Of a stretch of DNA of 64,000 nucleotides, positions 1 through 64,000 are shown piece by piece (position 1 is the stretch's first letter; each line of letters opens with the position of its first letter). The stretch lies in assembly GCA_024280335.1 (NCBI GenBank), contig JAJRQI010000054.1:1-64000 (forward strand), written 5' to 3'. The translations under genes were made by a program, and so were the position numbers. The DNA comes from Deltaproteobacteria bacterium (GTDB lineage Bacteria; Desulfobacterota; Desulfuromonadia; Desulfuromonadales; Geopsychrobacteraceae). The notes under the pieces are model-generated. The model made no database searches. It saw only the letters and a list, made by a program, of their open reading frames with translations, and was not told the origin of the DNA.

Positions 1-10
1 CAGTGTCCAT
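1..10 (-). CDS. 5' end of an unidentified gene leaving the window
   Basis: On the minus strand an ATG (8-10) begins a reading frame of which only Met-Asp-Thr is visible. It is preceded at 15-22 by AAGGAGGA, a full-strength ribosome binding site at good spacing. The product cannot be named from three residues. Confidence 0.5.
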
Positions 11-147
11 TTAATCCTCCTTTTCTACCGGTTTGCTCATATTGGTAGCAGAAGACAGCACAAGAAACAGCCTGTTAAGATATTTATTTTCTCTTTAGTT
101 TCCGGGAAGTTACCCTTAATCGAAATTAAGATATAACGTTCATAAGT

Positions 148-310
148 TCATAATTTACTCAATTCTGAAAACTGATAACCCCGCTCAGCCACCAATCGTT
201 CCCCGCGCTGCACCGACGCTCACTGATGCCGCGCCGCGCGGTCAATGAGGTTGCGGCGTAGCCCAGTTCGCGCACCGCCCAAAAGCAAAACAGGCTGAGC
301 TAGCGTACGC
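148..310 (-). pseudogene. Fossil C-terminus of a long Y1 (REP-type) transposase
   Basis: The minus strand reads RSLFCFWAVRELGYAATSL near 255-305. After a frameshift it reads VQRGERLVAERGYQFSELSK and ends at a TGA (148-150). This pattern matches the helix-turn-helix tail of the roughly 320-residue Y1/IS200-like transposases common in deltaproteobacteria, which typically read 'LL.(Y/F)WAVRELG' and then 'VS.SV.RGE..A'. Stops and a frameshift interrupt it, and the catalytic N-terminal part is absent. The family assignment is from memory of the conserved pattern, so it is moderate. Confidence 0.45.
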
Positions 311-451
311 GCTGAGACTGCGGTCGATCGAATCATCCACCACGCCAGTATTATCGAAATCGAAGGAGAGAGTTATCGAAAAAAAACAACACCTGAAAAA
401 ATAACGAAACTCAACCGGCCATCTTAATTGTCGTCAAATCGGACAAGATAG

Positions 452-631
452 TTGACGCGAGACAATCAGCAGATCACCGCACCGGTTGATGGTGACATTT
501 CTCAGCTGTTGTTCCACACCATCGGTGGTGTTACCACTCCAGGCGAGAATTAGGCCTACATCGTCCTGACCAATTCTCCGCTGCTGATCGATGGCGTCGA
601 AACGCCGATTTCAGTGGGGATGAGGGGATAG
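452..631 (+). pseudogene. Fossil of an HlyD-family membrane-fusion protein
   Basis: Reading from 452, the frame gives QITAPVDGDISQLLFHTIGG and continues to TPGEN, then a TAG (551-553), then AYIVLTNSPLLIDGVETP and a final TAG (629-631). 'APVDG..QL..HTIGGV..PG' is the hallmark of type I secretion periplasmic adaptor (HlyD/LapC/PrsE) proteins. Only about 55 codons survive, with stops at both ends and one inside. No ABC transporter is left beside it. It shows that a secretion locus was once here. Confidence 0.5.
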
Positions 632-658
632 TGTGATGTGAGACGAGCCCACCTCTGA

Positions 659-1540
659 TTATCCACCGCTATCCTTCTGGCTGGCAACGAACTGTACTTC
701 CGCGTGGTAGGAAGATCGGACCAGCGGGCCGGACTCGACGTGCTGAAAGCCCATTTTCTGGCCTATCTGTGCATAAGCGGAGAAACGTTCCGGGGTGACA
801 TAGCATTGCACCGGGTAGTGCTGTTTGCTGGGGGCCAGATATTGACCCAGGGTCAGCAGCTGGCAATCATGGTTAAGCAGATCCTGCATCGCCTGGATCA
901 GCTCCGCTTCGGTTTCACCCATCCCCAGCATCAGTCCTGATTTGGAAATCAGCCAGGGGGATTGCCGGCGCGCTTCGGCGAGCAGCGACAGCGAGCGTTG
1001 ATAGTCTGCGCCGGGGCGAACTTCAGCATAGAGTCTGGGTACGGTTTCGATGTTGTGGCCGAGGATATCCGGTTTTGCTGTCGTAATTTTTTCCAGCGCC
1101 GCCCAGTCACCTTGCAGGTCCGGAATCAGCAGTTCGATCCGACAACCGGGGGCCTGTTGCCTGATCTCTGTCACCAGCGCGACAAACTGGACGGCGCCGC
1201 CATCGGGCAAGTCATCTCTGGTGACAGAGGTGATAACCGCATGTTGCAGCCCCAGTTCGGCAATTGCTTTGGCGACCTTGAACGGTTCCTGCGGATCGGG
1301 CGGAGTAAGATTGCCACTGGCGACATTGCAGAATCGGCAGAGCCGACTGCAGTTGTTGCCGAGGATCATGAAGGTGGCCGTCCCTTTACTCCAGCATTCT
1401 CCCTGATTTGGGCACGCCGCGCTGCGACAGACCGAATTGAGACCTTGCCGGCGATGGTAGCGGTCGATGCGCGAGTAATTTTCCCCGCCGGGAAAGCGAA
1501 CTTTCAGCCACTCAGGTTTGCGTTCAGGTTGTTTGCTCAT
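659..1540 (-). CDS. lipA: Lipoyl synthase LipA
   Basis: This radical-SAM enzyme inserts two sulfurs into protein-bound octanoyl groups to make lipoyl cofactors for 2-oxoacid dehydrogenases and the glycine cleavage system. The 293-residue protein has the auxiliary-cluster cysteines C38, C43 and C49 (CRSAACPNQGEC), the radical-SAM motif C64-x3-C68-x2-C71 and the C-terminal RSSYHAE that contacts the auxiliary cluster. Length is normal for the family. It lies downstream of the rubredoxin gene on the same strand, separated by a strong hairpin, so it may have its own promoter or depend on readthrough. No lipB is next to it. Confidence 0.96.
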   Translation of the reverse strand: MSKQPERKPEWLKVRFPGGENYSRIDRYHRRQGLNSVCRSAACPNQGECWSKGTATFMILGNNCSRLCRFCNVASGNLTPPDPQEPFKVAKAIAELGLQHAVITSVTRDDLPDGGAVQFVALVTEIRQQAPGCRIELLIPDLQGDWAALEKITTAKPDILGHNIETVPRLYAEVRPGADYQRSLSLLAEARRQSPWLISKSGLMLGMGETEAELIQAMQDLLNHDCQLLTLGQYLAPSKQHYPVQCYVTPERFSAYAQIGQKMGFQHVESGPLVRSSYHAEVQFVASQKDSGG

Positions 1541-1584
1541 GGCTGCCGTTCCCAGGATCGTCTGATCTCAGTCGTTGGTTGATA

Positions 1585-1631
1585 AAACATCCAGAGGCCG
1601 GAGCGCATTGCGCTCCGGCCTCTGGATGTTT
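1585..1631 (-). terminator. Strong hairpin terminator after the rubredoxin gene
   Basis: The two 23-base arms (AAACATCCAGAGGCCGGAGC and its complement) pair perfectly around a one-base centre. On the minus strand they are followed by TTTTAT. The hairpin lies between the rubredoxin stop and the lipA start. Confidence 0.8.
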
Positions 1632-1646
1632 CAGGATGGGTTGCCG

Positions 1647-1805
1647 CTATACCGGTTCAAAATTGGATTTGTCTACTCCGCAGAGCGGACAGACCCAATC
1701 ATCCGGGATGTCTTCAAAGCTGGTGCCCGGCGCGATGCCGCTATCGGGGTCACCGAGTTCAGGGTCGTAAATATAATCACAAATGATGCAGCGGTACTTG
1801 TCCAT
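1647..1805 (-). CDS. Rubredoxin
   Basis: This is a 52-residue one-iron electron carrier of the cytoplasm. The four iron ligands are present as C6-x2-C9 and C39-x2-C42 (DDWVCPLCG), with the usual [20 protein letters not shown] segment. The start at 1805 is chosen because AGGAGGTCCCC immediately precedes it and the family begins 'MDKY.C'. A frame extension upstream lacks family similarity. Rubredoxins in anaerobes commonly feed oxygen and peroxide detoxification enzymes, but no partner is adjacent here. Confidence 0.96.
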
Positions 1806-1904
1806 GGGGACCTCCTGGAGAAAAGTTCTGCCGAGTCTAGCAGGAACGACAAAACGTGACAAGAGCGGTAATGAATAGTTCCTCTTCCTTTTCCCACATG
1901 CAGC

Positions 1905-2564
1905 TTAAATCATTTCAAGCAGTGCTTTGATGGTTTTTTCAATCCCTTCCGCTGCTTCGCTGATGCTGCCGGCGAGCATATAGGCCGGGGATGAAATGAT
2001 TTTGTTCTCTTGGTCGATAATAAACTCATCGGCCGGGCAGTTGATGTGTTCGCTACCCATTGCTGTCAGTGCCTGTGCGGTCCCTTCGTCGCTGCCGATC
2101 GTCAACTGATGCGCCAGCTTGTCATTGCCGAGGACTTTTGCAACCAGAACCGGAGCGATACAGATGGCGGCCAGCGGTTTTTTTGCCGCAACGATTTCGC
2201 GTACCAGTCGGGCGACTTGCGGGTGAACTTCGCAATCGGTTCCCTTAAAGGCAAAGTCACAGAGATTTTTTGCCGCGCCGAAGCCGCCTGGAAGGACCAG
2301 CGCATCGATATCGGCAGCCTGAATGTTAGCGATATCGGAAATCTTGCCGCGCGCGATGCGGGCCGACTCCTCCAGCACGTTACGTACCGCACCTTCTACG
2401 GGTTCCCCGGTCAAGTGATTGACGACCCCCTGCTCCATGTCGGGTGCCATGCAGATGACTTCTGCACCGGCTCGATCGAGGGCGAGCAGGGTAATCACCG
2501 CCTCATGGATTTCACTTCCATCGTAGACACCGCAACCCGAGAGAATTACACCGACGTTAGCCAT
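1905..2564 (-). CDS. elbB: ElbB-type glyoxalase of the DJ-1/PfpI superfamily
   Basis: The 219-residue protein starts MANVGVILSGCGVYDGSEIH and contains AICIAPV, the nucleophile-elbow region of DJ-1/PfpI-fold proteins. That combination is diagnostic of ElbB, also called isoprenoid biosynthesis protein with amidotransferase-like domain. The E. coli member has glyoxalase activity; the older link to isoprenoids is indirect. A strong AGGAGG site lies 7-8 bases before the ATG. It appears to be a single-gene unit with a repeat element behind its promoter. Confidence 0.92.
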   Translation of the reverse strand: MANVGVILSGCGVYDGSEIHEAVITLLALDRAGAEVICMAPDMEQGVVNHLTGEPVEGAVRNVLEESARIARGKISDIANIQAADIDALVLPGGFGAAKNLCDFAFKGTDCEVHPQVARLVREIVAAKKPLAAICIAPVLVAKVLGNDKLAHQLTIGSDEGTAQALTAMGSEHINCPADEFIIDQENKIISSPAYMLAGSISEAAEGIEKTIKALLEMI

Positions 2565-2613
2565 GACAAGCCTCCTGAATAGTTTCTAACGGTTAAATAT
2601 CAGTCAGATTAAG

Positions 2614-2736
2614 CTCTTGCAAAAGTCGTCATCCCCGTGAAAACGGGAATCCAGTTTCTCGGTTGTCCCGGAGAACTTCTGGATTCCCGCCTGCGCGGGA
2701 ACGACGAGCGTTTGAGTTTACGGACTTTTGCAAGAG
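2614..2736 (+). repeat. MITE-like repeat with 14-bp terminal inverted repeats, copy 1
   Basis: The element begins CTCTTGCAAAAGTC (2614-2627) and ends with the exact inverse GACTTTTGCAAGAG (2723-2736). Internally it carries two GTCATCCCCGTG / CCCGCCTGCGCGGGA half-palindromes. A near-identical copy lies in opposite orientation at 6513-6634. It sits between elbB and the HTH-cupin gene and has no coding capacity. Confidence 0.8.
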
Positions 2737-2782
2737 GCTCAGATATTAAGCATAGCAGACTGTTGACTGCTGTCTGTCGGGA

Positions 2783-3376
2783 TCAGTCTCTGGTGTAGAG
2801 GACAACAATCCCGCGGGCGACCTTTCCACCCATCGCTTTCAAACTGTGCGGTTCATTGGCATCCCAGTAGACGGAATCACCGCTATTCAGCAGGTAGGTT
2901 TCGGCGCCGTGACTCAGTTCTATCTGACCCTCAAGCACGTAGAGAAATTCCTCCCCAGCGTGTTGCACCGCGTGGGGTTGGCTGGTCTGCTGCGGATCGA
3001 ATTCAATCAGAAAGGGCTCCATATGCTTGTGCTTTTTGCCGTAGGCCAGCGAATGATACAGGTAGGGCTGGGGCGGACCGTCATATTGCGGTCGACGATT
3101 GAGTCGGTTGGAACTGCCGGCGCGGACCACCAGGCACTTTTGCGTATTGTCTTCCTCTTCAAAAAACGTTTGCAGCGGGGTTTTTAACGCCTTGGCAATT
3201 CGCAGCAAGGTCGCCAGCGGCGGGATGACCTGCTCATTTTCAATCTGTGACAACAGGGGTTTGGAGAGTTCCGTCTCTTCGGACAGGTTCTGCAGGGTCA
3301 TCCGGCGGTCTTGACGAAGTTGGCGGATTTGCGGACCGATCTGCAGCTCTTTGACTTCAGCTCTGAACTCATTCAT
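2783..3376 (-). CDS. XRE-family regulator with cupin sensor domain
   Basis: The 197-residue protein has an N-terminal helix-turn-helix at about residues 18-72 (RRMTLQNLSEETELSKPLLS then QIENEQ), a linker, and a C-terminal cupin at about 115-190 with HAGEEFLYVLEG and GDSVYWDANEPH as the two cupin motifs. Proteins of this layout (PuuR/SutR type) sense small metabolites and often repress amine, amino-acid or sulfur utilisation genes. No obvious target is next door, and the effector is unknown. It is monocistronic, transcribed away from the HAD gene. Confidence 0.88.
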   Translation of the reverse strand: MNEFRAEVKELQIGPQIRQLRQDRRMTLQNLSEETELSKPLLSQIENEQVIPPLATLLRIAKALKTPLQTFFEEEDNTQKCLVVRAGSSNRLNRRPQYDGPPQPYLYHSLAYGKKHKHMEPFLIEFDPQQTSQPHAVQHAGEEFLYVLEGQIELSHGAETYLLNSGDSVYWDANEPHSLKAMGGKVARGIVVLYTRD

Positions 3377-3580
3377 ATGGAACCTTTCGGGATGACCTTG
3401 ATCCGGGGATCAATCATGGATGCAGATGTTGATCTGATCGAACAATTTTTATCCTCATGAATAGATTCAGTCAAGTGTTTAGACCGGATAGATTGTTGGT
3501 GAAGGCGTTTTGTTGTGTAATAATCAAAAGAAATTCGGGCGTCAGCCAATTCTAACAATATTTGTGTAAGGGGAATTGTC

Positions 3581-4324
3581 GTGAAGTCTTTGACTTCTGT
3601 GGAGATCAGGGCGGTTTTGTTTGATCTGGATGGAACCCTGTTGCGGGTCCAGATGGCGGAATTTGTTCTGCGTTATATTAACGGACTGGCGGACTTTTGC
3701 AGTGGTTCAGTTGCGCCGAAAAAATTCGAGCAAGCGATGCGGTCCGCTATTCGTAGCTTGATTCGCTTCCCCGGGGATGGAAAAACAACCAACGAGCAGC
3801 GTCTGCTCGCAAGTTTGCAGCGGCAGTTGGGTGGTTCTTCCGCAGTGTTTCAGCAATGTTTCGATTTGTATCGACAAAGCGGAATGGCGGAGCTGCAAGA
3901 GCTGGTCAAACCGATCCCGATGGCAAAGACCATTGTTGCCGATTGTCAGCAGCGGAAAATTCCTTTGGTGTTGGCAACCAATCCGGTTTTTCCTGAATTT
4001 ATGATCAGCGCGCGCCTTAAGTGGGCCGGAATGGCTGATTTACGTTTTGCGCATGTGAGCAGCTTTGAAAATAGTTGCTACTGTAAACCGCAAGCGGGTT
4101 ATTTTGCCGAGATTGCTCAGCGAATAGGCGTCGAACCCGAGCACTGCCTGATGGTCGGCAACGATACCCAGCACGATCTGGCGGCCGCCGCAATCGGTAT
4201 GCAGACTTTTCTGATCGATACCTGGGTTATTGAGCGAGAGGGGGCCGATTGGCCCTGCGAGCATCGCGGTGATCACCTGTTGTTGCAACAATTTCTGCAG
4301 CAGCGGCTGTGTACAGCATTTTGA
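3581..4324 (+). CDS. HAD-superfamily hydrolase
   Basis: The 247-residue protein has the four HAD motifs: DLDGTLL (nucleophile and acid Asp), ATNP (Thr/Ser), the lysine of CKPQAGYF and MVGNDTQHDLAAA. An alpha-helical cap lies between motifs I and II, as in small-molecule phosphatases such as phosphoglycolate phosphatase. The start is GTG at 3581, 8 bases after AAGGGG. The substrate cannot be told from sequence. It is separated by 131 bases from the next gene and could share transcription with it. Confidence 0.88.
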   Translation: MKSLTSVEIRAVLFDLDGTLLRVQMAEFVLRYINGLADFCSGSVAPKKFEQAMRSAIRSLIRFPGDGKTTNEQRLLASLQRQLGGSSAVFQQCFDLYRQSGMAELQELVKPIPMAKTIVADCQQRKIPLVLATNPVFPEFMISARLKWAGMADLRFAHVSSFENSCYCKPQAGYFAEIAQRIGVEPEHCLMVGNDTQHDLAAAAIGMQTFLIDTWVIEREGADWPCEHRGDHLLLQQFLQQRLCTAF

Positions 4325-4455
4325 AGCGCGAAAAGAGAGCAGGATTTTCCAGACGAACACAGAATATCCCTTGCTATTTTGAGGATCTATTAATAAAATT
4401 GGGGTCACGCTGGCTGTTTGAGCCGGTTCAGGTTTTCTGTAGGGATGGAGGAATT

Positions 4456-4725
4456 ATGGCACGACAGGTTGAAAATCCAGATCTGGCATTCCGATTGGCA
4501 CGGGCGATTGTTTCTGACATCGCTCTTTATAATCAGGATAAAGTAGCCGAAGGGATCAAGAACGATTCCATTTTTGAACTGATGGCTGAGGAGCTGACCG
4601 AGGGGCGTGAGCATTTTTATACGCGTGTTGCCCCGGAGATGCCGAACCGGGATCATCTTTACGAGCGGGCGATCGTCGATGTGATGATCAAACAGGCGGG
4701 CAAGATAGAAAGTACCATCTGGTAA
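4456..4725 (+). CDS. Small conserved protein of unknown function upstream of rluD
   Basis: This acidic helical protein of 89 residues starts MARQVENPDLAFRLARAIVS, with no signal peptide, membrane segment or cysteines. The ATG at 4456 is chosen for the GGAGG 5 bases upstream; a longer frame from 4309 lacks a site. Its stop codon directly abuts the rluD start, indicating translational coupling. I have an impression that similar proteins occur at this position in related bacteria, but I cannot name a function. The charged helices suggest a cytosolic partner protein rather than an enzyme. Confidence 0.8.
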   Translation: MARQVENPDLAFRLARAIVSDIALYNQDKVAEGIKNDSIFELMAEELTEGREHFYTRVAPEMPNRDHLYERAIVDVMIKQAGKIESTIW

Positions 4726-5709
4726 ATGGAGCCGTCCCGACAACTGCTCTTTCCCTTTGATCACAATCCTGTCCGGCTGGACAGTTTTCTGGTTGAGAGC
4801 CTGCCGGAGATCAGCCGGTCGCAGTTGAAAAGGTTGATCGATTCCGGGCAGATTTTACTCGACGGTCTTCCGGTCAAGCCTGGATTCAAGCTCAAAGGGG
4901 GAGAGACGATCGAGATATTTCTCCCGGAGCCTGAGCCGATCGATGCCATTCCCGAAGCACTTCCCCTGACCATTCTTTACGAAGACAAACAGCTGATCGT
5001 GGTTGACAAGCAGGCTGGGATGGTGGTACATCCCGCCGCCGGTCATGCGCGTGGCACCCTGGTGAATGCCCTGCTGTACCATTGTACCGATCTGGCCGGG
5101 ATCGGCGGTGAGCTGCGACCGGGGATCGTTCATCGGCTCGATAAGGATACCTCCGGAGTGCTGGTCGCGACCAAAGATGATCAGAGTCACCAGTTTCTGG
5201 CTGCTCAGTTTAAACAGCATAGCGTCATCCGGCGGTATGTTGCGCTGGTTCACGGTCTGCTCAAAGAGCAAGCCGGGTCGATCGACCGGCCGCTCGGGCG
5301 TCACCCGATTCAGCGAAAAAAGATCAGCAGTAAAGCGCGGCACAGCAAGCGGGCAGTGACGCACTGGAAGGTTCTCAAACGCTATGATCTGGATCGCCTG
5401 ACCCTGGTAGAACTATCTTTAGAGACCGGGCGAACCCACCAGATTCGCGTCCATTTTGCTGAATCGGAGCACCCGCTGGTTGCCGATCCGTTATATACCA
5501 ACAGTCAGCGAAAGAAATCGCTGGTCGACGTCCAGCTTCGTCAGTTGATCGATCTCCTTCCGGGACAGGCGCTGCACGCCCGTGATCTTGGCTTTGTCCA
5601 TCCTGAAAGTCGCAAGTTACTGGAGTTTCGCAGTGAACTGCCGCCTGCGTTTAAGGCGATTGTCGATTATCTGGACCGAAAATATTTTCATAACAGGAGT
5701 AAGGGATGA
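4726..5709 (+). CDS. rluD: RluD-family 23S rRNA pseudouridine synthase
   Basis: The 327-residue protein has an N-terminal S4 RNA-binding domain (RLDSFLVESLPEISRSQLKR) followed by the RluA/RluD catalytic domain with the active aspartate in GIVHRLDKDTSGVLVATK. RluD makes pseudouridines in helix 69 of 23S rRNA (1911, 1915, 1917), important for subunit joining. The start codon follows the previous stop without a gap, and the stop overlaps the pgeF start (ATGA). The exact target among RluA, C and D is inferred from length and S4 presence. Confidence 0.92.
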   Translation: MEPSRQLLFPFDHNPVRLDSFLVESLPEISRSQLKRLIDSGQILLDGLPVKPGFKLKGGETIEIFLPEPEPIDAIPEALPLTILYEDKQLIVVDKQAGMVVHPAAGHARGTLVNALLYHCTDLAGIGGELRPGIVHRLDKDTSGVLVATKDDQSHQFLAAQFKQHSVIRRYVALVHGLLKEQAGSIDRPLGRHPIQRKKISSKARHSKRAVTHWKVLKRYDLDRLTLVELSLETGRTHQIRVHFAESEHPLVADPLYTNSQRKKSLVDVQLRQLIDLLPGQALHARDLGFVHPESRKLLEFRSELPPAFKAIVDYLDRKYFHNRSKG

Positions 5710-6497
5710 AACTCGTTCGCAAAGGAAAACTGACCTGTCTGCAACCGGACACTATTGCCGAAGGTCTGGTGGCCGGGTTCAGTACCCGTAACGGTGGCGT
5801 TAGTCGTGCGCCGTACAATTCGTTGAACCTCGGCTTGAACACCGACGACCAATTGGCTCAGGTCGAGGGCAATCGTTCCACCTTTGCCCGGACCTTTGGC
5901 TTGGCTCCGCATCAGCTGTTGACGGTCAAACAGGTTCACGGCAACGACCTGCTGTTGATTGATGAGCCGAACCCGGATCTCAGCCATTTTTTATCTCTTG
6001 AGTTGGACGCGATTGTGACCAACCAGCCGGGAATTATGCTCGGTGTGCTGGTTGCCGATTGCTTTCCCGTCCTGATCTGGAACGCCGAGCGCCGCCTTGC
6101 CGCTGCCGTTCATGTCGGCTGGCGGGGGGCTGCCAACGGGATTCTGGGGAAAGTGATCAAGGCGATGACCGGCCACTTTGACTGCCCCGTTGAGCAGCTG
6201 CAGGCCGCAGTCGGACCGGGGATCGGTGCCCACAAGTATGAGGTTGATCGACCGGTACGTGACGCGTTTCGTCAGGGGAGCGGATTCTGGGCCGAAATCT
6301 CTTCCGAGGTCAAGCTTGGACACTGGCAGCTGGATCTCTCACTCAGCTGCAGGTTGCAGTTAGAGCAGGCGGGTTTACTGCCGCAGAATGTTGAGGTGGC
6401 AGAGCAGTGCAGCTGTTGCCATCCAGAGCTGTTCTTCTCTTATCGGCGGGATAATGGAAAAACCGGGCGGCAGTTGGGCTACATCATGCTGAAATGA
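5706..6497 (+). CDS. pgeF: PgeF / YfiH-type purine nucleoside phosphorylase-like multicopper oxidase-fold protein
   Basis: The 263-residue protein has the family zinc/catalytic residues in VKQVHGND, VLVADCFPVL and HVGWRG, plus GPGIGAHKYEV. In E. coli this family (formerly laccase domain YfiH) removes wrongly incorporated L-Ser peptidoglycan precursors; homologues such as FAMIN act on purine nucleosides. It commonly follows rluD, as here, with a 4-base overlap. A hairpin at 6762-6791 downstream probably ends the transcript. Confidence 0.92.
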   Translation: MKLVRKGKLTCLQPDTIAEGLVAGFSTRNGGVSRAPYNSLNLGLNTDDQLAQVEGNRSTFARTFGLAPHQLLTVKQVHGNDLLLIDEPNPDLSHFLSLELDAIVTNQPGIMLGVLVADCFPVLIWNAERRLAAAVHVGWRGAANGILGKVIKAMTGHFDCPVEQLQAAVGPGIGAHKYEVDRPVRDAFRQGSGFWAEISSEVKLGHWQLDLSLSCRLQLEQAGLLPQNVEVAEQCSCCHPELFFSYRRDNGKTGRQLGYIMLK

Positions 6498-6512
6498 AGC
6501 AGAAAAAAAAGC

Positions 6513-6634
6513 CTCTTGCGAAAGGCTGAAAAACAAGGCCCGTCATTCCCGCGCAGGCGGGGATCCAGAAATTCTCGGGGACGATCAAGAAACTGGATCC
6601 CCGTGTTCACGGGGATGACGACTTTTGTAAGAGC
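6513..6634 (-). repeat. MITE-like repeat, copy 2 (inverted relative to copy 1)
   Basis: Read on the minus strand, this matches the element at 2614-2736 over its whole length: ACAAAAGTCGTCATCCCCGT, then GGGATCCAGTTTCTTG, then CCTGCGCGGGAATGACGG. Its terminal inverted repeats (CTCTTGCGAAAG / CTTTTGTAAGAG) are slightly decayed. It lies directly behind pgeF. Confidence 0.78.
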
Positions 6635-6761
6635 CTCAAAAATTAGAAAACATATTTTTTTCTGTTTATTCCTCGGCCGTTCAGGTTTTTGTCAGAAGTT
6701 GGCGGTATAGTTACAGTCAATTAAGAAAAAGCGCAACTGGCAACAGTTCCGGAGGGGGGAG

Positions 6762-6799
6762 GCCCCCATCTTCCAGCAGGAAGATGGGGGCTTTCTGTC
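6762..6799 (+). terminator. Intrinsic terminator between pgeF and trkH
   Basis: GCCCCCATCTTCC (6762-6774) pairs perfectly with GGAAGATGGGGGC (6779-6791) and is followed by TTTCTGTCTTT. The two flanking genes converge, and the U-rich side suits the plus-strand transcript best. Confidence 0.75.
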
Positions 6800-6816
6800 T
6801 TTGCTGTTAGGGAGGT

Positions 6817-8262
6817 TTATTTTCGCCAGAAGGATGGGAAGAACAGTACCAGTACGGTGAACAGTTCCAGCCGGCCCATCAGCATGCAGAAAATCAATAC
6901 GGATTTACCGAATGCGGGGATATGGGCAAAATTATCGACTGGACCGACGGTGCCGAGCCCCGGACCGATATTTGCCAGGCAGGCAACGACCGCCGCACCG
7001 CCAGAAACCAGGTCCATCCCGGAAGCTGCCATCAGCAGTGATGCGGCGACAAAAATCCCGATAAACAGTGCAAAAAAACCAAGTATCGCTTGCAGCACCT
7101 CTTTGTCGACTGGGCGGTCGCCAAGTTTGACCAGGCGTATAGCCCGCGGATGAATCAGCCGGAAGACCTGCGCCTGCGCGTGTTTGAACAGCAGCAGAAT
7201 CCTGGCGACCTTCATCCCACCGCCGGTGGAACCGGCACAGCCGCCGACGAACATCAGCGTGATCAGCAGGTACTGAGCCATGACCGGCCAGGCTTCATAA
7301 TCTGCGGTAGCGAAACCGGTGGTGGTAATAATCGAGCTGACCTGAAAAATCGAATAGCGCAGGTTGTCGCCGATGTTGGAATAAACGCCGCCGATGCCGT
7401 TGAACAACATAATCACCGCGGTGGCAACCAGAATAATCGCCATGTAACAGCGGAATTCTTCATTGCGGTGAAAATCGCTCAGGCGGCCGCGCAGCAGCTG
7501 AAAGTGCAGGGTGAAGTTGATCCCGGCGAGAATCATAAAGACGGTGATCACCGCGTCGATGTAGCCGCTGTCGTAGGCGGCAATCGAGGCATTACGGGTG
7601 GAAAAACCGCCGGTCGCCAGAGTGGCGAAGGAGTGGCAGACGGCATCGAAAAAATTCATTCCGCCCAGCATTAACAACAGCGCTTCGGCCGCGGTCAGCA
7701 GCAGATAAACGCCCCACAACAGCTTGGCGGTATCCTGAATCCGCGGTTTTAACCGATCCGCCGTCGGTCCGGGGACCTCGGCTTTAAACAGCTGCATGCC
7801 GCCGACTCCAAGCATCGGCAGGATCGCCAGTGACAGCACGATAATCCCCATGCCGCCCAGCCAGTGGGTCAGCGAACGCCAGAAGAGCAGGCTTTTCGGC
7901 AAGCTTTCGATTTCGGTCAGGATGGTGGAACCGGTGGTGGTAAAGCCGCTCATGGTTTCAAAGAAGGCATCCAACGGTGAAGGAATGGCCCCGGAGAGCA
8001 GATAGGGGAGTGCGCCGAAAATGGCGAAAAAGGTCCAGCCGAAGGTGACTACGGCGAACCCTTCGCGGACCGAAAGTTCCGCACGGCTTTTGCTCAGGCC
8101 GAACATCAGCCCACCGCCGATCAGGCAGATGATCGCTGAAAACACAAATGCGGGCCAGGCGCCGTCGTTATAATAAAAGGAGAAGGGCAGTGGCAGCAGC
8201 AGCACTGCGGCCAGAAACAGCAGTAATGCACCGAGGATACGCGTTGTCAGCAGCAGGTTCAT
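6817..8262 (-). CDS. trkH: Trk potassium transporter membrane subunit TrkH
   Basis: This is a 481-residue polytopic membrane protein with about 10-12 hydrophobic segments arranged as repeated membrane-pore-membrane units. Pore loops such as SGFTTTGSTIL, SFATLATGGFSTRN and TTTGFATADY carry the filter glycines, and THWLGGMGIIV is typical of TrkH/KtrB. It takes up K+ together with the NAD-binding regulator TrkA, whose gene is two bases upstream in the same operon. Length is normal. Confidence 0.95.
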   Translation of the reverse strand: MNLLLTTRILGALLLFLAAVLLLPLPFSFYYNDGAWPAFVFSAIICLIGGGLMFGLSKSRAELSVREGFAVVTFGWTFFAIFGALPYLLSGAIPSPLDAFFETMSGFTTTGSTILTEIESLPKSLLFWRSLTHWLGGMGIIVLSLAILPMLGVGGMQLFKAEVPGPTADRLKPRIQDTAKLLWGVYLLLTAAEALLLMLGGMNFFDAVCHSFATLATGGFSTRNASIAAYDSGYIDAVITVFMILAGINFTLHFQLLRGRLSDFHRNEEFRCYMAIILVATAVIMLFNGIGGVYSNIGDNLRYSIFQVSSIITTTGFATADYEAWPVMAQYLLITLMFVGGCAGSTGGGMKVARILLLFKHAQAQVFRLIHPRAIRLVKLGDRPVDKEVLQAILGFFALFIGIFVAASLLMAASGMDLVSGGAAVVACLANIGPGLGTVGPVDNFAHIPAFGKSVLIFCMLMGRLELFTVLVLFFPSFWRK

Positions 8263-8264
8263 GG

Positions 8265-9617
8265 TTAGGAAAAGAACCTTTCAACCTTATGCAGGGCTTC
8301 CGGCAAGGCAAAAATGAGCACCCGGTCGCCGCTTTGCAACAGGCTTTCTCCGGTCGGGATTTCGTAACTGCTGCCGTGGACAATCGCGCCGATGATCGCT
8401 CCGCGCGGGAAGTGCAGATCCCGTAACGGCATATCTGATAGCCCGCTGTTCTCCTTGATTTCGATTTCCAGAACTTCAGAGTTGCTGCCGTCCACAGCCG
8501 TCAGGGAGATGATGTCGCCACGGCGAACGAACTTCAGGATGGTTCCGGCGGCGGCAAGGCGCGGCGAGACGCAGGCATCGATCCCCAGATCGGAGGCCAG
8601 CCCGAGCAGTTCCGGCTGGCTGACCAGGGCCAGGGTGCGGCGGACATGGTGCTGTTTGGCGAGCAGGCAGGTCAGGATGTTGGTCTCGTCATTTTCGGTG
8701 ACGGCAATAAAAACATCCGCATCGGCCAGACCCTCATCGAGCAAGGTCGGTACGTCCAACCCTTCAGCGTTCAGCACGACGGTTTTGTTGAGCTGCTCGG
8801 CCAGTTTGTAGCAGCGATCTTCATCCTTTTCGATCAGTTTGGTGTTGAATTGCAGATTTTCCATCCTCTGCGCCACCTGCAGACCGATGCGGCTGCCACC
8901 GAGAATAAAGGCGCGGTGGGTCGGTTTTTCTTCCACCTTCTCCGATTGCAGCAGGTAGTTGATCGCCGGCAACTCCTGCTGGTGGGCAAAGATGTAGATC
9001 CGGTCACCCGCCTGGATGCTGTCATCGCCACGCGGAATAATCGTGTCACTGCCGCGGTTGATGGCAACGACGACAAATTTATACATGCCGCGCAACTCCC
9101 CCAGTTCGGCCAGGGTCAGGTCGCACAAGGGGCTTTCCGGAGTGATCCGATAGCCCTGAAAGTGGATTTGTCCTTCAGCGAATTCTGCGACATCAAAGGC
9201 CTTGGCGCTGCAGGCCAGCTTGCAGAGTTCTTCGGCAACCGCATCTTCGGGGTTGATCAGCAGGTCGATACCGAGCTTTTCCTTGGAGAGGACTGCTTTG
9301 CTGTTGGTGAATTCGATACTCTTGGTCCGCGCAACGCGGGTTTTTACCTGGTATTCGCGGGCCAGCAAGCAGGCGAGAATATTGACCTCGTCCATGTTGG
9401 TGACGGCGATGAAGATCTCAGTCTCTTTGATTCCTGCCTGTTCCAGGACGTCCGCGCTGGCCCCGTTGCCGGTTACGCCGAGAACATTGAGCCGGTCCTG
9501 AGCCCGTTCAATCTTCTCTTCATCCTGGTCAATCAGGGTCACTTCATGACCCTCGCGGGAGAGCCGGTCGCAGAGGAAATAGCCAACCTGTCCGGCACCG
9601 ACGATAAGGATTTTCAT
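8265..9617 (-). CDS. trkA: Trk system potassium uptake regulator TrkA
   Basis: The 450-residue protein is a duplicated RCK protein: Rossmann domain 1 starts MKILIVGAGQVG (G7, G9, G12), followed by an RCK_C domain (about 143-225). The second Rossmann domain (ILGGSRIGLQVAQ, about residue 235) has its own RCK_C domain. It binds NAD(H)/ATP and gates TrkH. It is the first gene of the trkA-trkH operon. The upstream 117-base divergent region holds a GCACAA...TTGTGC inverted repeat (9674-9694) that could be an operator. Confidence 0.95.
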   Translation of the reverse strand: MKILIVGAGQVGYFLCDRLSREGHEVTLIDQDEEKIERAQDRLNVLGVTGNGASADVLEQAGIKETEIFIAVTNMDEVNILACLLAREYQVKTRVARTKSIEFTNSKAVLSKEKLGIDLLINPEDAVAEELCKLACSAKAFDVAEFAEGQIHFQGYRITPESPLCDLTLAELGELRGMYKFVVVAINRGSDTIIPRGDDSIQAGDRIYIFAHQQELPAINYLLQSEKVEEKPTHRAFILGGSRIGLQVAQRMENLQFNTKLIEKDEDRCYKLAEQLNKTVVLNAEGLDVPTLLDEGLADADVFIAVTENDETNILTCLLAKQHHVRRTLALVSQPELLGLASDLGIDACVSPRLAAAGTILKFVRRGDIISLTAVDGSNSEVLEIEIKENSGLSDMPLRDLHFPRGAIIGAIVHGSSYEIPTGESLLQSGDRVLIFALPEALHKVERFFS

Positions 9618-9734
9618 AGCTTGTCTCGTTTTCTGGGGTCTGTTTTATGCTGTGTAAACCGAACGACACAATCGCACAAATAGCGAAATTGTGCAATAAT
9701 CAAGCCGGTCTGACGCGAAAGGTCGAGTGTAGAT

Positions 9735-10031
9735 ATGAATGATTTATTTTTTGATATCGATGAGGCAACCATCCGCCGTGAGCGGGAAAAAGCCCGTATC
9801 TTGCGCAAACAGGGTTGGTGGCAAAGTCGGATCTCCAAGGGGCTCTGCCACTATTGCGGTCAACGGGTGCCGCCGAAACAATTGACCCTCGATCATGTCG
9901 TGCCGCTGACGCGTGGCGGCCGCAGCACCAGGGGGAATTGTGTTGCTGCCTGCAAGGAATGTAATAACCGGAAAAAAAACCTGCTGCCGCTGGAGTGGGA
10001 AGAGCATCTGCAACGGTTGAAAGAGCAGTAA
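9735..10031 (+). CDS. Small HNH endonuclease
   Basis: The 98-residue protein has a basic N-terminal helix and a compact HNH fold. The zinc ligands are C38-x2-C41 (CHYCG) and C73-x2-C76 (CKECN), with the beta-beta-alpha metal core TLDHVVPLTRGG (D53, H54) and N77. Stand-alone HNH proteins of this size include housekeeping nucleases and parts of defence or mobile modules. It stands divergent to trkA and 156 bases before the restriction-like island, so membership of that island is possible but not shown. Confidence 0.85.
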   Translation: MNDLFFDIDEATIRREREKARILRKQGWWQSRISKGLCHYCGQRVPPKQLTLDHVVPLTRGGRSTRGNCVAACKECNNRKKNLLPLEWEEHLQRLKEQ

Positions 10032-10187
10032 CCAGTAGAAGTGGTGAAGTGCTGTGGATGCAAGGCAGACACAGTGTTTCCAGCTTTGCAGCAGATTGCT
10101 GGTGAGAAATGCGGATGGCCAAACCGAGTTTTTACAGCTGAAACAGTTTTCATATTTATCGCCTGCTGGATGATGTAATCGACTGCT

Positions 10188-13040
10188 ATGCAATTAACTG
10201 ACTACCAAGCCAAATACTTTGCCCATGAGCTGACCAAGCGCTGCGCCTCCGACAGTGTCGAAAAACTTGCGGGTGCTCTAGTTGATGCACAGGTCGATCT
10301 GAATCCTCATCAGGTTGAGGCGGCTCTGTTTGCTTTTCGGTCGCCTTTTTCAAAAGGGGCGATCCTGGCGGATGAGGTCGGACTGGGCAAGACCATTGAA
10401 GCAGGCTTGGTGCTTTCGCAAAAGTGGGCTGAGCAGAAGCGACGGATTTTGATTATTACCCCGGCCAACTTGCGTAAGCAGTGGTATCAGGAGCTTCAGG
10501 AAAAGTTCTTTTTGCCCTGTCGCATTATCGAGAGTCGGTCGTACAAACAGGCGCAAAAGGTCGGTGAGCTGCGGCCGTTCGTTGTCGATGAGATCGTCTT
10601 GTGTTCGTACCAGTTTGCTAAGCTCAAGGCCGACGAGTTGAAATCCATCAACTGGGACCTGGTGGTTATCGACGAGGCCCACCGCCTGCGCAATGTTTAC
10701 AAGTCGAGCAACGTCATCGCTAAAACCCTGCGTGACGCCCTGCGCGATGCCCCTAAGCTGCTGTTGACCGCAACGCCATTACAAAATTCCCTGCTCGAAC
10801 TCTTTGGTCTGGTCAGCATTATCGATGATCGCATCTTTGGCGACCTGGCCAGTTTTCGCGAACAGTTTGCCCGGCTGGACAATTACAGTTTCGATAGTCT
10901 CAAGGCTCGCCTCAAGCCGGTATGTCATCGCACTCTGCGCCGACAGGTGACCTCATACATCAAATACACCCAGCGACGTCCACTGGTGCAGCCCTTTACA
11001 CCGGGGGAGAGTGAAGATCGTCTCTATCACCTCGTTTCAGACTATCTGCAACGGGAGAACCTTCAGGCTCTACCTACCAGCCAGCGTTCACTGATGACTC
11101 TGGTGCTGCGTAAGCTGCTGGCCTCTTCGACTTTTGCCATCGCCGGGGCGCTCGAAACGATTGCTCGCAGACTGACGGGAAAACTTGCTGAGCTTCCAGA
11201 GGATGAGTTTCTTGATGATGAACTGGATCAGGATTTTGAGGCACTCGATGAAATCGAAGATGAATGGGCTGAGGATGACGCTGGTCATGATCTGAATGTG
11301 TCTGACCGGGTTGCCATTCAACGGGAGCTGATTGATCTGGAAGCCTTTCGCGATCTGGCGTTGTCAATCACCCATAACGCCAAGGGGGACGCTCTGCTGA
11401 TAGCGTTGGAGACGGCCTTCGCTCAAGCCGACAATCTGGGAGCCGAACGCAAGGCCATCATCTTTACTGAATCGCGGCGCACCCAGGAATATTTGCTGCG
11501 GATATTGGAGAAGAGTCCCTTCCGGGACGGGATCGTGCTGTTCAACGGTTCAAATAACGACGAACGCTCAAAACGGATCTATGCCGAGTGGCTGATTGAA
11601 CACGAAGGTACAGACCGTATTACCGGATCGCGGCCGGTCGATATGCGTTCAGCACTGGTCGACTACTTCCGTGAGCAGGGTCAGATCATGATCGCCACCG
11701 AAGCCGGGGCCGAAGGGATCAACCTTCAGTTCTGCTCGCTGGTGGTCAACTATGATCTGCCCTGGAATCCACAACGGATTGAGCAGCGAATTGGCCGCTG
11801 TCACCGGTACGGGCAGAAGCACGACGTGGTCGTGGTTAACTTTCTCAACCAGAACAACGCCGCCGACCAGCGGGTCTTTGAACTACTCTCGGAGAAGTTC
11901 TCTCTGTTCGAGGGTGTCTTCGGCGCCAGTGACGAAGTGCTGGGTGCGGTTCAGTCTGGGGTCGATTTTGAAAAACGGATAGCCCGGATTTATCAATCCT
12001 GTCGTACCCCGGAAGAGACCAGCGCCCGCTTTGATCAGTTACAAGCAGAGCTTTCAACCCAGATCAATGAGACGATGACCAAGACCCGGCAGCAACTGCT
12101 GGAGAATTTCGATGAAGAGGTTCACGAAAAGTTGCGAGTTAATCTGCGTAACAGCAAAAACTACCTGAACCGCTATGAGCAGATGTTGATTGCTCTTACC
12201 GAACATGAACTGGGAGATAATGCCCAGTTTGCTGATGGCTCATCATTTACCTTGCTTCGTAACCCCTATGGACCGGAAGCTCAGATTCCCCTCGGACGTT
12301 ATGAACTTCCACGTCGCTCCGGCGAGGCCCATTATTATCGACTGGGGCATCCATTGGCCGCCCATGTGCTTGAGACTGCCAAGTCTCGAAAGTTGCCTTC
12401 TGCTGAGGTTCTTTTCGATTACACCGGCCATCCCACTCGGATCTCGGCGATCGATCCACTGATCGGCAAAAGGGGGTCATTGGTGGCTTCTCTGTTGACG
12501 GTGGAGTCTCTTGGTCAAGCGGAAGACCATCTATTGGTTACCGCTGTCACGGATGACGGCACTCTCCTTGACGAGGAACAGGCCAATCGTTTACTGACTG
12601 TATCAGCTCGTGTGGTAGATCAAAATGCGTCTCATGTGCAGAGCGGTTTTCTTGAGTCCGCTATCGAGGAGCGCAGAGAATCTATTCTTCGGCAGGTTTC
12701 AGAGAGGAATGCTAATTTCTTTGAGGCGGAGGCGAACAAAATTGACGGCTGGGCTGATGACCTTAAAGTTGGACTGGAGCGTGAGATCAAAGAGTTTGAC
12801 CGGCAGATCAAGGAAGCACGACGTTCAGCCGTGTCGGCTTTGACGTTGGAAGAGAAGCTTGAGGTGCAGAAGCAGATTCGTGCTTTGGAAGGCCTGCGTA
12901 ATACCAAGCGGCGGGCGCTGTTTGAGGCTCAGGATGAGATTGATGCGAAGCGTGAAATGTTGATTACGGAGATTGAAGGGAAGTTACAGCGTAAGGAATC
13001 AATTCGCACACTGTTTCGGATATGGTGGTGCATGGTATAA
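10188..13040 (+). CDS. SNF2/RapA-like DNA helicase-translocase of the restriction-like island
   Basis: The 950-residue superfamily 2 ATPase has motif I DEVGLGKT (K68), DEAH at 162-165, TATPLQN (motif III), and helicase-C with AGAEGINLQ and QRIEQRIGRCHRYGQ (motif VI) at about residues 510-545. An acidic segment (about 340-365) and a long coiled-coil C-terminus (about 830-945) with no nuclease motif follow. The layout resembles RapA-type SNF2 proteins and the DrmD helicase of DISARM. No helicase-associated partner such as DrmB is present. It is probably the first gene of the island, and a strong AGGAGG site starts the next gene 52 bases after it. Confidence 0.88.
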   Translation: MQLTDYQAKYFAHELTKRCASDSVEKLAGALVDAQVDLNPHQVEAALFAFRSPFSKGAILADEVGLGKTIEAGLVLSQKWAEQKRRILIITPANLRKQWYQELQEKFFLPCRIIESRSYKQAQKVGELRPFVVDEIVLCSYQFAKLKADELKSINWDLVVIDEAHRLRNVYKSSNVIAKTLRDALRDAPKLLLTATPLQNSLLELFGLVSIIDDRIFGDLASFREQFARLDNYSFDSLKARLKPVCHRTLRRQVTSYIKYTQRRPLVQPFTPGESEDRLYHLVSDYLQRENLQALPTSQRSLMTLVLRKLLASSTFAIAGALETIARRLTGKLAELPEDEFLDDELDQDFEALDEIEDEWAEDDAGHDLNVSDRVAIQRELIDLEAFRDLALSITHNAKGDALLIALETAFAQADNLGAERKAIIFTESRRTQEYLLRILEKSPFRDGIVLFNGSNNDERSKRIYAEWLIEHEGTDRITGSRPVDMRSALVDYFREQGQIMIATEAGAEGINLQFCSLVVNYDLPWNPQRIEQRIGRCHRYGQKHDVVVVNFLNQNNAADQRVFELLSEKFSLFEGVFGASDEVLGAVQSGVDFEKRIARIYQSCRTPEETSARFDQLQAELSTQINETMTKTRQQLLENFDEEVHEKLRVNLRNSKNYLNRYEQMLIALTEHELGDNAQFADGSSFTLLRNPYGPEAQIPLGRYELPRRSGEAHYYRLGHPLAAHVLETAKSRKLPSAEVLFDYTGHPTRISAIDPLIGKRGSLVASLLTVESLGQAEDHLLVTAVTDDGTLLDEEQANRLLTVSARVVDQNASHVQSGFLESAIEERRESILRQVSERNANFFEAEANKIDGWADDLKVGLEREIKEFDRQIKEARRSAVSALTLEEKLEVQKQIRALEGLRNTKRRALFEAQDEIDAKREMLITEIEGKLQRKESIRTLFRIWWCMV

Positions 13041-13091
13041 AAGCAGTGATTAATTATCAATTTTTCATCCAGGAGGAAAGGGAGGGGAACA

Positions 13092-13388
13092 ATGACAAAG
13101 AAAACTTTGCCGATCAAAGGGAATATCTCTTTTGAAGGCCTGAAAAAACAGAACGAGTACGGTGCCGAATTCTGGAGTGCCCGTGAACTTCAGCCATTGT
13201 TGGGATATAAACAGTGGCGGCGTTTTGAGGATGCGATCAAGAGGGCGATAACTTCGTGCAAACAATCGGGGAATGAACCGGATTATCACTTTGCCGGCGC
13301 TGGCAAACCGATCAAAGGTGGTAAAGGCTCCGTGCAGGTCGTAGAAGATTATCACCTCTCGCGATTTGCCTGTTATCTCATCTCATGA
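13092..13388 (+). pseudogene. dinD: Truncated dinD (DNA damage-inducible protein D)
   Basis: The 98 residues match the N-terminal Bro/KilA-N-like part of DinD: EYGAEFWSARELQPLLGY, then DYHLSRFACYLI. Full-length DinD is about 270 residues and inhibits RecA filaments. Here the frame stops at TGA (13386-13388) immediately after CYLIS, exactly where the REP-associated transposase begins (ATG 13385). The 3' two-thirds of dinD is absent from the window. A very strong ribosome site (GGAGGAAAGGGAGG) precedes it. The fragment may be expressed but is probably non-functional. Confidence 0.75.
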
Positions 13389-13969
13389 ATAGATACAATC
13401 CTGATACTCACCAACGTCGTTCAATACGGTTGAAAAAGTACGATTATTCGGGAGATGGTGCCTATTTTGTAACGCTTTGCACTTTTGACCGTGGTTGTCA
13501 TTTCGAACAATATGAGCAGCTGAAAACCATTATCGGAAAGCAATGGCAGGATTTACCGGAACGTTTTTCTGGCGTGATCCTGGATGAATTTGTGATTATG
13601 CCCAACCATTTCCACGGAATTATTATCTTCCGTAGGGGCATCCCTTGCGGGTGCCCAGGTTTCGAGACTGAAGATCATCATGGCAAATCACAAGGGCACC
13701 CGCAAGGGGCGGCCCTACTGGGGGAGGTTATCGGGGCATTCAAGTCATTGTGCGTAAACGACTGGTTGAAAATCATCAAAGAGGACGATCTCAATGCTAC
13801 CGGAAAGTTTTGGCAGAAAAATTATTATGAACACATAATACGGAACGACATCGAGATGACTCAAATTCGTCAGTACATTATTGATAATCCATTGAAGTGG
13901 GAATCCGACCGGGAAAACCCTCTGGTCAAGAAACCACATCGGACCCAACCAGGCCAATGGATGGTGTAG
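13385..13969 (+). mobile_element. REP-associated tyrosine transposase (RAYT)
   Basis: This 194-residue Y1-family single-strand transposase has the HUH pair in FVIMPNHFHGIII and a C-terminal tyrosine in IRQYIIDNPLKW. RAYTs mobilise or process REP palindromes. REP sequences surround it, and two lie inside its coding frame (13632-13718), adding the segment RGIPCGCPG...GHPQGAALL between the HUH motif and the Tyr helix. Its stop codon TAG is supplied by the GTAGGG of the next REP. The start overlaps the truncated dinD by 4 bases. Activity with the internal REP-encoded insert is uncertain. Confidence 0.9.
13632..13718. repeat. Head-to-head REP pair inside the RAYT gene
   Basis: One REP (13632-13656, plus; GTAGGGGCATCCC then TTGCGGGTGCCC) and its inverse (13694-13718; GGGCACCCGCAAGGGG then CGGCCCTAC) flank 37 bases. 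Together they form a BIME-like unit in frame with the transposase and keep the reading frame open. Confidence 0.85.
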
Positions 13970-14140
13970 GGATACCCCTCGCGGGTATCCGGGTTGTCAG
14001 GTTCGGAGGACACAACCAACGCATTGTAGGGATGCCCCTTGCGGGTATCCTGATTCAACGGCAGATTTATATCGTGAACAACAAGGGCACCCGCAAGGGG
14101 TGCATCAGCAATTCGGGGCACCCGCAAGGGGTGCCCCTAC
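13966..14140. repeat. Cluster of four REP elements between RAYT and the methyltransferase
   Basis: Two forward copies (13966-13990 and 14026-14050; GTAGGGATRCCCCT then CGGGTATCC) are followed by two inverted copies (14085-14105, lacking its last bases, and 14116-14140). The first supplies the RAYT stop codon. The last ends 11 bases before the methyltransferase ATG, occupying the space where a ribosome site would normally lie. Confidence 0.85.
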
Positions 14141-14151
14141 GGGATATTAAA

Positions 14152-15771
14152 ATGGCGAAAAAACAAAAATTAGAACTAACCTGGATCGGCAAAGAAAACC
14201 GACCGAAACTGGAGCCTCGTATTCTGCTTGAGGACCCGGAGAAATCGTATCATGCGATGCACCGGGTGACGGATAATGATGTTTTTGATAACCGACTGAT
14301 TTTCGGCGACAACTTGCTGGCACTCAAAGCTCTGGAGCAGGAATTTGCTGGAAAGGTGAAGTGCGTTTTTATAGATCCGCCTTACAACACGGGATCTGCG
14401 TTTACTCATTATGACGACGGCTTGGAGCATTCTATTTGGCTTTCGTTGATGCGGGATCGGCTTGAAATTATCCATAATCTTCTTTCAGAAGATGGTTCGT
14501 TGTGGATCACAGTTGATGATAATGAAGCTCATTATCTCAAAGTTTTGTGTGATGAAGTTTTTGGAAGGGCATGCTTCGTTAGTAATGTGATCTGGGAAAA
14601 GGCAGATTCACCGAGAAACTCTGCAAGACAGTTTTCAACAGATCATGACCATGTTCTCGTATATTCAAAAAAAACAGATTGGATTCCAAAGCGGTTGGCT
14701 CGTACAGATGAAGCTAACTCAATTTATAAAAACCCTGACAATGACCCATTAGGCCCTTGGCTACCAGGTGACCCTTATGCAAATAAGCCCTACTCCAAGG
14801 GTCAATATTCCGTTACCGGACCGACAGGCCGTGTCTTTTCGCCACCCCCAGGAAGATTTTGGCGCATAGCCGAGAAAAAATTATGGGAGTTGGATAAGAA
14901 TGGCCGTGTGTGGTGGGGGCCAAAAGGATCGGCAAGACCTAGTATCAAGAGATATCTCACTGAAGTTGGAGATCTTGTTCCTCGCACATTTTGGTCGAAA
15001 AAAGATGTTGGTAGTAATCGCACTTCGAAAAATGAAATGCGCATGTTGTTCCCAGGTGATTCATCCTTTGACACCCCTAAGCCGGAACGACTAATAGAGC
15101 GAGTACTGAATATCGCCACCAACCTCAATGATCTAGTCATCGACTCCTTTGCCGGTTCAGGCACCACCGGTGCCGTGGCACATAAAATGGGCCGTCGATG
15201 GATCATGGTGGAATTAGGCGAGCACTGTCACACCCACATAATACCCCGTATGCAACAGGTCATCGATGGCACCGACCAAGGCGGCATCAGCAAGACTGTA
15301 AACTGGAAAGGTGGCGGTGGTTTCCGCTACTACCATCTAGCCCCATCTCTGATGGAAAAGGACAAGTGGGACAACTGGGTCATCAGCAAAGAATACAAAT
15401 CCGCCATGATGGCCGAAGCGGTCTGCAAGCTCGAAGGTTTCGTCTACGCCCCGTCCGAAACACTCTACTGGCAGCATGGACATTCCACTGAGTCTGACTT
15501 CATCTACGTCACGACCCAAAATCTCAGCCACGAGCAGTTGCAGCAGATCTCTGACGAAGTTGGAGAATCTCGCTCTCTTCTTGTCTGCTGTTCAGCATTT
15601 CGTGGTCGAGCTGATGCCTTGCCGAATCTAACCATCAAGAAGATTCCGAATGCAGTTCTATCCCGTTGTGAATGGGGGCATGACGACTACAGTTTAAATG
15701 TTGAAAACTTGCCGCAGAAGCCGCCTGAGCCGGGGCAGCAGGCGCTTTTTGGTGAGGAGGTGGAATCATGA
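14152..15771 (+). CDS. Beta-class N6-adenine DNA methyltransferase (type III Mod-like)
   Basis: The 539-residue protein has motif IV DPPY at 75-78 (VFIDPPYNTGSAF) and, much later, the AdoMet-binding motif I FAGSGTTG near residue 333, the order of beta-group N6-A/N4-C methylases such as type III Mod. The part between them is the likely target-recognition region and is visibly AT-richer than the ends. The ATG at 14152 (MAKKQKLELTW) is chosen by homology-like onset; an in-frame extension to 13897 runs through REP sequence. No clear ribosome site exists. The stop overlaps the next start (ATGA). Confidence 0.9.
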   Translation: MAKKQKLELTWIGKENRPKLEPRILLEDPEKSYHAMHRVTDNDVFDNRLIFGDNLLALKALEQEFAGKVKCVFIDPPYNTGSAFTHYDDGLEHSIWLSLMRDRLEIIHNLLSEDGSLWITVDDNEAHYLKVLCDEVFGRACFVSNVIWEKADSPRNSARQFSTDHDHVLVYSKKTDWIPKRLARTDEANSIYKNPDNDPLGPWLPGDPYANKPYSKGQYSVTGPTGRVFSPPPGRFWRIAEKKLWELDKNGRVWWGPKGSARPSIKRYLTEVGDLVPRTFWSKKDVGSNRTSKNEMRMLFPGDSSFDTPKPERLIERVLNIATNLNDLVIDSFAGSGTTGAVAHKMGRRWIMVELGEHCHTHIIPRMQQVIDGTDQGGISKTVNWKGGGGFRYYHLAPSLMEKDKWDNWVISKEYKSAMMAEAVCKLEGFVYAPSETLYWQHGHSTESDFIYVTTQNLSHEQLQQISDEVGESRSLLVCCSAFRGRADALPNLTIKKIPNAVLSRCEWGHDDYSLNVENLPQKPPEPGQQALFGEEVES

Positions 15772-16835
15772 CGGTCATGAAATCTCCGATCTTGCCTGCC
15801 GACACCCTTGTTCAAGATCTTCACGGTTTGATCGAAGAGGCTCGCTCCACGGTCGCCAGTACGGTTAATGCTGCATTGACCATGCTCTACTGGCGTATTG
15901 GCATGCGGATAAACCATGAGGTACTTAAAGGAGAACGAGCTACCTACGGCGCAGAGATTTTGCCGACACTGTCGGCAAAATTGGTTCCACTGTATGGCAA
16001 TGGCTTCAGTGCCAGGAATCTATCACGCATGGTCAAGTTTGCAGAAAAATTTGCAGACGAGCGAATTGTTGTGACATTGATCCGACAATTAAGTTGGAGC
16101 CATTTTATTGAAATACTTACGGTTAAAGATCCGCTTGCGCGAGATTTTTACGCCGAGATGTGCCGTATGGAAAACTGGAGTGTCAGAACTTTGCGAGACA
16201 AGGTCGCCTCGATGCTGTTTGAACGCACTTCTCTCTCTCGAAAGCCGGAAACGCTTATCGAACACGAGTTGGAGAAATTACATCAGGAGAAGCTCCTGAC
16301 ACCCGACCTGGTTTTTCGTGATCCTTATTTCCTCGACTTCCTGGGACTGAAAGATGCCTATCAGGAAAAAGATCTTGAGGCCGCCATCCTTCGTGAATTG
16401 GAATCCTTCCTTATGGAGTTGGGCTCCGGGTTTACTTTTGTCGCCAGACAGAAGCGAATCATCCTCGATGGTGATGATTTCTATCTGGATTTGCTTTTCT
16501 ACCACCGAGATTTGCGCCGTTTGGTGGTGATAGAGTTGAAACTGGATAAGTTTAGACCGGAACACAAGGGCCAGATGGAGCTTTATCTGCGCTGGCTTGA
16601 CCGCTACGAACGAAAGCAGGGAGAGGAAAGCCCCTTGGGTATCATTCTTTGTGCTGGCAAGGATGATGAACGAGTTGAACTGCTGGAGTTGAACTCGTCG
16701 GGTATCCACGTAGCAGAATATCTCACGACTCTACCACCCCGGGAATTGTTGCGGAAAAAACTTCATGCCGCCATTTCCCGGTCAAGAAAGCAGCTTGAAA
16801 ATCGGTCGGAAGAGAAGAACGGGGGGGAATCATGA
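15768..16835 (+). CDS. DUF1016 (YhcG-type) PDDEXK nuclease
   Basis: The 355-residue protein has an N-terminal DUF1016 helical domain (about 15-165; ALTMLYWRIGMRINHEVLKG, then LSWSHFIEIL) and a C-terminal PDDEXK nuclease domain. Its catalytic residues are visible as D241 in DFYLDLLFYH and E256-x-K258 in VVIELKL. Family members occur beside restriction-modification genes and are predicted DNA nucleases. It sits between the methylase and the Res-like gene with 4-base overlaps on both sides, so the three are made as one unit. It could be a second nuclease or a DNA-recognition partner. Confidence 0.9.
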   Translation: MTVMKSPILPADTLVQDLHGLIEEARSTVASTVNAALTMLYWRIGMRINHEVLKGERATYGAEILPTLSAKLVPLYGNGFSARNLSRMVKFAEKFADERIVVTLIRQLSWSHFIEILTVKDPLARDFYAEMCRMENWSVRTLRDKVASMLFERTSLSRKPETLIEHELEKLHQEKLLTPDLVFRDPYFLDFLGLKDAYQEKDLEAAILRELESFLMELGSGFTFVARQKRIILDGDDFYLDLLFYHRDLRRLVVIELKLDKFRPEHKGQMELYLRWLDRYERKQGEESPLGIILCAGKDDERVELLELNSSGIHVAEYLTTLPPRELLRKKLHAAISRSRKQLENRSEEKNGGES

Positions 16836-19513
16836 ATCGACACGTCAATGCTATATCGGGCCGACTCAGCTTGCGGCCGCCACAACGGCATTCTCTGGAG
16901 ATCCTTGATCGGATTACTGAGATCGTCCCCCCGCGCAAGGACGCTGATATCACGGCCGCGCTGGAGACCATCCAGAGCGAATTCCCAACTGTGACTGATT
17001 TCGAGCGGGACTTCCCATCGCTCTGTTTTGCCTTGGCCACCGGAGTAGGTAAAACTCGCCTCATGGGTGCGTTTATCAGTTACCTTCACCTCGCCCATGG
17101 CATCAACAATTTCTTCGTTCTCGCACCAAATTTGACCATCTACAACAAGTTGATCGCGGACTTCACTCCCAATACCCCCAAGTACGTATTCAAAGGGATC
17201 GCTGAGTTCGCATCTTATCCGCCAGACATCATTACCGGTGATAATTACGAGTCGAAAGCGGGCACCCTGTTCGACGCCTTGACCAAGGTGAAGGTCAATA
17301 TCTTCAATATTTCCAAGATCAATTCAGAAGTCCGTGGGGGAAAATCTCCAAGGATCAAACGACTCTCAGAGTACATCGGCGAGAGTTACTTCGATTACCT
17401 GGCGGGCCTCAAGGATCTGGTGTTGCTGATGGACGAATCGCATCGTTATCGTGCATCGGCAGGGATCAAGGCGATTAACGAGCTGAAACCGATCCTTGGT
17501 TTGGAATTAACCGCGACTCCGTTCATTGAGGGAAAAAAGGGCACAGATTTCTTTAAGAACGTCATCTACGACTACCCATTGGCTAAAGCCATGGCCGATG
17601 GATTTGTTAAAGAACCAGCCGTCGTTACCCAGAAAAACTTCAAGTCGAGCGATTTCTCCCCAGAACAAATTGAAGAGATCAAACTGGAAGACGGTGTGCG
17701 TTTGCACGAGAGCGTCAAGGTTGAACTGGAAACCTACGCTCGCCAGACCAGTCAGATGATCGTCAAGCCATTCATACTGGTTATTGCCCGCGACACTACT
17801 CACGCCGGGCAACTGCTTAATCTGATCCAGTCGGATAAATTCTTCGAAGGAAACTACAAAGAGAAAGTCATCCAGGTTGATTCGAGCAAGACCGGGGCGG
17901 CCGAAGAAGAGATGATTCAGCGCCTGTTGGCGGTGGAAAGTACCGATGAACCGACCGAGATCGTCATCCACGTCAACATGCTTAAAGAGGGTTGGGACGT
18001 CACCAATCTCTATACCATTGTTCCTTTGCGGGCGGCCAACGCGCGTGTCCTGATTGAACAGTCGATCGGGCGTGGATTACGTTTGCCCTATGGCAAGAAA
18101 ACCGGCGTGGTTGCGGTTGATCGGCTCAACATTGTCGCCCATGATCGCTTTCAGGAAATCATTGACGAAGCTAATCGCTCCGATTCGGTACTTCGTCTGG
18201 AGCAGGTCATCCTGGAGCCGGAGAAAGATTTTCAAAAGAAGCAGACGGTTGTGTCTCAGTCGATCATCGAGCAAAAGTTGGGGCTGGCGACACCGACGAC
18301 CGCCCCGGTTATGGTGGGAGAAAAACCAGTGCAGCAACCTGCACCTGTTTTCAGCACACCGGCAGAACAGAAGGTCGCTCAGGTAGCTTATGAGATCATC
18401 CAGAAACATGAGCACCTGCCCAGCTCTGCGGAATTAATTAAAGAAGATATCGCCGCAGAAATTGTTAAGCAGGTTGAGGCCGAGCTGACACCCGAGCAGG
18501 GGGAGCTGGAAGGGATTGTTGAAAAACCGGATATTGCGGCTATTGTCGCCAAGACGACAGAGCTTATCGTGCAGCAGTCGATCGACATCCCCCGTATTCT
18601 GGTCGTTCCCAAGGGGGAGGTGACGCTTGGCTATCATCCCTTCACTCTCGATACCAAGGCAATCAATTATCAGCCGGTCGATCGTGATCTGCTCATCAAA
18701 CACTTACGTACAAGCCAGGAAGATACACTAAGCGCGTATGGCGGAATCGAGCGCGAAAACCGACCAGAGGACTACCTGGTACGGGCACTGATTGACTTCG
18801 ATGACATCTCATACGATGCTCATGCCGATCTACTTTACGACCTTGCCGGGCAGGTTGTGAAACACCTCCAAGGCTACCTGGAAGAAGATGAAACGCGCAA
18901 CGTCCTGCAATATTATCAGCGGCAACTAGCCGAGTTCATCCACGCTCAGATGCAGGAGCATCAGTGGGAGTCGGCCGTCGATTATGAGGTGAAGGTCAGC
19001 AAAGGCTTTTCGACCCTCAAGCAGAGTGCCTTTACCGCTGCGACCGATGGTGTGAAGCATTTCCGTGAGACGGTTACGGACAAGAGCAAGATAGGACAGA
19101 TGGTGTTCGGCGGGTTTCAGCGATGCCTTTATCCGGTGCAGAAATTTGACTCAGACACCGAGCGCCGCTTCTCTGTGATCCTTGAAAAAACATCCGACAC
19201 GTCAATCCAGAAATGGTTCAAACCGGCCAAAGGGCAGTTTCAGATTTTCTACAAATCCGGCCGTGATCATCTCGAATATCAACCTGACTTTGTGGTTGAA
19301 GCAGAGTACCGTATCTACATGGTGGAGACCAAAGCCAGTAAAGATATGGAGGCTGCCGATGTTCTGGCCAAGAAAGAAGCGGCCGTCAAATGGTGCGGTC
19401 TTGCTTCTGATCATGCGCAGGGTAATGGTGGGAAACCCTGGCAGTATATGATGGTTCCGCATGATGTGGTGGCGGACAATATGACGCTGGCTGGACTTGC
19501 ATCAGTGCTTTAA
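16832..19513 (+). CDS. Type III restriction Res-like helicase-nuclease
   Basis: The 893-residue superfamily 2 helicase has Walker A TGVGKT (70-75), DESH at 201-204, LTATPF (motif III) and, in the C-terminal lobe, EGWDVTNL and the motif VI-like EQSIGRGLRLPYG. The C-terminal nuclease has a PD-ExK core at P818-D819 and E832-T-K834 (YQPDFVVE, MVETKA). This matches the Res subunit of type III systems, which translocates and cuts after Mod binds. Start overlaps the previous stop. A bidirectional terminator follows 77 bases after the stop. Unlike classical mod-res pairs, a DUF1016 gene separates it from the methylase. Confidence 0.9.
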   Translation: MNRHVNAISGRLSLRPPQRHSLEILDRITEIVPPRKDADITAALETIQSEFPTVTDFERDFPSLCFALATGVGKTRLMGAFISYLHLAHGINNFFVLAPNLTIYNKLIADFTPNTPKYVFKGIAEFASYPPDIITGDNYESKAGTLFDALTKVKVNIFNISKINSEVRGGKSPRIKRLSEYIGESYFDYLAGLKDLVLLMDESHRYRASAGIKAINELKPILGLELTATPFIEGKKGTDFFKNVIYDYPLAKAMADGFVKEPAVVTQKNFKSSDFSPEQIEEIKLEDGVRLHESVKVELETYARQTSQMIVKPFILVIARDTTHAGQLLNLIQSDKFFEGNYKEKVIQVDSSKTGAAEEEMIQRLLAVESTDEPTEIVIHVNMLKEGWDVTNLYTIVPLRAANARVLIEQSIGRGLRLPYGKKTGVVAVDRLNIVAHDRFQEIIDEANRSDSVLRLEQVILEPEKDFQKKQTVVSQSIIEQKLGLATPTTAPVMVGEKPVQQPAPVFSTPAEQKVAQVAYEIIQKHEHLPSSAELIKEDIAAEIVKQVEAELTPEQGELEGIVEKPDIAAIVAKTTELIVQQSIDIPRILVVPKGEVTLGYHPFTLDTKAINYQPVDRDLLIKHLRTSQEDTLSAYGGIERENRPEDYLVRALIDFDDISYDAHADLLYDLAGQVVKHLQGYLEEDETRNVLQYYQRQLAEFIHAQMQEHQWESAVDYEVKVSKGFSTLKQSAFTAATDGVKHFRETVTDKSKIGQMVFGGFQRCLYPVQKFDSDTERRFSVILEKTSDTSIQKWFKPAKGQFQIFYKSGRDHLEYQPDFVVEAEYRIYMVETKASKDMEAADVLAKKEAAVKWCGLASDHAQGNGGKPWQYMMVPHDVVADNMTLAGLASVL

Positions 19514-19589
19514 AGGCTCATCCGACAGCTTTTCTTTGATCAATCAAGGTACAACTTGTACTTGTTTATTCCATGTCACTTGGTGAACA

Positions 19590-19629
19590 AAAAGCCTCCG
19601 TTTGGATAATCACCTGAACGGAGGCTTTT
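19590..19629. terminator. Bidirectional terminator between the island and glgA
   Basis: AAAAGCCTCCGTT (19590-19602) pairs with AACGGAGGCTTTT (19617-19629). Runs of T lie on both strands, fitting the convergent genes on either side. Confidence 0.85.
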
Positions 19630-19641
19630 TGTTTCTTCGTC

Positions 19642-22600
19642 TTACGCCGCCGGCATCTGCCGGTAGTTACGCGCTTTGGTGTAGAGTTCCTGATACTGCT
19701 CCGCCGACTTGTTCCAGCTGAAATCCTGACTCATCCCCCGTTTGACCAGGGTCAACCAGCGACTGCGTTGCGGGTAAATCTCCAGCGCCCGATCGATGGC
19801 GGCCAGCAGTTCGTCGGCAGCGGAATTTTCAAAGACAAAGCCGTAGCCCTGGCGTGGCTGCGCGGTGACATCCAGAACCGTGTCGGCTAGCCCGCCGGTG
19901 TTGCGAACCACCGGCAGGGCACCGTAGGTCAGGGCGATCATCTGGGTCAGGCCGCAAGGTTCGTAAAGACTGGGAACCAGCAGCAGGTCGCTGGCGGCGT
20001 AGACCCGGCGCGAAAGTTTTTCGTCAAAACCGAGATTGATCGCGGTCTTGCCGGGATGTTTCCCCACTTGATTCTCCCAGAACGCCATCGACTCCTGACT
20101 GCCTGAACCGAGCAGAATGAACTGGATATCGCGGGTTAATAGTTCTGCCCAGATTTTTTCGACCAGGTCGATCCCTTTTTGCCGGTCGAGCCGGCTGACC
20201 AGAGCGACGATCGGTACATCGTGACGCAGATCCAGCCCCAGTTCTTTCTGTAGTGATCTTTTGCAGGCCCGCTTACCGTTCAGATTTTCCGCATTAAAGG
20301 AGGTCGGCAGTGCGGTGTCGAGGGCCGGGTCCCAGCTGCGGCGGTCGAGGCCGTTGATAATCCCGTGCAGATCCTCTTCCCGGTCGCGCAGGATACCGTC
20401 AAATCCGTGTCCCTGTTCTGCGCTCTGAATCTCCGCACAGTAGGTCGGCGAGACGGTGTTGATCACATCGGCATAGTTGATTCCGCCTTTCAGCGCGGAA
20501 ATATTACCGAAATATTCCATCCCTTTCGCGGAACCCAGGCTAGTGTCAAGCCCCAGTTGCCGGATGCTGTCGAGGGGGAAGGTGCCCTGATAGCCGAGAT
20601 TGTGAATGGTCAACAGGGTCGCAATCGAGGAGTAAAACGGGTTGTGGCGCAATTCGGTCCGCAGCAGGGCAGGGATGAAGCTGGCCTGCCAGTCATGGAT
20701 GTGGATGACATCCGGCCGAAAATCGAGCCGTTTGATCATTTCCAGAACCGCGCGACAGAAGAAACCGAAACGCAAACTGTTGTCAGCGTAATCGCCTTCG
20801 GCAGTGCCGTAAAGCGGCTCGCGATCGAAGAATTCCGGACAATCGATGAACCAGAACGGCACACCGTCGTGTGATGCCTGTTTCAAACTACCGCGATAGG
20901 CGGTTCCGTCAAGGGTAACTTCAACGCTTTTACGTCCTTTGCGCAGGCTGACACCGCTACGCTCTGCTGATCGATGGCAGGGCATGATAACCCGGACATC
21001 GTGTCCAAGCTGGCGTAAGGCGCGCGGCAGCGACCCGGCAACATCGGCCAGCCCGCCGGTTTTGGCAAAGGGGGTCGCTTCGGACGTGACAAAGAGGATC
21101 TTCATTGCGGTAGCGCCTCCTGAGGTTGAAGACAGAGTCGGTTCATCCGGTTCTGCTTCTTCCAGGCGCTGCAAAAAAATGTCCACCTGATAGCTGGTCT
21201 TTGCGGCGAGATCTACAATGGCCTGCTGGTTTTTTAATAAAACCCTGATAGTTTTGGACAACTTAGCGAAATCAGTGGCACCTCTTTGGTAAGAATGAAA
21301 AATTAGAAATTGAAAAAATGTGCCCAATACGCTCTGGAGTGCCTCCTTGGCGAACCAATCGACTTCATTATAATAATTACATTTGAGGAGTTTTCGCCAG
21401 TCTCTCCGGTTAAATAACCGATCTAACAGCGAATACATCTCAGTTTTAGCCAGATTGTCGCTGTTTATTAACGCCTCCCCCCAATTCTCAAGCGCAGCAA
21501 AGTCGGCCTCCTCTGCCGCAGGAAAATGTACCCTGAATGAGAGTTGCAGCAACTGCTCCGGATCGAAACCTTTTTCTTGCAGTTGCGCTAATTCGCTGAG
21601 GATTTCCTCGGTCGGTTCGCTGAAATCTGGTTGTTCATCGGCCGAAACCGTCAACGCAAGCAGCTGCGAGCAGACTGCTGAAAACGGTTCCAGCGGCAGC
21701 GCGGCATGCTCAATCCTGAGGTTGTGCCGTCCGGAACTGCCATGGCGTTGCCAGAGTTGCTGCCAGCGGCCATCCTGATCACTGAGCGAGGTAAAGTCAC
21801 TGAAGACGTGGTGGCAGTAGGGCTGCAGGGCAAATGCACCGCCGCCGCTCATTGCGGCGGTCGGTTGCAAGTGTTGTCGCCCTGAGACCAGATCGGTCAA
21901 CAACACAAAATCGGCCTGTTGCTCAATATTGCAGGCCTCTGCAACCGCTTGCTGTTTTGCGTCGGACCGGGGGGCCGGCGCACCGACCCGGCCGCTGATC
22001 TGATGGGGTGAGTTGTTGCAGATCATCAACACATTTCGTTCCGCCAGCCGATTACTGTAGGCAAAGACGTCCTCTTCAACGCCGTACTCGGAAACGAAAT
22101 CATACAGCTGAAAATAATCCGCACCGCTGAATAGCGCCCGTTTGCGCAGCAGCGGAAAGATCTCCCGTTGGTGGCGGTTTTTCAGCGCCTGATCGGTCTG
22201 CTCCTGCCAGCGCGCGGCCAGATATTCCATGCCGTACTTTTCGTGCAGCCCCTCAATCTGACCGTGGCCGAACATCGGCAGCCCCGGCATGGTCGCCAAC
22301 ATGGTGGCGACGCAGAAATATTTCTCTTCCTTGCCGAACTGTTCAATCGCCGGTTTCTCATCCGGGTTGCTCATGAAATTGACAAAGCGCTGCAGGATGG
22401 CCGGATCGAAGGCGAGGATGTTCTTGATGGTTTGCCGGTATTTGCTGTTCTCTTCCCGCTTCAGCATATTCATAAACGCGCTGTTGTAGACGCGGTGCAT
22501 GCCGAGGGTGCGGACAAAATAGCCCTCCATCAACCAGAAAGCTTCGGCGACCAGCAGCGTATCAGGCGCTTCATCGCGGACTCGGTCGACCAGCTCGCGC

Positions 22601-24285
22601 CAGAATTCGACCGGAAACACGCGGTTGAATTGTTCCTGACTCAGGGCATGGTCGGCGCGGGAGGGCACCCCGGCACCGCCGCCGGGAAGCGGAAACCAGA
22701 GACGTTGAAAATGTTTTTTCGCCAGGGTCATGGCGGCGTCGAAGCGGATCACGCGGAAGCGTTTGGCCACCGACAGGATCAGCTGAATCATGGTTTCGCG
22801 CACTTCCGGCAGCAGATAGTTGAGCTGAGCAGTGTCGTTCCACGGCAGATGGGTGCCGTCGTTGCCGTGATAGAGATAGCGGACTTCACCGCTGTGATGA
22901 TTCAGATAACGACAGGCGACCGCTGCTTCGCTGTGATCGAAATAGCCATCCTCGATCTGGACGGTGAAATCGGCATCCTCACTCAGGTCGGGGCCGCTGT
23001 AACGGTAACCGGGATAGGGGGGGTGGGTGAGCTGGATGAACCAGTCGGGGTGCTCCCTGACCCAGACCGAATCGATCCCGGTGTGATTGGTGACAACATC
23101 ACAGGCCAGGTCGATGCCGCGCTGCCGACAACGTTCACGCAGATTTTCCAGGGCCGCATCGCCGCCCAGATCGTCGGCAATCCGGTAATCGTGAATCGCG
23201 TAAGCCGAGGCGGCAACCTGCAACTGTCCGCAGAGCTGTTTGATCTTTTGCGATGCTTTGGAGCGCTGCCAGATACCGATCAGCCAGAGGCTGGAAAACC
23301 CGCTGGCGGCAATCTCGTTCAGTTCCTCATCGGGAATCTGATCCAGGCGATGGATGTGTCGGCCATATTTGTCCGAGAGCTGATGCAGCCAGACGTAGAT
23401 CGTTTTCGCCAGCAACACGGTGCGCGGCATCCAGTCGAGATCAGCGGTGAAATTGGCGAACTCTTCATCCTGAAAGGCTGCCGGATCGAGGGGGGTGGTT
23501 TCCGGCTCGCCAGACGGGGCGGGGCGAACCCCTTCCTGCTCGAAATGGCTGATCGCTGTAGTGATCTGTGCCAGCAGCTCCTCGGGCAGAATCGCGTTCC
23601 AGGTCTGTTGCAGTAACAACAGCTGTTCGCGGAGAGAACCGCTGCTCTGCAGCGGCGTCAGCAATCGCTCCAGCAGCGAACCGGGCTGCTCGCCGTAGCC
23701 GTCATCGATCTCCGGCAGGGCCTGATCGATCTGTTGCAGTTGCTGATGATAGCGGCTGGTTTGTTGCAGCTGCTGCTCCTCGCTCAGAAATAGCGGCGCC
23801 GCTGCCTGCAGCGCGGGATTCTGGCTCTGCACCCGCAGCAGAAACAGTTCCAGCAGCAGCTCGTCCAGGCTGCCGTGCTGCTCAAGCTGTTCAATCAGCT
23901 TGGGGATTTCGGTCTGTTCCAGACTGACCGGCACCGAGGGGAACAGGTTGAGAAAAGCAGTGAACACTGTTTCCAGCTGCGGGACTTCCAGTTGACTGCC
24001 GGTCGCCAGCACCCGGTTGCGAAAGATCCGGCAGCTGCGGCTGGCCAGATAGTGGCGGCCGACTTGCAGCAGAACCTGGTTCAGGGTCGCCCAGAGCGCC
24101 AACTCCCCGGCAGTCGGGGCGGTTGGCGATTGCTCGCGCAGGCGATCAGCGAGCAGGTGCAGCAGATAGGTCTGCGTCGGCGGTGGCGCTTGACGGAACT
24201 GCTCGGTCAGTTGCAGTTGTTGCCAGAGGTTGCGCCCGCACTGGACACCGAGCGGAAAGTGCTTTTGTCGAAAAGTATCATTCAT
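19642..24285 (-). CDS. glgA: Fusion of a GH13 alpha-amylase-like domain and glycogen synthase GlgA
   Basis: The 1547-residue frame joins two enzymes. Residues about 1-290 are a helical leader. About 290-800 is a GH13 barrel with DVVTNH (region I), the nucleophile Asp in RVIRFDAAM and acid Glu in LLVAEAFW; region IV reads SNPD instead of the usual NHD. Residues 800-1060 are an accessory segment. From 1061 a complete GT5 synthase follows (MKILFVTSEATPFAKTGG, 487 residues, with YEPCGLTQM), which adds glucose from ADP- or UDP-glucose to glycogen. AGGAGG lies 10 bases before Met1061, so a separate GlgA may also be made. Last gene of the cluster. Confidence 0.9.
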   Translation of the reverse strand: MNDTFRQKHFPLGVQCGRNLWQQLQLTEQFRQAPPPTQTYLLHLLADRLREQSPTAPTAGELALWATLNQVLLQVGRHYLASRSCRIFRNRVLATGSQLEVPQLETVFTAFLNLFPSVPVSLEQTEIPKLIEQLEQHGSLDELLLELFLLRVQSQNPALQAAAPLFLSEEQQLQQTSRYHQQLQQIDQALPEIDDGYGEQPGSLLERLLTPLQSSGSLREQLLLLQQTWNAILPEELLAQITTAISHFEQEGVRPAPSGEPETTPLDPAAFQDEEFANFTADLDWMPRTVLLAKTIYVWLHQLSDKYGRHIHRLDQIPDEELNEIAASGFSSLWLIGIWQRSKASQKIKQLCGQLQVAASAYAIHDYRIADDLGGDAALENLRERCRQRGIDLACDVVTNHTGIDSVWVREHPDWFIQLTHPPYPGYRYSGPDLSEDADFTVQIEDGYFDHSEAAVACRYLNHHSGEVRYLYHGNDGTHLPWNDTAQLNYLLPEVRETMIQLILSVAKRFRVIRFDAAMTLAKKHFQRLWFPLPGGGAGVPSRADHALSQEQFNRVFPVEFWRELVDRVRDEAPDTLLVAEAFWLMEGYFVRTLGMHRVYNSAFMNMLKREENSKYRQTIKNILAFDPAILQRFVNFMSNPDEKPAIEQFGKEEKYFCVATMLATMPGLPMFGHGQIEGLHEKYGMEYLAARWQEQTDQALKNRHQREIFPLLRKRALFSGADYFQLYDFVSEYGVEEDVFAYSNRLAERNVLMICNNSPHQISGRVGAPAPRSDAKQQAVAEACNIEQQADFVLLTDLVSGRQHLQPTAAMSGGGAFALQPYCHHVFSDFTSLSDQDGRWQQLWQRHGSSGRHNLRIEHAALPLEPFSAVCSQLLALTVSADEQPDFSEPTEEILSELAQLQEKGFDPEQLLQLSFRVHFPAAEEADFAALENWGEALINSDNLAKTEMYSLLDRLFNRRDWRKLLKCNYYNEVDWFAKEALQSVLGTFFQFLIFHSYQRGATDFAKLSKTIRVLLKNQQAIVDLAAKTSYQVDIFLQRLEEAEPDEPTLSSTSGGATAMKILFVTSEATPFAKTGGLADVAGSLPRALRQLGHDVRVIMPCHRSAERSGVSLRKGRKSVEVTLDGTAYRGSLKQASHDGVPFWFIDCPEFFDREPLYGTAEGDYADNSLRFGFFCRAVLEMIKRLDFRPDVIHIHDWQASFIPALLRTELRHNPFYSSIATLLTIHNLGYQGTFPLDSIRQLGLDTSLGSAKGMEYFGNISALKGGINYADVINTVSPTYCAEIQSAEQGHGFDGILRDREEDLHGIINGLDRRSWDPALDTALPTSFNAENLNGKRACKRSLQKELGLDLRHDVPIVALVSRLDRQKGIDLVEKIWAELLTRDIQFILLGSGSQESMAFWENQVGKHPGKTAINLGFDEKLSRRVYAASDLLLVPSLYEPCGLTQMIALTYGALPVVRNTGGLADTVLDVTAQPRQGYGFVFENSAADELLAAIDRALEIYPQRSRWLTLVKRGMSQDFSWNKSAEQYQELYTKARNYRQMPAA
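21116..21121 (-). promoter_or_regulatory. Internal ribosome binding site for GlgA
   Basis: AGGAGG on the minus strand is followed by 10 bases and then ATG (21103-21105), which begins the GlgA domain. It lies inside the uninterrupted amylase-GlgA frame and suggests internal translation initiation, giving both fused and free synthase. Confidence 0.55.
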
Positions 24286-24292
24286 GATGGTC

Positions 24293-25333
24293 TCAATAAA
24301 TTACCGTAGGGTCTGAATTACGGAGAAAATCGGCGGCTTCTTCGGGCGCAGTCGGATTGATCTGGAAGCCGGAACCCCATTCAAAACCGGCGACCCGGGT
24401 CAGTTTCGGCGCGATTTCGATGTGCCAGTGATAATCAGACGGCAGGGATGCCCAGTAGTCGGGCCGTCCCCAGCGCAGATGCATCGGCGGAGCGCTGTGC
24501 AGGATAAAGGAGTAGGGCGGATCACGCAAAACTGCGCGCAAACGGCGCAGGGTATCGCGCAGAGTGTCAGCCAGCAGCAACAGTTGTTGGTCGGTCTGCA
24601 GGGTGAAGTCGTGACTGTGTTCGAGCGGGGCGACCATCAGTTCAAAGGGGACGCTTGAGGCGAACGGGGCATAGACGAGAAAATTACCGTCATCGCGTAC
24701 CACCCGTAGCTTGCTGTTGCGTTCCTGGCTCAACAGGTCGCAGATCAGACAGCGCTCCTTGCGTTCGAAGTGTTGGCGGCAGGCCGACAGCTCGCTGGTG
24801 ATGACCGGTGGAATCAGCGGTACGGCGATCAGCTGCGAGTGGGAATGGGGGACGTTGGCGGCAGCTTCGACACCGAAATTTTTAAACACAAAAATGTAGC
24901 GGAAACGACTGTCATTACGCAGGTCGAGCATCCGGGTGCGGTACGCTTTTAAGACCTCGGAGATCTCCTCGGCAGTCAGATCGGCCATGCTGCGTTCGTG
25001 ATCCGGATGCTCGATGATCACCTCATGGGCGCCGATCCCGTTCATCCGGTCGTAAAGACCCTCGGCCTGATTGTCCAGCTCCCCTTCAATCCGCAGCGCG
25101 GGAAACTTGTTCGGAATGACCCGGACCTGCCAGCCGGGCTGATTCGGCTGGCTGCCGTTCGGCCGGTAGGCGTAGATCTCCGGTGGGGTTTTTGCTTCAT
25201 TGCCGTTGCAGAACGGGCAGGAGGCCATTTCGATCTGGCTGCGCTGTTGAATGAAATCCTGCGGCCGACGGCTGCGCCCCTGGGTTATGATGGTCCAGTT
25301 GTTTTTCAATGGATCCCAGCGTAATTCTGACAT
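24293..25333 (-). CDS. galT: Galactose-1-phosphate uridylyltransferase-like protein GalT
   Basis: The 346-residue HIT-superfamily nucleotidyltransferase has the catalytic HSHSQ in NVPHSHSQLIAVP and zinc-type cysteines in CPFCNGNE. It moves UMP or AMP between sugar phosphates. In a glycogen cluster such proteins may act on glucose-1-phosphate (ADP- or UDP-glucose phosphorylase) rather than in the Leloir pathway, because no galK or galE is nearby. RBS AGGAGA lies before the ATG. It lies 24 bases behind the GH57 gene and 7 bases before the GH13-GlgA gene. Confidence 0.9.
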   Translation of the reverse strand: MSELRWDPLKNNWTIITQGRSRRPQDFIQQRSQIEMASCPFCNGNEAKTPPEIYAYRPNGSQPNQPGWQVRVIPNKFPALRIEGELDNQAEGLYDRMNGIGAHEVIIEHPDHERSMADLTAEEISEVLKAYRTRMLDLRNDSRFRYIFVFKNFGVEAAANVPHSHSQLIAVPLIPPVITSELSACRQHFERKERCLICDLLSQERNSKLRVVRDDGNFLVYAPFASSVPFELMVAPLEHSHDFTLQTDQQLLLLADTLRDTLRRLRAVLRDPPYSFILHSAPPMHLRWGRPDYWASLPSDYHWHIEIAPKLTRVAGFEWGSGFQINPTAPEEAADFLRNSDPTVIY

Positions 25334-25357
25334 GTATCTCCTCTGTTTTCTGTTGAC

Positions 25358-27499
25358 TTAAACCGACCAGTTCTCTTCGTCCAGAGCGCAGCCGCGATAG
25401 GTGAATGCGGCACTCCCTTCGGTTGGCCAGCGGCCATTCTCCTGATTATTTTGCCGGGCGTGACAACTGAGCCCCAGTTTCTCGCCAGGGAGGATCTGCA
25501 GCGCCGCCAGTGGAACCGCCAGCTCCAGGATCTGGTCAAAAGCAGCCCTGCCGAAACCGATCTGTTGATCTCCCTGGTGCACGCTGAGCGTGCCGCCGGC
25601 AAAGTTGAAGCGCAGCTGGAACAGTTCCTTTCCCGAGAGCCTCAGTTCAAAGCTTCCCTGTTCACCGCACAAGCGTTTAAGCAGCTCGGCCTGATCGATG
25701 CGAAAGTAGAGCTGTTCGCTGTCGTAGCCATAAAGCAGCTGCTCCAGGCTTTCGCGACTGGCGTGCATGGCGCCGCCGGTGGCCAGTTCAATCCGTCCGG
25801 CCGCCAGCCATTCGAAATAATCACCGACCCGACCATCGATCTGCGGTGAGAAACAGGCGCTCGGCTCCATCCCTTCCGGAGCGATTTTCGGCGGCTTGAT
25901 CCATTGATGCAGGCTGGCCGGAGTGGGCAGCCCTTTTAAGTGATAGAGGGCTTCCAAGTGCCGGCGGAACAGTCGGTCGAAGATATCCGCCTGGGCGGTG
26001 GCATGTTCATCGCCGAACCACCAGAACCAGTCGCTCCCTTCGGCGCGCAGCAGCTCGCGCAGCAGTTCGTTCAAGGGTTCTGCCGGGTTCTGCAATGCCT
26101 GTTCGATTTCGCCGTCGATGATTTCATCGCGCGCCTGCTGCAGAAGCTCCCAGGCGCGGTTCTCCTCCGGATGGCCGATCCAGGTGGTAAAGTCGGAACG
26201 GATCCAGGACCCGGCTGCCAGCCGGGGCAACGGAATCGGCCGGCTGGCGGTGATGGCATCCTGAAAGGTGGCCAGTTCCAGCTGCGGATCGTTCTGTACG
26301 CTGTTATAAAAATCCCGCAGGAAGGGGTAGCCGTTGTCCGGATAGCGTTCCCAGCAGTTTTCACCGTCGAGGATGATCGCGACCGTGCCGTCGGGGGCTT
26401 GCGCGGCGATCGACTGCAGCCGGGTGAGGAGATCGGCGGCCGCCTCTGCGGAGTCCCAACCGGCGTAGAGAAAGCCGATCCGGTCGGAAAGTTCGCGATC
26501 CCGAAACAGCAGCGGCAGCTCATCATACTGGTAGATCTGGTAGAGTTTTTGACGCTTTTTCAGCCCGCCGTCCAGGCTGCGGGCCAGAATATCCTCGTCC
26601 GTGGCCGCCCACAGTGCCCCTTCTTCGCGCAGCAGGGCGACCGCCGGTTCGCTGACCGCGCCTTCCGCCGGCCACATCCCGCGGCGTCGTTTGCCGAGAA
26701 TCCGGTCGGCAGTCTGCAAGCCTTCGCGCACCTGCAGGCGCGCATCAGCTGGATGTCTGAAGTCGGCGGCCGGCAGCGGTAGCCCGGGGCTCGGATCTTG
26801 CGCCGTGCGCAGGTCACAGAGCAGCGGCAGAATCGGGTGGGCGTAGGGGGTGACCGAAAGTTCGATCTGGCCAGATTGTTCCAGTTTCCGGTGCAGGTCG
26901 ATCACCCCGGCAACTTCGCTATGGCAAACTTCGAGCAGTTGCTGTTTCTGAGTTTCGCTGAAGTTTTCGCCCTGCTGCAACAGGGCCGCGACTTCCGGTG
27001 AATTCCGGCGCAGATGATAGCCGGTCCAGGCGAGCAGAAACAAAACTTGCAGATCGCGCAGATCCTGATGGTTGAAATTGTCCAACTGTGGCGACGGTCC
27101 ACTGCCGCGCATCCGGAAGAGCTGGTGGTAGCGGCGGTTCGGCAGGATCTGCGTCTCTTCATTGACGGAAAAAAACTGCTCGAGTATGAACTGTCGTTCG
27201 GCAGTCGCCAACTGCTCCGGCGGCTGGGACGCAAGCTCCAGCCAGCGATCACGGTCGCTGCCGTCAGCGTAACGCTCCAACTGCTCGAGCAGGGTCGGCA
27301 CCAGGTTGACCGTGACCCGGGCGCCGGTTTCGGCGATGGTTTCCAGCATCTCGCCGTAATCTTTCAGCCCGTGCAACCAGGTCCAGGGGAGCAGGGTCTG
27401 GCCGCTGACCGGATCCCGATAGTCGGGCTGGTGCATGTGCCAGAGAATACAGACCTTCAGGGGTGCGTTCAGGCTGGATTTTGCAGCAGTTGCAACCAT
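25358..27499 (-). CDS. GH57 family alpha-glucan hydrolase or transferase
   Basis: The 713-residue protein opens with the GH57 motif 1 WHMHQPDYR. It has GMWPAEGAVSEPAV (motif 3, with the predicted nucleophile Glu) and IILDGENCWERYP (motif 4, with the predicted acid Asp). GH57 includes alpha-amylases, 4-alpha-glucanotransferases and branching enzymes; the particular activity cannot be fixed here. The ATG at 27499 is preferred (AAGGTAGAG upstream) over a longer frame to 27613, whose extra 38 residues are low-complexity. The gene overlaps the end of the upstream gene by 31 bases. Confidence 0.9.
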   Translation of the reverse strand: MVATAAKSSLNAPLKVCILWHMHQPDYRDPVSGQTLLPWTWLHGLKDYGEMLETIAETGARVTVNLVPTLLEQLERYADGSDRDRWLELASQPPEQLATAERQFILEQFFSVNEETQILPNRRYHQLFRMRGSGPSPQLDNFNHQDLRDLQVLFLLAWTGYHLRRNSPEVAALLQQGENFSETQKQQLLEVCHSEVAGVIDLHRKLEQSGQIELSVTPYAHPILPLLCDLRTAQDPSPGLPLPAADFRHPADARLQVREGLQTADRILGKRRRGMWPAEGAVSEPAVALLREEGALWAATDEDILARSLDGGLKKRQKLYQIYQYDELPLLFRDRELSDRIGFLYAGWDSAEAAADLLTRLQSIAAQAPDGTVAIILDGENCWERYPDNGYPFLRDFYNSVQNDPQLELATFQDAITASRPIPLPRLAAGSWIRSDFTTWIGHPEENRAWELLQQARDEIIDGEIEQALQNPAEPLNELLRELLRAEGSDWFWWFGDEHATAQADIFDRLFRRHLEALYHLKGLPTPASLHQWIKPPKIAPEGMEPSACFSPQIDGRVGDYFEWLAAGRIELATGGAMHASRESLEQLLYGYDSEQLYFRIDQAELLKRLCGEQGSFELRLSGKELFQLRFNFAGGTLSVHQGDQQIGFGRAAFDQILELAVPLAALQILPGEKLGLSCHARQNNQENGRWPTEGSAAFTYRGCALDEENWSV

Positions 27500-29988
27500 T
27501 GCTCTACCTTTTCGCGATATTCTACCAGCAGCGAATCGGCTCGCTCCTCTTCCGCCGCCTCGGCCAGAATGTGCACCAGCGGTCGGTACGGATCGGGGAC
27601 CACCAGCACCCAATCGTCACCCAGGTGAACCTTGACACCATCGATGAAGGTGGTCTGCAGTTCTGCACTTGCTTCGTTCATCAGGCGCATGATCCCGCCC
27701 TTGCACTCCCAACTGCAGGGGAGCTGGATTTTACGGTAGGGGCGTTGCGGAACTTGCGCCCGTAGGTTGGTCATCGTCTCCCCCGCACGGGCCAGCAATT
27801 CCAGGGTTTTCACAACAGAAAAAAGGGCATCGAAGTGCGGCTGGAAATCGGTATGGGCAATCCGTCCCTCCAGATCGCCGGCCAGGTAGGTCTGTTTGTC
27901 GGTTGCGGCAACGCCCAGCGAGCGGCCATCCCCCTTGGTGCGGATGATGTTGAGGCGTTTCTCATGGACAATTTCTTCCAGCGTATGCGGCGCGGCGATC
28001 GGCACCGCAATAGAGCCACCCTGCCTGGTCTTTGCAATCAGGGCTGTCGAGAAGGTCAGGACTTCGATGTCACTGAAAATTTTGCCGCTGCCGTCGAGGA
28101 AAATCGATCGCTCACCCGAAGGTCCGAGCCAGAAGCCGGCAGTCGCATCCAGGGCGGTCACGATCTGACCCATCCGCTTCAGGGCATCTGCCTGCTCGTC
28201 AGCCGGCGGCGGGATGTGATTTTCGTCAATATGTGAATTCAGCTCGATAACTTCGCAGCCGAGCTTGTTCAGCAAGCTTGGCAGCAGGTCGGCCGCCGGA
28301 GAATGGTTGAGGTCGATGACTACGCGTGGTTTGGCTTTACTCAGCACCTCCCGATCAAGCGCCCGCAAGAAGCCATCCTGATAGTAGTCATAGAGATTCG
28401 GCAGTTCGGATATCGAGCCCGGTTCGCTGAAGTGAACACGACGGAAGTTTTCCTTGTAGTAGATCCGTTCGATCGCTTTGGCCACCGCGGATGGCAGCTC
28501 CAGTCCTTGCTCATCGAAGAAGACGATTTCAGTGATGATCGAATCGCGGGCCGACTGGCGAAAGTGAACCCCGCCGACTTCACCGAAGGTGGTCAGCTTG
28601 TAGCGCAGCACCGGCAAGGGGACCCGCTTGACATCGCGAACGTTGACCCCGGCTGACAGCAGGCCGCCGACAAAGGCGCGTTTGAGCATCCGTGAGGAAC
28701 GCAGGGCGTCGCGACCGATCAGGATAAAACTGTCTTTCGGCAGGGTTGAGCCGTAGGCGGCGCCGAGTTTTGCGGCAAACTCCGGGGTTAATTCGATGTT
28801 GGTCAGCCCCTTGACCACCGCCCCCTCGAACAGGCTGCGGCGCCAGGTTTCTCCCCAGATCATGTTGCTGGTAACAATAGAGCCGTTTTCGATGTTTTTG
28901 CTCGGCCAGATTTTAACATCCGGGTTGATCGATGAGCCGCTACCGATTTTGGAGTCGTCGCCGACCACCACGCCCGCTTTGACCGTGGCGCCCACTCCGA
29001 CTCGCACGTTTTGACCGAGGACTGCATCCGTGATTTTGGCGTTCGCTTTGACGTAAACATTGTCCCAGAGAACGGCATTTTCCAGTTGCGCACCCTCTTC
29101 GATGACGCAATTGCGGCCGATGATGCAATTTTTCAGCTTAGGGATTCCAATCAGCCGAGTATTGTCGCCGAGCACCACCGTTCCTTCGATCATGCCCAGG
29201 CTTTCCTGACTGGCGATCGCCTCCGCCCCCAGATAAAGTCCATCAATCCGGGCCGCCGGACGTTCCTCGATATTGACACTGGCCTTGCCGCTGAGAATGT
29301 CTCTGCTGGTTTCGAGGTAGGCGTCGGTGTTGCCGATATCCCGCCAATAGCCCTTCAGGGTACAGCCGTACAGCGGGTCTTGCCGCTCCAGCATCAGCGG
29401 AAAAACATCCTTTGACCAGTCGCGATTTTCCCCTTCGGGGATCAGTTCAAGCACTTCCGGCTCAAGGATGTAGATCCCGGTATTGATGGTGTCGGAGAAA
29501 ACTTCGCCCCAATCCGGCTTTTCGAGAAATTTGGTGATCTCACCGGCCGGGTTGGTGATGACCACGCCGAACTGCAGCGGATCGGCAACCGGAGTCAGGG
29601 CCAGGGTGGCCTGAGCCTGCTTTTGCTTGTGAAAATCGATGGCTGCGGTCAGGTCGAAATCAGTCAGCAGGTCACCGCTGATGATCATGAAACGCTCATC
29701 CAGATGGCGCGCCGCAGCTTTGACCGCGCCGGCGGTACCGAGGTCTTCCAGCGGGGTGACGTAGGTGATTTCAACGCCGTATTCACTGCCGTCACCGAAG
29801 AATTTTTTAATCGTCTCAGGTTGGAAATAGAGCAGGATCACCAGCTCGCTGATGCCATGTTTTTTCAGCAGATCGACAATATGCAGCATGATCGGGCGAT
29901 TGCAGAGCGGAACCATCGGTTTCGGCAGATTGATCGAGAGCGGATGCAGGCGGGTGCCGAAGCCACCGGCCATAATGACAGCTTTCAT
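27469..29988 (-). CDS. Sugar-1-phosphate nucleotidyltransferase fused to a degenerate phosphomannomutase-like domain
   Basis: The 839-residue protein begins with a nucleotidyltransferase (MAGGFGTRLHPL signature, about 1-230), followed by left-handed beta-helix hexapeptides (about 255-375), then a phosphohexomutase-like region (from about 385; LFEGAVVKGLTNIELTP). In the mutase part the phosphoserine loop TASHNP is replaced by HFRQSARDS and no DGDADR metal loop is visible, so mutase activity is doubtful. Similar proteins are annotated as mannose-1-phosphate guanylyltransferase. As first gene of the glycogen cluster it may make the nucleotide-sugar donor. RBS AAAGGAG. Confidence 0.9.
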   Translation of the reverse strand: MKAVIMAGGFGTRLHPLSINLPKPMVPLCNRPIMLHIVDLLKKHGISELVILLYFQPETIKKFFGDGSEYGVEITYVTPLEDLGTAGAVKAAARHLDERFMIISGDLLTDFDLTAAIDFHKQKQAQATLALTPVADPLQFGVVITNPAGEITKFLEKPDWGEVFSDTINTGIYILEPEVLELIPEGENRDWSKDVFPLMLERQDPLYGCTLKGYWRDIGNTDAYLETSRDILSGKASVNIEERPAARIDGLYLGAEAIASQESLGMIEGTVVLGDNTRLIGIPKLKNCIIGRNCVIEEGAQLENAVLWDNVYVKANAKITDAVLGQNVRVGVGATVKAGVVVGDDSKIGSGSSINPDVKIWPSKNIENGSIVTSNMIWGETWRRSLFEGAVVKGLTNIELTPEFAAKLGAAYGSTLPKDSFILIGRDALRSSRMLKRAFVGGLLSAGVNVRDVKRVPLPVLRYKLTTFGEVGGVHFRQSARDSIITEIVFFDEQGLELPSAVAKAIERIYYKENFRRVHFSEPGSISELPNLYDYYQDGFLRALDREVLSKAKPRVVIDLNHSPAADLLPSLLNKLGCEVIELNSHIDENHIPPPADEQADALKRMGQIVTALDATAGFWLGPSGERSIFLDGSGKIFSDIEVLTFSTALIAKTRQGGSIAVPIAAPHTLEEIVHEKRLNIIRTKGDGRSLGVAATDKQTYLAGDLEGRIAHTDFQPHFDALFSVVKTLELLARAGETMTNLRAQVPQRPYRKIQLPCSWECKGGIMRLMNEASAELQTTFIDGVKVHLGDDWVLVVPDPYRPLVHILAEAAEEERADSLLVEYREKVEQWLQLLQNPA

Positions 29989-30095
29989 TAAGACTCCTTT
30001 GTCAGGAACTGGTCAGGATTTACCCAGAAAAAAAACAATTAACTACGGTTCTATAACCCATCAAGATTTTAAAGAACCTTCTTTTGGGTTATTGA

Positions 30096-30452
30096 TCAGT
30101 CGTGCTTGAGCAGTCGCGCGACTTCCGATTTCAGTTCAGTCAGGTCAGAGCTTTTGACAATATAGGCGTCAGCCAGCCAGGAGGAAAAATCGTCCTTGTA
30201 GCAATTATAGGCACTACAGAGAATCACCGGCAGCCCGGAACGTTCCTTGACGATGGTCTGCAGCATGTCGAGGCCGCTCTCCTGTTTGATCTGGATGTCG
30301 AGGACCACCAGGTCGATCTGCTGGGTAGCCAGGATTTCGGCTGCGGCTGCGCAATTCGCGGCGGCAACCACGTGATATCCTTCATCTTCCAGTTCGGCAG
30401 AATAGAGCAGTCTTAGTCCGGGCTCATCATCAACCACCAGGATTGTCGGCAT
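30096..30452 (-). CDS. Single-domain response regulator
   Basis: The 118-residue CheY-like receiver has the acidic pair in VVDDEPG, the phosphoacceptor in LVVLDIQIKQESG, the Ser/Thr position in ILCSAY and a Lys in YIVKSSD. There is no output domain, so it must act by protein contact. It is monocistronic and has no neighbouring kinase. It stands upstream of the glycogen cluster on the same strand, with 107 bases between. Confidence 0.9.
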   Translation of the reverse strand: MPTILVVDDEPGLRLLYSAELEDEGYHVVAAANCAAAAEILATQQIDLVVLDIQIKQESGLDMLQTIVKERSGLPVILCSAYNCYKDDFSSWLADAYIVKSSDLTELKSEVARLLKHD

Positions 30453-30598
30453 GCTGGGACTCCTTGCGCTGGGGGGGAAATCATCCTGTGAACGGCTACA
30501 ATCATATCAGTTTGGTTGCAGATCGCAATGCCGCAATCAGGAGTCTGTTGCTGAGAAGTTTCTTGCTCTGCAAAGGGTGAACTGGCATAGTCGCCGGC

Positions 30599-31519
30599 AT
30601 GCGAAGAAAAGCCTTTAACCTCTATTCAACCCATCTGAAACAGCGCTTCGGCGGCCGGGTACACAAGCTTTCGGTCGATGCCGGTTTCGGCTGCCCGAAT
30701 CGACAGGGGGGGCGCGATGCACATGGCTGTCTGTTCTGTGCGCCCGGCGGTTCAGGGGCGGTCAGTATCGAGCGCAACCAGTCGATCGCGCTCCAGTTGG
30801 AACGATCCAAACAGCTGATGCGCCGGAAGTATCGCGCCAAGTGGTTTATCGCTTACTTTCAGCCCTTCTCCAACACCTTCGGGCCCCTGGCAAAGCTGCG
30901 GCATTGTTACGATCAGGCGCTGGCGGTCGAGGATGTGGTCGGCCTGGCGATCGGAACCCGGCCGGATTGCCTGCCGCCGGAAACCCTTGACCTGCTTGCC
31001 GAATATCATCAGCAAACTTATCTTTGGCTGGAAATCGGGTTGCAGACGATGCACAATCGCAGCCTCGATTTTCTCCAGCGCGGCCACGATTACCGGTGCT
31101 TTTTAGATGCTTACCGACAGGCGAAAGAACGGGGGGTAAGGGTCTGCGTGCATCTGATTCTCGGTCTGCCGGGCGAGTCTCGCGAGGATATCCTGGCAAC
31201 CGCTGCTGAGATGGCCCGGCTCAAGGTCGATGGCGTTAAGCTGCACTTGCTGCATGTTCTGCAAGGAACCCCGCTCGGTGAGCTTTATCAACAGGGGCAG
31301 GTGCCGATGCTGGAGATGCAGGAATATGTCGAACTGGCAGTCGATTTTATTGAGCGGTTGCCCCCGGAGACCCTGATTCAGCGTCTGACCGGTGACGGCC
31401 CGCGCGATATCCTGCTGGCACCGCTCTGGTCGATGGATAAATGGGAGGTGCTTAATGCCATCGACGATGAGTTGCGGTTGCGAGGTTCAAAGCAGGGCGA
31501 CAAGTATCAGTCGGGTTGA
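30599..31519 (+). CDS. YhcC-type radical SAM protein (TIGR01212 family)
   Basis: The 306-residue protein has the family-specific iron-sulfur motif with cysteines C32, C44 and C47 (FGCPNRQGG then GCLFC), followed by a complete radical-SAM barrel (AIGTRPDCLP, EIGLQTMHNRSL, HLILGLPGESREDI). The family is widespread and conserved, but the reaction is not established as far as I know; RNA modification has been suggested. The start at 30599 has no strong ribosome site. Confidence 0.9.
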   Translation: MRRKAFNLYSTHLKQRFGGRVHKLSVDAGFGCPNRQGGRDAHGCLFCAPGGSGAVSIERNQSIALQLERSKQLMRRKYRAKWFIAYFQPFSNTFGPLAKLRHCYDQALAVEDVVGLAIGTRPDCLPPETLDLLAEYHQQTYLWLEIGLQTMHNRSLDFLQRGHDYRCFLDAYRQAKERGVRVCVHLILGLPGESREDILATAAEMARLKVDGVKLHLLHVLQGTPLGELYQQGQVPMLEMQEYVELAVDFIERLPPETLIQRLTGDGPRDILLAPLWSMDKWEVLNAIDDELRLRGSKQGDKYQSG

Positions 31520-31580
31520 AAAAGGAATATCCGCGTACGCCACGCAAGGGTGGATGGTTTTTTACGGCAATGCGCACCGA

Positions 31581-31706
31581 TCAGGAGTTGCTGAGGACCT
31601 GAGCCTGAGGTTCCTGGGCGGCTTGCGGTTCGGAGGCTCCCCCCCAGGAGAGGAGCAGTAATGAGGCCCAAACCAGGCTGATGATAAGGATTGTCAGTCT
31701 AAACAT
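31581..31706 (-). CDS. Possible 41-residue membrane or secreted peptide
   Basis: A short minus-strand frame reads MFRLTILIISLVWASLLLLS and then a Gln-, Pro- and Ala-rich tail (SEPQAAQEPQAQ). The hydrophobic stretch of about 17 residues looks like a signal anchor. There is no clear ribosome site, and no relative comes to mind. It occupies most of the 370-base gap between the radical SAM gene and the helicase gene, where nothing else is visible. Confidence 0.3.
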   Translation of the reverse strand: MFRLTILIISLVWASLLLLSWGGASEPQAAQEPQAQVLSNS

Positions 31707-31888
31707 GAGGCGCAATCTAGCAGAGCGGTTCGCCGGTTTCAACAGAAGAATTTCTAATCGTAATTTATTCTGCGATCGCCACTTGCTGCTCTGCGTAAAT
31801 GCGTGCTACTTTCCCGTTTCTGCGCTTAAAATGCACGGTTGCCATTATTTTCCGGCACCCTCGGGCCACTCTTATTTCAAGTAAATGA

Positions 31889-33931
31889 ATGTTCGATCTC
31901 GATAGTCTTAACCCACAACAGCGTGAAGCTGTCTCCCATACCGAAGGGCCGCTGTTATTGCTGGCGGGTGCCGGTTCCGGCAAGACCCGGGTGATTACCT
32001 GCCGGATTGTCTCCCTGTTGCAGCAATCTGCGGTCCCGGCCCGACAGATCCTGGCGGTGACCTTTACCAATAAGGCCGCTCGTGAGATGCGGCAACGGGT
32101 GGAGGAGATGGTCGGCAGAAAAGCCTGTAAGGGGATGGTGATCGCCACCTTCCATTCGCTCTGTGTGCGGATTCTCAAGGCCGATATCGAGCGGCTCGGC
32201 TATAAGAAGAACTTTTCCATCTACTCCGCCGCCGATCAGCAGCAGTTGGTGCGGCGTCTACTGCGGGACGAGATTGTCGATGCCTCCAGCAAGGATGCCG
32301 ATCAGGTCCTCTGGCAGATCTCGGCAGCGAAGAACCAGCTGATCGGGCCGGGTGATTTTATTTCCAGCAGCCGCGATCCGGTCTCCTGCATGACGGCGCT
32401 GATCTACCCGCGCTACCAGAAGGAACTCAAAGCCTACAACGCGGTCGATTTTGATGATCTGCTGGTGCTGGCCGTGCAGTTGCTGGAGAAGCATCCCGAC
32501 CTGCTCGAACACTACCAGCAGTTTTACCGCTATCAGATGGTCGATGAATATCAGGACACCAACCCGGTCCAGTATCGCTTGCTCAAACTGCTGGCCGGTG
32601 GACATGGCAACCTCTGTGTGGTCGGTGATGACGATCAGTCGATCTATGGTTTCCGTGGTGCCGATGTTGCAACCATCCTCAACTTTGAGCGGGATTTCCC
32701 CGGCACCCGACTGATCAAGCTGGAACAGAATTACCGCTCGACCGGCAATATCCTCGCTGCGGCCAACGCGCTGATCAAGAACAACCGCCAGCGTAAGGAA
32801 AAGGCGCTCTGGACCGCCGCCGGGGCGGGCCCGCCGATCGATTATCTGCTCTGTGACGACGATCAGCACGAAGCTTGTCAGGTGATTGAGCGGATCCACA
32901 TTGAACGCGGTCGTCGCGAGTTAAACTACTCCGATTTTGCGATCCTCTATCGAACCAACAGCCAGTCGCGCTCCTTCGAAGAACAGCTGCGCTACGAGGA
33001 TATCCCCTATGTGCTGATCGGGGGTCAGCAGTTTTTTGATCGTAAAGAGGTCAAGGATGTCATCGCTTATCTGAAGGTGCTGCTCAATCCGTTGGACGAG
33101 GTCAATCTGCTGCGGATTCTCAACTATCCGAAGCGGAATATCGGTGCCGGCAGTGCCGATAAACTGATCCGATACTCGGCGGAAACAGAGCAGTCGCTCT
33201 GGTCGGTACTCAAACAGTCCGAGCAGGTGCCGGAGTTGCAACCGCGCACTCACGAAGCGATCAACGGATTTGTCGAACTGCTGGAAAAGTATCGCAAACG
33301 TTTTCAGCCGGCGCTGCGGATGCTGGAAACCTTGCGCGAAATGCTGCAAGAGTTGCAGCTGGCCGAGGAGATCTACCGTCAGGAGAACGATCCGCAGAAA
33401 GCCCGTCGCCGGATCGAGAACCAGGAAGAGATCCTCAACGCCATGGCTGCCTATCTGGAGCGTGATCCGGAGCCGGATCTGGCCGGATTTCTCGACAAGG
33501 TTTCCCTGTTCGATGATGACGGGCCGAAGCAGAACGACAAAGAAAAAAAACTGGCACAGAATGCGGTGACTTTGATGAGCCTGCATTCCAGCAAAGGCCT
33601 GGAGTTCCCGGTGGTTTTTCTGGTCGGCATGGAAGAGGGTTTTCTGCCGCACAAGAAATCGATCTACGAAACCTTTGATATCGATGAGGAGCGGCGGCTT
33701 TGTTATGTCGGCATCACCCGCGCCGAGCGGCAACTGGTCCTGCTCGGCGCCGGGCGGCGGCGCAAGTATGGTAAATTGGAGCAGCGTGACCCCAGCCGTT
33801 TTCTGGTGGAGATCCCGCCGGAGCTGTTAGTTCGTTGCGATCCGGAAAAGTCGATTGAGAGCACCCCGGAGCAGCAGGAGAAGAGTGCCAGCAACTTTTT
33901 CAGCGGTATCGGCCAACTGTTGGGGGATTGA
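31889..33931 (+). CDS. UvrD/Rep-family superfamily 1 DNA helicase
   Basis: The 680-residue 3'-5' helicase has the Q motif LNPQQREAV, Walker A AGAGSGKT (26-33), DEYQD (motif II), GDDDQSIYGFRGAD (motif III), QNYRST (IV), LMSLHSSKGLEFP (V) and VGITRAERQL (VI). Its length and short C-terminus resemble E. coli Rep more than UvrD or PcrA, which carry an extra C-terminal RNA-polymerase-binding domain. Expected roles are fork restart and nucleotide-excision repair. An out-of-frame ATG 4 bases upstream is ignored because its frame is not that of the helicase. Confidence 0.94.
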   Translation: MFDLDSLNPQQREAVSHTEGPLLLLAGAGSGKTRVITCRIVSLLQQSAVPARQILAVTFTNKAAREMRQRVEEMVGRKACKGMVIATFHSLCVRILKADIERLGYKKNFSIYSAADQQQLVRRLLRDEIVDASSKDADQVLWQISAAKNQLIGPGDFISSSRDPVSCMTALIYPRYQKELKAYNAVDFDDLLVLAVQLLEKHPDLLEHYQQFYRYQMVDEYQDTNPVQYRLLKLLAGGHGNLCVVGDDDQSIYGFRGADVATILNFERDFPGTRLIKLEQNYRSTGNILAAANALIKNNRQRKEKALWTAAGAGPPIDYLLCDDDQHEACQVIERIHIERGRRELNYSDFAILYRTNSQSRSFEEQLRYEDIPYVLIGGQQFFDRKEVKDVIAYLKVLLNPLDEVNLLRILNYPKRNIGAGSADKLIRYSAETEQSLWSVLKQSEQVPELQPRTHEAINGFVELLEKYRKRFQPALRMLETLREMLQELQLAEEIYRQENDPQKARRRIENQEEILNAMAAYLERDPEPDLAGFLDKVSLFDDDGPKQNDKEKKLAQNAVTLMSLHSSKGLEFPVVFLVGMEEGFLPHKKSIYETFDIDEERRLCYVGITRAERQLVLLGAGRRRKYGKLEQRDPSRFLVEIPPELLVRCDPEKSIESTPEQQEKSASNFFSGIGQLLGD

Positions 33932-33985
33932 TGGCTAAGCATAAAGTTTGCCCGACTGCGTTGCAGCGTTTTCTCAGGATCTCGG
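33932..33985 (+). repeat. Half of the TGGCTAAGC inverted-repeat family
   Basis: The sequence beginning TGGCTAAGCATAAAGTTTGC continues CCGACTGCGTTGCAGCG. It corresponds to one arm of the long inverted repeat at 42294-42416. It starts on the base after the helicase stop codon TGA. Confidence 0.7.
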
Positions 33986-33997
33986 ACAGGTCTAGTT

Positions 33998-34160
33998 AAA
34001 ACTATGGACTTTAGTCTAAGATTTTCAGTTACGACTCATTTTTTGCCATTCCCGCGTAGGCGGGAATCCAGAGATTATCGTGGGGCCTGGATCCCCGCAT
34101 TCGCGAGGATGACGATTAAGGCGGGTTGTGGCTTTGCTTGTAAAGGGACTTGCCGTCCCG
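33998..34160 (+). repeat. Extended GTCATTCCCGCG-type repeat, copy 3
   Basis: The core at 34046-34114 (CATTCCCGCGTAGGCGGGAA, then TGGATCCCCGCATTCGCG and AGGATGACG) is shared with copy 4 near 39900. The flanks also match: AAAACTATG at the left and AAGGGACxTxCxGxCCCG at the right. Copies 3 and 4 thus form a longer subtype than copies 1 and 2. Confidence 0.7.
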
Positions 34161-34213
34161 ACTCAACGCTAACCTTTTTTGCGAGAGAATCATAAATACA
34201 GGAGGAGTAAAAT

Positions 34214-34603
34214 ATGTCGATGCAGATCAGTTTTCCCGGCGGCGTTGCCGTTGCCGCCCAGATTGGTGAGTTCCAGGTTTTGACCGACCAGCCGGAAGGT
34301 TCCGGTGGCGCGAACAGCGCGCCTTCCCCTTACGATCTATTCCTGGCTTCTATCGGCACCTGTGCCGGTTTTTTTGCCCTGCGTTTTTGCCAGCAGCGGC
34401 AGATTGCCACCGAAGGGTTGGGTCTTTCCCTCGCTATCGAGCGTGACCCGGAGACGCGCCGCTTGCTCAAAGTGAAGGTTGATATCCAGTTGCCGGAAGG
34501 TTTCCCGGAGAAATACCGCAAGGCCATCATCAAGGCAACCGATCAATGCGCGGTCAAGCAGGCGATTATTGCCCAGCCGGAATTTGCGGTAACGGCGATT
34601 TAA
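34214..34603 (+). CDS. OsmC-family protein
   Basis: The 129-residue protein has SAPSPYDLFLASIGTCAGFF, the helix carrying the first redox cysteine of OsmC/Ohr peroxidases. A second cysteine appears near the C-terminus in ATDQCAVKQAI. Members reduce organic hydroperoxides or are YhfA-like proteins of unclear role. RBS AGGAGGAG lies 6 bases before the ATG. It stands alone, preceded by repeats and followed by a heptamer array. Confidence 0.88.
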   Translation: MSMQISFPGGVAVAAQIGEFQVLTDQPEGSGGANSAPSPYDLFLASIGTCAGFFALRFCQQRQIATEGLGLSLAIERDPETRRLLKVKVDIQLPEGFPEKYRKAIIKATDQCAVKQAIIAQPEFAVTAI

Positions 34604-34610
34604 GTCCGTT

Positions 34611-34657
34611 TACAGCCTACAGCCTACAGCCTACAGCCTACAGCCTACAGCCTACAG
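34611..34657. repeat. Heptamer tandem array (TACAGCC)6.7
   Basis: Seven-base units TACAGCC are repeated without error six times plus five bases. The array covers the last codons and the stop codon of nudC on the other strand, so unit loss or gain would change the end of that protein. Confidence 0.9.
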
Positions 34658-35541
34658 TGTTTCTCGCTCGTCAAGTAGCTCCCCGCCTGATCGATCAGGT
34701 AACGGGCGATGCTGCGTTGCGGTGGAATGATCGGCAGCTGGTCGAGCTTGTACCAGCCGCCGTCCTCCAGTTCATCCTCCTGCAGGTTGATCTCGCCGCT
34801 GACGTAGTCGGCAACGAAGCCGGTCATCAGCTGGCTGGGAAAGGGCCAGCACTGGCTGCCGAGGTAGCGGATATTGTCGATGACAATGCCGGTCTCTTCC
34901 AGAACTTCCCGGGCCATCGCTTCTTCCAGGCATTCGCCGAAATCGACAAATCCTGCCACCAGCCCGTAGCGGCCGTCGGCCCATTCTGCTTTGCGCACCA
35001 GAAGAACTTCATCCCCCTTGATGACCAGACCGATGACGCAGGGATGAATTCGCGGATAATGTTGTTTATTGCAGGCCTGACACTTCTTTCCCCATTCTGC
35101 AGGCAGATGACTCAAGGTTTCACCGCAATAGCCGCAGTTCCTGCTGGTCGCTTCCCAGTGAATAATCATAAGCCCGACCCCGGCCAGAGAGAGCAGCGGC
35201 AGGGGGATTTGCGGATTTTTGTCCAGCAGCGAGTGAGTCTGCAGATCGGCCGGGATTTCCTGGTCTCGTGAAATGCTCAGCAGTCGACAGGGGCGCCCAT
35301 CCCAGCGGCCGATATAGAGTGGCGGAGTTTCCACCACCAGCGGCGGTGACTTTCCGGCGGGAAGTTGCGGTCCCCGACTGCCGGCAGTTGTCAGCAGCAT
35401 ATTTCCTTGCAGTACCAGCCAGACCCCGGCAGCTTCAGGTTCCTTGTCGGGTGCTGCAATCTGAAAGTGATTGTCAAGGCTGGCCCGATTGAACGGCAGT
35501 TCGACCGGACTGGGATAGCCCTCCGGTAAGCCGAACTTCAA
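34645..35541 (-). CDS. nudC: NADH/NAD+ pyrophosphatase NudC
   Basis: The 298-residue protein has the zinc ribbon CGYCG...CQACN, the Nudix box GFVDFGECLEEAMAREVLEE then TGI, and the family tag SQCWPFPSQLM (SQPWPFPxS in most NudC; here Pro is Cys). NudC hydrolyses NAD(H) and removes NAD caps from RNA. Its final residues HCRL and stop codon lie inside the heptamer array. The start overlaps the stop of the upstream Nudix gene by 4 bases. Confidence 0.93.
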   Translation of the reverse strand: MKFGLPEGYPSPVELPFNRASLDNHFQIAAPDKEPEAAGVWLVLQGNMLLTTAGSRGPQLPAGKSPPLVVETPPLYIGRWDGRPCRLLSISRDQEIPADLQTHSLLDKNPQIPLPLLSLAGVGLMIIHWEATSRNCGYCGETLSHLPAEWGKKCQACNKQHYPRIHPCVIGLVIKGDEVLLVRKAEWADGRYGLVAGFVDFGECLEEAMAREVLEETGIVIDNIRYLGSQCWPFPSQLMTGFVADYVSGEINLQEDELEDGGWYKLDQLPIIPPQRSIARYLIDQAGSYLTSEKHCRL

Positions 35542-36095
35542 GTTAAGGCTCCTTGCCGAAGCGCATAGCGGAGCAGCGCAACCTGAGTTTTCGCATCGAC
35601 GATCTCGCCCGATTCGATCATCCGCAGAGCCTCTTCCAGTGAAACGATCTGTGGCTCGATGAACTCGTCCGGTTCAAGTGCGGTTGTGGTTTTTTCGAGT
35701 TTACCGGCGGTGTAGAGATAGATTTTTTCATTACAGAAGCCGATGCTGCTGTAGATGAAACCGAGTGATGCAACTGCTGCGCTGCGATAACCGATCTCTT
35801 CAATCAATTCTCTTTCTATGCAGCCCGCACCATCTTCGCCCGGTTCCAGTCGCCCGGCCGGGATTTCCCAGACAAAACCTTCGGCTGCCGGGCGGAACTG
35901 ACGGATCAGGATCAACCGGCCGTCGGCAAGGATCGGTAGTGCCGCTGCGCCGCCATTATGTTGGACGATCTCGAATTGTGCTTCCCGCTGGTCGGGCAGG
36001 CGGTGGGTTTCACGGGCGAGAGCGAGGATTCGGCCACGATAAATAATGTCTTCAGCTTGTTTACTCACGTCAATGGTCCTTTCTACTGCGCTCAA
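35538..36095 (-). CDS. Nudix hydrolase, ADP-ribose pyrophosphatase type
   Basis: The 185-residue protein has the Nudix box GRLEPGEDGAGCIERELIEE then IGY, and the upstream QFRPA...WEIPAG typical of ADP-ribose pyrophosphatases (NudF group). Expected products from ADP-ribose are AMP and ribose-5-phosphate. It is co-transcribed with nudC, which makes a small NAD/ADP-ribose clean-up operon. Confidence 0.9.
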   Translation of the reverse strand: MSAVERTIDVSKQAEDIIYRGRILALARETHRLPDQREAQFEIVQHNGGAAALPILADGRLILIRQFRPAAEGFVWEIPAGRLEPGEDGAGCIERELIEEIGYRSAAVASLGFIYSSIGFCNEKIYLYTAGKLEKTTTALEPDEFIEPQIVSLEEALRMIESGEIVDAKTQVALLRYALRQGALT

Positions 36096-36169
36096 GTGTA
36101 GAGGAATCAGGCGATTCCCGCAATCACTGTTCAGCTGTAAACCTGCAGTAAATTAGAGTAGAATATATG

Positions 36170-36200
36170 TTGTGCTCCCGGAGAATGAATGTGCTATAAT
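36170..36200 (+). promoter_or_regulatory. Probable promoter of the response regulator gene
   Basis: An extended -10 element TGCTATAAT (36192-36200) lies about 50 bases before the ATG. TTGTGC (36170-36175) is a possible -35 box, though the 19-base spacer is long. The extended -10 probably carries recognition. Confidence 0.5.
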
Positions 36201-36251
36201 CTTCCGCGTTGAGTTGAAGATATTTTTACCCTTTAAACGCTGGATCTAACC

Positions 36252-36632
36252 ATGACTGCAGCACAGATACGGATACTTTACGTTGATGACGAAGAGTCGC
36301 TGGCACTGTTGGGTGAAGAGTTTCTTGGCGATTTGGGCTATCAGGTAACCAGCGCCTTTTCGGGAAATCAGGCTCTGGAGCTGTTCCAAAAAAATCCACA
36401 GGATTTTGATCTGGTGATTACCGATGAGTCAATGCCAGGGCTCAGCGGCACTGAATTGGCGCAGAAAATATTTCAGCTGAGCCCGGAATTGCCGGTGATT
36501 CTCTGCTCCGGTCATCTGTTGACGATGCAGGACGCCGGAATGGAAACCACCAATGTCAAGGCGGTGCTGGTAAAAACCGAGGTTTGTACCAAGCTGCCCG
36601 AGATGATTGAAGGGCTGCTGAAACAGGCATAG
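36252..36632 (+). CDS. Single-domain response regulator
   Basis: The 126-residue receiver has the acidic pair YVDDEESL, the phosphoacceptor in DLVITDESMPGLSG, Ser in ILCSGH and Lys in LVKTEV. This type of stand-alone receiver with the ITDxxMPxLxG signature is frequent in the Desulfuromonadales, usually taking phosphate from hybrid kinases. It is monocistronic with a terminator at 36668-36693. Confidence 0.9.
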   Translation: MTAAQIRILYVDDEESLALLGEEFLGDLGYQVTSAFSGNQALELFQKNPQDFDLVITDESMPGLSGTELAQKIFQLSPELPVILCSGHLLTMQDAGMETTNVKAVLVKTEVCTKLPEMIEGLLKQA

Positions 36633-36667
36633 AATAGCTTGATCATAGTGTTCAGGTCGACAGCCTC

Positions 36668-36693
36668 AGCCGCTCCAGGCAATTGGAGCGGCT
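36668..36693. terminator. Hairpin between convergent genes
   Basis: AGCCGCTCCA (36668-36677) pairs with TGGAGCGGCT (36684-36693). It is followed by a weak T-rich stretch and lies between the response regulator and the cytochrome b5-like gene. Confidence 0.6.
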
Positions 36694-36700
36694 GTCGTCG

Positions 36701-37015
36701 TTAGATAAGCAGGGCAGCAAGGGCCAGCAGGAGCAAAATCCCGGCGATAATGACCACTAGCGGAAATTTCTTGTCCACTGGAGTCGGAGCGGTCTTTTCC
36801 AGCTTGCCGACAAGTGGAAAACGTTCGATCAGCACACGTACATGTGGCGCTGTTTTCAGCGCTTCAGTCAGATCCTGCCCGGCCTGATGAATCCCTTCAT
36901 GGTTTCCATGTTTCCAGCGGCGACTCTCGCTAACGTCATAAATGATTCCGCTGACAGCAACATAGGCCGGACGTCCGTCGCAACCGTTATAGTTCGCCAG
37001 TTCTCCTGCATCCAT
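36701..37015 (-). CDS. Membrane-anchored cytochrome b5-like protein
   Basis: The 104-residue protein has a b5-type fold (NGCDGRPAYVAVSGIIYDVS, then WKHGNHEGIHQAGQDLT), with the His residues of HGNHEGIH as possible haem ligands. It ends in a single hydrophobic segment (VVIIAGILLLLALAALLI) as a tail anchor. The start at 37015 is chosen because of GGGGAAG 6 bases upstream. It follows speA by 19 bases on the same strand. Whether haem is bound is uncertain, since this prokaryotic group may bind other ligands. Confidence 0.8.
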   Translation of the reverse strand: MDAGELANYNGCDGRPAYVAVSGIIYDVSESRRWKHGNHEGIHQAGQDLTEALKTAPHVRVLIERFPLVGKLEKTAPTPVDKKFPLVVIIAGILLLLALAALLI

Positions 37016-37034
37016 CGTTTCTTCCCCGCGTGAG

Positions 37035-38948
37035 TCAATGTTTGTAGTAGGTGTAGCCCTGAAGCTGGGCAGAAAACTCAGCAAGAATCTGTTGCCGTTC
37101 GGCAACGCTGATCCGTTTATCCCGCACCGCCTGTTCGGCGGTGATGCGAAACTTTTCCAATAACTCTTTCGGCTGGTATTCGACCATACTCAGGACTTCA
37201 GCAACCGAATCGCCGGCCAGCTCTTTATTGACATCGAAGCTGCCGTTCTGGTTGATCCGTACACTGACGACATGGGTGTCACCGAACAGATTGTGCAGGT
37301 CGCCGAGGGTTTCCTGGTAAGCACCCATCAGAAAAACACCGAGAACATAATCTTCCCCTTCGCGCAGCGGATGCAGCGGCAGGGTGCTCTGTTCCGTCCC
37401 GGCAAGCACAAAGCGATCGAGTTTGCCGTCGCAGTCGCAGGTCAGGTCCGAGATGATCGCATCACGGCTGGGTGCTTCGTGCAAACGATCGATCGGCATT
37501 ACCGGAAACAGCTGACCGATCGCCCAGCTGTCGGGCAGGGATTGGAAAATACTGAAATTACCATAGTAGATGTCGGCCAGATTCTGACGCAGAGCGGCCA
37601 GCTGTTCAGGGTCCTGATTGCTTTCCTCCAGCTTGTCACTCACCTGCCGGGCAATGCTCAGAAACAGGCTTTCTGCCAACGAGCGCTGACGCAGAGACAG
37701 CTGCCCGTTGCGGAACTGTTCGCGAATCCGGTCACGGTTATCGAGTGCCTGCCGGTAGGTTTCCAGCAGGTCTTTTGCGACGTTCTGCCGGTGGAGTTGA
37801 AACTGGCGCATGACCAGCTCCGGAGCATCGGTCGGGCAGTGTTGCGGCAGCGACAGGGGCCGGAATTCAAGCACATCGAGGATATTGAAAAGCAGCAGTG
37901 TGGTGTGCGCCACCGTGGCTCGACCCGATTCGGTAATCAGAATCGGCTGGTTGATCTGCTGTGGGGCGAGGGTCTGCGCCACCGTTTCCACCAAACAGTG
38001 ACAATAGTCGGGCAGCGTATAGTTGCAGGAGTAACTGTGCTTTGACCGGTTGCCGATATAGTCGACTGCCAGCCCGCCGCCCAGATCGAGATATCTCAGT
38101 GGTACGCCTTCGGCTGCCAGGTCTGCATAGAAGCGGCTGGCTTCACGGACCCCGGCGCGGATCTCTTCCAGGTCGGGAATCTGCGAGCCGAGATGGCAGT
38201 GGAGCAGTTGCAGGCAGTCGAGTTTGCCAAATTCACGCAGCTGATCCACCACATCGACCAGTTGTGCGGTACTCAGACCGAAGCTGCTGCGGTCGCCGCT
38301 GGTTTCAGTCCAGAGACCGCCGACCTTGGCTGAAACCTTGATCCGCATGCCGAGCCGTGGCTCGATCCCCAGTTGCGCACTTCGCTGCAAAATCAACTGC
38401 AGTTCCGACGGTGATTCAACGACAAAGAAGCAGCGGTAACCGAGCTTGTTGGCCCAGAGGCCGAGATCGATGAATTCACGGTCCTTGTAGCCGTTGCAGA
38501 TCAGCAGCCCGCCGTCCTTCAAATTAGCCAGCGCCAGCAGCAGTTCCGCCTTGCTGCCCGCTTCCAGACCGGTATCATAGGCGGCGCCGAAGCGGCTGAT
38601 CTCTTCGATGACCTGGGCCTGCTGATTGACCTTGACCGGGAAGACTCCCTGGTATCTGCCCTGATAGTCGTTGGCCACAATCGCTGCAGCAAAGCTGGTA
38701 TTGAGCAGTTCCAGGCGTGTATCGAGAAGGTTTTCGATCCGCAGCAGCAGGGGGAAATTGTGCCCACGCGCACCGACCCCGGCAACGATTTCGGTCAGTG
38801 GAACGACGACCTCGCCGGATGGAAACTTGATTTTGACGACCACTTTTCCGTCACTGGACAGGTCGAAGTTGTCATCGCCCCACTGGCGGATGCCGTAGAG
38901 CTCTGCGGAATCCTCACTGCTCCAGTCTGCTGCGTTGCGGCGTTTCAT
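37035..38948 (-). CDS. speA: Biosynthetic arginine decarboxylase SpeA
   Basis: The 637-residue fold-III PLP decarboxylase has the PLP-lysine region GVFPVKVNQQ, the glycine-rich DLGGGLAVDY and the C-terminal cysteine motif DLTCDCDGKLD. It converts arginine to agmatine, the first step to putrescine and spermidine. It is the second gene of a speE-speA-b5 operon, its start overlapping speE by 4 bases. No agmatinase gene is visible in the window, so the next step is encoded elsewhere. Confidence 0.95.
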   Translation of the reverse strand: MKRRNAADWSSEDSAELYGIRQWGDDNFDLSSDGKVVVKIKFPSGEVVVPLTEIVAGVGARGHNFPLLLRIENLLDTRLELLNTSFAAAIVANDYQGRYQGVFPVKVNQQAQVIEEISRFGAAYDTGLEAGSKAELLLALANLKDGGLLICNGYKDREFIDLGLWANKLGYRCFFVVESPSELQLILQRSAQLGIEPRLGMRIKVSAKVGGLWTETSGDRSSFGLSTAQLVDVVDQLREFGKLDCLQLLHCHLGSQIPDLEEIRAGVREASRFYADLAAEGVPLRYLDLGGGLAVDYIGNRSKHSYSCNYTLPDYCHCLVETVAQTLAPQQINQPILITESGRATVAHTTLLLFNILDVLEFRPLSLPQHCPTDAPELVMRQFQLHRQNVAKDLLETYRQALDNRDRIREQFRNGQLSLRQRSLAESLFLSIARQVSDKLEESNQDPEQLAALRQNLADIYYGNFSIFQSLPDSWAIGQLFPVMPIDRLHEAPSRDAIISDLTCDCDGKLDRFVLAGTEQSTLPLHPLREGEDYVLGVFLMGAYQETLGDLHNLFGDTHVVSVRINQNGSFDVNKELAGDSVAEVLSMVEYQPKELLEKFRITAEQAVRDKRISVAERQQILAEFSAQLQGYTYYKH

Positions 38949-39790
38949 TCGGCAATATTTTCCTTGGCAAAGGTCGGCAGCATGAACGCACCCAGGTGCA
39001 GATCTGCATTGTAATACTTGCTGTAGAAGTCACGATCAGCGGCCCGCTGACGGTTGAAATCCTTGACCGGATGGTATTTTTTACTGGCGAAGGCGAAACT
39101 CCAGAAGCCGCTTGGGTAGGTCGGGATAAACGCCTGGTACATCTCAACGACCGGATAGACGGCGCGCAGGTTGCGGTACATGTTTTTCTGAATCTCTGCA
39201 TGATAGAAGGGCGATTCACTCTGGGCAACCATGATGCCGTCCGTCTTCAGCGCACCGAACACCAGCCGATAGAAATCTTCTTCAAACAGGCCGACCGCCG
39301 GACCGATCGGATCGGTCGAGTCGACCAGAATTACGTCGAACTGGTTCTGGTGCTCACGGATATAGGCCAGCCCGTCATCGACATGTAGTTTGACGCGCGG
39401 ATTGCTGCCGTCGATCTCGCTGGCCATGCTCGGCAGCAGTTCCACCGACTTGTCGATGACCAGTCCGTCAATCTCACACAAAGTCGCAAGCTCGACCCCG
39501 GGATGTTTCATGATTTCACGAATGCTGCCGCCATCGCCGCCACCGATTACCAGCACCTGTTTGGGGTCGGGATGGGTAAATAGTGCTGGATGAACAATCA
39601 TATCGTGATAGATAAACTCATCCCGTTCGGTGACCATCACCAGGCCATCAAGCAGCATCATTCGCCCATATTCCAGGGTCTCCAGGATGTCAAGCTTTTG
39701 ATATTCGCTTTTCCCGGAGAAGAGTGTTTCGCTCACTTTCATGCTGATGCCGACGTTTTCGCTATGTTTTTCTGTGTACCAAAGGTCCAT
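38945..39790 (-). CDS. speE: Spermidine synthase (polyamine aminopropyltransferase) SpeE
   Basis: The 281-residue AdoMet-fold transferase starts MDLWYTEKHSENVGISMKV and has VIGGGDGGSIREI (nucleotide loop), the acidic ALCEID-like segment (TLCEIDGLVID) and DVILVDSTDPIGPA. It moves the aminopropyl group from decarboxylated AdoMet to putrescine. It is first in the operon with speA. Confidence 0.95.
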   Translation of the reverse strand: MDLWYTEKHSENVGISMKVSETLFSGKSEYQKLDILETLEYGRMMLLDGLVMVTERDEFIYHDMIVHPALFTHPDPKQVLVIGGGDGGSIREIMKHPGVELATLCEIDGLVIDKSVELLPSMASEIDGSNPRVKLHVDDGLAYIREHQNQFDVILVDSTDPIGPAVGLFEEDFYRLVFGALKTDGIMVAQSESPFYHAEIQKNMYRNLRAVYPVVEMYQAFIPTYPSGFWSFAFASKKYHPVKDFNRQRAADRDFYSKYYNADLHLGAFMLPTFAKENIAE

Positions 39791-39845
39791 GCTGTTTTCC
39801 TGAAAATGTCATTGGAAGATATGGTTTATTGTTCCATCACGTTAG

Positions 39846-39995
39846 TAAAAACTATGAATTATATCCAAGCCTTTTAGGTGATACTCATATTTCGTCATTC
39901 CCGCGAAGGCGGGAATCCAGTGTTTTTATGAAGCGTGGATCCCCACATTCGCGAGGATGACGGTCTTTGTCCTTGGTTTTAAGGGACGTTCAGGC
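39846..39995 (+). repeat. Extended GTCATTCCCGCG-type repeat, copy 4
   Basis: The core at 39894-39962 (GTCATTCCCGCGAAGGCGGG, then TGGATCCCCACATTCGCG and AGGATGACGG) and both flanks (AAAACTATG..., AAGGGACGTTCAGGCCCGG) match copy 3 near 34000. It lies in the divergent gap between speE and proC. Confidence 0.75.
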
Positions 39996-39997
39996 CC

Positions 39998-40044
39998 GGC
40001 ACTAAACAACTATGCACTTGATAAGTGCATAGATATTTAGTGCC
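39998..40044. repeat. Long perfect two-part hairpin upstream of proC
   Basis: GGCACTAAA (39998-40006) pairs with TTTAGTGCC (40036-40044), enclosing CTATGCACTT (40010-40019) paired with AAGTGCATAG (40023-40032). Both stems are perfect with 3-base internal bulges. There is no T run, so it is not a standard terminator. It may be a protein-binding site or a structured leader. Confidence 0.7.
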
Positions 40045-40196
40045 GATTCAGCTGTAACTCCGGCTGCAAAGGCTGTCAAGTGATTATCCTGCGATCAAAG
40101 CATAATTTCAGCCTTCTGCGGATGAATTTTTTTCGGTGCTGTGGTAATTAAATCGAGACTTGAAAATTCAACTGGATTTTTGAAAGGATCTCTTCC

Positions 40197-41009
40197 ATGA
40201 CCAACGTACAGAAAATCGGCTTTATCGGCGGTGGAAATATGGCCGAAGCCCTGATCAAGGGGTTGCTTGCCGGCGGCTTTGCCGCTGAGCGGATTATGGC
40301 CTCGGAACCGAGTGAATATCGTCGCGAGCATCTTCGCGAGGAATATGCTGTCGAGTTGACGACCGATAACATCGAATTGATGCAGAAGTGTGAGATTGTT
40401 GTGCTGGCGATCAAGCCGCAGATTGTTGCCGAGGTTCTGGAAGAGGTTGCCGGGTCCTACGATGATAAAAAATTGCTGGTGTCGATTCTGGCCGGGGTTT
40501 CCAGTGCGACTATCGAAAAATATTTTCAGGGGGCACCGCGGGTTGTGCGGGTGATGCCGAATACTCCGGCCCTGGTCAGTGAGGCCGCCAGCGCCATCTG
40601 TCGCGGCCATCACTCCAGCAAAGACGATCTCAATCTGGTCAAGCAGTTGTTCGAGTCGGTCGGCAAGGTGCAGATTATCGACGAGCGGCAGATGGATGCC
40701 GCGACCGGCCTCTCCGGCTCCGGACCGGCTTACATCTATACCGTCATCGAAGCTCTGGCCGATGGCGGGGTGCGCTAAGGCCTGCGGCGGGATGTCGCCC
40801 ATGCGCTGGCCGTACAGACGGTGGTCGGCGCGGCACTGATGGTGCGCGAAACCGGTGAGCATCCGGCGATCCTGCGCGACCGGGTCTGCTCGCCCGGCGG
40901 GACGGCGATCACCGGGGTCAGCACGCTGGAGAAGAAGGGCTTGCGGACCACGCTGATGGAAGCGGTTTCTGCCGCTGCGGCCCGTTCTCGCGAGCTGGGT
41001 GGCAACTGA
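40197..41009 (+). pseudogene. proC: Pyrroline-5-carboxylate reductase ProC interrupted by an in-frame TAA
   Basis: The first 193 codons are a clear ProC: GFIGGGNMAEALIKGL (NADP loop), AIKPQ, VRVMPNTPALV and SGSGPAYIY. Codon 194 is TAA (40776-40778). Without any frame change the family sequence continues GLRRDVAHALAVQTVVGAAL, then SPGGTAITGVSTLE, and ends at 41009, giving the normal total of about 270 codons. Thus a single substitution or read error creates the stop. ProC makes proline, and the C-terminal dimerisation and active-site part would be lost. A good Shine-Dalgarno (GAAAGGATC) is present. Confidence 0.85.
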
Positions 41010-41085
41010 TTTTTCTTTTTGCCAGCGGAGAATGCCGCCGGTTGCGGAGCTGTTCCGGCGGGCTTTCTTTGCAGGAGTCTCATTT

Positions 41086-41721
41086 ATGCTGACGCAACTG
41101 TTGACCTTCATTATCCCGGTCACGCTGCTGACGATCACCCCCGGCGTCGATACGCTGCTGGTGATTCGAAATACCAATCGCGGCGGTTGGCGGGATGGCG
41201 CTGCCAGCAGTCTGGGCATTTGTACCGGGCTGTTCGTCCACGCTCTGGTCTCTTCGGTCGGTATCTCGTTGATCCTGTTGCAATCCGCTCTGGCCTTCAG
41301 TCTGCTCAAATTTGTCGGTGCCGGGTACCTGATCTGGCTGGGTGTCAGCAGCTTGCGTTCAGCACTGGACAGCCGAGGTCGGTTGCCCCTGACCGGGCAG
41401 GGCCCGCAGAGTACGATATTTCAGCCACGCCGTTCTCTGGCGGAGGGGTTGCTGACTAACGTGCTGAATCCGAAGACCATCATCTTCTACATGGCTTTTT
41501 TGCCGCAATTTATCGATCCGGCCGGTTCGGCGTTACAGCAGTCGTTGTTGCTGGCCGCGGTACATTTTATCATCGCTATGGTCTATCAGTGTCTGCTGGC
41601 CGCATTGGTTGAACGATCCGGGCGCTGTTTGCGGAATGTCCGCGTGCAGCGCTGCCTCGATGGTTTGACCGGCAGTGTCATGTTGTTGTTCGGTTTGAAG
41701 CTGGCGGTGGAATCGCGTTAA
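41086..41721 (+). CDS. LysE/RhtB-family amino-acid exporter
   Basis: The 211-residue inner-membrane protein with about six hydrophobic segments begins MLTQLLTFIIPVTLLTITPG and has the family signature TPGVDTLLVIRNTNRGGWRDG and NPKTIIFYMAFLPQFI. It likely exports amino acids or homoserine-like compounds. The start at 41086 follows CAGGAGTC; a longer frame to 40999 overlaps proC and is less likely. It lies 76 bases behind proC and is likely co-transcribed. Confidence 0.88.
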   Translation: MLTQLLTFIIPVTLLTITPGVDTLLVIRNTNRGGWRDGAASSLGICTGLFVHALVSSVGISLILLQSALAFSLLKFVGAGYLIWLGVSSLRSALDSRGRLPLTGQGPQSTIFQPRRSLAEGLLTNVLNPKTIIFYMAFLPQFIDPAGSALQQSLLLAAVHFIIAMVYQCLLAALVERSGRCLRNVRVQRCLDGLTGSVMLLFGLKLAVESR

Positions 41722-41822
41722 CTGCTCCTTGTGTTGCCGAGAATCGGGTACAATAACCGTAGAGGCTCAGCCGCAGCCGATCCTTTCTGACACGATCGGC
41801 AGAATCAAAAAGGAGATGGTAG

Positions 41823-42293
41823 ATGAGACAACTTCTGGTATTACTGGTGATTAGTGCGTTTTTGTTGGCGGGTTGCGCTCAATCTATGGGACCGAAAGAG
41901 GGGGCGGGCAGCCTGTTGGGTGCGACCGCCGGGGCGATCCTCGGCTCCAATATCGGTAAAGGCAAGGGGAATGTGGTTGCCATCGCCATCGGTGCTTTGG
42001 CCGGAGCGATGTTCGGTCAGGAGATCGGTCGTTCACTTGACCGAGCCGATCGCATTGCCATGGGGCAGAATGCTCAGTATGCTCTGGAACACACCCGCAG
42101 TAACGAATTGACCAGTTGGAATAATCCCGATTCCGGCAATAGCGGCTCGTTGACCCCGACCCGTACCTATAAACAAGCGTCGGGAAAATACTGCCGCGAG
42201 TATCGGCAGACGGTGATGATCGGCGGTCAGCAGCAGGATGCTTATGGAACCGCCTGTCGTCAGCCGGATGGCAGCTGGCTGATTAACAACTGA
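41823..42293 (+). CDS. Glycine-zipper outer-membrane lipoprotein
   Basis: The 156-residue protein has a lipoprotein signal peptide with lipobox LLAGC (Cys at about 18). It continues with a glycine zipper (GAGSLLGATAGAILGSNIGK and ALAGAMFGQEIG) and a C-terminal domain with two cysteines (GKYCREY, GTACRQPDGSW), the layout of 17-kDa rickettsial surface antigen relatives. RBS AAGGAG. Its leader contains a small hairpin (41776-41800). The stop codon touches the inverted repeat at 42294. Confidence 0.88.
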   Translation: MRQLLVLLVISAFLLAGCAQSMGPKEGAGSLLGATAGAILGSNIGKGKGNVVAIAIGALAGAMFGQEIGRSLDRADRIAMGQNAQYALEHTRSNELTSWNNPDSGNSGSLTPTRTYKQASGKYCREYRQTVMIGGQQQDAYGTACRQPDGSWLINN

Positions 42294-42416
42294 TGGCGTC
42301 GCAAAAATTTCGCCCGACTGCGTTGCAGCGTTTTTTCAGGATCTCGACATACTATCTGTATGCCTTCACCCCTGAAAAAACGCTGCGCCTTGTGGGGCGA
42401 AATTTTTGCTTAGCCA
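42294..42416. repeat. Long inverted repeat starting directly after a stop codon
   Basis: The left arm TGGCGTCGCAAAAATTTCGC (then CCGACTGCG...CAGCGTTTTTTCAGG) pairs with the right arm CCTGAAAAAACGCTGCGCC...GGGCGAAATTTTTGCTTAGC. The arms are nearly 50 bases long around about 25 bases. A single arm of the same family is at 33932, also beginning at the base after TGA. Confidence 0.85.
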
Positions 42417-42446
42417 TCCAATTCTTTTTTGCGAGAGCATCACACT

Positions 42447-43676
42447 ATGGCTTTCCCCCCCTCCCGGCTCCCTTGCCATTACGGCTGGCTGATTGTGGTC
42501 ACCGGCATCCTGACCCTGTTTGCCTGTCTCGGTCTGGCACGTTTCGCTTTCGGCATGTTGTTGCCGGGGATGCGCGACGGTCTGGGACTGGCTTATGATC
42601 AGCTGGGCTACCTGGGGACCGGAAATTTCGTCGGATACCTGATCTCCGTGGCGCTCACTCCGGCGCTGCTGCGCAAATTCAAACCGCGCCTGACCATCAG
42701 TTTCGGCCTGTTGTTGATTGCCGTCTGTATGGCGGGGATGGGCAACTGTGATCGCTATCTCCCCCTGCTGACCCTCTATTTTCTGACCGGGATCGGCAGC
42801 GGCCTGGCAAATATCCCGACCATGGTTCTGATCGCCCACTGGTTTCGTCGTGAACGACGCGGCCGGGCAGCGGGTTTGATGGTCATCGGTAACGGTTCGG
42901 CAATCGTATTTTCCGGGTTGCTGATCCCCTATCTCAATCAACAATTCGGTACTGACGGCTGGCGGATCAGTTGGCAGCTGCTGGCCGCGATTGTTCTGCT
43001 GATCGCCCTGTTGGTGGCGCTGCTGGTGCGCAACGATCCAGAACCGCTCGGGTTGCAGCCGATCGGTGCCGGCCAGAGGTTTGATGTCGCCGGGTTGACC
43101 ACCCCCGAGCCGACCAACAGCGGCCGAATCCTCCTCTATCTCGGTCTGCTCTACTTTGCTTTCGGTGCCACCTATATGGTCTACGGCACCTTTATCGTTA
43201 CCTGCATGGTTGAAGAATATGGTTTCAGTGAAGCGACTGCCGGGCATTTCTGGGCGTGGGTGGGATTCTTCAGTCTGTTTTCCGGGGTGGTTTTCGGCAC
43301 GCTGTCGGATAAGATCGGTCGGCGCGGCGGCTTGATGGTGGTATTCGTCGTCCAGACCCTGGCTTATCTGCTGGCCGGTTCCGGCTTGGGCGAGTGGTCG
43401 TTGATCGCCTCGGTTTTTCTGTACGGCATCGCCGCCTGGGCGATTCCGGCGATTATGGCCGCCACGGTCGGCGATTATATGGGGATCGCCAAAGCGGCCG
43501 GCGCTTTTTCGTTGATCACCTTCTTCTTTGCCGGTGGGCAGACGATCGGTCCCGCTGTTGCCGGGATTATCGCCGAAACCAGCGGCAGTTTCGCACCGGC
43601 CTTTCTGCTCTCGGCGCTGCTGACCGGTGCTGCGGCAGTTGCTGCCTTGAAGTTGCCGAAACCGGTGGTGAGCTGA
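42447..43676 (+). CDS. Major facilitator superfamily transporter, YbfB/YjiJ type
   Basis: The 409-residue protein has 12 predicted membrane segments, starting MAFPPSRLPCHYGWLIVVTG with LARFAFGMLLPGM in helix 1, typical of YbfB/YjiJ-like carriers. The cytoplasmic loop motif appears as GTLSDKIGRRGG. The substrate is unknown. The ATG at 42447 is chosen over an upstream TTG in frame; there is only GCGAGAG as a possible site. It is monocistronic. Confidence 0.88.
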   Translation: MAFPPSRLPCHYGWLIVVTGILTLFACLGLARFAFGMLLPGMRDGLGLAYDQLGYLGTGNFVGYLISVALTPALLRKFKPRLTISFGLLLIAVCMAGMGNCDRYLPLLTLYFLTGIGSGLANIPTMVLIAHWFRRERRGRAAGLMVIGNGSAIVFSGLLIPYLNQQFGTDGWRISWQLLAAIVLLIALLVALLVRNDPEPLGLQPIGAGQRFDVAGLTTPEPTNSGRILLYLGLLYFAFGATYMVYGTFIVTCMVEEYGFSEATAGHFWAWVGFFSLFSGVVFGTLSDKIGRRGGLMVVFVVQTLAYLLAGSGLGEWSLIASVFLYGIAAWAIPAIMAATVGDYMGIAKAAGAFSLITFFFAGGQTIGPAVAGIIAETSGSFAPAFLLSALLTGAAAVAALKLPKPVVS

Positions 43677-43722
43677 TTTTTTTCAGGCGCAAGAAACGGT
43701 AGCCAGCTACTTGCAATCTACA

Positions 43723-43752
43723 AAGGCGGTCTTTTTTTAAGGGGTCGCCTTT
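43723..43752 (+). terminator. Weak hairpin after the MFS gene
   Basis: AAGGCG (43723-43728) and CGCCTT (43746-43751) pair around a T- and A-rich loop, followed by TTTAG. It lies between convergent genes. The short stem makes this tentative. Confidence 0.35.
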
Positions 43753-43843
43753 TAGTCTTTGGCTATCTGGAGCTGTGCCCCCTTTAGGAGGCTGTCAGAG
43801 AATAGATGGCCGGCTGCTTGTCCCCTTAGCAGGTCGAGCAGCG

Positions 43844-44974
43844 TCAGTAGCGTTCGTTGCGGGTGACGAAAATCCGGTTGTGCGGGTTGAAGGTTTTCCG
43901 GTACTGGCGGATTTCCATGATGATGATATTGAGGATGCTGGCAATCGGCACGCCGATGATCATCCCCAGTACGCCGTACAGCTTCCCCCCCATGACGATC
44001 GCCAGAATTACCAACAGCGGATGCAGGTTGGAAACCCGTGAAATCAGAATCGGGATGAGGATGAAATTGTCGAGAATGATCTGCGCGATCAGCAGGTAGA
44101 CACAGAGAATCCACCAGAACTGGCCACCCATCCCCAGATCGACCAGGGCGATGACCAGCCCCGGCAGCATGCCGACGATCGGCCCGATATAAGGGACCAG
44201 GTTGGTCACTCCGGCGATCACGCCGAGGATCGGTGCGTAGCGGATATCAGTCAGCGACAGCCCCATCCAGACGACCGTGCCGATGATCAGTGCTTCAAGG
44301 ATCCGCCCCCGGATAAAGTGCGCGAGCTGCCAGCTGACATGGTCGTAGATATCGAGAACCATTTCAAAGTAACGGTTCGGCGTGAATGAGATCAGGCCGC
44401 GCATCAGGCGGCGGCTGTCACGCAGAAAGAAGAAGGAGAAGAGCGGTACCAGCAGGAACAGGCTGCCGATGCGCATCGCCGATTTGGGGGTTTGGGCGAT
44501 GATCATGCCGAAGAACTCTTGTGCCGAACTGCTCAGTTTATCCGTCAGGTCGTAACTTTTGATGAAGGGAAGATGGGTTTGGACAGCGCTCAGCTGAATA
44601 TTGAAGTAGTCGATCGCCCTGCCGAAGTAGCGGGGAAAATCAGCCTTCAGCGCCTGCATCATCCCTTTCCAGTTGGGCGGACCGATCAGCAGCAGCAGCA
44701 AGAGCGCCAGCAGGAAGAGCAGCGCATAGACAATAAAGATGCTGGCGGTACGGTTGATCTTTTCCCGCTCAAAGAGCTGGACCAGCGGATCGAGCAGAAA
44801 GGCGGTGATCAGTGAAATCAGGATCGGCAGAAACAGCCCGTCGGTCGCCGTGCGCAGCATGTCGGTGATGGTCGAGGCCGAGGAGAAGATGGCGATTCCC
44901 GAGGCGATCGCCGCGGTCAGTACCAGATAGAGCAGGACCACTTGGGCGCGGCTGAAACCGCTCTGCTCGGTCAT
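43844..44974 (-). CDS. AI-2E family (PerM/TqsA) membrane protein
   Basis: The 376-residue protein has about eight hydrophobic segments with the family layout: two N-terminal pairs, a long soluble middle (KADFPRYFGRAIDYFNIQLS...) and the conserved GVIAGVTNLVPYIGPIVGML. Members export quorum signals or act as ion antiporters; the substrate here is unknown. Its start overlaps the stop of the upstream cyclic-nucleotide-binding protein by 4 bases. Confidence 0.9.
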   Translation of the reverse strand: MTEQSGFSRAQVVLLYLVLTAAIASGIAIFSSASTITDMLRTATDGLFLPILISLITAFLLDPLVQLFEREKINRTASIFIVYALLFLLALLLLLLIGPPNWKGMMQALKADFPRYFGRAIDYFNIQLSAVQTHLPFIKSYDLTDKLSSSAQEFFGMIIAQTPKSAMRIGSLFLLVPLFSFFFLRDSRRLMRGLISFTPNRYFEMVLDIYDHVSWQLAHFIRGRILEALIIGTVVWMGLSLTDIRYAPILGVIAGVTNLVPYIGPIVGMLPGLVIALVDLGMGGQFWWILCVYLLIAQIILDNFILIPILISRVSNLHPLLVILAIVMGGKLYGVLGMIIGVPIASILNIIIMEIRQYRKTFNPHNRIFVTRNERY

Positions 44975-45495
44975 GGTTGCTGCGGTTCTTTGGCGCGTTG
45001 CTGCTGTTGCAGATCGAGCAGTTGCAGATTACTCTGATGCAGCCGATCACTGATCACCCGGGTTAATCCCAGCAGGATTTTTGCCGAAATTGACGGGTGC
45101 TTGCGGACCGCTTCGAGCATATCGGAGCGGAACAAGCCGACCAGCACCGTCGGCTCGGTGGTGCAGGCCGAGGCGATCCGTGGGCGCGAGGCGGTCAGCG
45201 CCACTTCGCCGAAGAAGTCGCCCGGCTCAAGCTGGGCCTGATTGATCTCGCTGCCCTGCTCATCCTTGGTGTAAATTCTCAGCTGTCCGGAACGGATGGC
45301 GTACATGCCGGAACCGATATCTCCCTCTTCAAAGACGATTTCATTGGCCTGATAGCGGCGTTCGTGGACGATGGTTTCAAGAAACCTGAGGTCGCGCTTG
45401 TTCAGTTTGGCGAAAATCGGCACCGTGCCGAGAAAGTAGGCCAGGGTGTCCTGGTAGCCGCTGCCGCGGAAGATGTTGTTCCAGAATGGATTCAC
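44971..45495 (-). CDS. Cyclic-nucleotide-binding domain protein
   Basis: The 174-residue protein has a CAP-type cNMP-binding fold (about 25-145) with GDIGSGMYAIRSGQLRIYTK and the phosphate-binding cassette GDFFGEVALTASRPRIASAC, then a Gln-rich C-terminal helix. There is no helix-turn-helix, so it is not a transcription factor. Overlap with the AI-2E transporter gene suggests it controls or accompanies that membrane protein. The Arg of the cassette is present, so cAMP or cGMP binding is possible. Confidence 0.88.
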   Translation of the reverse strand: MNPFWNNIFRGSGYQDTLAYFLGTVPIFAKLNKRDLRFLETIVHERRYQANEIVFEEGDIGSGMYAIRSGQLRIYTKDEQGSEINQAQLEPGDFFGEVALTASRPRIASACTTEPTVLVGLFRSDMLEAVRKHPSISAKILLGLTRVISDRLHQSNLQLLDLQQQQRAKEPQQP

Positions 45496-45531
45496 GGCGG
45501 TCCCTCTTGAATTCGATGGAAATCAAAATAT

Positions 45532-45589
45532 AGCTGTAAGCTGTAAGCTGTAAGCTGTAAGCTGTAAGCTGTAAGCTGTAAGCTGTAAG
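45532..45589. repeat. Heptamer tandem array (AGCTGTA)8 upstream of uvrC
   Basis: Eight perfect copies of AGCTGTA lie in the divergent promoter region of uvrC and the cNMP-binding gene. They are followed by a degenerate AAAACTTAAA-rich run (45590-45630). The unit differs by one base from the complement of the TACAGCC array at 34611. Confidence 0.9.
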
Positions 45590-45632
45590 TCTAAAACTTA
45601 AAACATAAAACTTAAAGCTTAAAACTTTCCTT

Positions 45633-47465
45633 ATGCTGAAAATAGACCTGAGCAGATACCCGACCACTCCTGGAGTCTACCAAATGATCGGCCCTGGCGA
45701 TGAGATTCTCTACGTCGGCAAGGCCAAGCAGTTGCGTAACCGGCTGCGCAGCTATTTTTCAGCTGCCGGTGACGGTCGGGCGCAGATCCCCTGGTTGATG
45801 GAGAAGGTGCAGCGGGTCGAGGTGATTGTTACCGACACCGAAAAGGAAGCGTTGCTGCTGGAAAATACCCTGATCAAGCAACATCGGCCGCGCTACAATA
45901 TCGACCTGCGCGATGATAAAACCTATGTTTCGGTGCGCATCGATCGGCATGAGGAGTTTCCGGCGCTGCAGGTGGTCCGGCTGGTGAAGAATGACGGCGC
46001 CAGTTATTTCGGTCCCTACTCTTCGGCCGGGGCGATCCGCCAGACACTCAAGGAGATTTATCGGATTTTCCCGCTACGTCATTCCTCGATCGAGCGCTGC
46101 CGCAAACGCGGCCGCCCCTGCCTGTTCCATCAGATCGGCCAATGCAGCGCCCCTTGCCACGGCAAGATCGGACCGGCTGAGTATCGGCGGCTGGTCGATG
46201 GTGTCATCGATCTGCTGGAGGGGCGCGAGTCGCAAGTGATTGAACAGTTGCAGCAGCAGATGCAGGCGGCTTCGAACCAGATGTGTTTTGAAGATGCCGC
46301 GCGGCTGCGCAATCAGATCCGCTCCATTGAAAAGAGTGTTGAAAAGCAGAAGGTCACCGAATACGGCGGCGGCAATCAGGATGTGATCGGCTTGCACCAG
46401 GAGGGGGGCGAGGTTGAGGTGGCGCTGCTGTTTATCCGTCAGGGGACCTTGATCGGCCGTCGCACCTGGCCGCTGCAATGGACCCTCGATCTGCCGGAAC
46501 TGCTCTCCGGTTTTTTACAGGAATGCTACAGCCGTGATGTCTTCCTGCCCGACCAGCTGCTGCTCCCTTTCGAGCTGGAGGATGCCGGGTTACTCGGCGA
46601 GTGGTTGAGTGAAAAGCGCGGCCGAAAGGTCGGCCTGCTGGCACCGCAGCGGGGCGAGAAGAAGCGCCTCTGCCAACTGGCCGAGCGCAACGCCAAGGAG
46701 GCGTTTCGTCAGCGGGGCAGCCGCCGCGAGGCACGAACTACGTTGCTCGAAGAGATCCAGCAGAAATTTCAACTGTCGACTCTGCCGCAGCGGATCGAGT
46801 GTTTCGACATCTCCAATGTTCAGGGCAGCCATGCTGTCGGCAGTATGGCGGTGCTGGTCGATGCCGAAGCCGCAGTCGCCGAATATCGTCGCTTTCGGAT
46901 CAAGACGGTTGTTGGAGCGGATGATTACGCTTCGCTGGCCGAGGTACTGCGCCGTCGGCTGCAACGTGGGCTGGAGGAACAGAACCTGCCGCAGATGATC
47001 CTGATTGATGGTGGCAAGGGACAGCTGGGGGTGCTGACGCTGGTCCTGGGCGAGTTTCAACTGCAGGGGCAGATCGCTGCGGTCGGAATCGCCAAGAGTC
47101 GGGTGCTGGCCAACGTGCGCGGTAAAGCGGTAGAGCGTAGCGAAGAGCGGTTCTTTTTACCCGGCCGGAAGAATCCGGTCCGCTTTCGCAGCGGCTCGGC
47201 AACGCTGTTTCTGCTGGAACGTTTGCGCGATGAAGCCCATCGTTTTGCCATTAGTTACCATCGCAAACTACGCAACAAAGCGAGTTTACGCTCCTCTCTG
47301 GAAGATATTTCCGGTGTCGGCCCGGCGCGGCGCAAGGCACTATTGAAATATTTCGGCAGCCTCAAACAGATCCGCGCTGCCTCTCTTGAGGAGCTGCAGC
47401 AGATGCCGGGACTGCCGGCCGGTCTGGCGGTGACGATTCATCAGCGCCTGCAAGGTTTGTCATGA
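45633..47465 (+). CDS. uvrC: Excinuclease ABC subunit C (UvrC)
   Basis: The 610-residue protein has the GIY-YIG nuclease (PGVYQMIGPGDEILYVGKAK, 13-90), a UVR motif (QMQAASNQMCFEDAARLRNQ, about 210), the RNase H-like domain with catalytic Asp residues (IECFDISNVQGSHAVGSMAV, LIDGGKGQL) and two C-terminal HhH motifs (DISGVGPARRKALLKYFGSL). It makes both incisions in nucleotide excision repair. No Shine-Dalgarno site is visible: the leader is a degenerate A/T repeat behind the heptamer array. Confidence 0.96.
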   Translation: MLKIDLSRYPTTPGVYQMIGPGDEILYVGKAKQLRNRLRSYFSAAGDGRAQIPWLMEKVQRVEVIVTDTEKEALLLENTLIKQHRPRYNIDLRDDKTYVSVRIDRHEEFPALQVVRLVKNDGASYFGPYSSAGAIRQTLKEIYRIFPLRHSSIERCRKRGRPCLFHQIGQCSAPCHGKIGPAEYRRLVDGVIDLLEGRESQVIEQLQQQMQAASNQMCFEDAARLRNQIRSIEKSVEKQKVTEYGGGNQDVIGLHQEGGEVEVALLFIRQGTLIGRRTWPLQWTLDLPELLSGFLQECYSRDVFLPDQLLLPFELEDAGLLGEWLSEKRGRKVGLLAPQRGEKKRLCQLAERNAKEAFRQRGSRREARTTLLEEIQQKFQLSTLPQRIECFDISNVQGSHAVGSMAVLVDAEAAVAEYRRFRIKTVVGADDYASLAEVLRRRLQRGLEEQNLPQMILIDGGKGQLGVLTLVLGEFQLQGQIAAVGIAKSRVLANVRGKAVERSEERFFLPGRKNPVRFRSGSATLFLLERLRDEAHRFAISYHRKLRNKASLRSSLEDISGVGPARRKALLKYFGSLKQIRAASLEELQQMPGLPAGLAVTIHQRLQGLS

Positions 47466-47484
47466 TGGACAATGGTTCTGCCGG

Positions 47485-48129
47485 TTAGGAAGCTGTGGCG
47501 GAATGGGAAATAAACGTCCAGAGCGCAGCGTGAACATCCGGATCGAGCGGGGTGAAATTGACGCCGATCAGTGGGTAGGGATTTTTCTTCTTCAGCGGTT
47601 TTTTGATCCAGGCGACGGTTCCGTTCAGGATGACGCTGTTCTGTTCGCCGGGGAGTGAGAACCGCAGCGCTATAGCCGCCTTTTTTTTCGGCAGCTGGTT
47701 ACCACCTTCAGCTTCAAGGCAGGCCCCCTGCATACTCAGGTTGAGCAGTCGGCCGCTGCTGGACAGCTGTTTGGTTTTGTATGCGACCGGCATATGACGA
47801 TCGAATTCGATCCGTAAATGGTCACGCGCTCCGGCCATCATCTCTTCAAGGGTGGCCAGAAAGCGGTCGAGGCTTTTTATGCTTACGGCAGAGCTTGCCG
47901 GGCCGTTCTCCAGCAGCTCCCGTTCTTTGGTGACTTCAGCAATCAGCGTCTTGTAGCGGAACTGCCTTTTGATCAGATCGTCGCGGTGATAGGAATAGCC
48001 TTTGGCCGAAACGATAACATCGTTTACCGGGATATCCATCTGGCAATGGGGACAGCTGATGCTGCCGATTTCTGCCAGCAGGGGAGAACGGATCTCTTTT
48101 TCACAGCTTGAGCATTTCATTTTTAGCAT
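47485..48129 (-). CDS. PilZ-domain protein with zinc ribbon
   Basis: The 214-residue protein begins with a zinc ribbon (CSSCEK...CPHCQMD), then a helical segment and a C-terminal PilZ-like domain (about 110-205) with LLNLSMQGACLEAEGG and GVNFTPLD. The c-di-GMP motif N-terminal RxxxR is not clear, so ligand binding is uncertain, but the fold and D/NxSxxG-like piece fit. It may link c-di-GMP to motility or surface behaviour. Monocistronic, convergent with uvrC. Confidence 0.8.
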   Translation of the reverse strand: MLKMKCSSCEKEIRSPLLAEIGSISCPHCQMDIPVNDVIVSAKGYSYHRDDLIKRQFRYKTLIAEVTKERELLENGPASSAVSIKSLDRFLATLEEMMAGARDHLRIEFDRHMPVAYKTKQLSSSGRLLNLSMQGACLEAEGGNQLPKKKAAIALRFSLPGEQNSVILNGTVAWIKKPLKKKNPYPLIGVNFTPLDPDVHAALWTFISHSATAS

Positions 48130-48271
48130 GGCTGATTTACCTCATTTTCAGTCGATCAGAGGGGAATCGGTGTAGTGTTAGAGTGTTTTTACGTTGTTTT
48201 TGAAAATGAAGCAAGCCCGCCTGAGAGCTCAAGGCAATAAATGTTGTTCTTTTTCTGGTTGCTGAAAAGAT

Positions 48272-48305
48272 AAAGCCCGGTGCCATTGCGGCAGCCGGGC
48301 TTTTT
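48272..48305 (-). terminator. Terminator of the receptor operon
   Basis: AAAGCCCGGTGCC and GGCAGCCGGGCTTT pair around a short loop with T runs on both sides. It lies 21 bases beyond the chemotaxis receptor stop on the minus strand. Confidence 0.8.
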
Positions 48306-48325
48306 TATGTTACTTGTGGCGCTGT

Positions 48326-50149
48326 TTAGAACTTGCCGAACTCGCTGTCATCCAGGGCAATAACACTGTTCGCCGCCACCATCCGAGGTTGCGCCGTTTG
48401 TCCCCAGCCTTGGCTCGCCTTCGGCTGTGGAACGGGACGCTGTGCGGTGACCTGCGGGGCGGGCTGAAACGCGGCTTGCGGTTGCCGGCCTTTGAGCTGG
48501 AAGCGACTGAGCATATTCTGCAGCCGGCTGGCCTGAGCCGCCAACTGTTCGGCTGAGGCGGCACTCTCTTCGGCGCTGGCAGTGTTTTGCTGGGTAACCT
48601 GGTCGATCTGGCTAATCCCCTGTGAAATCTGGCTGATGCCTTGCGACTGCTCTTCAGATGAGGCGGCAATCTCTTCGGCCAGGTCGGAAACCTTGGTGAC
48701 GCCGGTCAGGATCCCGGCCAGCGATTCAGCGGTCTGTTGCGCAATGGTGGCGCCATTGGTGGTTTTTTGTACTGATCCTTCAATCAGCTCCGAGGTCTCC
48801 TGGGCGGCTTTGGCACTACGCGCAGCCAGATTGCGGACCTCTTCGGCAACCACGGCAAAGCCTTTGCCATGTTGTCCGGCGCGGGCCGCTTCGACCGCTG
48901 CATTTAAGGCCAGCAGATTGGTCTGGAAAGCGATTTCATCGATCACCTTGATGATCTTGCTGATATTCTGTCCCGCCTGGTTGATGTCGTCCATGGCGCC
49001 GACCATCCGCTGCATCTGGTTGTTGCCCTGGTCGGCGGCCTGTTTGGCTTCGCTGGAAAGGTGATTGACCATGCTGGCGTTTTCGGAGTTCTGCTTGGTC
49101 TGTGAGGCCATTTCCGCCAACGAACTGCCGATCTCTTCCAGCGATGCAGCCGACTCTGTGGCACCGGAGGAGAGGGTTTGTGCGGAATCGTTGACCTGAA
49201 TACTGCCCGCTGCAATATGCTCCCCGGAAATCTGAATTTCCTGCATGGTTTCGTTAAGATCGACTTCCAGCTTTTTCAGTGCGCCGCGAATCTCATCGGC
49301 ATCGTCGTAGGGTGTGATTTCAAAGTTGAGATTTCCGTTGGCGAGTTTTTGCAATGCGTCGATTATTTCTTTCTGCAGACTGTCGGCAAAACCGTCCAGC
49401 GCGCGCGCCATGCGGCCGACCTCGTCATTCTGGTCCATATTCATGCGCAGCTGCAGGTGGCCCTTTTCCATCTCTTCGACCATCTCGACCGCTCTGTGCA
49501 TCGGCCGGGAAATGCTGCGGGCAAGAAAAAACACCAGCCCGACAGAGACCAGGGTCGCCAGCAGCAATACCGCCAAGACCGAGTAGAGAACCCTGTTGAT
49601 TTCAGCATTCAGGTCGTCGACGTACATGCCGCTGCCGATAATCCAGTTCCAGGTCGGGTGTTTCTTGACGTAAGAGAGCTTCGGTTGTGGCTCGTCACTG
49701 CCCGGTTTCGGCCACTGGTATTCAACAAAACCGGCATTCTGAGCATTTGTGACATTGACCATTTCCAGAAATAACTTCAATCCGTCAGGATCTTTTACAT
49801 TGGAAAGGTCCTTGCCCTCCAGTGCCGGTTTGATCGGATGCATGATCATTTTCGGCTGGGTGTCGTTAATCCAGAAATAGGTTTTTCCATCAAAGCGCAG
49901 GTTCCTGACCGCCGACATCGCCAGCATCTGTGCTTCACTGGTAGACAGCTCTTCTCCCGCCGATTTGGCGAAATGGTCAATGATCCCCCAGGCAGTGTCG
50001 ACCGCCGTCACCAGTTGGTCCTGGCGGCCGGCATAGAGTTGGTCGCGATAATCAGTGTAGATCCAGATCAGACTGAACGAGAATATCAGGATCAGGGCGG
50101 TGGCGATCAGATAGATCTTTTTGCCGATGTTGAGGTTCTTCAACTTCAT
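48326..50149 (-). CDS. Methyl-accepting chemotaxis protein with single Cache domain
   Basis: The 607-residue receptor has TM1 at about 12-32, a periplasmic sCache_2-type sensor ([20 protein letters not shown], then [12 protein letters not shown]), TM2 at about 185-208, HAMP, and a cytoplasmic signalling domain with the hairpin tip [20 protein letters not shown] then [16 protein letters not shown]. The C-terminus lacks a CheR-tethering pentapeptide. ATG at 50149 follows AGGAG; a longer frame overlaps another gene and is rejected. It is second in an operon behind a sigma-54 promoter (50631-50645). sCache_2 domains commonly bind small organic acids. Confidence 0.93.
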
Positions 50150-50172
50150 GTGAAACTCCTTTGGTGCAGGTG

Positions 50173-50580
50173 TCAGGAGACTTTGCTTGTGGTCTCTTGT
50201 AACGATGTTAAAAACTTGCGCAGATAACTGTGGGTTGCTGCGCTGTTGCATTGCCCGATCAGTGCCTTGAGGTGCGTGTGGCAGTCGAGCCCGGTCAGGG
50301 GGATGATGTCGGTGTCGTGGATCAGGAGGACCGGCAGCATGGCGTTCCGTCGTTCCAGTTCGTTGAGCAGATGCAGGATCGGTTGATTGATGTCGGCATC
50401 GACAATCAACAGCATATCCATCGGCTGCAAACTGTTCTGTCTCTGGACCAGAAAGTTGAAAGCCTCGATATCGTTGTTGATCTGTACCGCCAGGAAATTT
50501 GACAGCCGCAACAGAAAACTCAGGTTGACGACCTTCTCCGGTTGGTTGGCGAGTAACAGAATGTCGGTGGCATGTTTCAT
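50173..50580 (-). CDS. Degenerate receiver-like protein upstream of the receptor gene
   Basis: The 135-residue protein alternates strands and helices like a CheY fold ([31 protein letters not shown]). The acidic pair after strand 1 is replaced by ANQ, the Thr/Ser after strand 4 by His, and no conserved Lys is apparent. It is probably a pseudo-receiver. It lies 23 bases upstream of the receptor gene and 51 bases downstream of a sigma-54 promoter, so the two are co-expressed. The ATG at 50580 is preferred to a longer frame to 50730, which would start upstream of the promoter. Identity is not certain. Confidence 0.6.
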
Positions 50581-50630
50581 CTCTATGAGTCCATTGACCG
50601 GTACCGGCCTGCGGGTTTGCCGTATACAGA

Positions 50631-50645
50631 GCAAGCAGGGTGCCA
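50631..50645 (-). promoter_or_regulatory. Sigma-54 (-24/-12) promoter
   Basis: The minus strand reads TGGCAC-CCTGC-TTGCT. The GG and GC doublets are exactly 10 bases apart, and the match to TGGCACG-N4-TTGCW is all but complete. Transcription would start near 50619, about 40 bases before the pseudo-receiver ATG. An NtrC-type activator is encoded directly upstream. Confidence 0.8.
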
Positions 50646-50721
50646 ACTTTATTTGAAACTGCCAATCATTGAGGATTGCTAACGTTGCGGCGGGTTGTTG
50701 CGAGTCGTTGTCCCTCGAAAG

Positions 50722-50802
50722 GGGTGTCACCAGGGTTACGGTTTTCTTTTGCTGGGGCGGGGAAGGCTTTGTTAGCGGCTGTTTGCCGGGTGTAACCAGG
50801 GT
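50722..50802 (-). promoter_or_regulatory. Two direct repeats, candidate enhancer sites
   Basis: GGGTGTCACCAGGGT (50722-50736) and GGGTGTAACCAGGGT (50788-50802) differ at one base and are spaced 66 bases apart. They lie about 80-160 bases upstream of the sigma-54 promoter, the usual distance for NtrC-type enhancer sites. Each contains the near-palindrome GGTGTnACC. Confidence 0.45.
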
Positions 50803-50840
50803 CTGTGCGGTGCTTCTGGTTGCACCCCTTTGGGGCTGAT

Positions 50841-52265
50841 TTAGTTGCCTGTCGGAGAGGTTGCCCGGTATTTTTTCAGTCGTTTACTCAGCGCCGGGCG
50901 GCTGATGCCGAGCAGACCGGCAGCGATGGTCTGGTTTCCTTGAGAGCGTTGCATGGCCTCATTTACCAGCAACTGACCTGCCTCTTCCAGGCTTGGCAGG
51001 GTTTCGCTGAACCGCAGCTTTTTTTGCGACTTCTGTAGTCCGGGTTCGCCGGCTGAGTCCGTGACCGGTCCGATCGCCTCGCGGAAGCTCGCCATCGACA
51101 GGGTGCCCTTTTGATGGGTGCCGAGAGCGTTGGCGAGCATCCCTTCCAGTTCGCGGATGTTGCCGGGGAAGGGGTAGGTGCCGAGCAGGATCGGCAGTTC
51201 TGCCGGGTAGTCAGGTGCCGGTTTGCCGAGCTGAGCGGCCAGTTTCTCCAGCAGATGCTTGATCAGCAACGGCAGATCGTTGCTGCGCTTGCGCAACGGC
51301 GGCAGTTTGACCTGATGCGCCGCCAGCCGGTAGTAGAGGTCGCGGCGAAAGGTTCCGGCGGCAAGGCGTTGCTGCAGGTCGGCATTGGTCGCCAGGACAA
51401 TGCGCGCTTGTGATTTGCGCGGTCGGTCGGCGCCGAGCGGCAGGTACTCCCCCTCTTGCAGCAGTCGCAGCAGTTTGATCTGCGATGCCGGGCTGAGATC
51501 GCCGATTTCATCGAGGAACAGGGTGCCGCCTGCCGCGCTCTCAATCATTCCGGCGCGGTTTTGCTCGGCACCGGTAAAGGCGCCGCGAAGATGGCCGAAC
51601 AGGGTGTCGGCAAAGACGCTGTCATCCAGCCCGGCGGCATTCAACGCGACCCAGGGGCGGTTCGGCCGACCGATGGTATGTACGGCTCTGGCAAACAGCT
51701 CTTTGCCGGTGCCGCTTTCACCGATGATCAAAATCGGGTTCGGTCCCGGGGCGACCGCCTCCAGATATTTACAGATGGTGAGCAGTTGCGGGTCACAACT
51801 GCAGATTTTACTGAAATGCTCCGGTTGCTCCAGTTCTGCGTTGAGGAAGTGCTGGTTCAGCTGTCGGTTTTCGCGTTGCAGGGCGAGCATTTTGATCGCT
51901 CGCTGGATGCTGGTGAACAGCTGCTGCTGCTCGACACTTTTGACGAAAAAGTCGAAGGCACCCAGCTTCATGCAGCGCACCGACAGTTCGATCTGATTGA
52001 TGCCGGTGAGGATGATGACCGGTATCTCCGGATGGGCTTCAACGATCAGCGGCAGCAGTTCATCACCGCTGATGTGGGGCATGGTGATGTCGAGCAGGAT
52101 CAGATCGATATCGGTTGTTTGCAGCAACTGCATCACCTGGCGGCTGTCGTTGCAGCTGGTGATCCTGCTGATCCCGGTCGCTCGCTCCAGCGCCAGAGAC
52201 AAGCCGTGCAACCAGGCGGCTTCATCATCAATCAACAGCACTGAAATGCCGGTGAAATTGCTCAT
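50841..52265 (-). CDS. NtrC-type sigma-54-dependent response regulator
   Basis: The 474-residue protein has a receiver (LIDDEAAWLHGL, phosphoacceptor in LILLDITMPHISG, about 1-120), an AAA+ domain with GESGTGKELFARAVH, the sigma-54 contact loop GAFTGA and FLDEIGDLSPASQ, and a Fis-type helix-turn-helix at the C-terminus (GNQTIAAGLLGISRPALSKR). It therefore should activate sigma-54 promoters. The kinase gene lies 5 bases upstream; the candidate target promoter is 200 bases downstream. Confidence 0.95.
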   Translation of the reverse strand: MSNFTGISVLLIDDEAAWLHGLSLALERATGISRITSCNDSRQVMQLLQTTDIDLILLDITMPHISGDELLPLIVEAHPEIPVIILTGINQIELSVRCMKLGAFDFFVKSVEQQQLFTSIQRAIKMLALQRENRQLNQHFLNAELEQPEHFSKICSCDPQLLTICKYLEAVAPGPNPILIIGESGTGKELFARAVHTIGRPNRPWVALNAAGLDDSVFADTLFGHLRGAFTGAEQNRAGMIESAAGGTLFLDEIGDLSPASQIKLLRLLQEGEYLPLGADRPRKSQARIVLATNADLQQRLAAGTFRRDLYYRLAAHQVKLPPLRKRSNDLPLLIKHLLEKLAAQLGKPAPDYPAELPILLGTYPFPGNIRELEGMLANALGTHQKGTLSMASFREAIGPVTDSAGEPGLQKSQKKLRFSETLPSLEEAGQLLVNEAMQRSQGNQTIAAGLLGISRPALSKRLKKYRATSPTGN

Positions 52266-52270
52266 GGAGG

Positions 52271-54277
52271 TCAGACCTTTCTTTCCGCCGGGAAAACGAT
52301 ACTGACCACCGTGCCTTCCCCCGGTTTCGACGAGAAGTGCAGGCGACCGTTGTGTTCTTTGATAATCCGCGCCGAGACCGAGAGTCCAAGCCCGGTCCCG
52401 CCCTCTTTCCGTCGGGTGGTGAAGAACGGATCGGTCACGTGCGGTAGTTGCTCTGCTTCGATTCCCCGGCCGCTGTCACTGACCTGCAAAAAAACCTCCT
52501 GCTGATCCTGGTGGTACCCGGTGCAAAGTGAAATGCTCTGCTCGCGGCTGGTCAGGGCTTCACAGGCATTGACCAACAGGTTGACGATCACCTGCTCAAT
52601 CCGTTGCGGAGAACCTTTGATTCTGGGGAGCTGCTCGGCAAGCTGGCTGTTGAAGCGGGCGGTGGTCTTTTTGAGATGATTAGCTGTCAGCCGTTGGGCT
52701 TTTTCCGCAGACCGGTTGAGGTCGAAATATTCATCCTGCGAACGATCCTCCTGCCGGGAAAAATCCTTCAGATCTTCGACGATCTGCTTGATGCGGCGGG
52801 TGCTGTCTTCAAGTTCCGTCATCAGTCGCGGGAAGGCCGCTGCGGCGCGCTCGGCTTTGAACCCGCCCAACGTCAACGTTGGTTGCTCGATGGAAACCTC
52901 TTGCTGCAGGGCGATGGCATCGAGCACAAAGTCACGAAGCGTCGGCAGATTGAGCAGCACCAGACCGTTCGGATTGTTGATCTCATGGGCAACTCCGGCG
53001 GCCAGTTCGCCGAGTGAGGCCAAACGGCTGTTGCGATCGGCTTCACTGCGCAGCCGCTGTTTCTCACTGATATCCTCAATAATGATGATCACGCCGCAGA
53101 TAAGGTTGGCTTTGTCGCGCAGCGGCGCGGTTGAGGCGCTGATCTGCACGTGCCGGCCGTTTTTACGGCACCTGGCGAGTTCCAGTCCGCTGAATTGATC
53201 TCCGGCCAGAGCCCCTTTCAGGTTTGCTGTAGCTTCCCACTCCTTACCCGGCAGCGCCAGGGGGTAGGGGTGGCCGACGATCTCTTCTCGAGTCCAGCCG
53301 AAAATCTCTTCGGCGGCGGGGTTCCAGAGAGTCACCTGCAGATCGGTGTCGACAGCCATAATCGCTAAGGGGGCGGCATTGAAAAGGGCTTCCAGGGTCT
53401 GTTTGCTGCTGCGCAACTCATCTTCGGCCTGTTTTCGTTGGGTGATGTTGCGCAGGATACCGCTGATATGACTCGGTTGCCCCACGGCATCCTGATGCAG
53501 GGTGGCATTGAGTGAAAACGAGACAATCTCGCCGTTTTTATCGATCAGTCTGACTTCGTAATCATTGACCCGGCCGTTCTCCTGAATCTTCTGCAGAAAT
53601 CGTTGTCGATCCTCAACATCGGCATAGTAGCTCAGGATGTTTTTCCCGATCAGTTCCGTTCTTTGGTAGTTGAAATTTTTATCCCCTGAAGGGCTGATCT
53701 CCAGAATGGCTCCTTGCGGACTGGTTTCGTAGTAGATATCCTGCAGGTTTTCATAGATAGAGCGATAGCGCTTTTCGCTTTCAGCCAGCTGCTGGTAAGT
53801 AACTTTCAGGGTCTGGGTTCTCTGCTCGACTTTCTCTTCAAGCTGTTTTTGATGAGAAAGGTTTTCTTGCCGCAGGCGGGTTCGTTCAAAGGCTTTTTCA
53901 ATACTGTGTTGCAGGATTTGCAAATCAATAATCGGTTTGAGAATAAAATCCCAGGCACCCAGGTGCAGCGCCTTGACGACATCTCTACTTGTGTTGGTTC
54001 CGGAAATAACGATAATCGGCAACTCCGGGTTCAACTGCCGAAGCTGTTTGAGACATTCAAATCCGTCCCGGCCGGGGATCCGCAGGTCGAGCAGGATCAG
54101 GTCGGGCCGGTGCCGCTGGTAAAGTTCGAGACCGGTGACGCCATTGTCGGCTTCTAAAATCCGGTAGCCCAGGTCCGCCAGGAAATAGACAAAGCTGGCG
54201 CGGATATTTTTTTCATCTTCAATCGTCAGGATGGTTTTTACGGGGTCTGCATTGCTGGAGGTCGGTTCTGCAAACAA
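52271..54277 (-). CDS. Hybrid sensor histidine kinase (REC-PAS-PAS-HisKA-HATPase)
   Basis: The 668-residue cytoplasmic kinase has an N-terminal receiver (TIEDEKNIRASF, phosphoacceptor in LILLDLRIPGRDG), a coiled coil (about 135-170), two PAS domains (about 175-290 and 295-415; IFGWTREEIVG), the phosphohistidine in LAAGVAHEINNPNG and an ATPase with NLLVNACEAL, DSGRGIE and GTGLGLSVS. No membrane segment is seen, so it senses internal cues or receives signals via its receiver. It forms a two-gene unit with the NtrC-type regulator. Confidence 0.94.
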   Translation of the reverse strand: MFAEPTSSNADPVKTILTIEDEKNIRASFVYFLADLGYRILEADNGVTGLELYQRHRPDLILLDLRIPGRDGFECLKQLRQLNPELPIIVISGTNTSRDVVKALHLGAWDFILKPIIDLQILQHSIEKAFERTRLRQENLSHQKQLEEKVEQRTQTLKVTYQQLAESEKRYRSIYENLQDIYYETSPQGAILEISPSGDKNFNYQRTELIGKNILSYYADVEDRQRFLQKIQENGRVNDYEVRLIDKNGEIVSFSLNATLHQDAVGQPSHISGILRNITQRKQAEDELRSSKQTLEALFNAAPLAIMAVDTDLQVTLWNPAAEEIFGWTREEIVGHPYPLALPGKEWEATANLKGALAGDQFSGLELARCRKNGRHVQISASTAPLRDKANLICGVIIIIEDISEKQRLRSEADRNSRLASLGELAAGVAHEINNPNGLVLLNLPTLRDFVLDAIALQQEVSIEQPTLTLGGFKAERAAAAFPRLMTELEDSTRRIKQIVEDLKDFSRQEDRSQDEYFDLNRSAEKAQRLTANHLKKTTARFNSQLAEQLPRIKGSPQRIEQVIVNLLVNACEALTSREQSISLCTGYHQDQQEVFLQVSDSGRGIEAEQLPHVTDPFFTTRRKEGGTGLGLSVSARIIKEHNGRLHFSSKPGEGTVVSIVFPAERKV

Positions 54278-54363
54278 CGGGGCTCTCCTGAAAGGTTAGT
54301 GGATGCTTAACTTTAGCAGGATCCTGTTGGACTGCAATGAATATTATCGGATACCGGAAACAA

Positions 54364-54393
54364 AAAAGCCCCCGGAATTTTCCGGAGGCTTTT
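54364..54393 (-). terminator. Terminator after the lipoprotein gene
   Basis: AAAAGCCCCCGGA and TCCGGAGGCTTTT pair with one mismatch around a short AT loop. It lies 28 bases past the lipoprotein stop on the minus strand, with T runs on both sides. Confidence 0.75.
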
Positions 54394-54421
54394 CAGTTTG
54401 AACCTTGTGTTGACCAGTGAT

Positions 54422-55204
54422 TTACTCGACGGTCACTTTAGCATCTTCGATGATGACGTTGTACTGGTAGCCGTAACCGAAGTCTTTGTCGAGGGTCAGG
54501 GCGCCGGTGACCAGAACGGTGTCGCCGACATTGGCGGTGATGTCGGTGGTCACGGTCAGATCGTTGGTGCCTGAAGCGGCGTCACCACTGCCATCCTGCA
54601 GGTGGATCCAGTTTTTCCCCATGATCTGCGGGCTGAATTTTACCACCTTGCCGCGCAGAATCACTTCCTTGCCGGCCAGTGTCGCTTTGTCAGAGAAGAG
54701 TTCACCAACGGTCAGGCCGCCTTCGGCTTTTACAATATTGCTCAGGTCGATATCTGCAGCAGGAGCTGAGGCAGGTATCGCGGCATCGTGTATTTGCGCG
54801 TCTGCAGGGGCACCAGCCGGGGAGCTGGCGTTCATGACAGAATCAACAAAGTAGACAACCGGAAAATCACGGTCGAGGGTCTGGCTGTGGTAGTTGTTCA
54901 TCGGCATACCATCGGGGACGATGACCGAATCGCCGACGGCGACAGTGAACTTAGGGGCGGCAGCCCAGATCTTTTCGCTACCGCTGTCGACTTGAACATA
55001 GGTGTAGCCAGCTGCGTCCATGGTTTCTAAAACGGTTCCGGAAGTGCCACCGACCTTGTTCGTGGTGGGAATCGGTGCAGAGGTGGCAACGGGTGCCGAA
55101 GCTTGTGGTGCTTGAGCAACCGGTTGGGCCGGTTGGTCATTACTGCAGGCGGCAAGTGAGAGAGCAGCGAGAGCAACGGTAATGAGTGTCAGGGTCTTTT
55201 TCAC
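54422..55204 (-). CDS. Lipoprotein with C-terminal OB-fold-like domain
   Basis: The 260-residue protein has a lipoprotein signal peptide (lipobox SLAAC, Cys at about 20), a Pro/Ala/Gln-rich linker, a small beta domain (SGTVLETMDAAGYTYVQVDS, then KIWAAAPKF) and, after a second linker, a tRNA-anti-like OB fold (about 165-258; VILRGKVVKFSPQIMGKNWI, HLQDGSG). Such lipoproteins recur beside respiratory genes, but the function is not known to me. RBS AGGATT. It is monocistronic with its own terminator. Confidence 0.85.
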   Translation of the reverse strand: MKKTLTLITVALAALSLAACSNDQPAQPVAQAPQASAPVATSAPIPTTNKVGGTSGTVLETMDAAGYTYVQVDSGSEKIWAAAPKFTVAVGDSVIVPDGMPMNNYHSQTLDRDFPVVYFVDSVMNASSPAGAPADAQIHDAAIPASAPAADIDLSNIVKAEGGLTVGELFSDKATLAGKEVILRGKVVKFSPQIMGKNWIHLQDGSGDAASGTNDLTVTTDITANVGDTVLVTGALTLDKDFGYGYQYNVIIEDAKVTVE

Positions 55205-55310
55205 GACGATAATCCTCCAGCGTGTGTGCCGCTTTGGGCGGCTTGTTAATTTTTAATTCGGCCGAACGATAGCATAGCCCCGAAAACAGATACAAGCGAT
55301 TAAAGCGCCC

Positions 55311-56819
55311 TTATGGCGTTTCTGCGGGAATGCACAGCCCGCGTCCGTACAGATGAGAAACGTGGCGGAATTGCTTGGTTATTTCACGGGTTAGCTGGTT
55401 AGCTCCGAGTCGCCATTGCCAATTACCCTGGGCCGTTCCGGGGCGGTTCATGCGGCTTTCGGCGTCAAGCGCCAACAGGTCCTGGAGCGGTATAATCGCC
55501 AGGTTGGCAACACTCGACAGGGCCGTTTCAATCAGTGGCTCGGGCATATCGCGGCATGGGCGTTGCAGATATTCCTTGACCTGTTTCTGCCCTTTTGCGC
55601 TGAGTGATCGCCACCAGCCGAGCGTGGTGTTGTTGTCGTGGGTCCCGGTGTAGACGACCGAATTGGGCAGATGATTGTGTGGCAGGTAGGGATTGGTCGG
55701 CCCGGAATCAAAAGCGAATTGCAGGATCTTCATCCCCGGCAGTTCAAACTGGTCGCGCAATTCCTCGACCTCTGCGGTGATCACCCCAAGGTCTTCGGCA
55801 ACGATCGGCAGTTTGCCGAGTTCATTCCGTAGGGCGGTAAACAGCTGAAATCCTGCTGCCGGCAGCCATTCTCCGTTGATTGCGGTCGGTTCATCTGCCG
55901 GGATTGCCCAGCAGGCGGCAAAACCGCGGAAATGATCGACCCGCACCAGGTCGAACAGTTGCAGGTTCCAGCGGAACCTCGCCAGCCACCAGGAAAAGCC
56001 GTTCTCGGCCATCCGTTCCCATCGGTAGAGCGGGTTGCCCCAACGTTGCCCGGTTTTACTGAAGTAGTCGGGCGGTACCCCGGCGACCAGGGTCGCCTGA
56101 TCCTCTTCATCCAGATAGAACAGCTGGCGATTGGCCCAGACGTCAGCAGAATCAGCGGCGACAAAAATCGGCAGATCGCCGAAGATCTGTACGCCTTTTG
56201 CGTTGGCGTATTTTTTCAGTTCGAACCACTGTTCGAAGAAGATGAATTGCAGATATTTGTGCCACTCTATCTGCTCGTGGAGCTTGATTCCCCATTCATG
56301 CAGGGCCGCATCGTGACGCTGGCGAAGCTCCGGCGGCCAATCTTGCCAACCCTGCCACTGCCGCTGTTCGCGCATCGCCTGAAAGAAGGCGTAATCGTTG
56401 AGCCAGTAGGCCTGATCCCGACAGAACTCGGCGTAATCCTGCAGCCGCTCGATATCCGGTCCGGTAGAAAAGCGTTGAAAGGCACGTTTCAGCAGCGGCA
56501 GTTGGATTTTACCGGCGGTGGCATAGTCGGCTTTATGGTCAGGCGGATGGTGGGCTGGCAGTTCCTTTTTCAGCAGATCACCGTTTTCCACCAATCGCTC
56601 AAGGCTGATCAGCAGAGGTTCACCGGCAAAGGCAGAGTAGCAACTGTAGGGACAGTCGCCGTAGCCGATCGGTCCCAACGGCAGGATCTGCCAGACCGAT
56701 TGACCCGCTTCGACCAGGAAATCGACAAAATCGCGGGCTTCCCGGCCCAGTGAGCCGATCGCTTGCGGACCGGCCAGAGAGGTCGGATGAAGCAGGATGC
56801 CGCTGCACCTTTTGTGCAA
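55311..56819 (-). CDS. malQ: 4-alpha-glucanotransferase MalQ
   Basis: The 502-residue GH77 enzyme has the catalytic nucleophile in FDLVRVDHFRGFAACW, acid Glu in PIVAEDLGVIT and third Asp in VYTGTHDNNTTLGWW. It starts RCSGILLHPTSLAGP as usual. It rearranges maltodextrins, helping glycogen breakdown and synthesis together with the cluster at 19.6-30 kb. The start is TTG at 56819, 7 bases after GGAGG. Confidence 0.95.
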   Translation of the reverse strand: MHKRCSGILLHPTSLAGPQAIGSLGREARDFVDFLVEAGQSVWQILPLGPIGYGDCPYSCYSAFAGEPLLISLERLVENGDLLKKELPAHHPPDHKADYATAGKIQLPLLKRAFQRFSTGPDIERLQDYAEFCRDQAYWLNDYAFFQAMREQRQWQGWQDWPPELRQRHDAALHEWGIKLHEQIEWHKYLQFIFFEQWFELKKYANAKGVQIFGDLPIFVAADSADVWANRQLFYLDEEDQATLVAGVPPDYFSKTGQRWGNPLYRWERMAENGFSWWLARFRWNLQLFDLVRVDHFRGFAACWAIPADEPTAINGEWLPAAGFQLFTALRNELGKLPIVAEDLGVITAEVEELRDQFELPGMKILQFAFDSGPTNPYLPHNHLPNSVVYTGTHDNNTTLGWWRSLSAKGQKQVKEYLQRPCRDMPEPLIETALSSVANLAIIPLQDLLALDAESRMNRPGTAQGNWQWRLGANQLTREITKQFRHVSHLYGRGLCIPAETP

Positions 56820-56868
56820 TATCTGTCCTCCAAGGTGAAAAAACTTTCCGGTTTACGGAAAGCTCGGG

Positions 56869-57243
56869 TCAGCGGTCGTTGCCGAGGTAATCTTTAATCA
56901 GTTTGGCAACTTCGGCCGATTTGAACGGTTTGGTGATATATTCATCGGCACCCGCTTTTCTGCCCTGCTCGACATCTTCGCCGGTTTTTTTGGCTGAGAC
57001 CATAAATACCGGCATATCGGCGGTTGCCAGCGTTTGTTTGATGTGTCGGCAGATTTTAAAGCCGTCCATATCGGGCAGCATCACATCCAGCAGCGCCAGC
57101 GCCGGAGTCTCCTGGGCCAACAGTTTTAACGCGTCCATGCCGCAGGAGACGCCGATCGGCTCGTAACCGAGCAGTTTCAGCATGGTCGTGGACAGCTCAA
57201 GGATCGGCGCGCTGTCATCGACAACCAGAATTTTCTTTTTCAT
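56869..57243 (-). CDS. Single-domain response regulator
   Basis: The 124-residue receiver has the acidic pair VVDDSAP, phosphoacceptor in LALLDVMLPDMDG, Ser in FMVSAK and Lys in YITKPF. All catalytic residues are present. Its stop lies 49 bases before the malQ start on the same strand, so the two may be co-transcribed. RBS GGAGGATATTC precedes the ATG. Confidence 0.92.
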   Translation of the reverse strand: MKKKILVVDDSAPILELSTTMLKLLGYEPIGVSCGMDALKLLAQETPALALLDVMLPDMDGFKICRHIKQTLATADMPVFMVSAKKTGEDVEQGRKAGADEYITKPFKSAEVAKLIKDYLGNDR

Positions 57244-57404
57244 GATGAATATCCTCCCTCCGCAAGCCCCGCGGGGGCGAACGACAAAAAGAATACAGCC
57301 TATCCTACGAATAGCAAATGCTCAAGTGGGAGAAGTTACTTTTTCTGATATTTTTTCAACATGGCGCGCCTGTGGCAGATAATTCGGACTGCGCCCTTTG
57401 CCGG

Positions 57405-58496
57405 TCAGAACTCAAAGACCAGTTGAGCGGTTAATGCATGCTTCTGGATACCGGCATTCTCCCTAGGATCATTGTACAGGTATTCGATGGCGACCAGGGT
57501 GTTCTTGTGCATCCCGTAGGAAAGCACTGCACCGTAGCGCTGTGCATCATCCTTGAAATCAGCGGCCCCTTCCGCCCGTGCGGCCAATTGGACCCGCTCA
57601 TTCAGCAGCCAGGCCAATTCCAGATTCCATGCGTTCGGGTGTCCTCCGGTTAAATCCAGACCCGTAGCGATGACTGCTGAAGAAAAATGTTTCAATGTTG
57701 TCAGGTATTCCCCGACGAAGCTGAACGGCCCCGATTGCAGGGAGAGAAAAAACGATCCGGCCGGGGTATTGGAAGCGTATCGGTCGGTATCCTGAACCAG
57801 TTCCGCGCCGCTTTCGGCCAGATCGCTGAGATAGGCGGCACCAAAAGAGATCCACGCCGCCGGAGTAAGTTCCAGGGCGGCCACCCAACCGTCAATCTTA
57901 TCGCTCTGCCCGGCGGTATCGGCAGCACCGTTGAAGACCCCGGCTTTCAGGGCCCAGTGCTCCCTGTCCAGATCGAATACCAGTGCCGTGTTGTTTGTTT
58001 CACCCAGCTCCAGGGTCAGCGGATCGGTCAGCATGAAGCTGTTGAAATTGCCGAACGGCAGGTACATTTTTCCGCCGATAAAGGTCAGGGACTGGCCGAA
58101 CAAGGGCGGTGGAGAGTTCAGGACAAAAACCGCTTCATCGACATCGATCGGCCCGTTGCCCTCCTCCCACAGCAGAATTACGTGGCCGCCGATCTGCTCA
58201 TTGATCTGGATCTCGGTTGAAAGTACCGCAGTTGCCAGCGCCAGGTCGCTGCTGCTTTTGGCTGCCTCATTCTTTGCATAGGAGGCTTCCAGGGTCAGCA
58301 GCCCGCCGAGGGTGATTTTTTTGCCCAGCGGGGACAGGTCCGTCGGTTTCCCTCTCTCTGCTTCCAATGCCTGAATGCGGGCCTTGAGGTTTTCGATTTC
58401 ACTTTTGCTGTCCGGATGGGTGGCCAGGGCAGGTGATGCGCAGACCAGCAGTGTCAGAACGGCTAGACCCAGGTGGCGAACTTTGATCGGGATCAA
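57405..58496 (-). CDS. LbtU-like outer-membrane porin
   Basis: The 363-residue protein has a signal peptide (VLTLLVCASPALA), a short coiled coil (SEIENLKARIQALEAERG) that may trimerise or bind peptidoglycan, then beta-strands to a terminal VFEF, the outer-membrane insertion signal. The pattern fits the LbtU family of siderophore-linked porins. The actual cargo is unknown. The start is TTG at 58496 with GGAGG 9 bases upstream. The region 58497-58867 upstream contains no gene, only a hairpin. Confidence 0.82.
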   Translation of the reverse strand: MIPIKVRHLGLAVLTLLVCASPALATHPDSKSEIENLKARIQALEAERGKPTDLSPLGKKITLGGLLTLEASYAKNEAAKSSSDLALATAVLSTEIQINEQIGGHVILLWEEGNGPIDVDEAVFVLNSPPPLFGQSLTFIGGKMYLPFGNFNSFMLTDPLTLELGETNNTALVFDLDREHWALKAGVFNGAADTAGQSDKIDGWVAALELTPAAWISFGAAYLSDLAESGAELVQDTDRYASNTPAGSFFLSLQSGPFSFVGEYLTTLKHFSSAVIATGLDLTGGHPNAWNLELAWLLNERVQLAARAEGAADFKDDAQRYGAVLSYGMHKNTLVAIEYLYNDPRENAGIQKHALTAQLVFEF

Positions 58497-58596
58497 TTTA
58501 CTCTACCTCCTTACAATTCATTCAGTCTGATGGTTGTTTGTTCGCTGACAGGTCAGTGCGACGAATGGCAGAATCGTGGCACCAGCGTACAAAATA

Positions 58597-58617
58597 AAGT
58601 CCCACTGGCTGGGACTT
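58597..58617 (-). terminator. Hairpin with T run in the gap between rlmD and the porin gene
   Basis: On the minus strand AAGTCCCA pairs with TGGGACTT and is followed by TATTTTG. It lies 250 bases beyond the rlmD stop. Apart from this, the 371-base gap 58497-58867 shows nothing that I can interpret. Confidence 0.45.
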
Positions 58618-58867
58618 GTTCTGTCGAGGTTTATCACATACCGTGCCAACCGGATCTAATTGAGTTTTTGTGGAGAGCAGTCGCAGGGAAGACGGGATCT
58701 TGCCGAGGGAATGACGTTGTTTGGACAGATTTTCGTCACACGAATTTGTTGTTCGTAGCACTAAAGCGAGTGTCACTTACGAAGATTGGCAGGTTTTCGC
58801 TGCGACAAAAACAAACAGCAACGACTGATTGGCCGCTGCTCTTGCCTGTGATGTCAATGCGTTGGCG

Positions 58868-60259
58868 CTATCTGGTCAATTGCACCAGCGTCTCTACATG
58901 GGCAGTCTGTGGAAACATATCGACCGGTTGCACCCGTTCGAGCCGGTAGCCGCCGTCGGTCAGAATCTTCAGATCACGCGCCAGGCTGTCGGGATCGCAG
59001 GAGACGTAGATGATCTGGCTTGGGCGGATTGCGCAAAGCTCCTGCAGCAGCTCTGCTGAGCAGCCTTTGCGTGGTGGATTGAGCGTCGTCAGGGCCAGGT
59101 TGTCCAGCCGGCCGGCCAGCTTCTGCAACTCTTCCGTTGCATCTCCGGCCTGAAAACGGCAGTTGTGCAGATCGTTCAGTTCGGCATTGTCCGCCGCGTT
59201 GCGTACCGCTTCGGCGACAGATTCAATGCCGAAGACCTGCCCGGCATCCTTGGCCAGGTGCAGGGCGATACCGCCGATGCCGCAGTAGAGATCGACCGCG
59301 TTGTCCTGCCGGCTTAATCCGGCCCACTGACGGATCAGTGCGTAGAGCCGGGTCGCTTGCAGGGTGTTGACCTGAAAAAAAGCTTCCGGGGCGATCCGCA
59401 GGCGGATATCGCCGACCCGGTCGATCAGGTCGGGCAGTCCGTGCAGCTTGAGGGTCTCCTGACCGAGGATGACGTTGCCGGTTGAACTGTTGACGTTCTG
59501 GTGCACGGCGATCACCTGCGGCACCTTGTGCATCAACCGCTTGCCCAGTTTCGGCAGCTGTTGCAGATCGCGGAAATTGCTGACAAAGGTCACCATCGCT
59601 TTGTCATTCAATGGGCTGACGCGGATCAGCAGGTAGCGCAGCAAGCCGTTTTGATGTTTGCTGCTGTAGGTCGAGATCCCCAGCCGTTGCACCTCATTAC
59701 GGATTACGGTGGCAATCCGGTTGATCAGCGGGTGGTGGACCGGGCAGTCGGGGCAATCGATCACCTCGTGGCTGCCCCGCTGGTAGAGGCCGATCAGCAC
59801 CTTCTCGCGATTGCGGACGAAGACCAGCTTTGCGCTGGCCCGGTAGCCGAGCGGCGGTTCGGATGGCAGGGTCGGCAGGACCAGATCATCGCGCAGCAAC
59901 TGTTGTTCTTCGAGGGCTTTTGCCACCCGCTGCTGTTTGTAGTCGAGCTGCGCCTGGTACTTCATATTGATCAGCGGACAGCCGAGACAGCTCTGCTCCT
60001 GTTTACAGGCGATATTGGCGGTACGTTGCCGGGAGTTGCGCAGCACTTTACGCAGCTGGGTGAAGATGTGGGTGCGCCCCACATGCTCGACTTCGGCAAT
60101 CACCGTTTCGCCCGGATACGCGCCCTGGACCAACGCGGTTTTGCGCTTGTGCGTGGCCATGCCGATCCCTTCATTGTCGAGGGCGTCGATGTCCAGTTTC
60201 AAGGTTTCGCGGGTCGGCTGTTGTTTCGTTTTTGTTTTTCGGCTGTGCAGTTTTTTCAC
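58868..60259 (-). CDS. rlmD: 23S rRNA (uracil-C5)-methyltransferase, RlmD/RumA type
   Basis: The 463-residue protein has an N-terminal TRAM domain (about 20-75), iron-sulfur cysteines in CKQEQSCLGCPLI, and the AdoMet fold with DLYCGIGGIALHLA, LNPPRKGC and the catalytic cysteine in YVSCDPDSLARDL. It methylates U1939 of 23S rRNA (or a related uracil). Homologues that target tRNA or other rRNA uracils exist, so the exact base is inferred. Confidence 0.92.
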   Translation of the reverse strand: MKKLHSRKTKTKQQPTRETLKLDIDALDNEGIGMATHKRKTALVQGAYPGETVIAEVEHVGRTHIFTQLRKVLRNSRQRTANIACKQEQSCLGCPLINMKYQAQLDYKQQRVAKALEEQQLLRDDLVLPTLPSEPPLGYRASAKLVFVRNREKVLIGLYQRGSHEVIDCPDCPVHHPLINRIATVIRNEVQRLGISTYSSKHQNGLLRYLLIRVSPLNDKAMVTFVSNFRDLQQLPKLGKRLMHKVPQVIAVHQNVNSSTGNVILGQETLKLHGLPDLIDRVGDIRLRIAPEAFFQVNTLQATRLYALIRQWAGLSRQDNAVDLYCGIGGIALHLAKDAGQVFGIESVAEAVRNAADNAELNDLHNCRFQAGDATEELQKLAGRLDNLALTTLNPPRKGCSAELLQELCAIRPSQIIYVSCDPDSLARDLKILTDGGYRLERVQPVDMFPQTAHVETLVQLTR

Positions 60260-60310
60260 GGGAAATCGTTTCTTTCTGTGTCGGTTCTATAATCCAAACA
60301 AGGACTGATT

Positions 60311-60390
60311 GCCACCAAGACGCCAAGGCACTAAGGAAAGCCAAGATCCTTTTTGGGGTGGTTGCTTGGTGCTCTTGGCGACTTGGAGGC
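60311..60390. repeat. CCACCAAGACGCC inverted repeat
   Basis: GCCACCAAGACGCCAAGGCA (60311-60330, continuing CTAAGGAAAG) is roughly inverse to CTTGGTGCTCTTGGCGACTT then GGAGGC at its end. This is a non-coding dispersed repeat that I recognise from other deltaproteobacterial and Syntrophus-like genomes. Only this copy is in the window. The rest of the 376-base gap before ispG has no gene. Confidence 0.6.
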
Positions 60391-60635
60391 TAAAAAACTT
60401 AGCTTTTAGTCTTTTTTTAGAAACCTTGCTTTTGGGTTGCCGATCGGTTCTGTATTTTAAGTGAAGTAGAAGAAGCTGCTTTTCTGGAAGAGCAGAGTAC
60501 TCCCAGCTACGGTCGACTGTCAAACTTCGGCGCGCTTGATTGTCGCGATTGAATGAAGGTAGACTCGTGCGGGTAACAATAAACGGGGCAGGTACAGCAG
60601 CTGTCTCGAATCTATCAAGTAAAGGAGTTCGGCTG

Positions 60636-61715
60636 TTGAGACGTAAAAGCCGTCAGATAAAATTGGGAGGTCTGGCCATCGGGGGGGATGCGCCGGTCAG
60701 TGTACAGTCGATGTGCAATACCGATACCCGCGATGTCGTTGCGACCTTGGCGCAGATCAGTGCCTTGCAGGAGGTCGGTTGTGAAATTATCCGTTGCGCC
60801 GTGCCGGATCAGCAAGCCGCGGAGGCCCTGGGGGCGATCAAGCAGGGCTGCCGGATTCCCCTGATTGCCGATATCCATTTCGATTACAAGCTGGCGCTGA
60901 CAGCGGTGGCGCAGGGGGTCGACGGTCTGCGGTTGAACCCCGGCAATATCGGTGAGCGCTGGAAGGTTGCCGAAGTGGTCAAAGCCTGCGCCGAACGGCA
61001 GCTGCCGATCCGCATCGGTGTCAACGGCGGTTCGCTGGAAAAAGAGTTGCTGCAGAAGTACGGTCAGCCCAGCGCCGAAGCGATGGCGGAGAGCGCTCTG
61101 GGGCATATCCACCTGCTGGAAGAGCTGAACTATCAGCAGATCAAGGTCAGCCTTAAAGCCTCCAACATCCGCCGCACGGTCGAAGCCTATTGGCGGTTGG
61201 CCACCCAGGTCGACTACCCGCTGCATATCGGCATCACCGAAGCCGGGACCACTTGGGCCGGGACCATCAAGAGTGCGGTCGGCCTCGGCAGCCTGCTCTA
61301 CGAGGGGATCGGTGATACCTTGCGTGTCTCCCTGACCGGCGATCCGCTCGAAGAGGTGCGGGTCGGCTACGAAATCCTCAAATCTCTCGAACTGCGCGAG
61401 CGAGGTCCGGTGTTCGTCAGCTGCCCAACCTGCGGTCGCTGCCAGATAGACCTGATCGACATCGCCGAAGAGGTTGAACAGCGCCTGTACGATCTGCCGA
61501 AAGCATTAACTATTGCGGTGATGGGCTGTGTGGTCAACGGTCCCGGCGAAGCCCGCGAGGCCGATCTGGGCATCGCCGGCGGCAAGGGGCAGGGCATCCT
61601 GTTCAGGCGCGGTGAGGTAGTGCGCAAGGTGCCGCAGAGGGAGTTGGCCGATGCGCTGGTGGCGGCAGCCTGGCAGATGGTCGAAGAGTTGGCGGATCAG
61701 GAGAAGTTGAAGTAG
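60636..61715 (+). CDS. ispG: 4-hydroxy-3-methylbut-2-en-1-yl diphosphate synthase IspG
   Basis: The 359-residue MEP-pathway enzyme reduces MEcPP to HMBPP with an iron-sulfur cluster. It begins LLRRKSRQIKLGGLAIGGDA; QSMCNTDTRD and NPGNIGE belong to the TIM barrel, and the cluster cysteines lie in SCPTCGRCQID and MGCVVNGPGEA. The TTG at 60636 is chosen because AAAGGAG lies 8 bases upstream. An in-frame ATG-less extension to 60540 is unlike the family. Confidence 0.94.
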   Translation: MRRKSRQIKLGGLAIGGDAPVSVQSMCNTDTRDVVATLAQISALQEVGCEIIRCAVPDQQAAEALGAIKQGCRIPLIADIHFDYKLALTAVAQGVDGLRLNPGNIGERWKVAEVVKACAERQLPIRIGVNGGSLEKELLQKYGQPSAEAMAESALGHIHLLEELNYQQIKVSLKASNIRRTVEAYWRLATQVDYPLHIGITEAGTTWAGTIKSAVGLGSLLYEGIGDTLRVSLTGDPLEEVRVGYEILKSLELRERGPVFVSCPTCGRCQIDLIDIAEEVEQRLYDLPKALTIAVMGCVVNGPGEAREADLGIAGGKGQGILFRRGEVVRKVPQRELADALVAAAWQMVEELADQEKLK

Positions 61716-61822
61716 ATTCTGCTGTTGGAACCGTTTCTGGTCGGATGTTTAGTGCATCTGTACCGCTGGAGTTGTGAGGGGTACAGCTGTGGGGATCTCA
61801 GGCAATAAGGTGGATGATTTGT

Positions 61823-61870
61823 AAAAGCTGCTTTTCAGCTTGATGCTGAAGGGCGGCTTTTGTTTTTTTG
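61823..61870 (+). terminator. Terminator after ispG
   Basis: AAAAGCTGCTTTTCAGC and GCTGAAGGGCGGCTTTT pair with a few mismatches and are followed by TGTTTTTTT. It lies 107 bases past the ispG stop. Confidence 0.6.
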
Positions 61871-61985
61871 GGGGGGGGAGTTGGTGCTCCTGAAAAATGA
61901 GGAGCCATTTACAGGGGGGGTATCTTCTTGATCAACATCATTTTGATAAAAATTGAAATTATAGTATCGAAGTGGTACCATTTTC

Positions 61986-62177
61986 ATGCCTAGAAAAATC
62001 AGACAACTGATCAAGGAGTTGGAGCAGGCTGGATTCATCAACCGGGGTGGAAAGGGAAGCCATCGTAACTTTCTGCATGTCAAAGGGGTTGTGCTGACCT
62101 TGTCAGGAAAGAGCGGTGATGATGCAAAAATCTACCAGGAAAAGCTTGTGCGGCAGAAGATCGAGGAGGCCAGATAA
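61986..62177 (+). CDS. hicA: HicA-type mRNA interferase toxin
   Basis: The 63-residue dsRBD-fold protein starts MPRKIRQLIKELEQAGFINR and has the catalytic histidine in GKGSHRNFLH (H26). It is the toxin of a HicAB pair. Toxin-first order is normal for this type. An AT-rich region before it (61930-61980) probably holds the promoter and operator. Confidence 0.93.
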   Translation: MPRKIRQLIKELEQAGFINRGGKGSHRNFLHVKGVVLTLSGKSGDDAKIYQEKLVRQKIEEAR

Positions 62178-62530
62178 TGAAAGCGCGCGATAGTTATTTA
62201 AAACTCGTTGAATGGTCTGAGGAAGATCAGTGCTATGTCGGCTCGGTCCCTGGCTGGCTGAGTGCTTGTTGCCATGGTGATGATGAAGAACAGGTTTATC
62301 ATCAGCTTTGTCATATTGTTGATGAGTGGATTGAAATTTATCAGCAAGATGGAAAGCAGTTGCCGCCAGCAACCGCAGGTAAAAAGTTTTCCGGCAAGTT
62401 TCAACTGCGTGCTGGAAGTGATCTGCATCAAACGCTGGCAATCAGGGCATTGCAGTCGGGTGACAGTTTGAATTCTTTTTGCGTTAAGTTGTTGAATGCG
62501 GCGGTTGGGGCGGGGAAACCGACAGGTTGA
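62177..62530 (+). CDS. hicB: HicB antitoxin
   Basis: The 117-residue protein has an N-terminal degenerate RNase H-like domain (YLKLVEWSEEDQCYVGSVPG, then GDDEEQVYHQL) that blocks HicA. Its C-terminal ribbon-helix-helix (KFQLRAGSDLHQTLAIRALQ, SLNSFCVKLL) should bind the operator. Its start shares a base with the hicA stop (TAATG), giving coupled translation. Confidence 0.93.
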   Translation: MKARDSYLKLVEWSEEDQCYVGSVPGWLSACCHGDDEEQVYHQLCHIVDEWIEIYQQDGKQLPPATAGKKFSGKFQLRAGSDLHQTLAIRALQSGDSLNSFCVKLLNAAVGAGKPTG

Positions 62531-62598
62531 GGGTTGGATGATGATGAGATTTCTTTCCGCAAAAGATCTGCCCCGGCGGCCTTCTTAAAGCAATAAAA

Positions 62599-62644
62599 CA
62601 GCAGCGTCCCCTTATGCTTTGCAGCAGCGTCCCCTTATGCTTTG
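62599..62644 (+). repeat. Perfect 23-bp tandem duplication
   Basis: CAGCAGCGTCCCCTTATGCT (then TTG) occurs twice without a gap. It marks a junction just upstream of the glycosyltransferase fragment, in the 378-base gap after hicB. Confidence 0.85.
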
Positions 62645-62832
62645 ACTTGCCGACAGCGCAACATGACCGCTGCTTTTATCGTGACTTCGATGATCTGGTC
62701 GTGCGTTTGACGCAGCTGTGTTGTGATGTAGAAACCTCGCGCCGCGAGAAGCTGTCGTCGCTGGTTGCTCGATATGACTGGAGAGTGATGGCTGCGCGGT
62801 ATGATGATCTGTTTGCGGGGCTGCTCGGGTAA
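62614..62832 (+). pseudogene. C-terminal remnant of a GT4-type glycosyltransferase
   Basis: The 72 residues read RDFDDLVVRLTQLCCDVETS, then LSSLVARYDWRVMAARYDDL and FAGLLG. This matches the last helices of group 1 glycosyltransferases (R-Y-D-W...A..Y..LF). The nucleotide-sugar binding part is missing, and the fragment begins at the tandem duplication. It probably has no function. Confidence 0.5.
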
Positions 62833-62908
62833 AAGGATCTGTAACTTCAGCTTTCTACAGCATGCGATTTCAGGCACTTAACTTGAAGTTACCCAGAACC
62901 TGCAATTT

Positions 62909-63682
62909 TCAATACAGAAAATGTTTAATCTTCTCCCCCTTCTCGCCGATCTCGGTCATCGCATCGATGCCGATCGTCAAATGGCTGTCTGCCCAATTCT
63001 GGGTCACCTGCAGATCCGATTCCTCGGTTTTTACCCCTTCGGGGGTGAGGGGCACATCTGAAACCAGCAACAGCGCACCGCGGGCGATGACGTTGTAGTG
63101 GCCGACGATAAAGATGGTTGCGTTCTCCATGTCGATGCCGATACTGGTCATCTTTTTCAGTTTCTGCAGAAAATCCTGGTCGTGCTCCCAGATACGGCGA
63201 TTGGTTGAATAAACCACTCCGGTGCGGTAATCGTGGCCATGTTCGAGGATCTTCTCGGAAACAAATTTGTGCAGCTTGAAAGATGGCAGCGCCGGAACTT
63301 CAGCGGGAAAATAATCGTTGCTGGTCCCCTCGCCACGAATGGCGGCATTCGGTAGAATGAAGTGACCGATCTCGGTCGATTTCTTCAGCCCGCCGCATTT
63401 GCCGAGAAACAGTACACCTTTCGGTTGTATGGCACTGAGCAGGTCCATGATGGTGGCCGCGTTCGCCGAACCGATGCCGAAGTTGATAATGGTCAGGCCG
63501 CTGCTGTTGGTTGCTGCCTGCATCGGTTTGTTTATCCCCAAAATATCGCAACGGAAGATTTCCGCGAATTTGTCGACATAGTGCCGGAAGTTGGTCAGCA
63601 GGATGTAGTCGCCGAAATTGTCGAGCGGCATCCCGGGGTAGCGTGGCAGCCAGTTTTTGGTGATCTGCAGACGGTCAACCAT
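62909..63682 (-). CDS. amn: AMP nucleosidase, short form
   Basis: The 257-residue member of the nucleoside phosphorylase fold cleaves AMP to adenine and ribose-5-phosphate. It has NWLPRYPGMPLDNFGDYILL, FGIGSANAATI, GKCGGLKKSTEIGHFILPNA, GTSNDYFP and SIGIDMENATIF, where the Met-Glu pair binds ribose. Length equals the short bacterial family (about 258) with the start at 63682; the frame extends further to 63910 without family similarity. AAGGGAC precedes the start. Divergent from proS. Confidence 0.92.
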   Translation of the reverse strand: MVDRLQITKNWLPRYPGMPLDNFGDYILLTNFRHYVDKFAEIFRCDILGINKPMQAATNSSGLTIINFGIGSANAATIMDLLSAIQPKGVLFLGKCGGLKKSTEIGHFILPNAAIRGEGTSNDYFPAEVPALPSFKLHKFVSEKILEHGHDYRTGVVYSTNRRIWEHDQDFLQKLKKMTSIGIDMENATIFIVGHYNVIARGALLLVSDVPLTPEGVKTEESDLQVTQNWADSHLTIGIDAMTEIGEKGEKIKHFLY

Positions 63683-63912
63683 AAAAAGTCCCTTGGCGTC
63701 GTAAAGGTCAAAAGTGTCCTTAAAGGGTAGGTGGTGGCGGAGATTTATCAAGGTTTCTTGAGTCCGTAGGGCTATATGGCGATATTTTCTGTGGATACCT
63801 TGAATAGTGTTGAGACGGCAAGTGGCTTGCTTTTGACCGTAAAACGCGTTAATTTTCCATTTTTCGATTCTTGCCCTATTTCTGTACCGAAAGAGAACAG
63901 GACCAGTCAACC

Positions 63913-64000
63913 ATGCGCTATACCCAGTACCTTTTACCGACCCTGAAAGAGAACCCGGCCGATGCCGAGGTGATCAGCCATCAGTTGATGATGCGTGCCG
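63913..64000 (+). CDS. proS: Prolyl-tRNA synthetase, 5' part
   Basis: The first 29 codons, [20 protein letters not shown] then SHQLMMRA, match the start of bacterial-type ProRS. The gene runs out of the window. It charges tRNA-Pro. No strong Shine-Dalgarno is visible, only GAACAGGACC upstream. Confidence 0.88.

What the first reader, a model, noticed from the sequence alone, without database searches (positions are those of the whole stretch)
48326..50802. Sigma-54 promoter for a pseudo-receiver and chemotaxis receptor, next to its likely activator
TGGCAC-N5-TTGCT with correct GG-N10-GC spacing stands 51 bases before the pseudo-receiver gene. Two direct repeats lie 80-160 bases further up and an NtrC-type regulator with GAFTGA is encoded just beyond, behind its hybrid kinase. 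Inference: kinase and regulator switch on this receptor operon, coupling a cytoplasmic signal to a new chemotactic taste.
Basis: partly seen in the sequence, partly recalled or inferred. Interest (0 to 1): 0.55.

Follow-up and report, generated by a model that had tools for sequence, protein, structure and literature searches.

The report
Kinase-regulator pair controlling a carboxylate chemoreceptor
A two-component system in this environmental bacterium very probably switches on, through a sigma-54 promoter and three upstream binding sites, a neighbouring operon for a receptor that should smell acetate-like acids, and the same switch layout recurs in related bacteria in front of either smell or uptake genes.

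Summary
TGGCACCCTGCTTGCT (50645..50630, minus) is the best match in 64 kb to a sigma-54 matrix trained on other loci (19.0; next 13.5). The order kinase / NtrC-type activator / pseudo-receiver / chemoreceptor genes is conserved. Of 38 distinct loci (window included) where this activator subfamily is followed by such a gene, 37 have a sigma-54 element in the gap (0.55 after shuffling). Their centres lie 87, 153 and 171 bp above the -24 element, a layout recurring in 83 gaps; the two distal copies are weak in the window. The receptor keeps 7 of 7 contacts of the carboxylate pocket of PscD. The pseudo-receiver lacks the phospho-aspartate; 29 of 38 relatives carry a cysteine at one column. Beyond the finding: sister activators precede transporter operons, and Arg or Gln in the recognition helix tracks G or A in the operator (15 as predicted, 1 against, 2 undecided of 18 further loci), with few independent switches. 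Sigma-54 control of chemotaxis genes is known; this module was not seen in the passages read.

The parts
52271..54277 (-). Sensor histidine kinase, receiver-PAS-PAS-HisKA-HATPase
   Evidence: Pfam hits, HisKA below cut-off; a related kinase gene directly precedes the regulator in 7 of 8 family loci other than the window (the eighth, G042, has no such regulator in the stretch)
50841..52265 (-). NtrC-type sigma-54 activator with phosphorylatable receiver, GAFTGA loop and Fis-type HTH (recognition helix ..LLGISRPALSKRL..)
   Evidence: Pfam; alignment of 21 sequences
50809..50824 (-). Activator dyad D2 (distal, weak: 8 of 12 half-site positions), centre 171 bp above the -24 T; extended 24-mer 50805-50828
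   Evidence: position fits the layout of other gaps; held-out matrix rank 15 in 64 kb
50791..50806 (-).
   Evidence: held-out matrix rank 11 in 64 kb
50725..50740 (-).
   Evidence: held-out matrix rank 1 in 64 kb, 15.9 against next 11.2
50630..50645 (-). Sigma-54 (-24/-12) promoter element TGGCACCCTGCTTGCT
50173..50580 (-). Pseudo-receiver (aspartate-less receiver, 135 aa), first gene of the operon
   Evidence: profile match to the PhoP receiver, E 3.7e-5; model pLDDT 80.6, receiver fold; no Pfam or NCBIfam hit at E 0.001
48326..50149 (-). Methyl-accepting chemotaxis protein with single-Cache sensor domain; 23 bases after the pseudo-receiver stop
   Evidence: Pfam; sensor domain E 7.9e-48 to 4k08 and 3.6e-43 to 5g4y

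Best explanation
The kinase phosphorylates the adjacent NtrC-type regulator, which binds three dyads (P, D1, D2) 87, 153 and 171 bp above the -24 element and opens the sigma-54 promoter at 50645..50630. This transcribes the pseudo-receiver gene and then the chemoreceptor gene. The receptor, with an acetate/propionate-type Cache pocket, is then added to the chemosensory array, so a state sensed by the kinase decides whether the cell follows small carboxylates. Shown by sequence comparison: the genes, the promoter element, the dyads and their layout, the pocket residues. Inferred: phosphotransfer, binding, activation, the ligand, and the pseudo-receiver as an accessory of the array. The kinase's signal is unknown.
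For: Gene order: of the 9 of 44 family genomes with a pseudo-receiver match (own included), 8 have the regulator directly upstream; the ninth, G042, has none in the 1,252 bases before its contig end. Sigma-54 element (at least 9 of 11 positions) within 480 nt of the regulator's stop: 37 of 38 distinct loci followed by a pseudo-receiver-profile match, against 0.55 of 38 after base shuffling and 3 of 35 in a control stretch further down (with one duplicate locus still in, 38 of 39, 1.1 and 3 of 36). Pseudo-receiver genes fetched without this regulator directly upstream (own contig 12, G020, G007) lack it. Held-out matrices put the promoter and dyad P first in 64 kb. Dyad spacing in 83 gaps: 39 pairs at 17-19 bp, 19 at 66-70, 30 at 84-89, against shuffle means of 0.74, 0.94 and 0.78; the window's positions fit (18, 66, 84). 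In the relatives scanned, CheW, CheA, CheD, CheY-like or receptor genes follow the pseudo-receiver (10 proteins). Receptor pocket 7 of 7 identical to PscD (alignment, residues named in passages of PMC5062169). RpoN and flagellin present.
Against: No expression, binding or taxis data exist. D1 and D2 score only 8 of 12 in the window, below the cut of 9 used for the spacing counts, so the window itself adds no pair to them; a fourth window place also reaches 8 (36 bp above the element). The dyad consensus was first picked by eye with the window in view, so only the matrix training, not the motif's discovery, was held out. D1 and D2 form an inverted repeat that can fold as an RNA hairpin (-24.8 kcal/mol, z -1.9, 8 of 200 shuffles as low). 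At least three other regulators of the subfamily are in the genome. Exceptions: L087 has a receiver-profile gene but no element; in G105 two receptor genes lie between regulator and pseudo-receiver and the element matches only 8 of 11. The profile also admits some ordinary-looking receivers (L087, L167).
Confidence: 0.82

Rival explanations
1. The operon is mainly read through from the kinase-regulator transcript or from an unseen vegetative promoter, and the sigma-54 element is minor.
For: All four genes lie on one strand; no terminator-like site was found at 50150-50900.
Against: Promoter and dyads are conserved at fixed distances in many genomes. No sigma-70-like site was found there either, but only 0.2 are expected by chance and other promoter types are not covered.
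Confidence: 0.1
2. The repeats are not regulator sites: D1 and D2 form an mRNA hairpin ending the regulator's transcript, or bind an unrelated protein.
For: D2/D1 are inverted and fold (-24.8 kcal/mol, z -1.9).
Against: A third copy lies 66 bp away, no terminator-like T tail was found, and in other gaps dyads recur 18 bp apart; the operator base follows the regulator's helix residue in most loci.
Confidence: 0.07
3. A different activator, such as a subfamily paralogue or a flagellar master regulator, drives the promoter.
For: Own genome holds at least 4 subfamily members; a flagellar sigma-54 activator FgrM is recalled from Geobacter (its paper not seen; one search listed another).
Against: The contig-24 paralogue has Gln in the helix and a TAXI-type gene with a 9-of-11 element about 2.3 kb downstream; CTGGTKNCACCC occurs exactly only in this gap in the genome, though the pattern was made from these sites and about three chance matches would be expected.
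Confidence: 0.08
4. The pseudo-receiver is not an array accessory but a feedback partner of the kinase or regulator, or a redox-responsive adaptor through its conserved cysteine.
For: Cys in 29 of 38 relatives at this column, Asp at the phosphorylation column in only 7 of 38; the top VIA-align row is RitR, a redox-sensing receiver, Z 14.5.
Against: The Z lead over ordinary receivers is under 1, a tie; the RitR cysteine named in those entries is residue 128, which I take to lie elsewhere in the fold; nothing ties Cys111 to redox chemistry.
Confidence: 0.3

Closest known systems
Sigma-54 promoters upstream of che/mcp operons in Geobacter (Tran et al. 2008, PMC2577667, passages read)
   Same: Predicted -24/-12 elements ahead of chemotaxis genes in related bacteria; nine of 110 predicted sites in G. 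[quoted passage not shown]
   Different: The passages read give no activator, binding sites, pseudo-receiver or conservation of such a module
Local two-component sigma-54 activators mapped in Desulfovibrio vulgaris (PMC3333781, passages read)
   Same: Receiver-type activators with mapped target operons and repeat motifs, some shared by paralogues
   Different: Targets named in the passages are lactate use, flagella, pili and others; this module was not seen there
AtoC / NtrC (NCBIfam NF008469, TIGR01818)
   Same: Receiver-AAA-HTH architecture; best-scoring families (310 and 292 bits)
   Different: Far below both curated cut-offs (714 and 558.6 bits), so not filed as AtoC or NtrC
PscD / Adeh_3718 single-Cache chemoreceptor sensor domains (PDB 5g4y, 4k08)
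   Same: All seven pocket residues of PscD identical (alignment)
   Different: Ligand not tested here; host bacterium differs
Aspartate-less receivers (ALR), RitR as example (PMC4395418, passages read)
   Same: Receiver fold without the phosphorylated Asp; RitR has Asn there, also the commonest residue in this family (16 of 38)
   Different: Here a stand-alone domain, first gene of chemosensory operons, with a conserved Cys; no DNA-binding domain

Membership tests
Sigma-54-dependent promoter | GG-N10-GC with TGGCAC-N5-TTGCW consensus | tested here: met
   Exact at 50645..50630; first in 64 kb by held-out matrix
Sigma-54-dependent promoter | RpoN in the genome | tested here: met
   PF04552, 221.6 bits
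Sigma-54-dependent promoter | Transcription lost without RpoN | not testable with these tools
   needs a mutant
NtrC-type enhancer-binding response regulator | Receiver, AAA with GAFTGA, Fis-type HTH | tested here: met
NtrC-type enhancer-binding response regulator | Dyadic sites roughly 100-200 bp above the start | tested here: met
   Centres 87, 153, 171 bp above the -24 T; one strong, two weak; binding itself not tested
AtoC or NtrC proper | Score above NCBIfam cut-off | tested here: not met
   310 of 714 and 292 of 558.6 bits
Methyl-accepting chemotaxis protein | MCPsignal, HAMP, periplasmic-type sensor | tested here: met
C2/C3-carboxylate single-Cache sensor | Seven pocket residues of PscD | tested here: met
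   7 of 7, read; pattern also in 16 of 37 other pseudo-receiver loci, 2 of 55 other loci, 0 of 24 TAXI and 0 of 2 DctA loci
C2/C3-carboxylate single-Cache sensor | Binds acetate, propionate or the like | not testable with these tools
   needs purified domain
Receiver (REC) domain | Receiver fold | tested here: met
   Foldseek E 5.2e-5 to 1mvo, Z 14.3; sequence profile E 3.7e-5
Receiver (REC) domain | Phosphorylatable aspartate | tested here: not met
   Val in the window; Asp in 7 of 38 relatives
Redox-sensing receiver of the RitR kind | Redox-active cysteine | tested here: inconclusive
   A Cys is conserved (29 of 38), but its place and chemistry were not compared with RitR's

The most novel reading that the evidence does not exclude
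One activator subfamily divides its copies between 'swim towards' and 'take up' small carboxylates: copies with Arg in the recognition helix read T-G-Y-AAC dyads, mostly ahead of chemosensory operons, copies with Gln read T-A-Y-AAC dyads, mostly ahead of TAXI-TRAP or DctA transporters. A single residue thus insulates paralogues sharing one cell. The first gene of the chemosensory branch is a new family of aspartate-less, cysteine-bearing receivers that tunes the array by something other than phosphorylation.
Probability: 0.35. Interest if true: 0.7.

Novelty: new variant of a known kind. Interest (0 to 1): 0.55.

Why it matters
It gives a concrete, testable case of gene regulation deciding what a bacterium can smell. 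The recurring three-site layout and the Arg/Gln to G/A correspondence, if it holds in more independent cases, would let regulator and target be matched from sequence alone, and the pseudo-receiver family gives chemotaxis researchers a component with no known role.

Tried and rejected
A named-genome scan with the pseudo-receiver alignment failed for lack of conserved stretches and was replaced by the regulator alignment. A genome-wide search for further target sites with the full dyad (up to 3 mismatches) gave 47 places on each strand against 50 for the reversed control, so no regulon beyond this gap is claimed. A phylogenetically independent test of the Arg/Gln code: only 1 independent pair on well-supported branches, 3 on all branches, in the predicted direction in the pairings shown, too few for significance. 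FgrM literature: one listing only, on another subject. The idea that the chemotaxis-linked regulators are one clade was dropped: in the tree they are spread over the backbone, while all 21 TAXI and both DctA rows of that tree fall in one 34-row clade. The RNA hairpin reading of D1/D2 was considered and ranked low. No Pfam or NCBIfam name was found for the pseudo-receiver. On checking, one locus proved to be fetched twice (L209 repeats L085); counts were redone without it.

Full report
What is there. On the minus strand the window encodes, in order, a histidine kinase (52271-54277), an NtrC-type regulator (50841-52265), a 260-base gap, a 135-residue protein (50173-50580) and a chemoreceptor (48326-50149). 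The kinase has receiver, two PAS, HisKA (below its Pfam cut-off) and ATPase domains. The regulator has receiver, sigma-54 AAA domain with GAFTGA and a Fis-type helix-turn-helix. No call names the organism; I take it to be a Desulfuromonadales bacterium from the look of its genes and some named relatives, which is inference.

Promoter. TGGCACCCTGCTTGCT lies at 50645..50630 with the right GG-N10-GC spacing, 49 bases before the ATG. Taken alone it proves little: one-mismatch matches are expected 2.9 times per shuffled window, and the exact pattern is found 9 times in the genome, its reversed control 2 times. Conservation decides. In the 8 family loci first compared, window included, 8 of 8 regulator-to-pseudo-receiver gaps carry TGGCAY-N5-TTGCT. 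A matrix trained on 20 elements from other loci scores this site 19.0; the next best on either strand of 64 kb is 13.5. Later, regulator loci with at least 300 bases downstream were scored for at least 9 of 11 positions within 480 bases. Without one duplicate these are 115 loci: 37 of 38 followed by a pseudo-receiver-profile match, 22 of 24 by a TAXI-type transporter gene, 2 of 2 by a DctA-type gene, 23 of 51 others. Base-shuffled expectations were 0.55, 0.85, 0 and 1.05. A control stretch 1500-1980 bases downstream gave 3 of 35, 1 of 22, 0 of 1 and 0 of 43 (one search is the same with the duplicate in). Loci were chosen by their proteins, not by the promoter. Pseudo-receiver genes without this regulator directly upstream (own contig 12, G020, G007) lack the element; G071 also lacks it, but its contig ends 340 bases upstream; a second copy in G033 has it, with the contig ending 195 bases upstream; G042 was not scored. 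In G105 two receptor genes intervene and the element matches 8 of 11.

Activator sites. Comparison shows each to be part of a dyad, TGYAAC-N4-GTTRCA. A matrix from 18 such dyads in other loci ranks the proximal one (50721-50744) first in 64 kb (15.9, next 11.2), the other two 11th and 15th. I first chose the consensus by eye with the window in view. The strongest evidence is spacing. In 83 gaps (all target classes), dyads of at least 9 of 12 half-site positions cluster 80-90, 150-170 and 170-180 bp above the -24 T; pairs 17-19 bp apart number 39 (shuffle mean 0.74, maximum 3), 66-70 bp 19 (0.94, 5), 84-89 bp 30 (0.78, 3) (84 gaps with the duplicate). The same counts stand with the window left out, because its two distal dyads reach only 8 of 12; their centres (153 and 171, with the proximal at 87) nevertheless fall on the common places. 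In the whole genome CTGGTKNCACCC occurs exactly three times, all in this gap, though that pattern was built from them and about three chance matches would be expected; a looser dyad search found no excess elsewhere.

What the operon makes. The receptor's sensor domain matches solved Cache domains 4k08 (E 7.9e-48) and 5g4y (PscD, E 3.6e-43). Passages of PMC5062169 name seven residues contacting propionate in PscD (Tyr90, Trp92, His103, Phe126, Tyr143, Trp145, Lys156) and say that 4k08 holds acetate. Reading the alignment, ungapped over this part, all seven are identical in the window. The same pattern is in 16 of 37 other pseudo-receiver loci, 2 of 55 others, 0 of 24 TAXI and 0 of 2 DctA loci; some fetched stretches end before a receptor. 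So the ligand is probably a C2/C3 carboxylate; it was not measured.

The 135-residue protein has no Pfam or NCBIfam hit. A profile of 8 sequences finds the PhoP receiver (E 3.7e-5); the predicted model (pLDDT 80.6; the other four models 58.9-69.3) matches receivers (Foldseek E 5.2e-5; Z 14.5 to RitR and 14.3 to PhoP, tied). In 38 sequences the phospho-aspartate column is Asn 16, Asp 7, others 15, and one late column is Cys in 29. It is thus an aspartate-less receiver in the sense of PMC4395418 (passages). Ten proteins lying downstream of it in 9 loci were scanned: CheW in four, a CheA-type kinase, CheD, a CheY-like receiver and three receptors; the reading of other loci is by eye. It belongs with chemosensory operons; its role is unknown.

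Beyond the finding. The regulator's subfamily is found at E <= 1e-120 in 99 of 136 genomes of the order, with at least four copies in this genome (at most 11 candidates per genome were scored). Sister copies stand before TAXI-TRAP-type operons, a DctA-type gene in Photobacterium halotolerans and an Oceanospirillaceae genome, and a transporter plus acetyl-CoA-synthetase-like gene in Desulfospira (these gene names are my reading of the sequences). In a tree of 80 regulators, all 21 TAXI and both DctA rows fall in one clade of 34 rows, all with Gln in the recognition helix; the pseudo-receiver rows are spread over the backbone, mostly with Arg. Operator base by the dyad rule: Arg rows 19 G, 6 undecided; Gln rows 25 A, 1 G, 5 undecided. 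By half-sites: Arg 21 G, 1 A, 3 undecided of 25; Gln 31 A of 31. The prediction, with the half-site rule, was written down before 40 more loci were fetched: of 18 with Arg or Gln and a promoter, 15 as predicted, 1 against (L210), 2 undecided (L202, L208) (Fisher p 0.0014 on decided rows). The other 22 of 40 (other or unreadable residue, or no promoter) were set aside; among them two His rows carry G. Of 9 Gln regulators ahead of pseudo-receivers, 7 carry A, 1 G, 1 is undecided, so the base tends to follow the residue rather than the target. Limits: the rows are related, with about 3 changes on the tree and 1 independent pair on supported branches.

Literature. Predicted sigma-54 promoters before che and mcp operons in Geobacter are in print (PMC2577667, passages). 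Passages found by my terms in the RpoN regulon of G. sulfurreducens (PMC2725144), a 2025 sigma-54 survey (PMC12316311) and D. vulgaris regulator mapping (PMC3333781) did not show this module; none was read whole. A search for pseudo-receiver with chemoreceptor and operon gave one listing, on cyclic di-GMP; one for activator recognition-helix specificity gave none. The library holds only open-licence papers, so absence is weak.

Verdict.

Noticed in passing
window 48326-48370 and receptors of several relatives: Many receptors beside the pseudo-receiver share a C-terminal tail like I-A-L-D-D-x-E-F-G-K/R-F/Y, perhaps a methyltransferase tether; some others in these operons end in LDxxFExF/Y.
   Followed up: no
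window 54422-57243: A lipoprotein-like gene, a 4-alpha-glucanotransferase-like gene (labels mine) and a single-domain receiver upstream have counterparts beside the kinase in several relatives, without an evident link.
   Followed up: partly
L161-L200: Copies of the regulator subfamily stand ahead of TAXI-TRAP-type transporter operons with sigma-54 elements and TATAAC-N4-GTTATA-like dyads.
   Followed up: yes
L174, L099: Subfamily members upstream of genes that read as an iron-sulphur and molybdopterin-type oxidoreductase pair, with a sigma-54 element in the gap.
   Followed up: no
G000 C12 9000-20500 (L074, L162): A second pseudo-receiver-like gene directly before a receptor, with kinases between it and a subfamily regulator but no sigma-54 element close upstream.
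   Followed up: partly
G000 C13 121098-121113 (L002): The identical 16-base sigma-54 element, spacer included, lies upstream of a gene that reads as an iron-alcohol-dehydrogenase.
   Followed up: no
L207, L237: Regulators with His at the Arg/Gln place stand beside G-containing operator half-sites (2 of 2 with a promoter).
   Followed up: no
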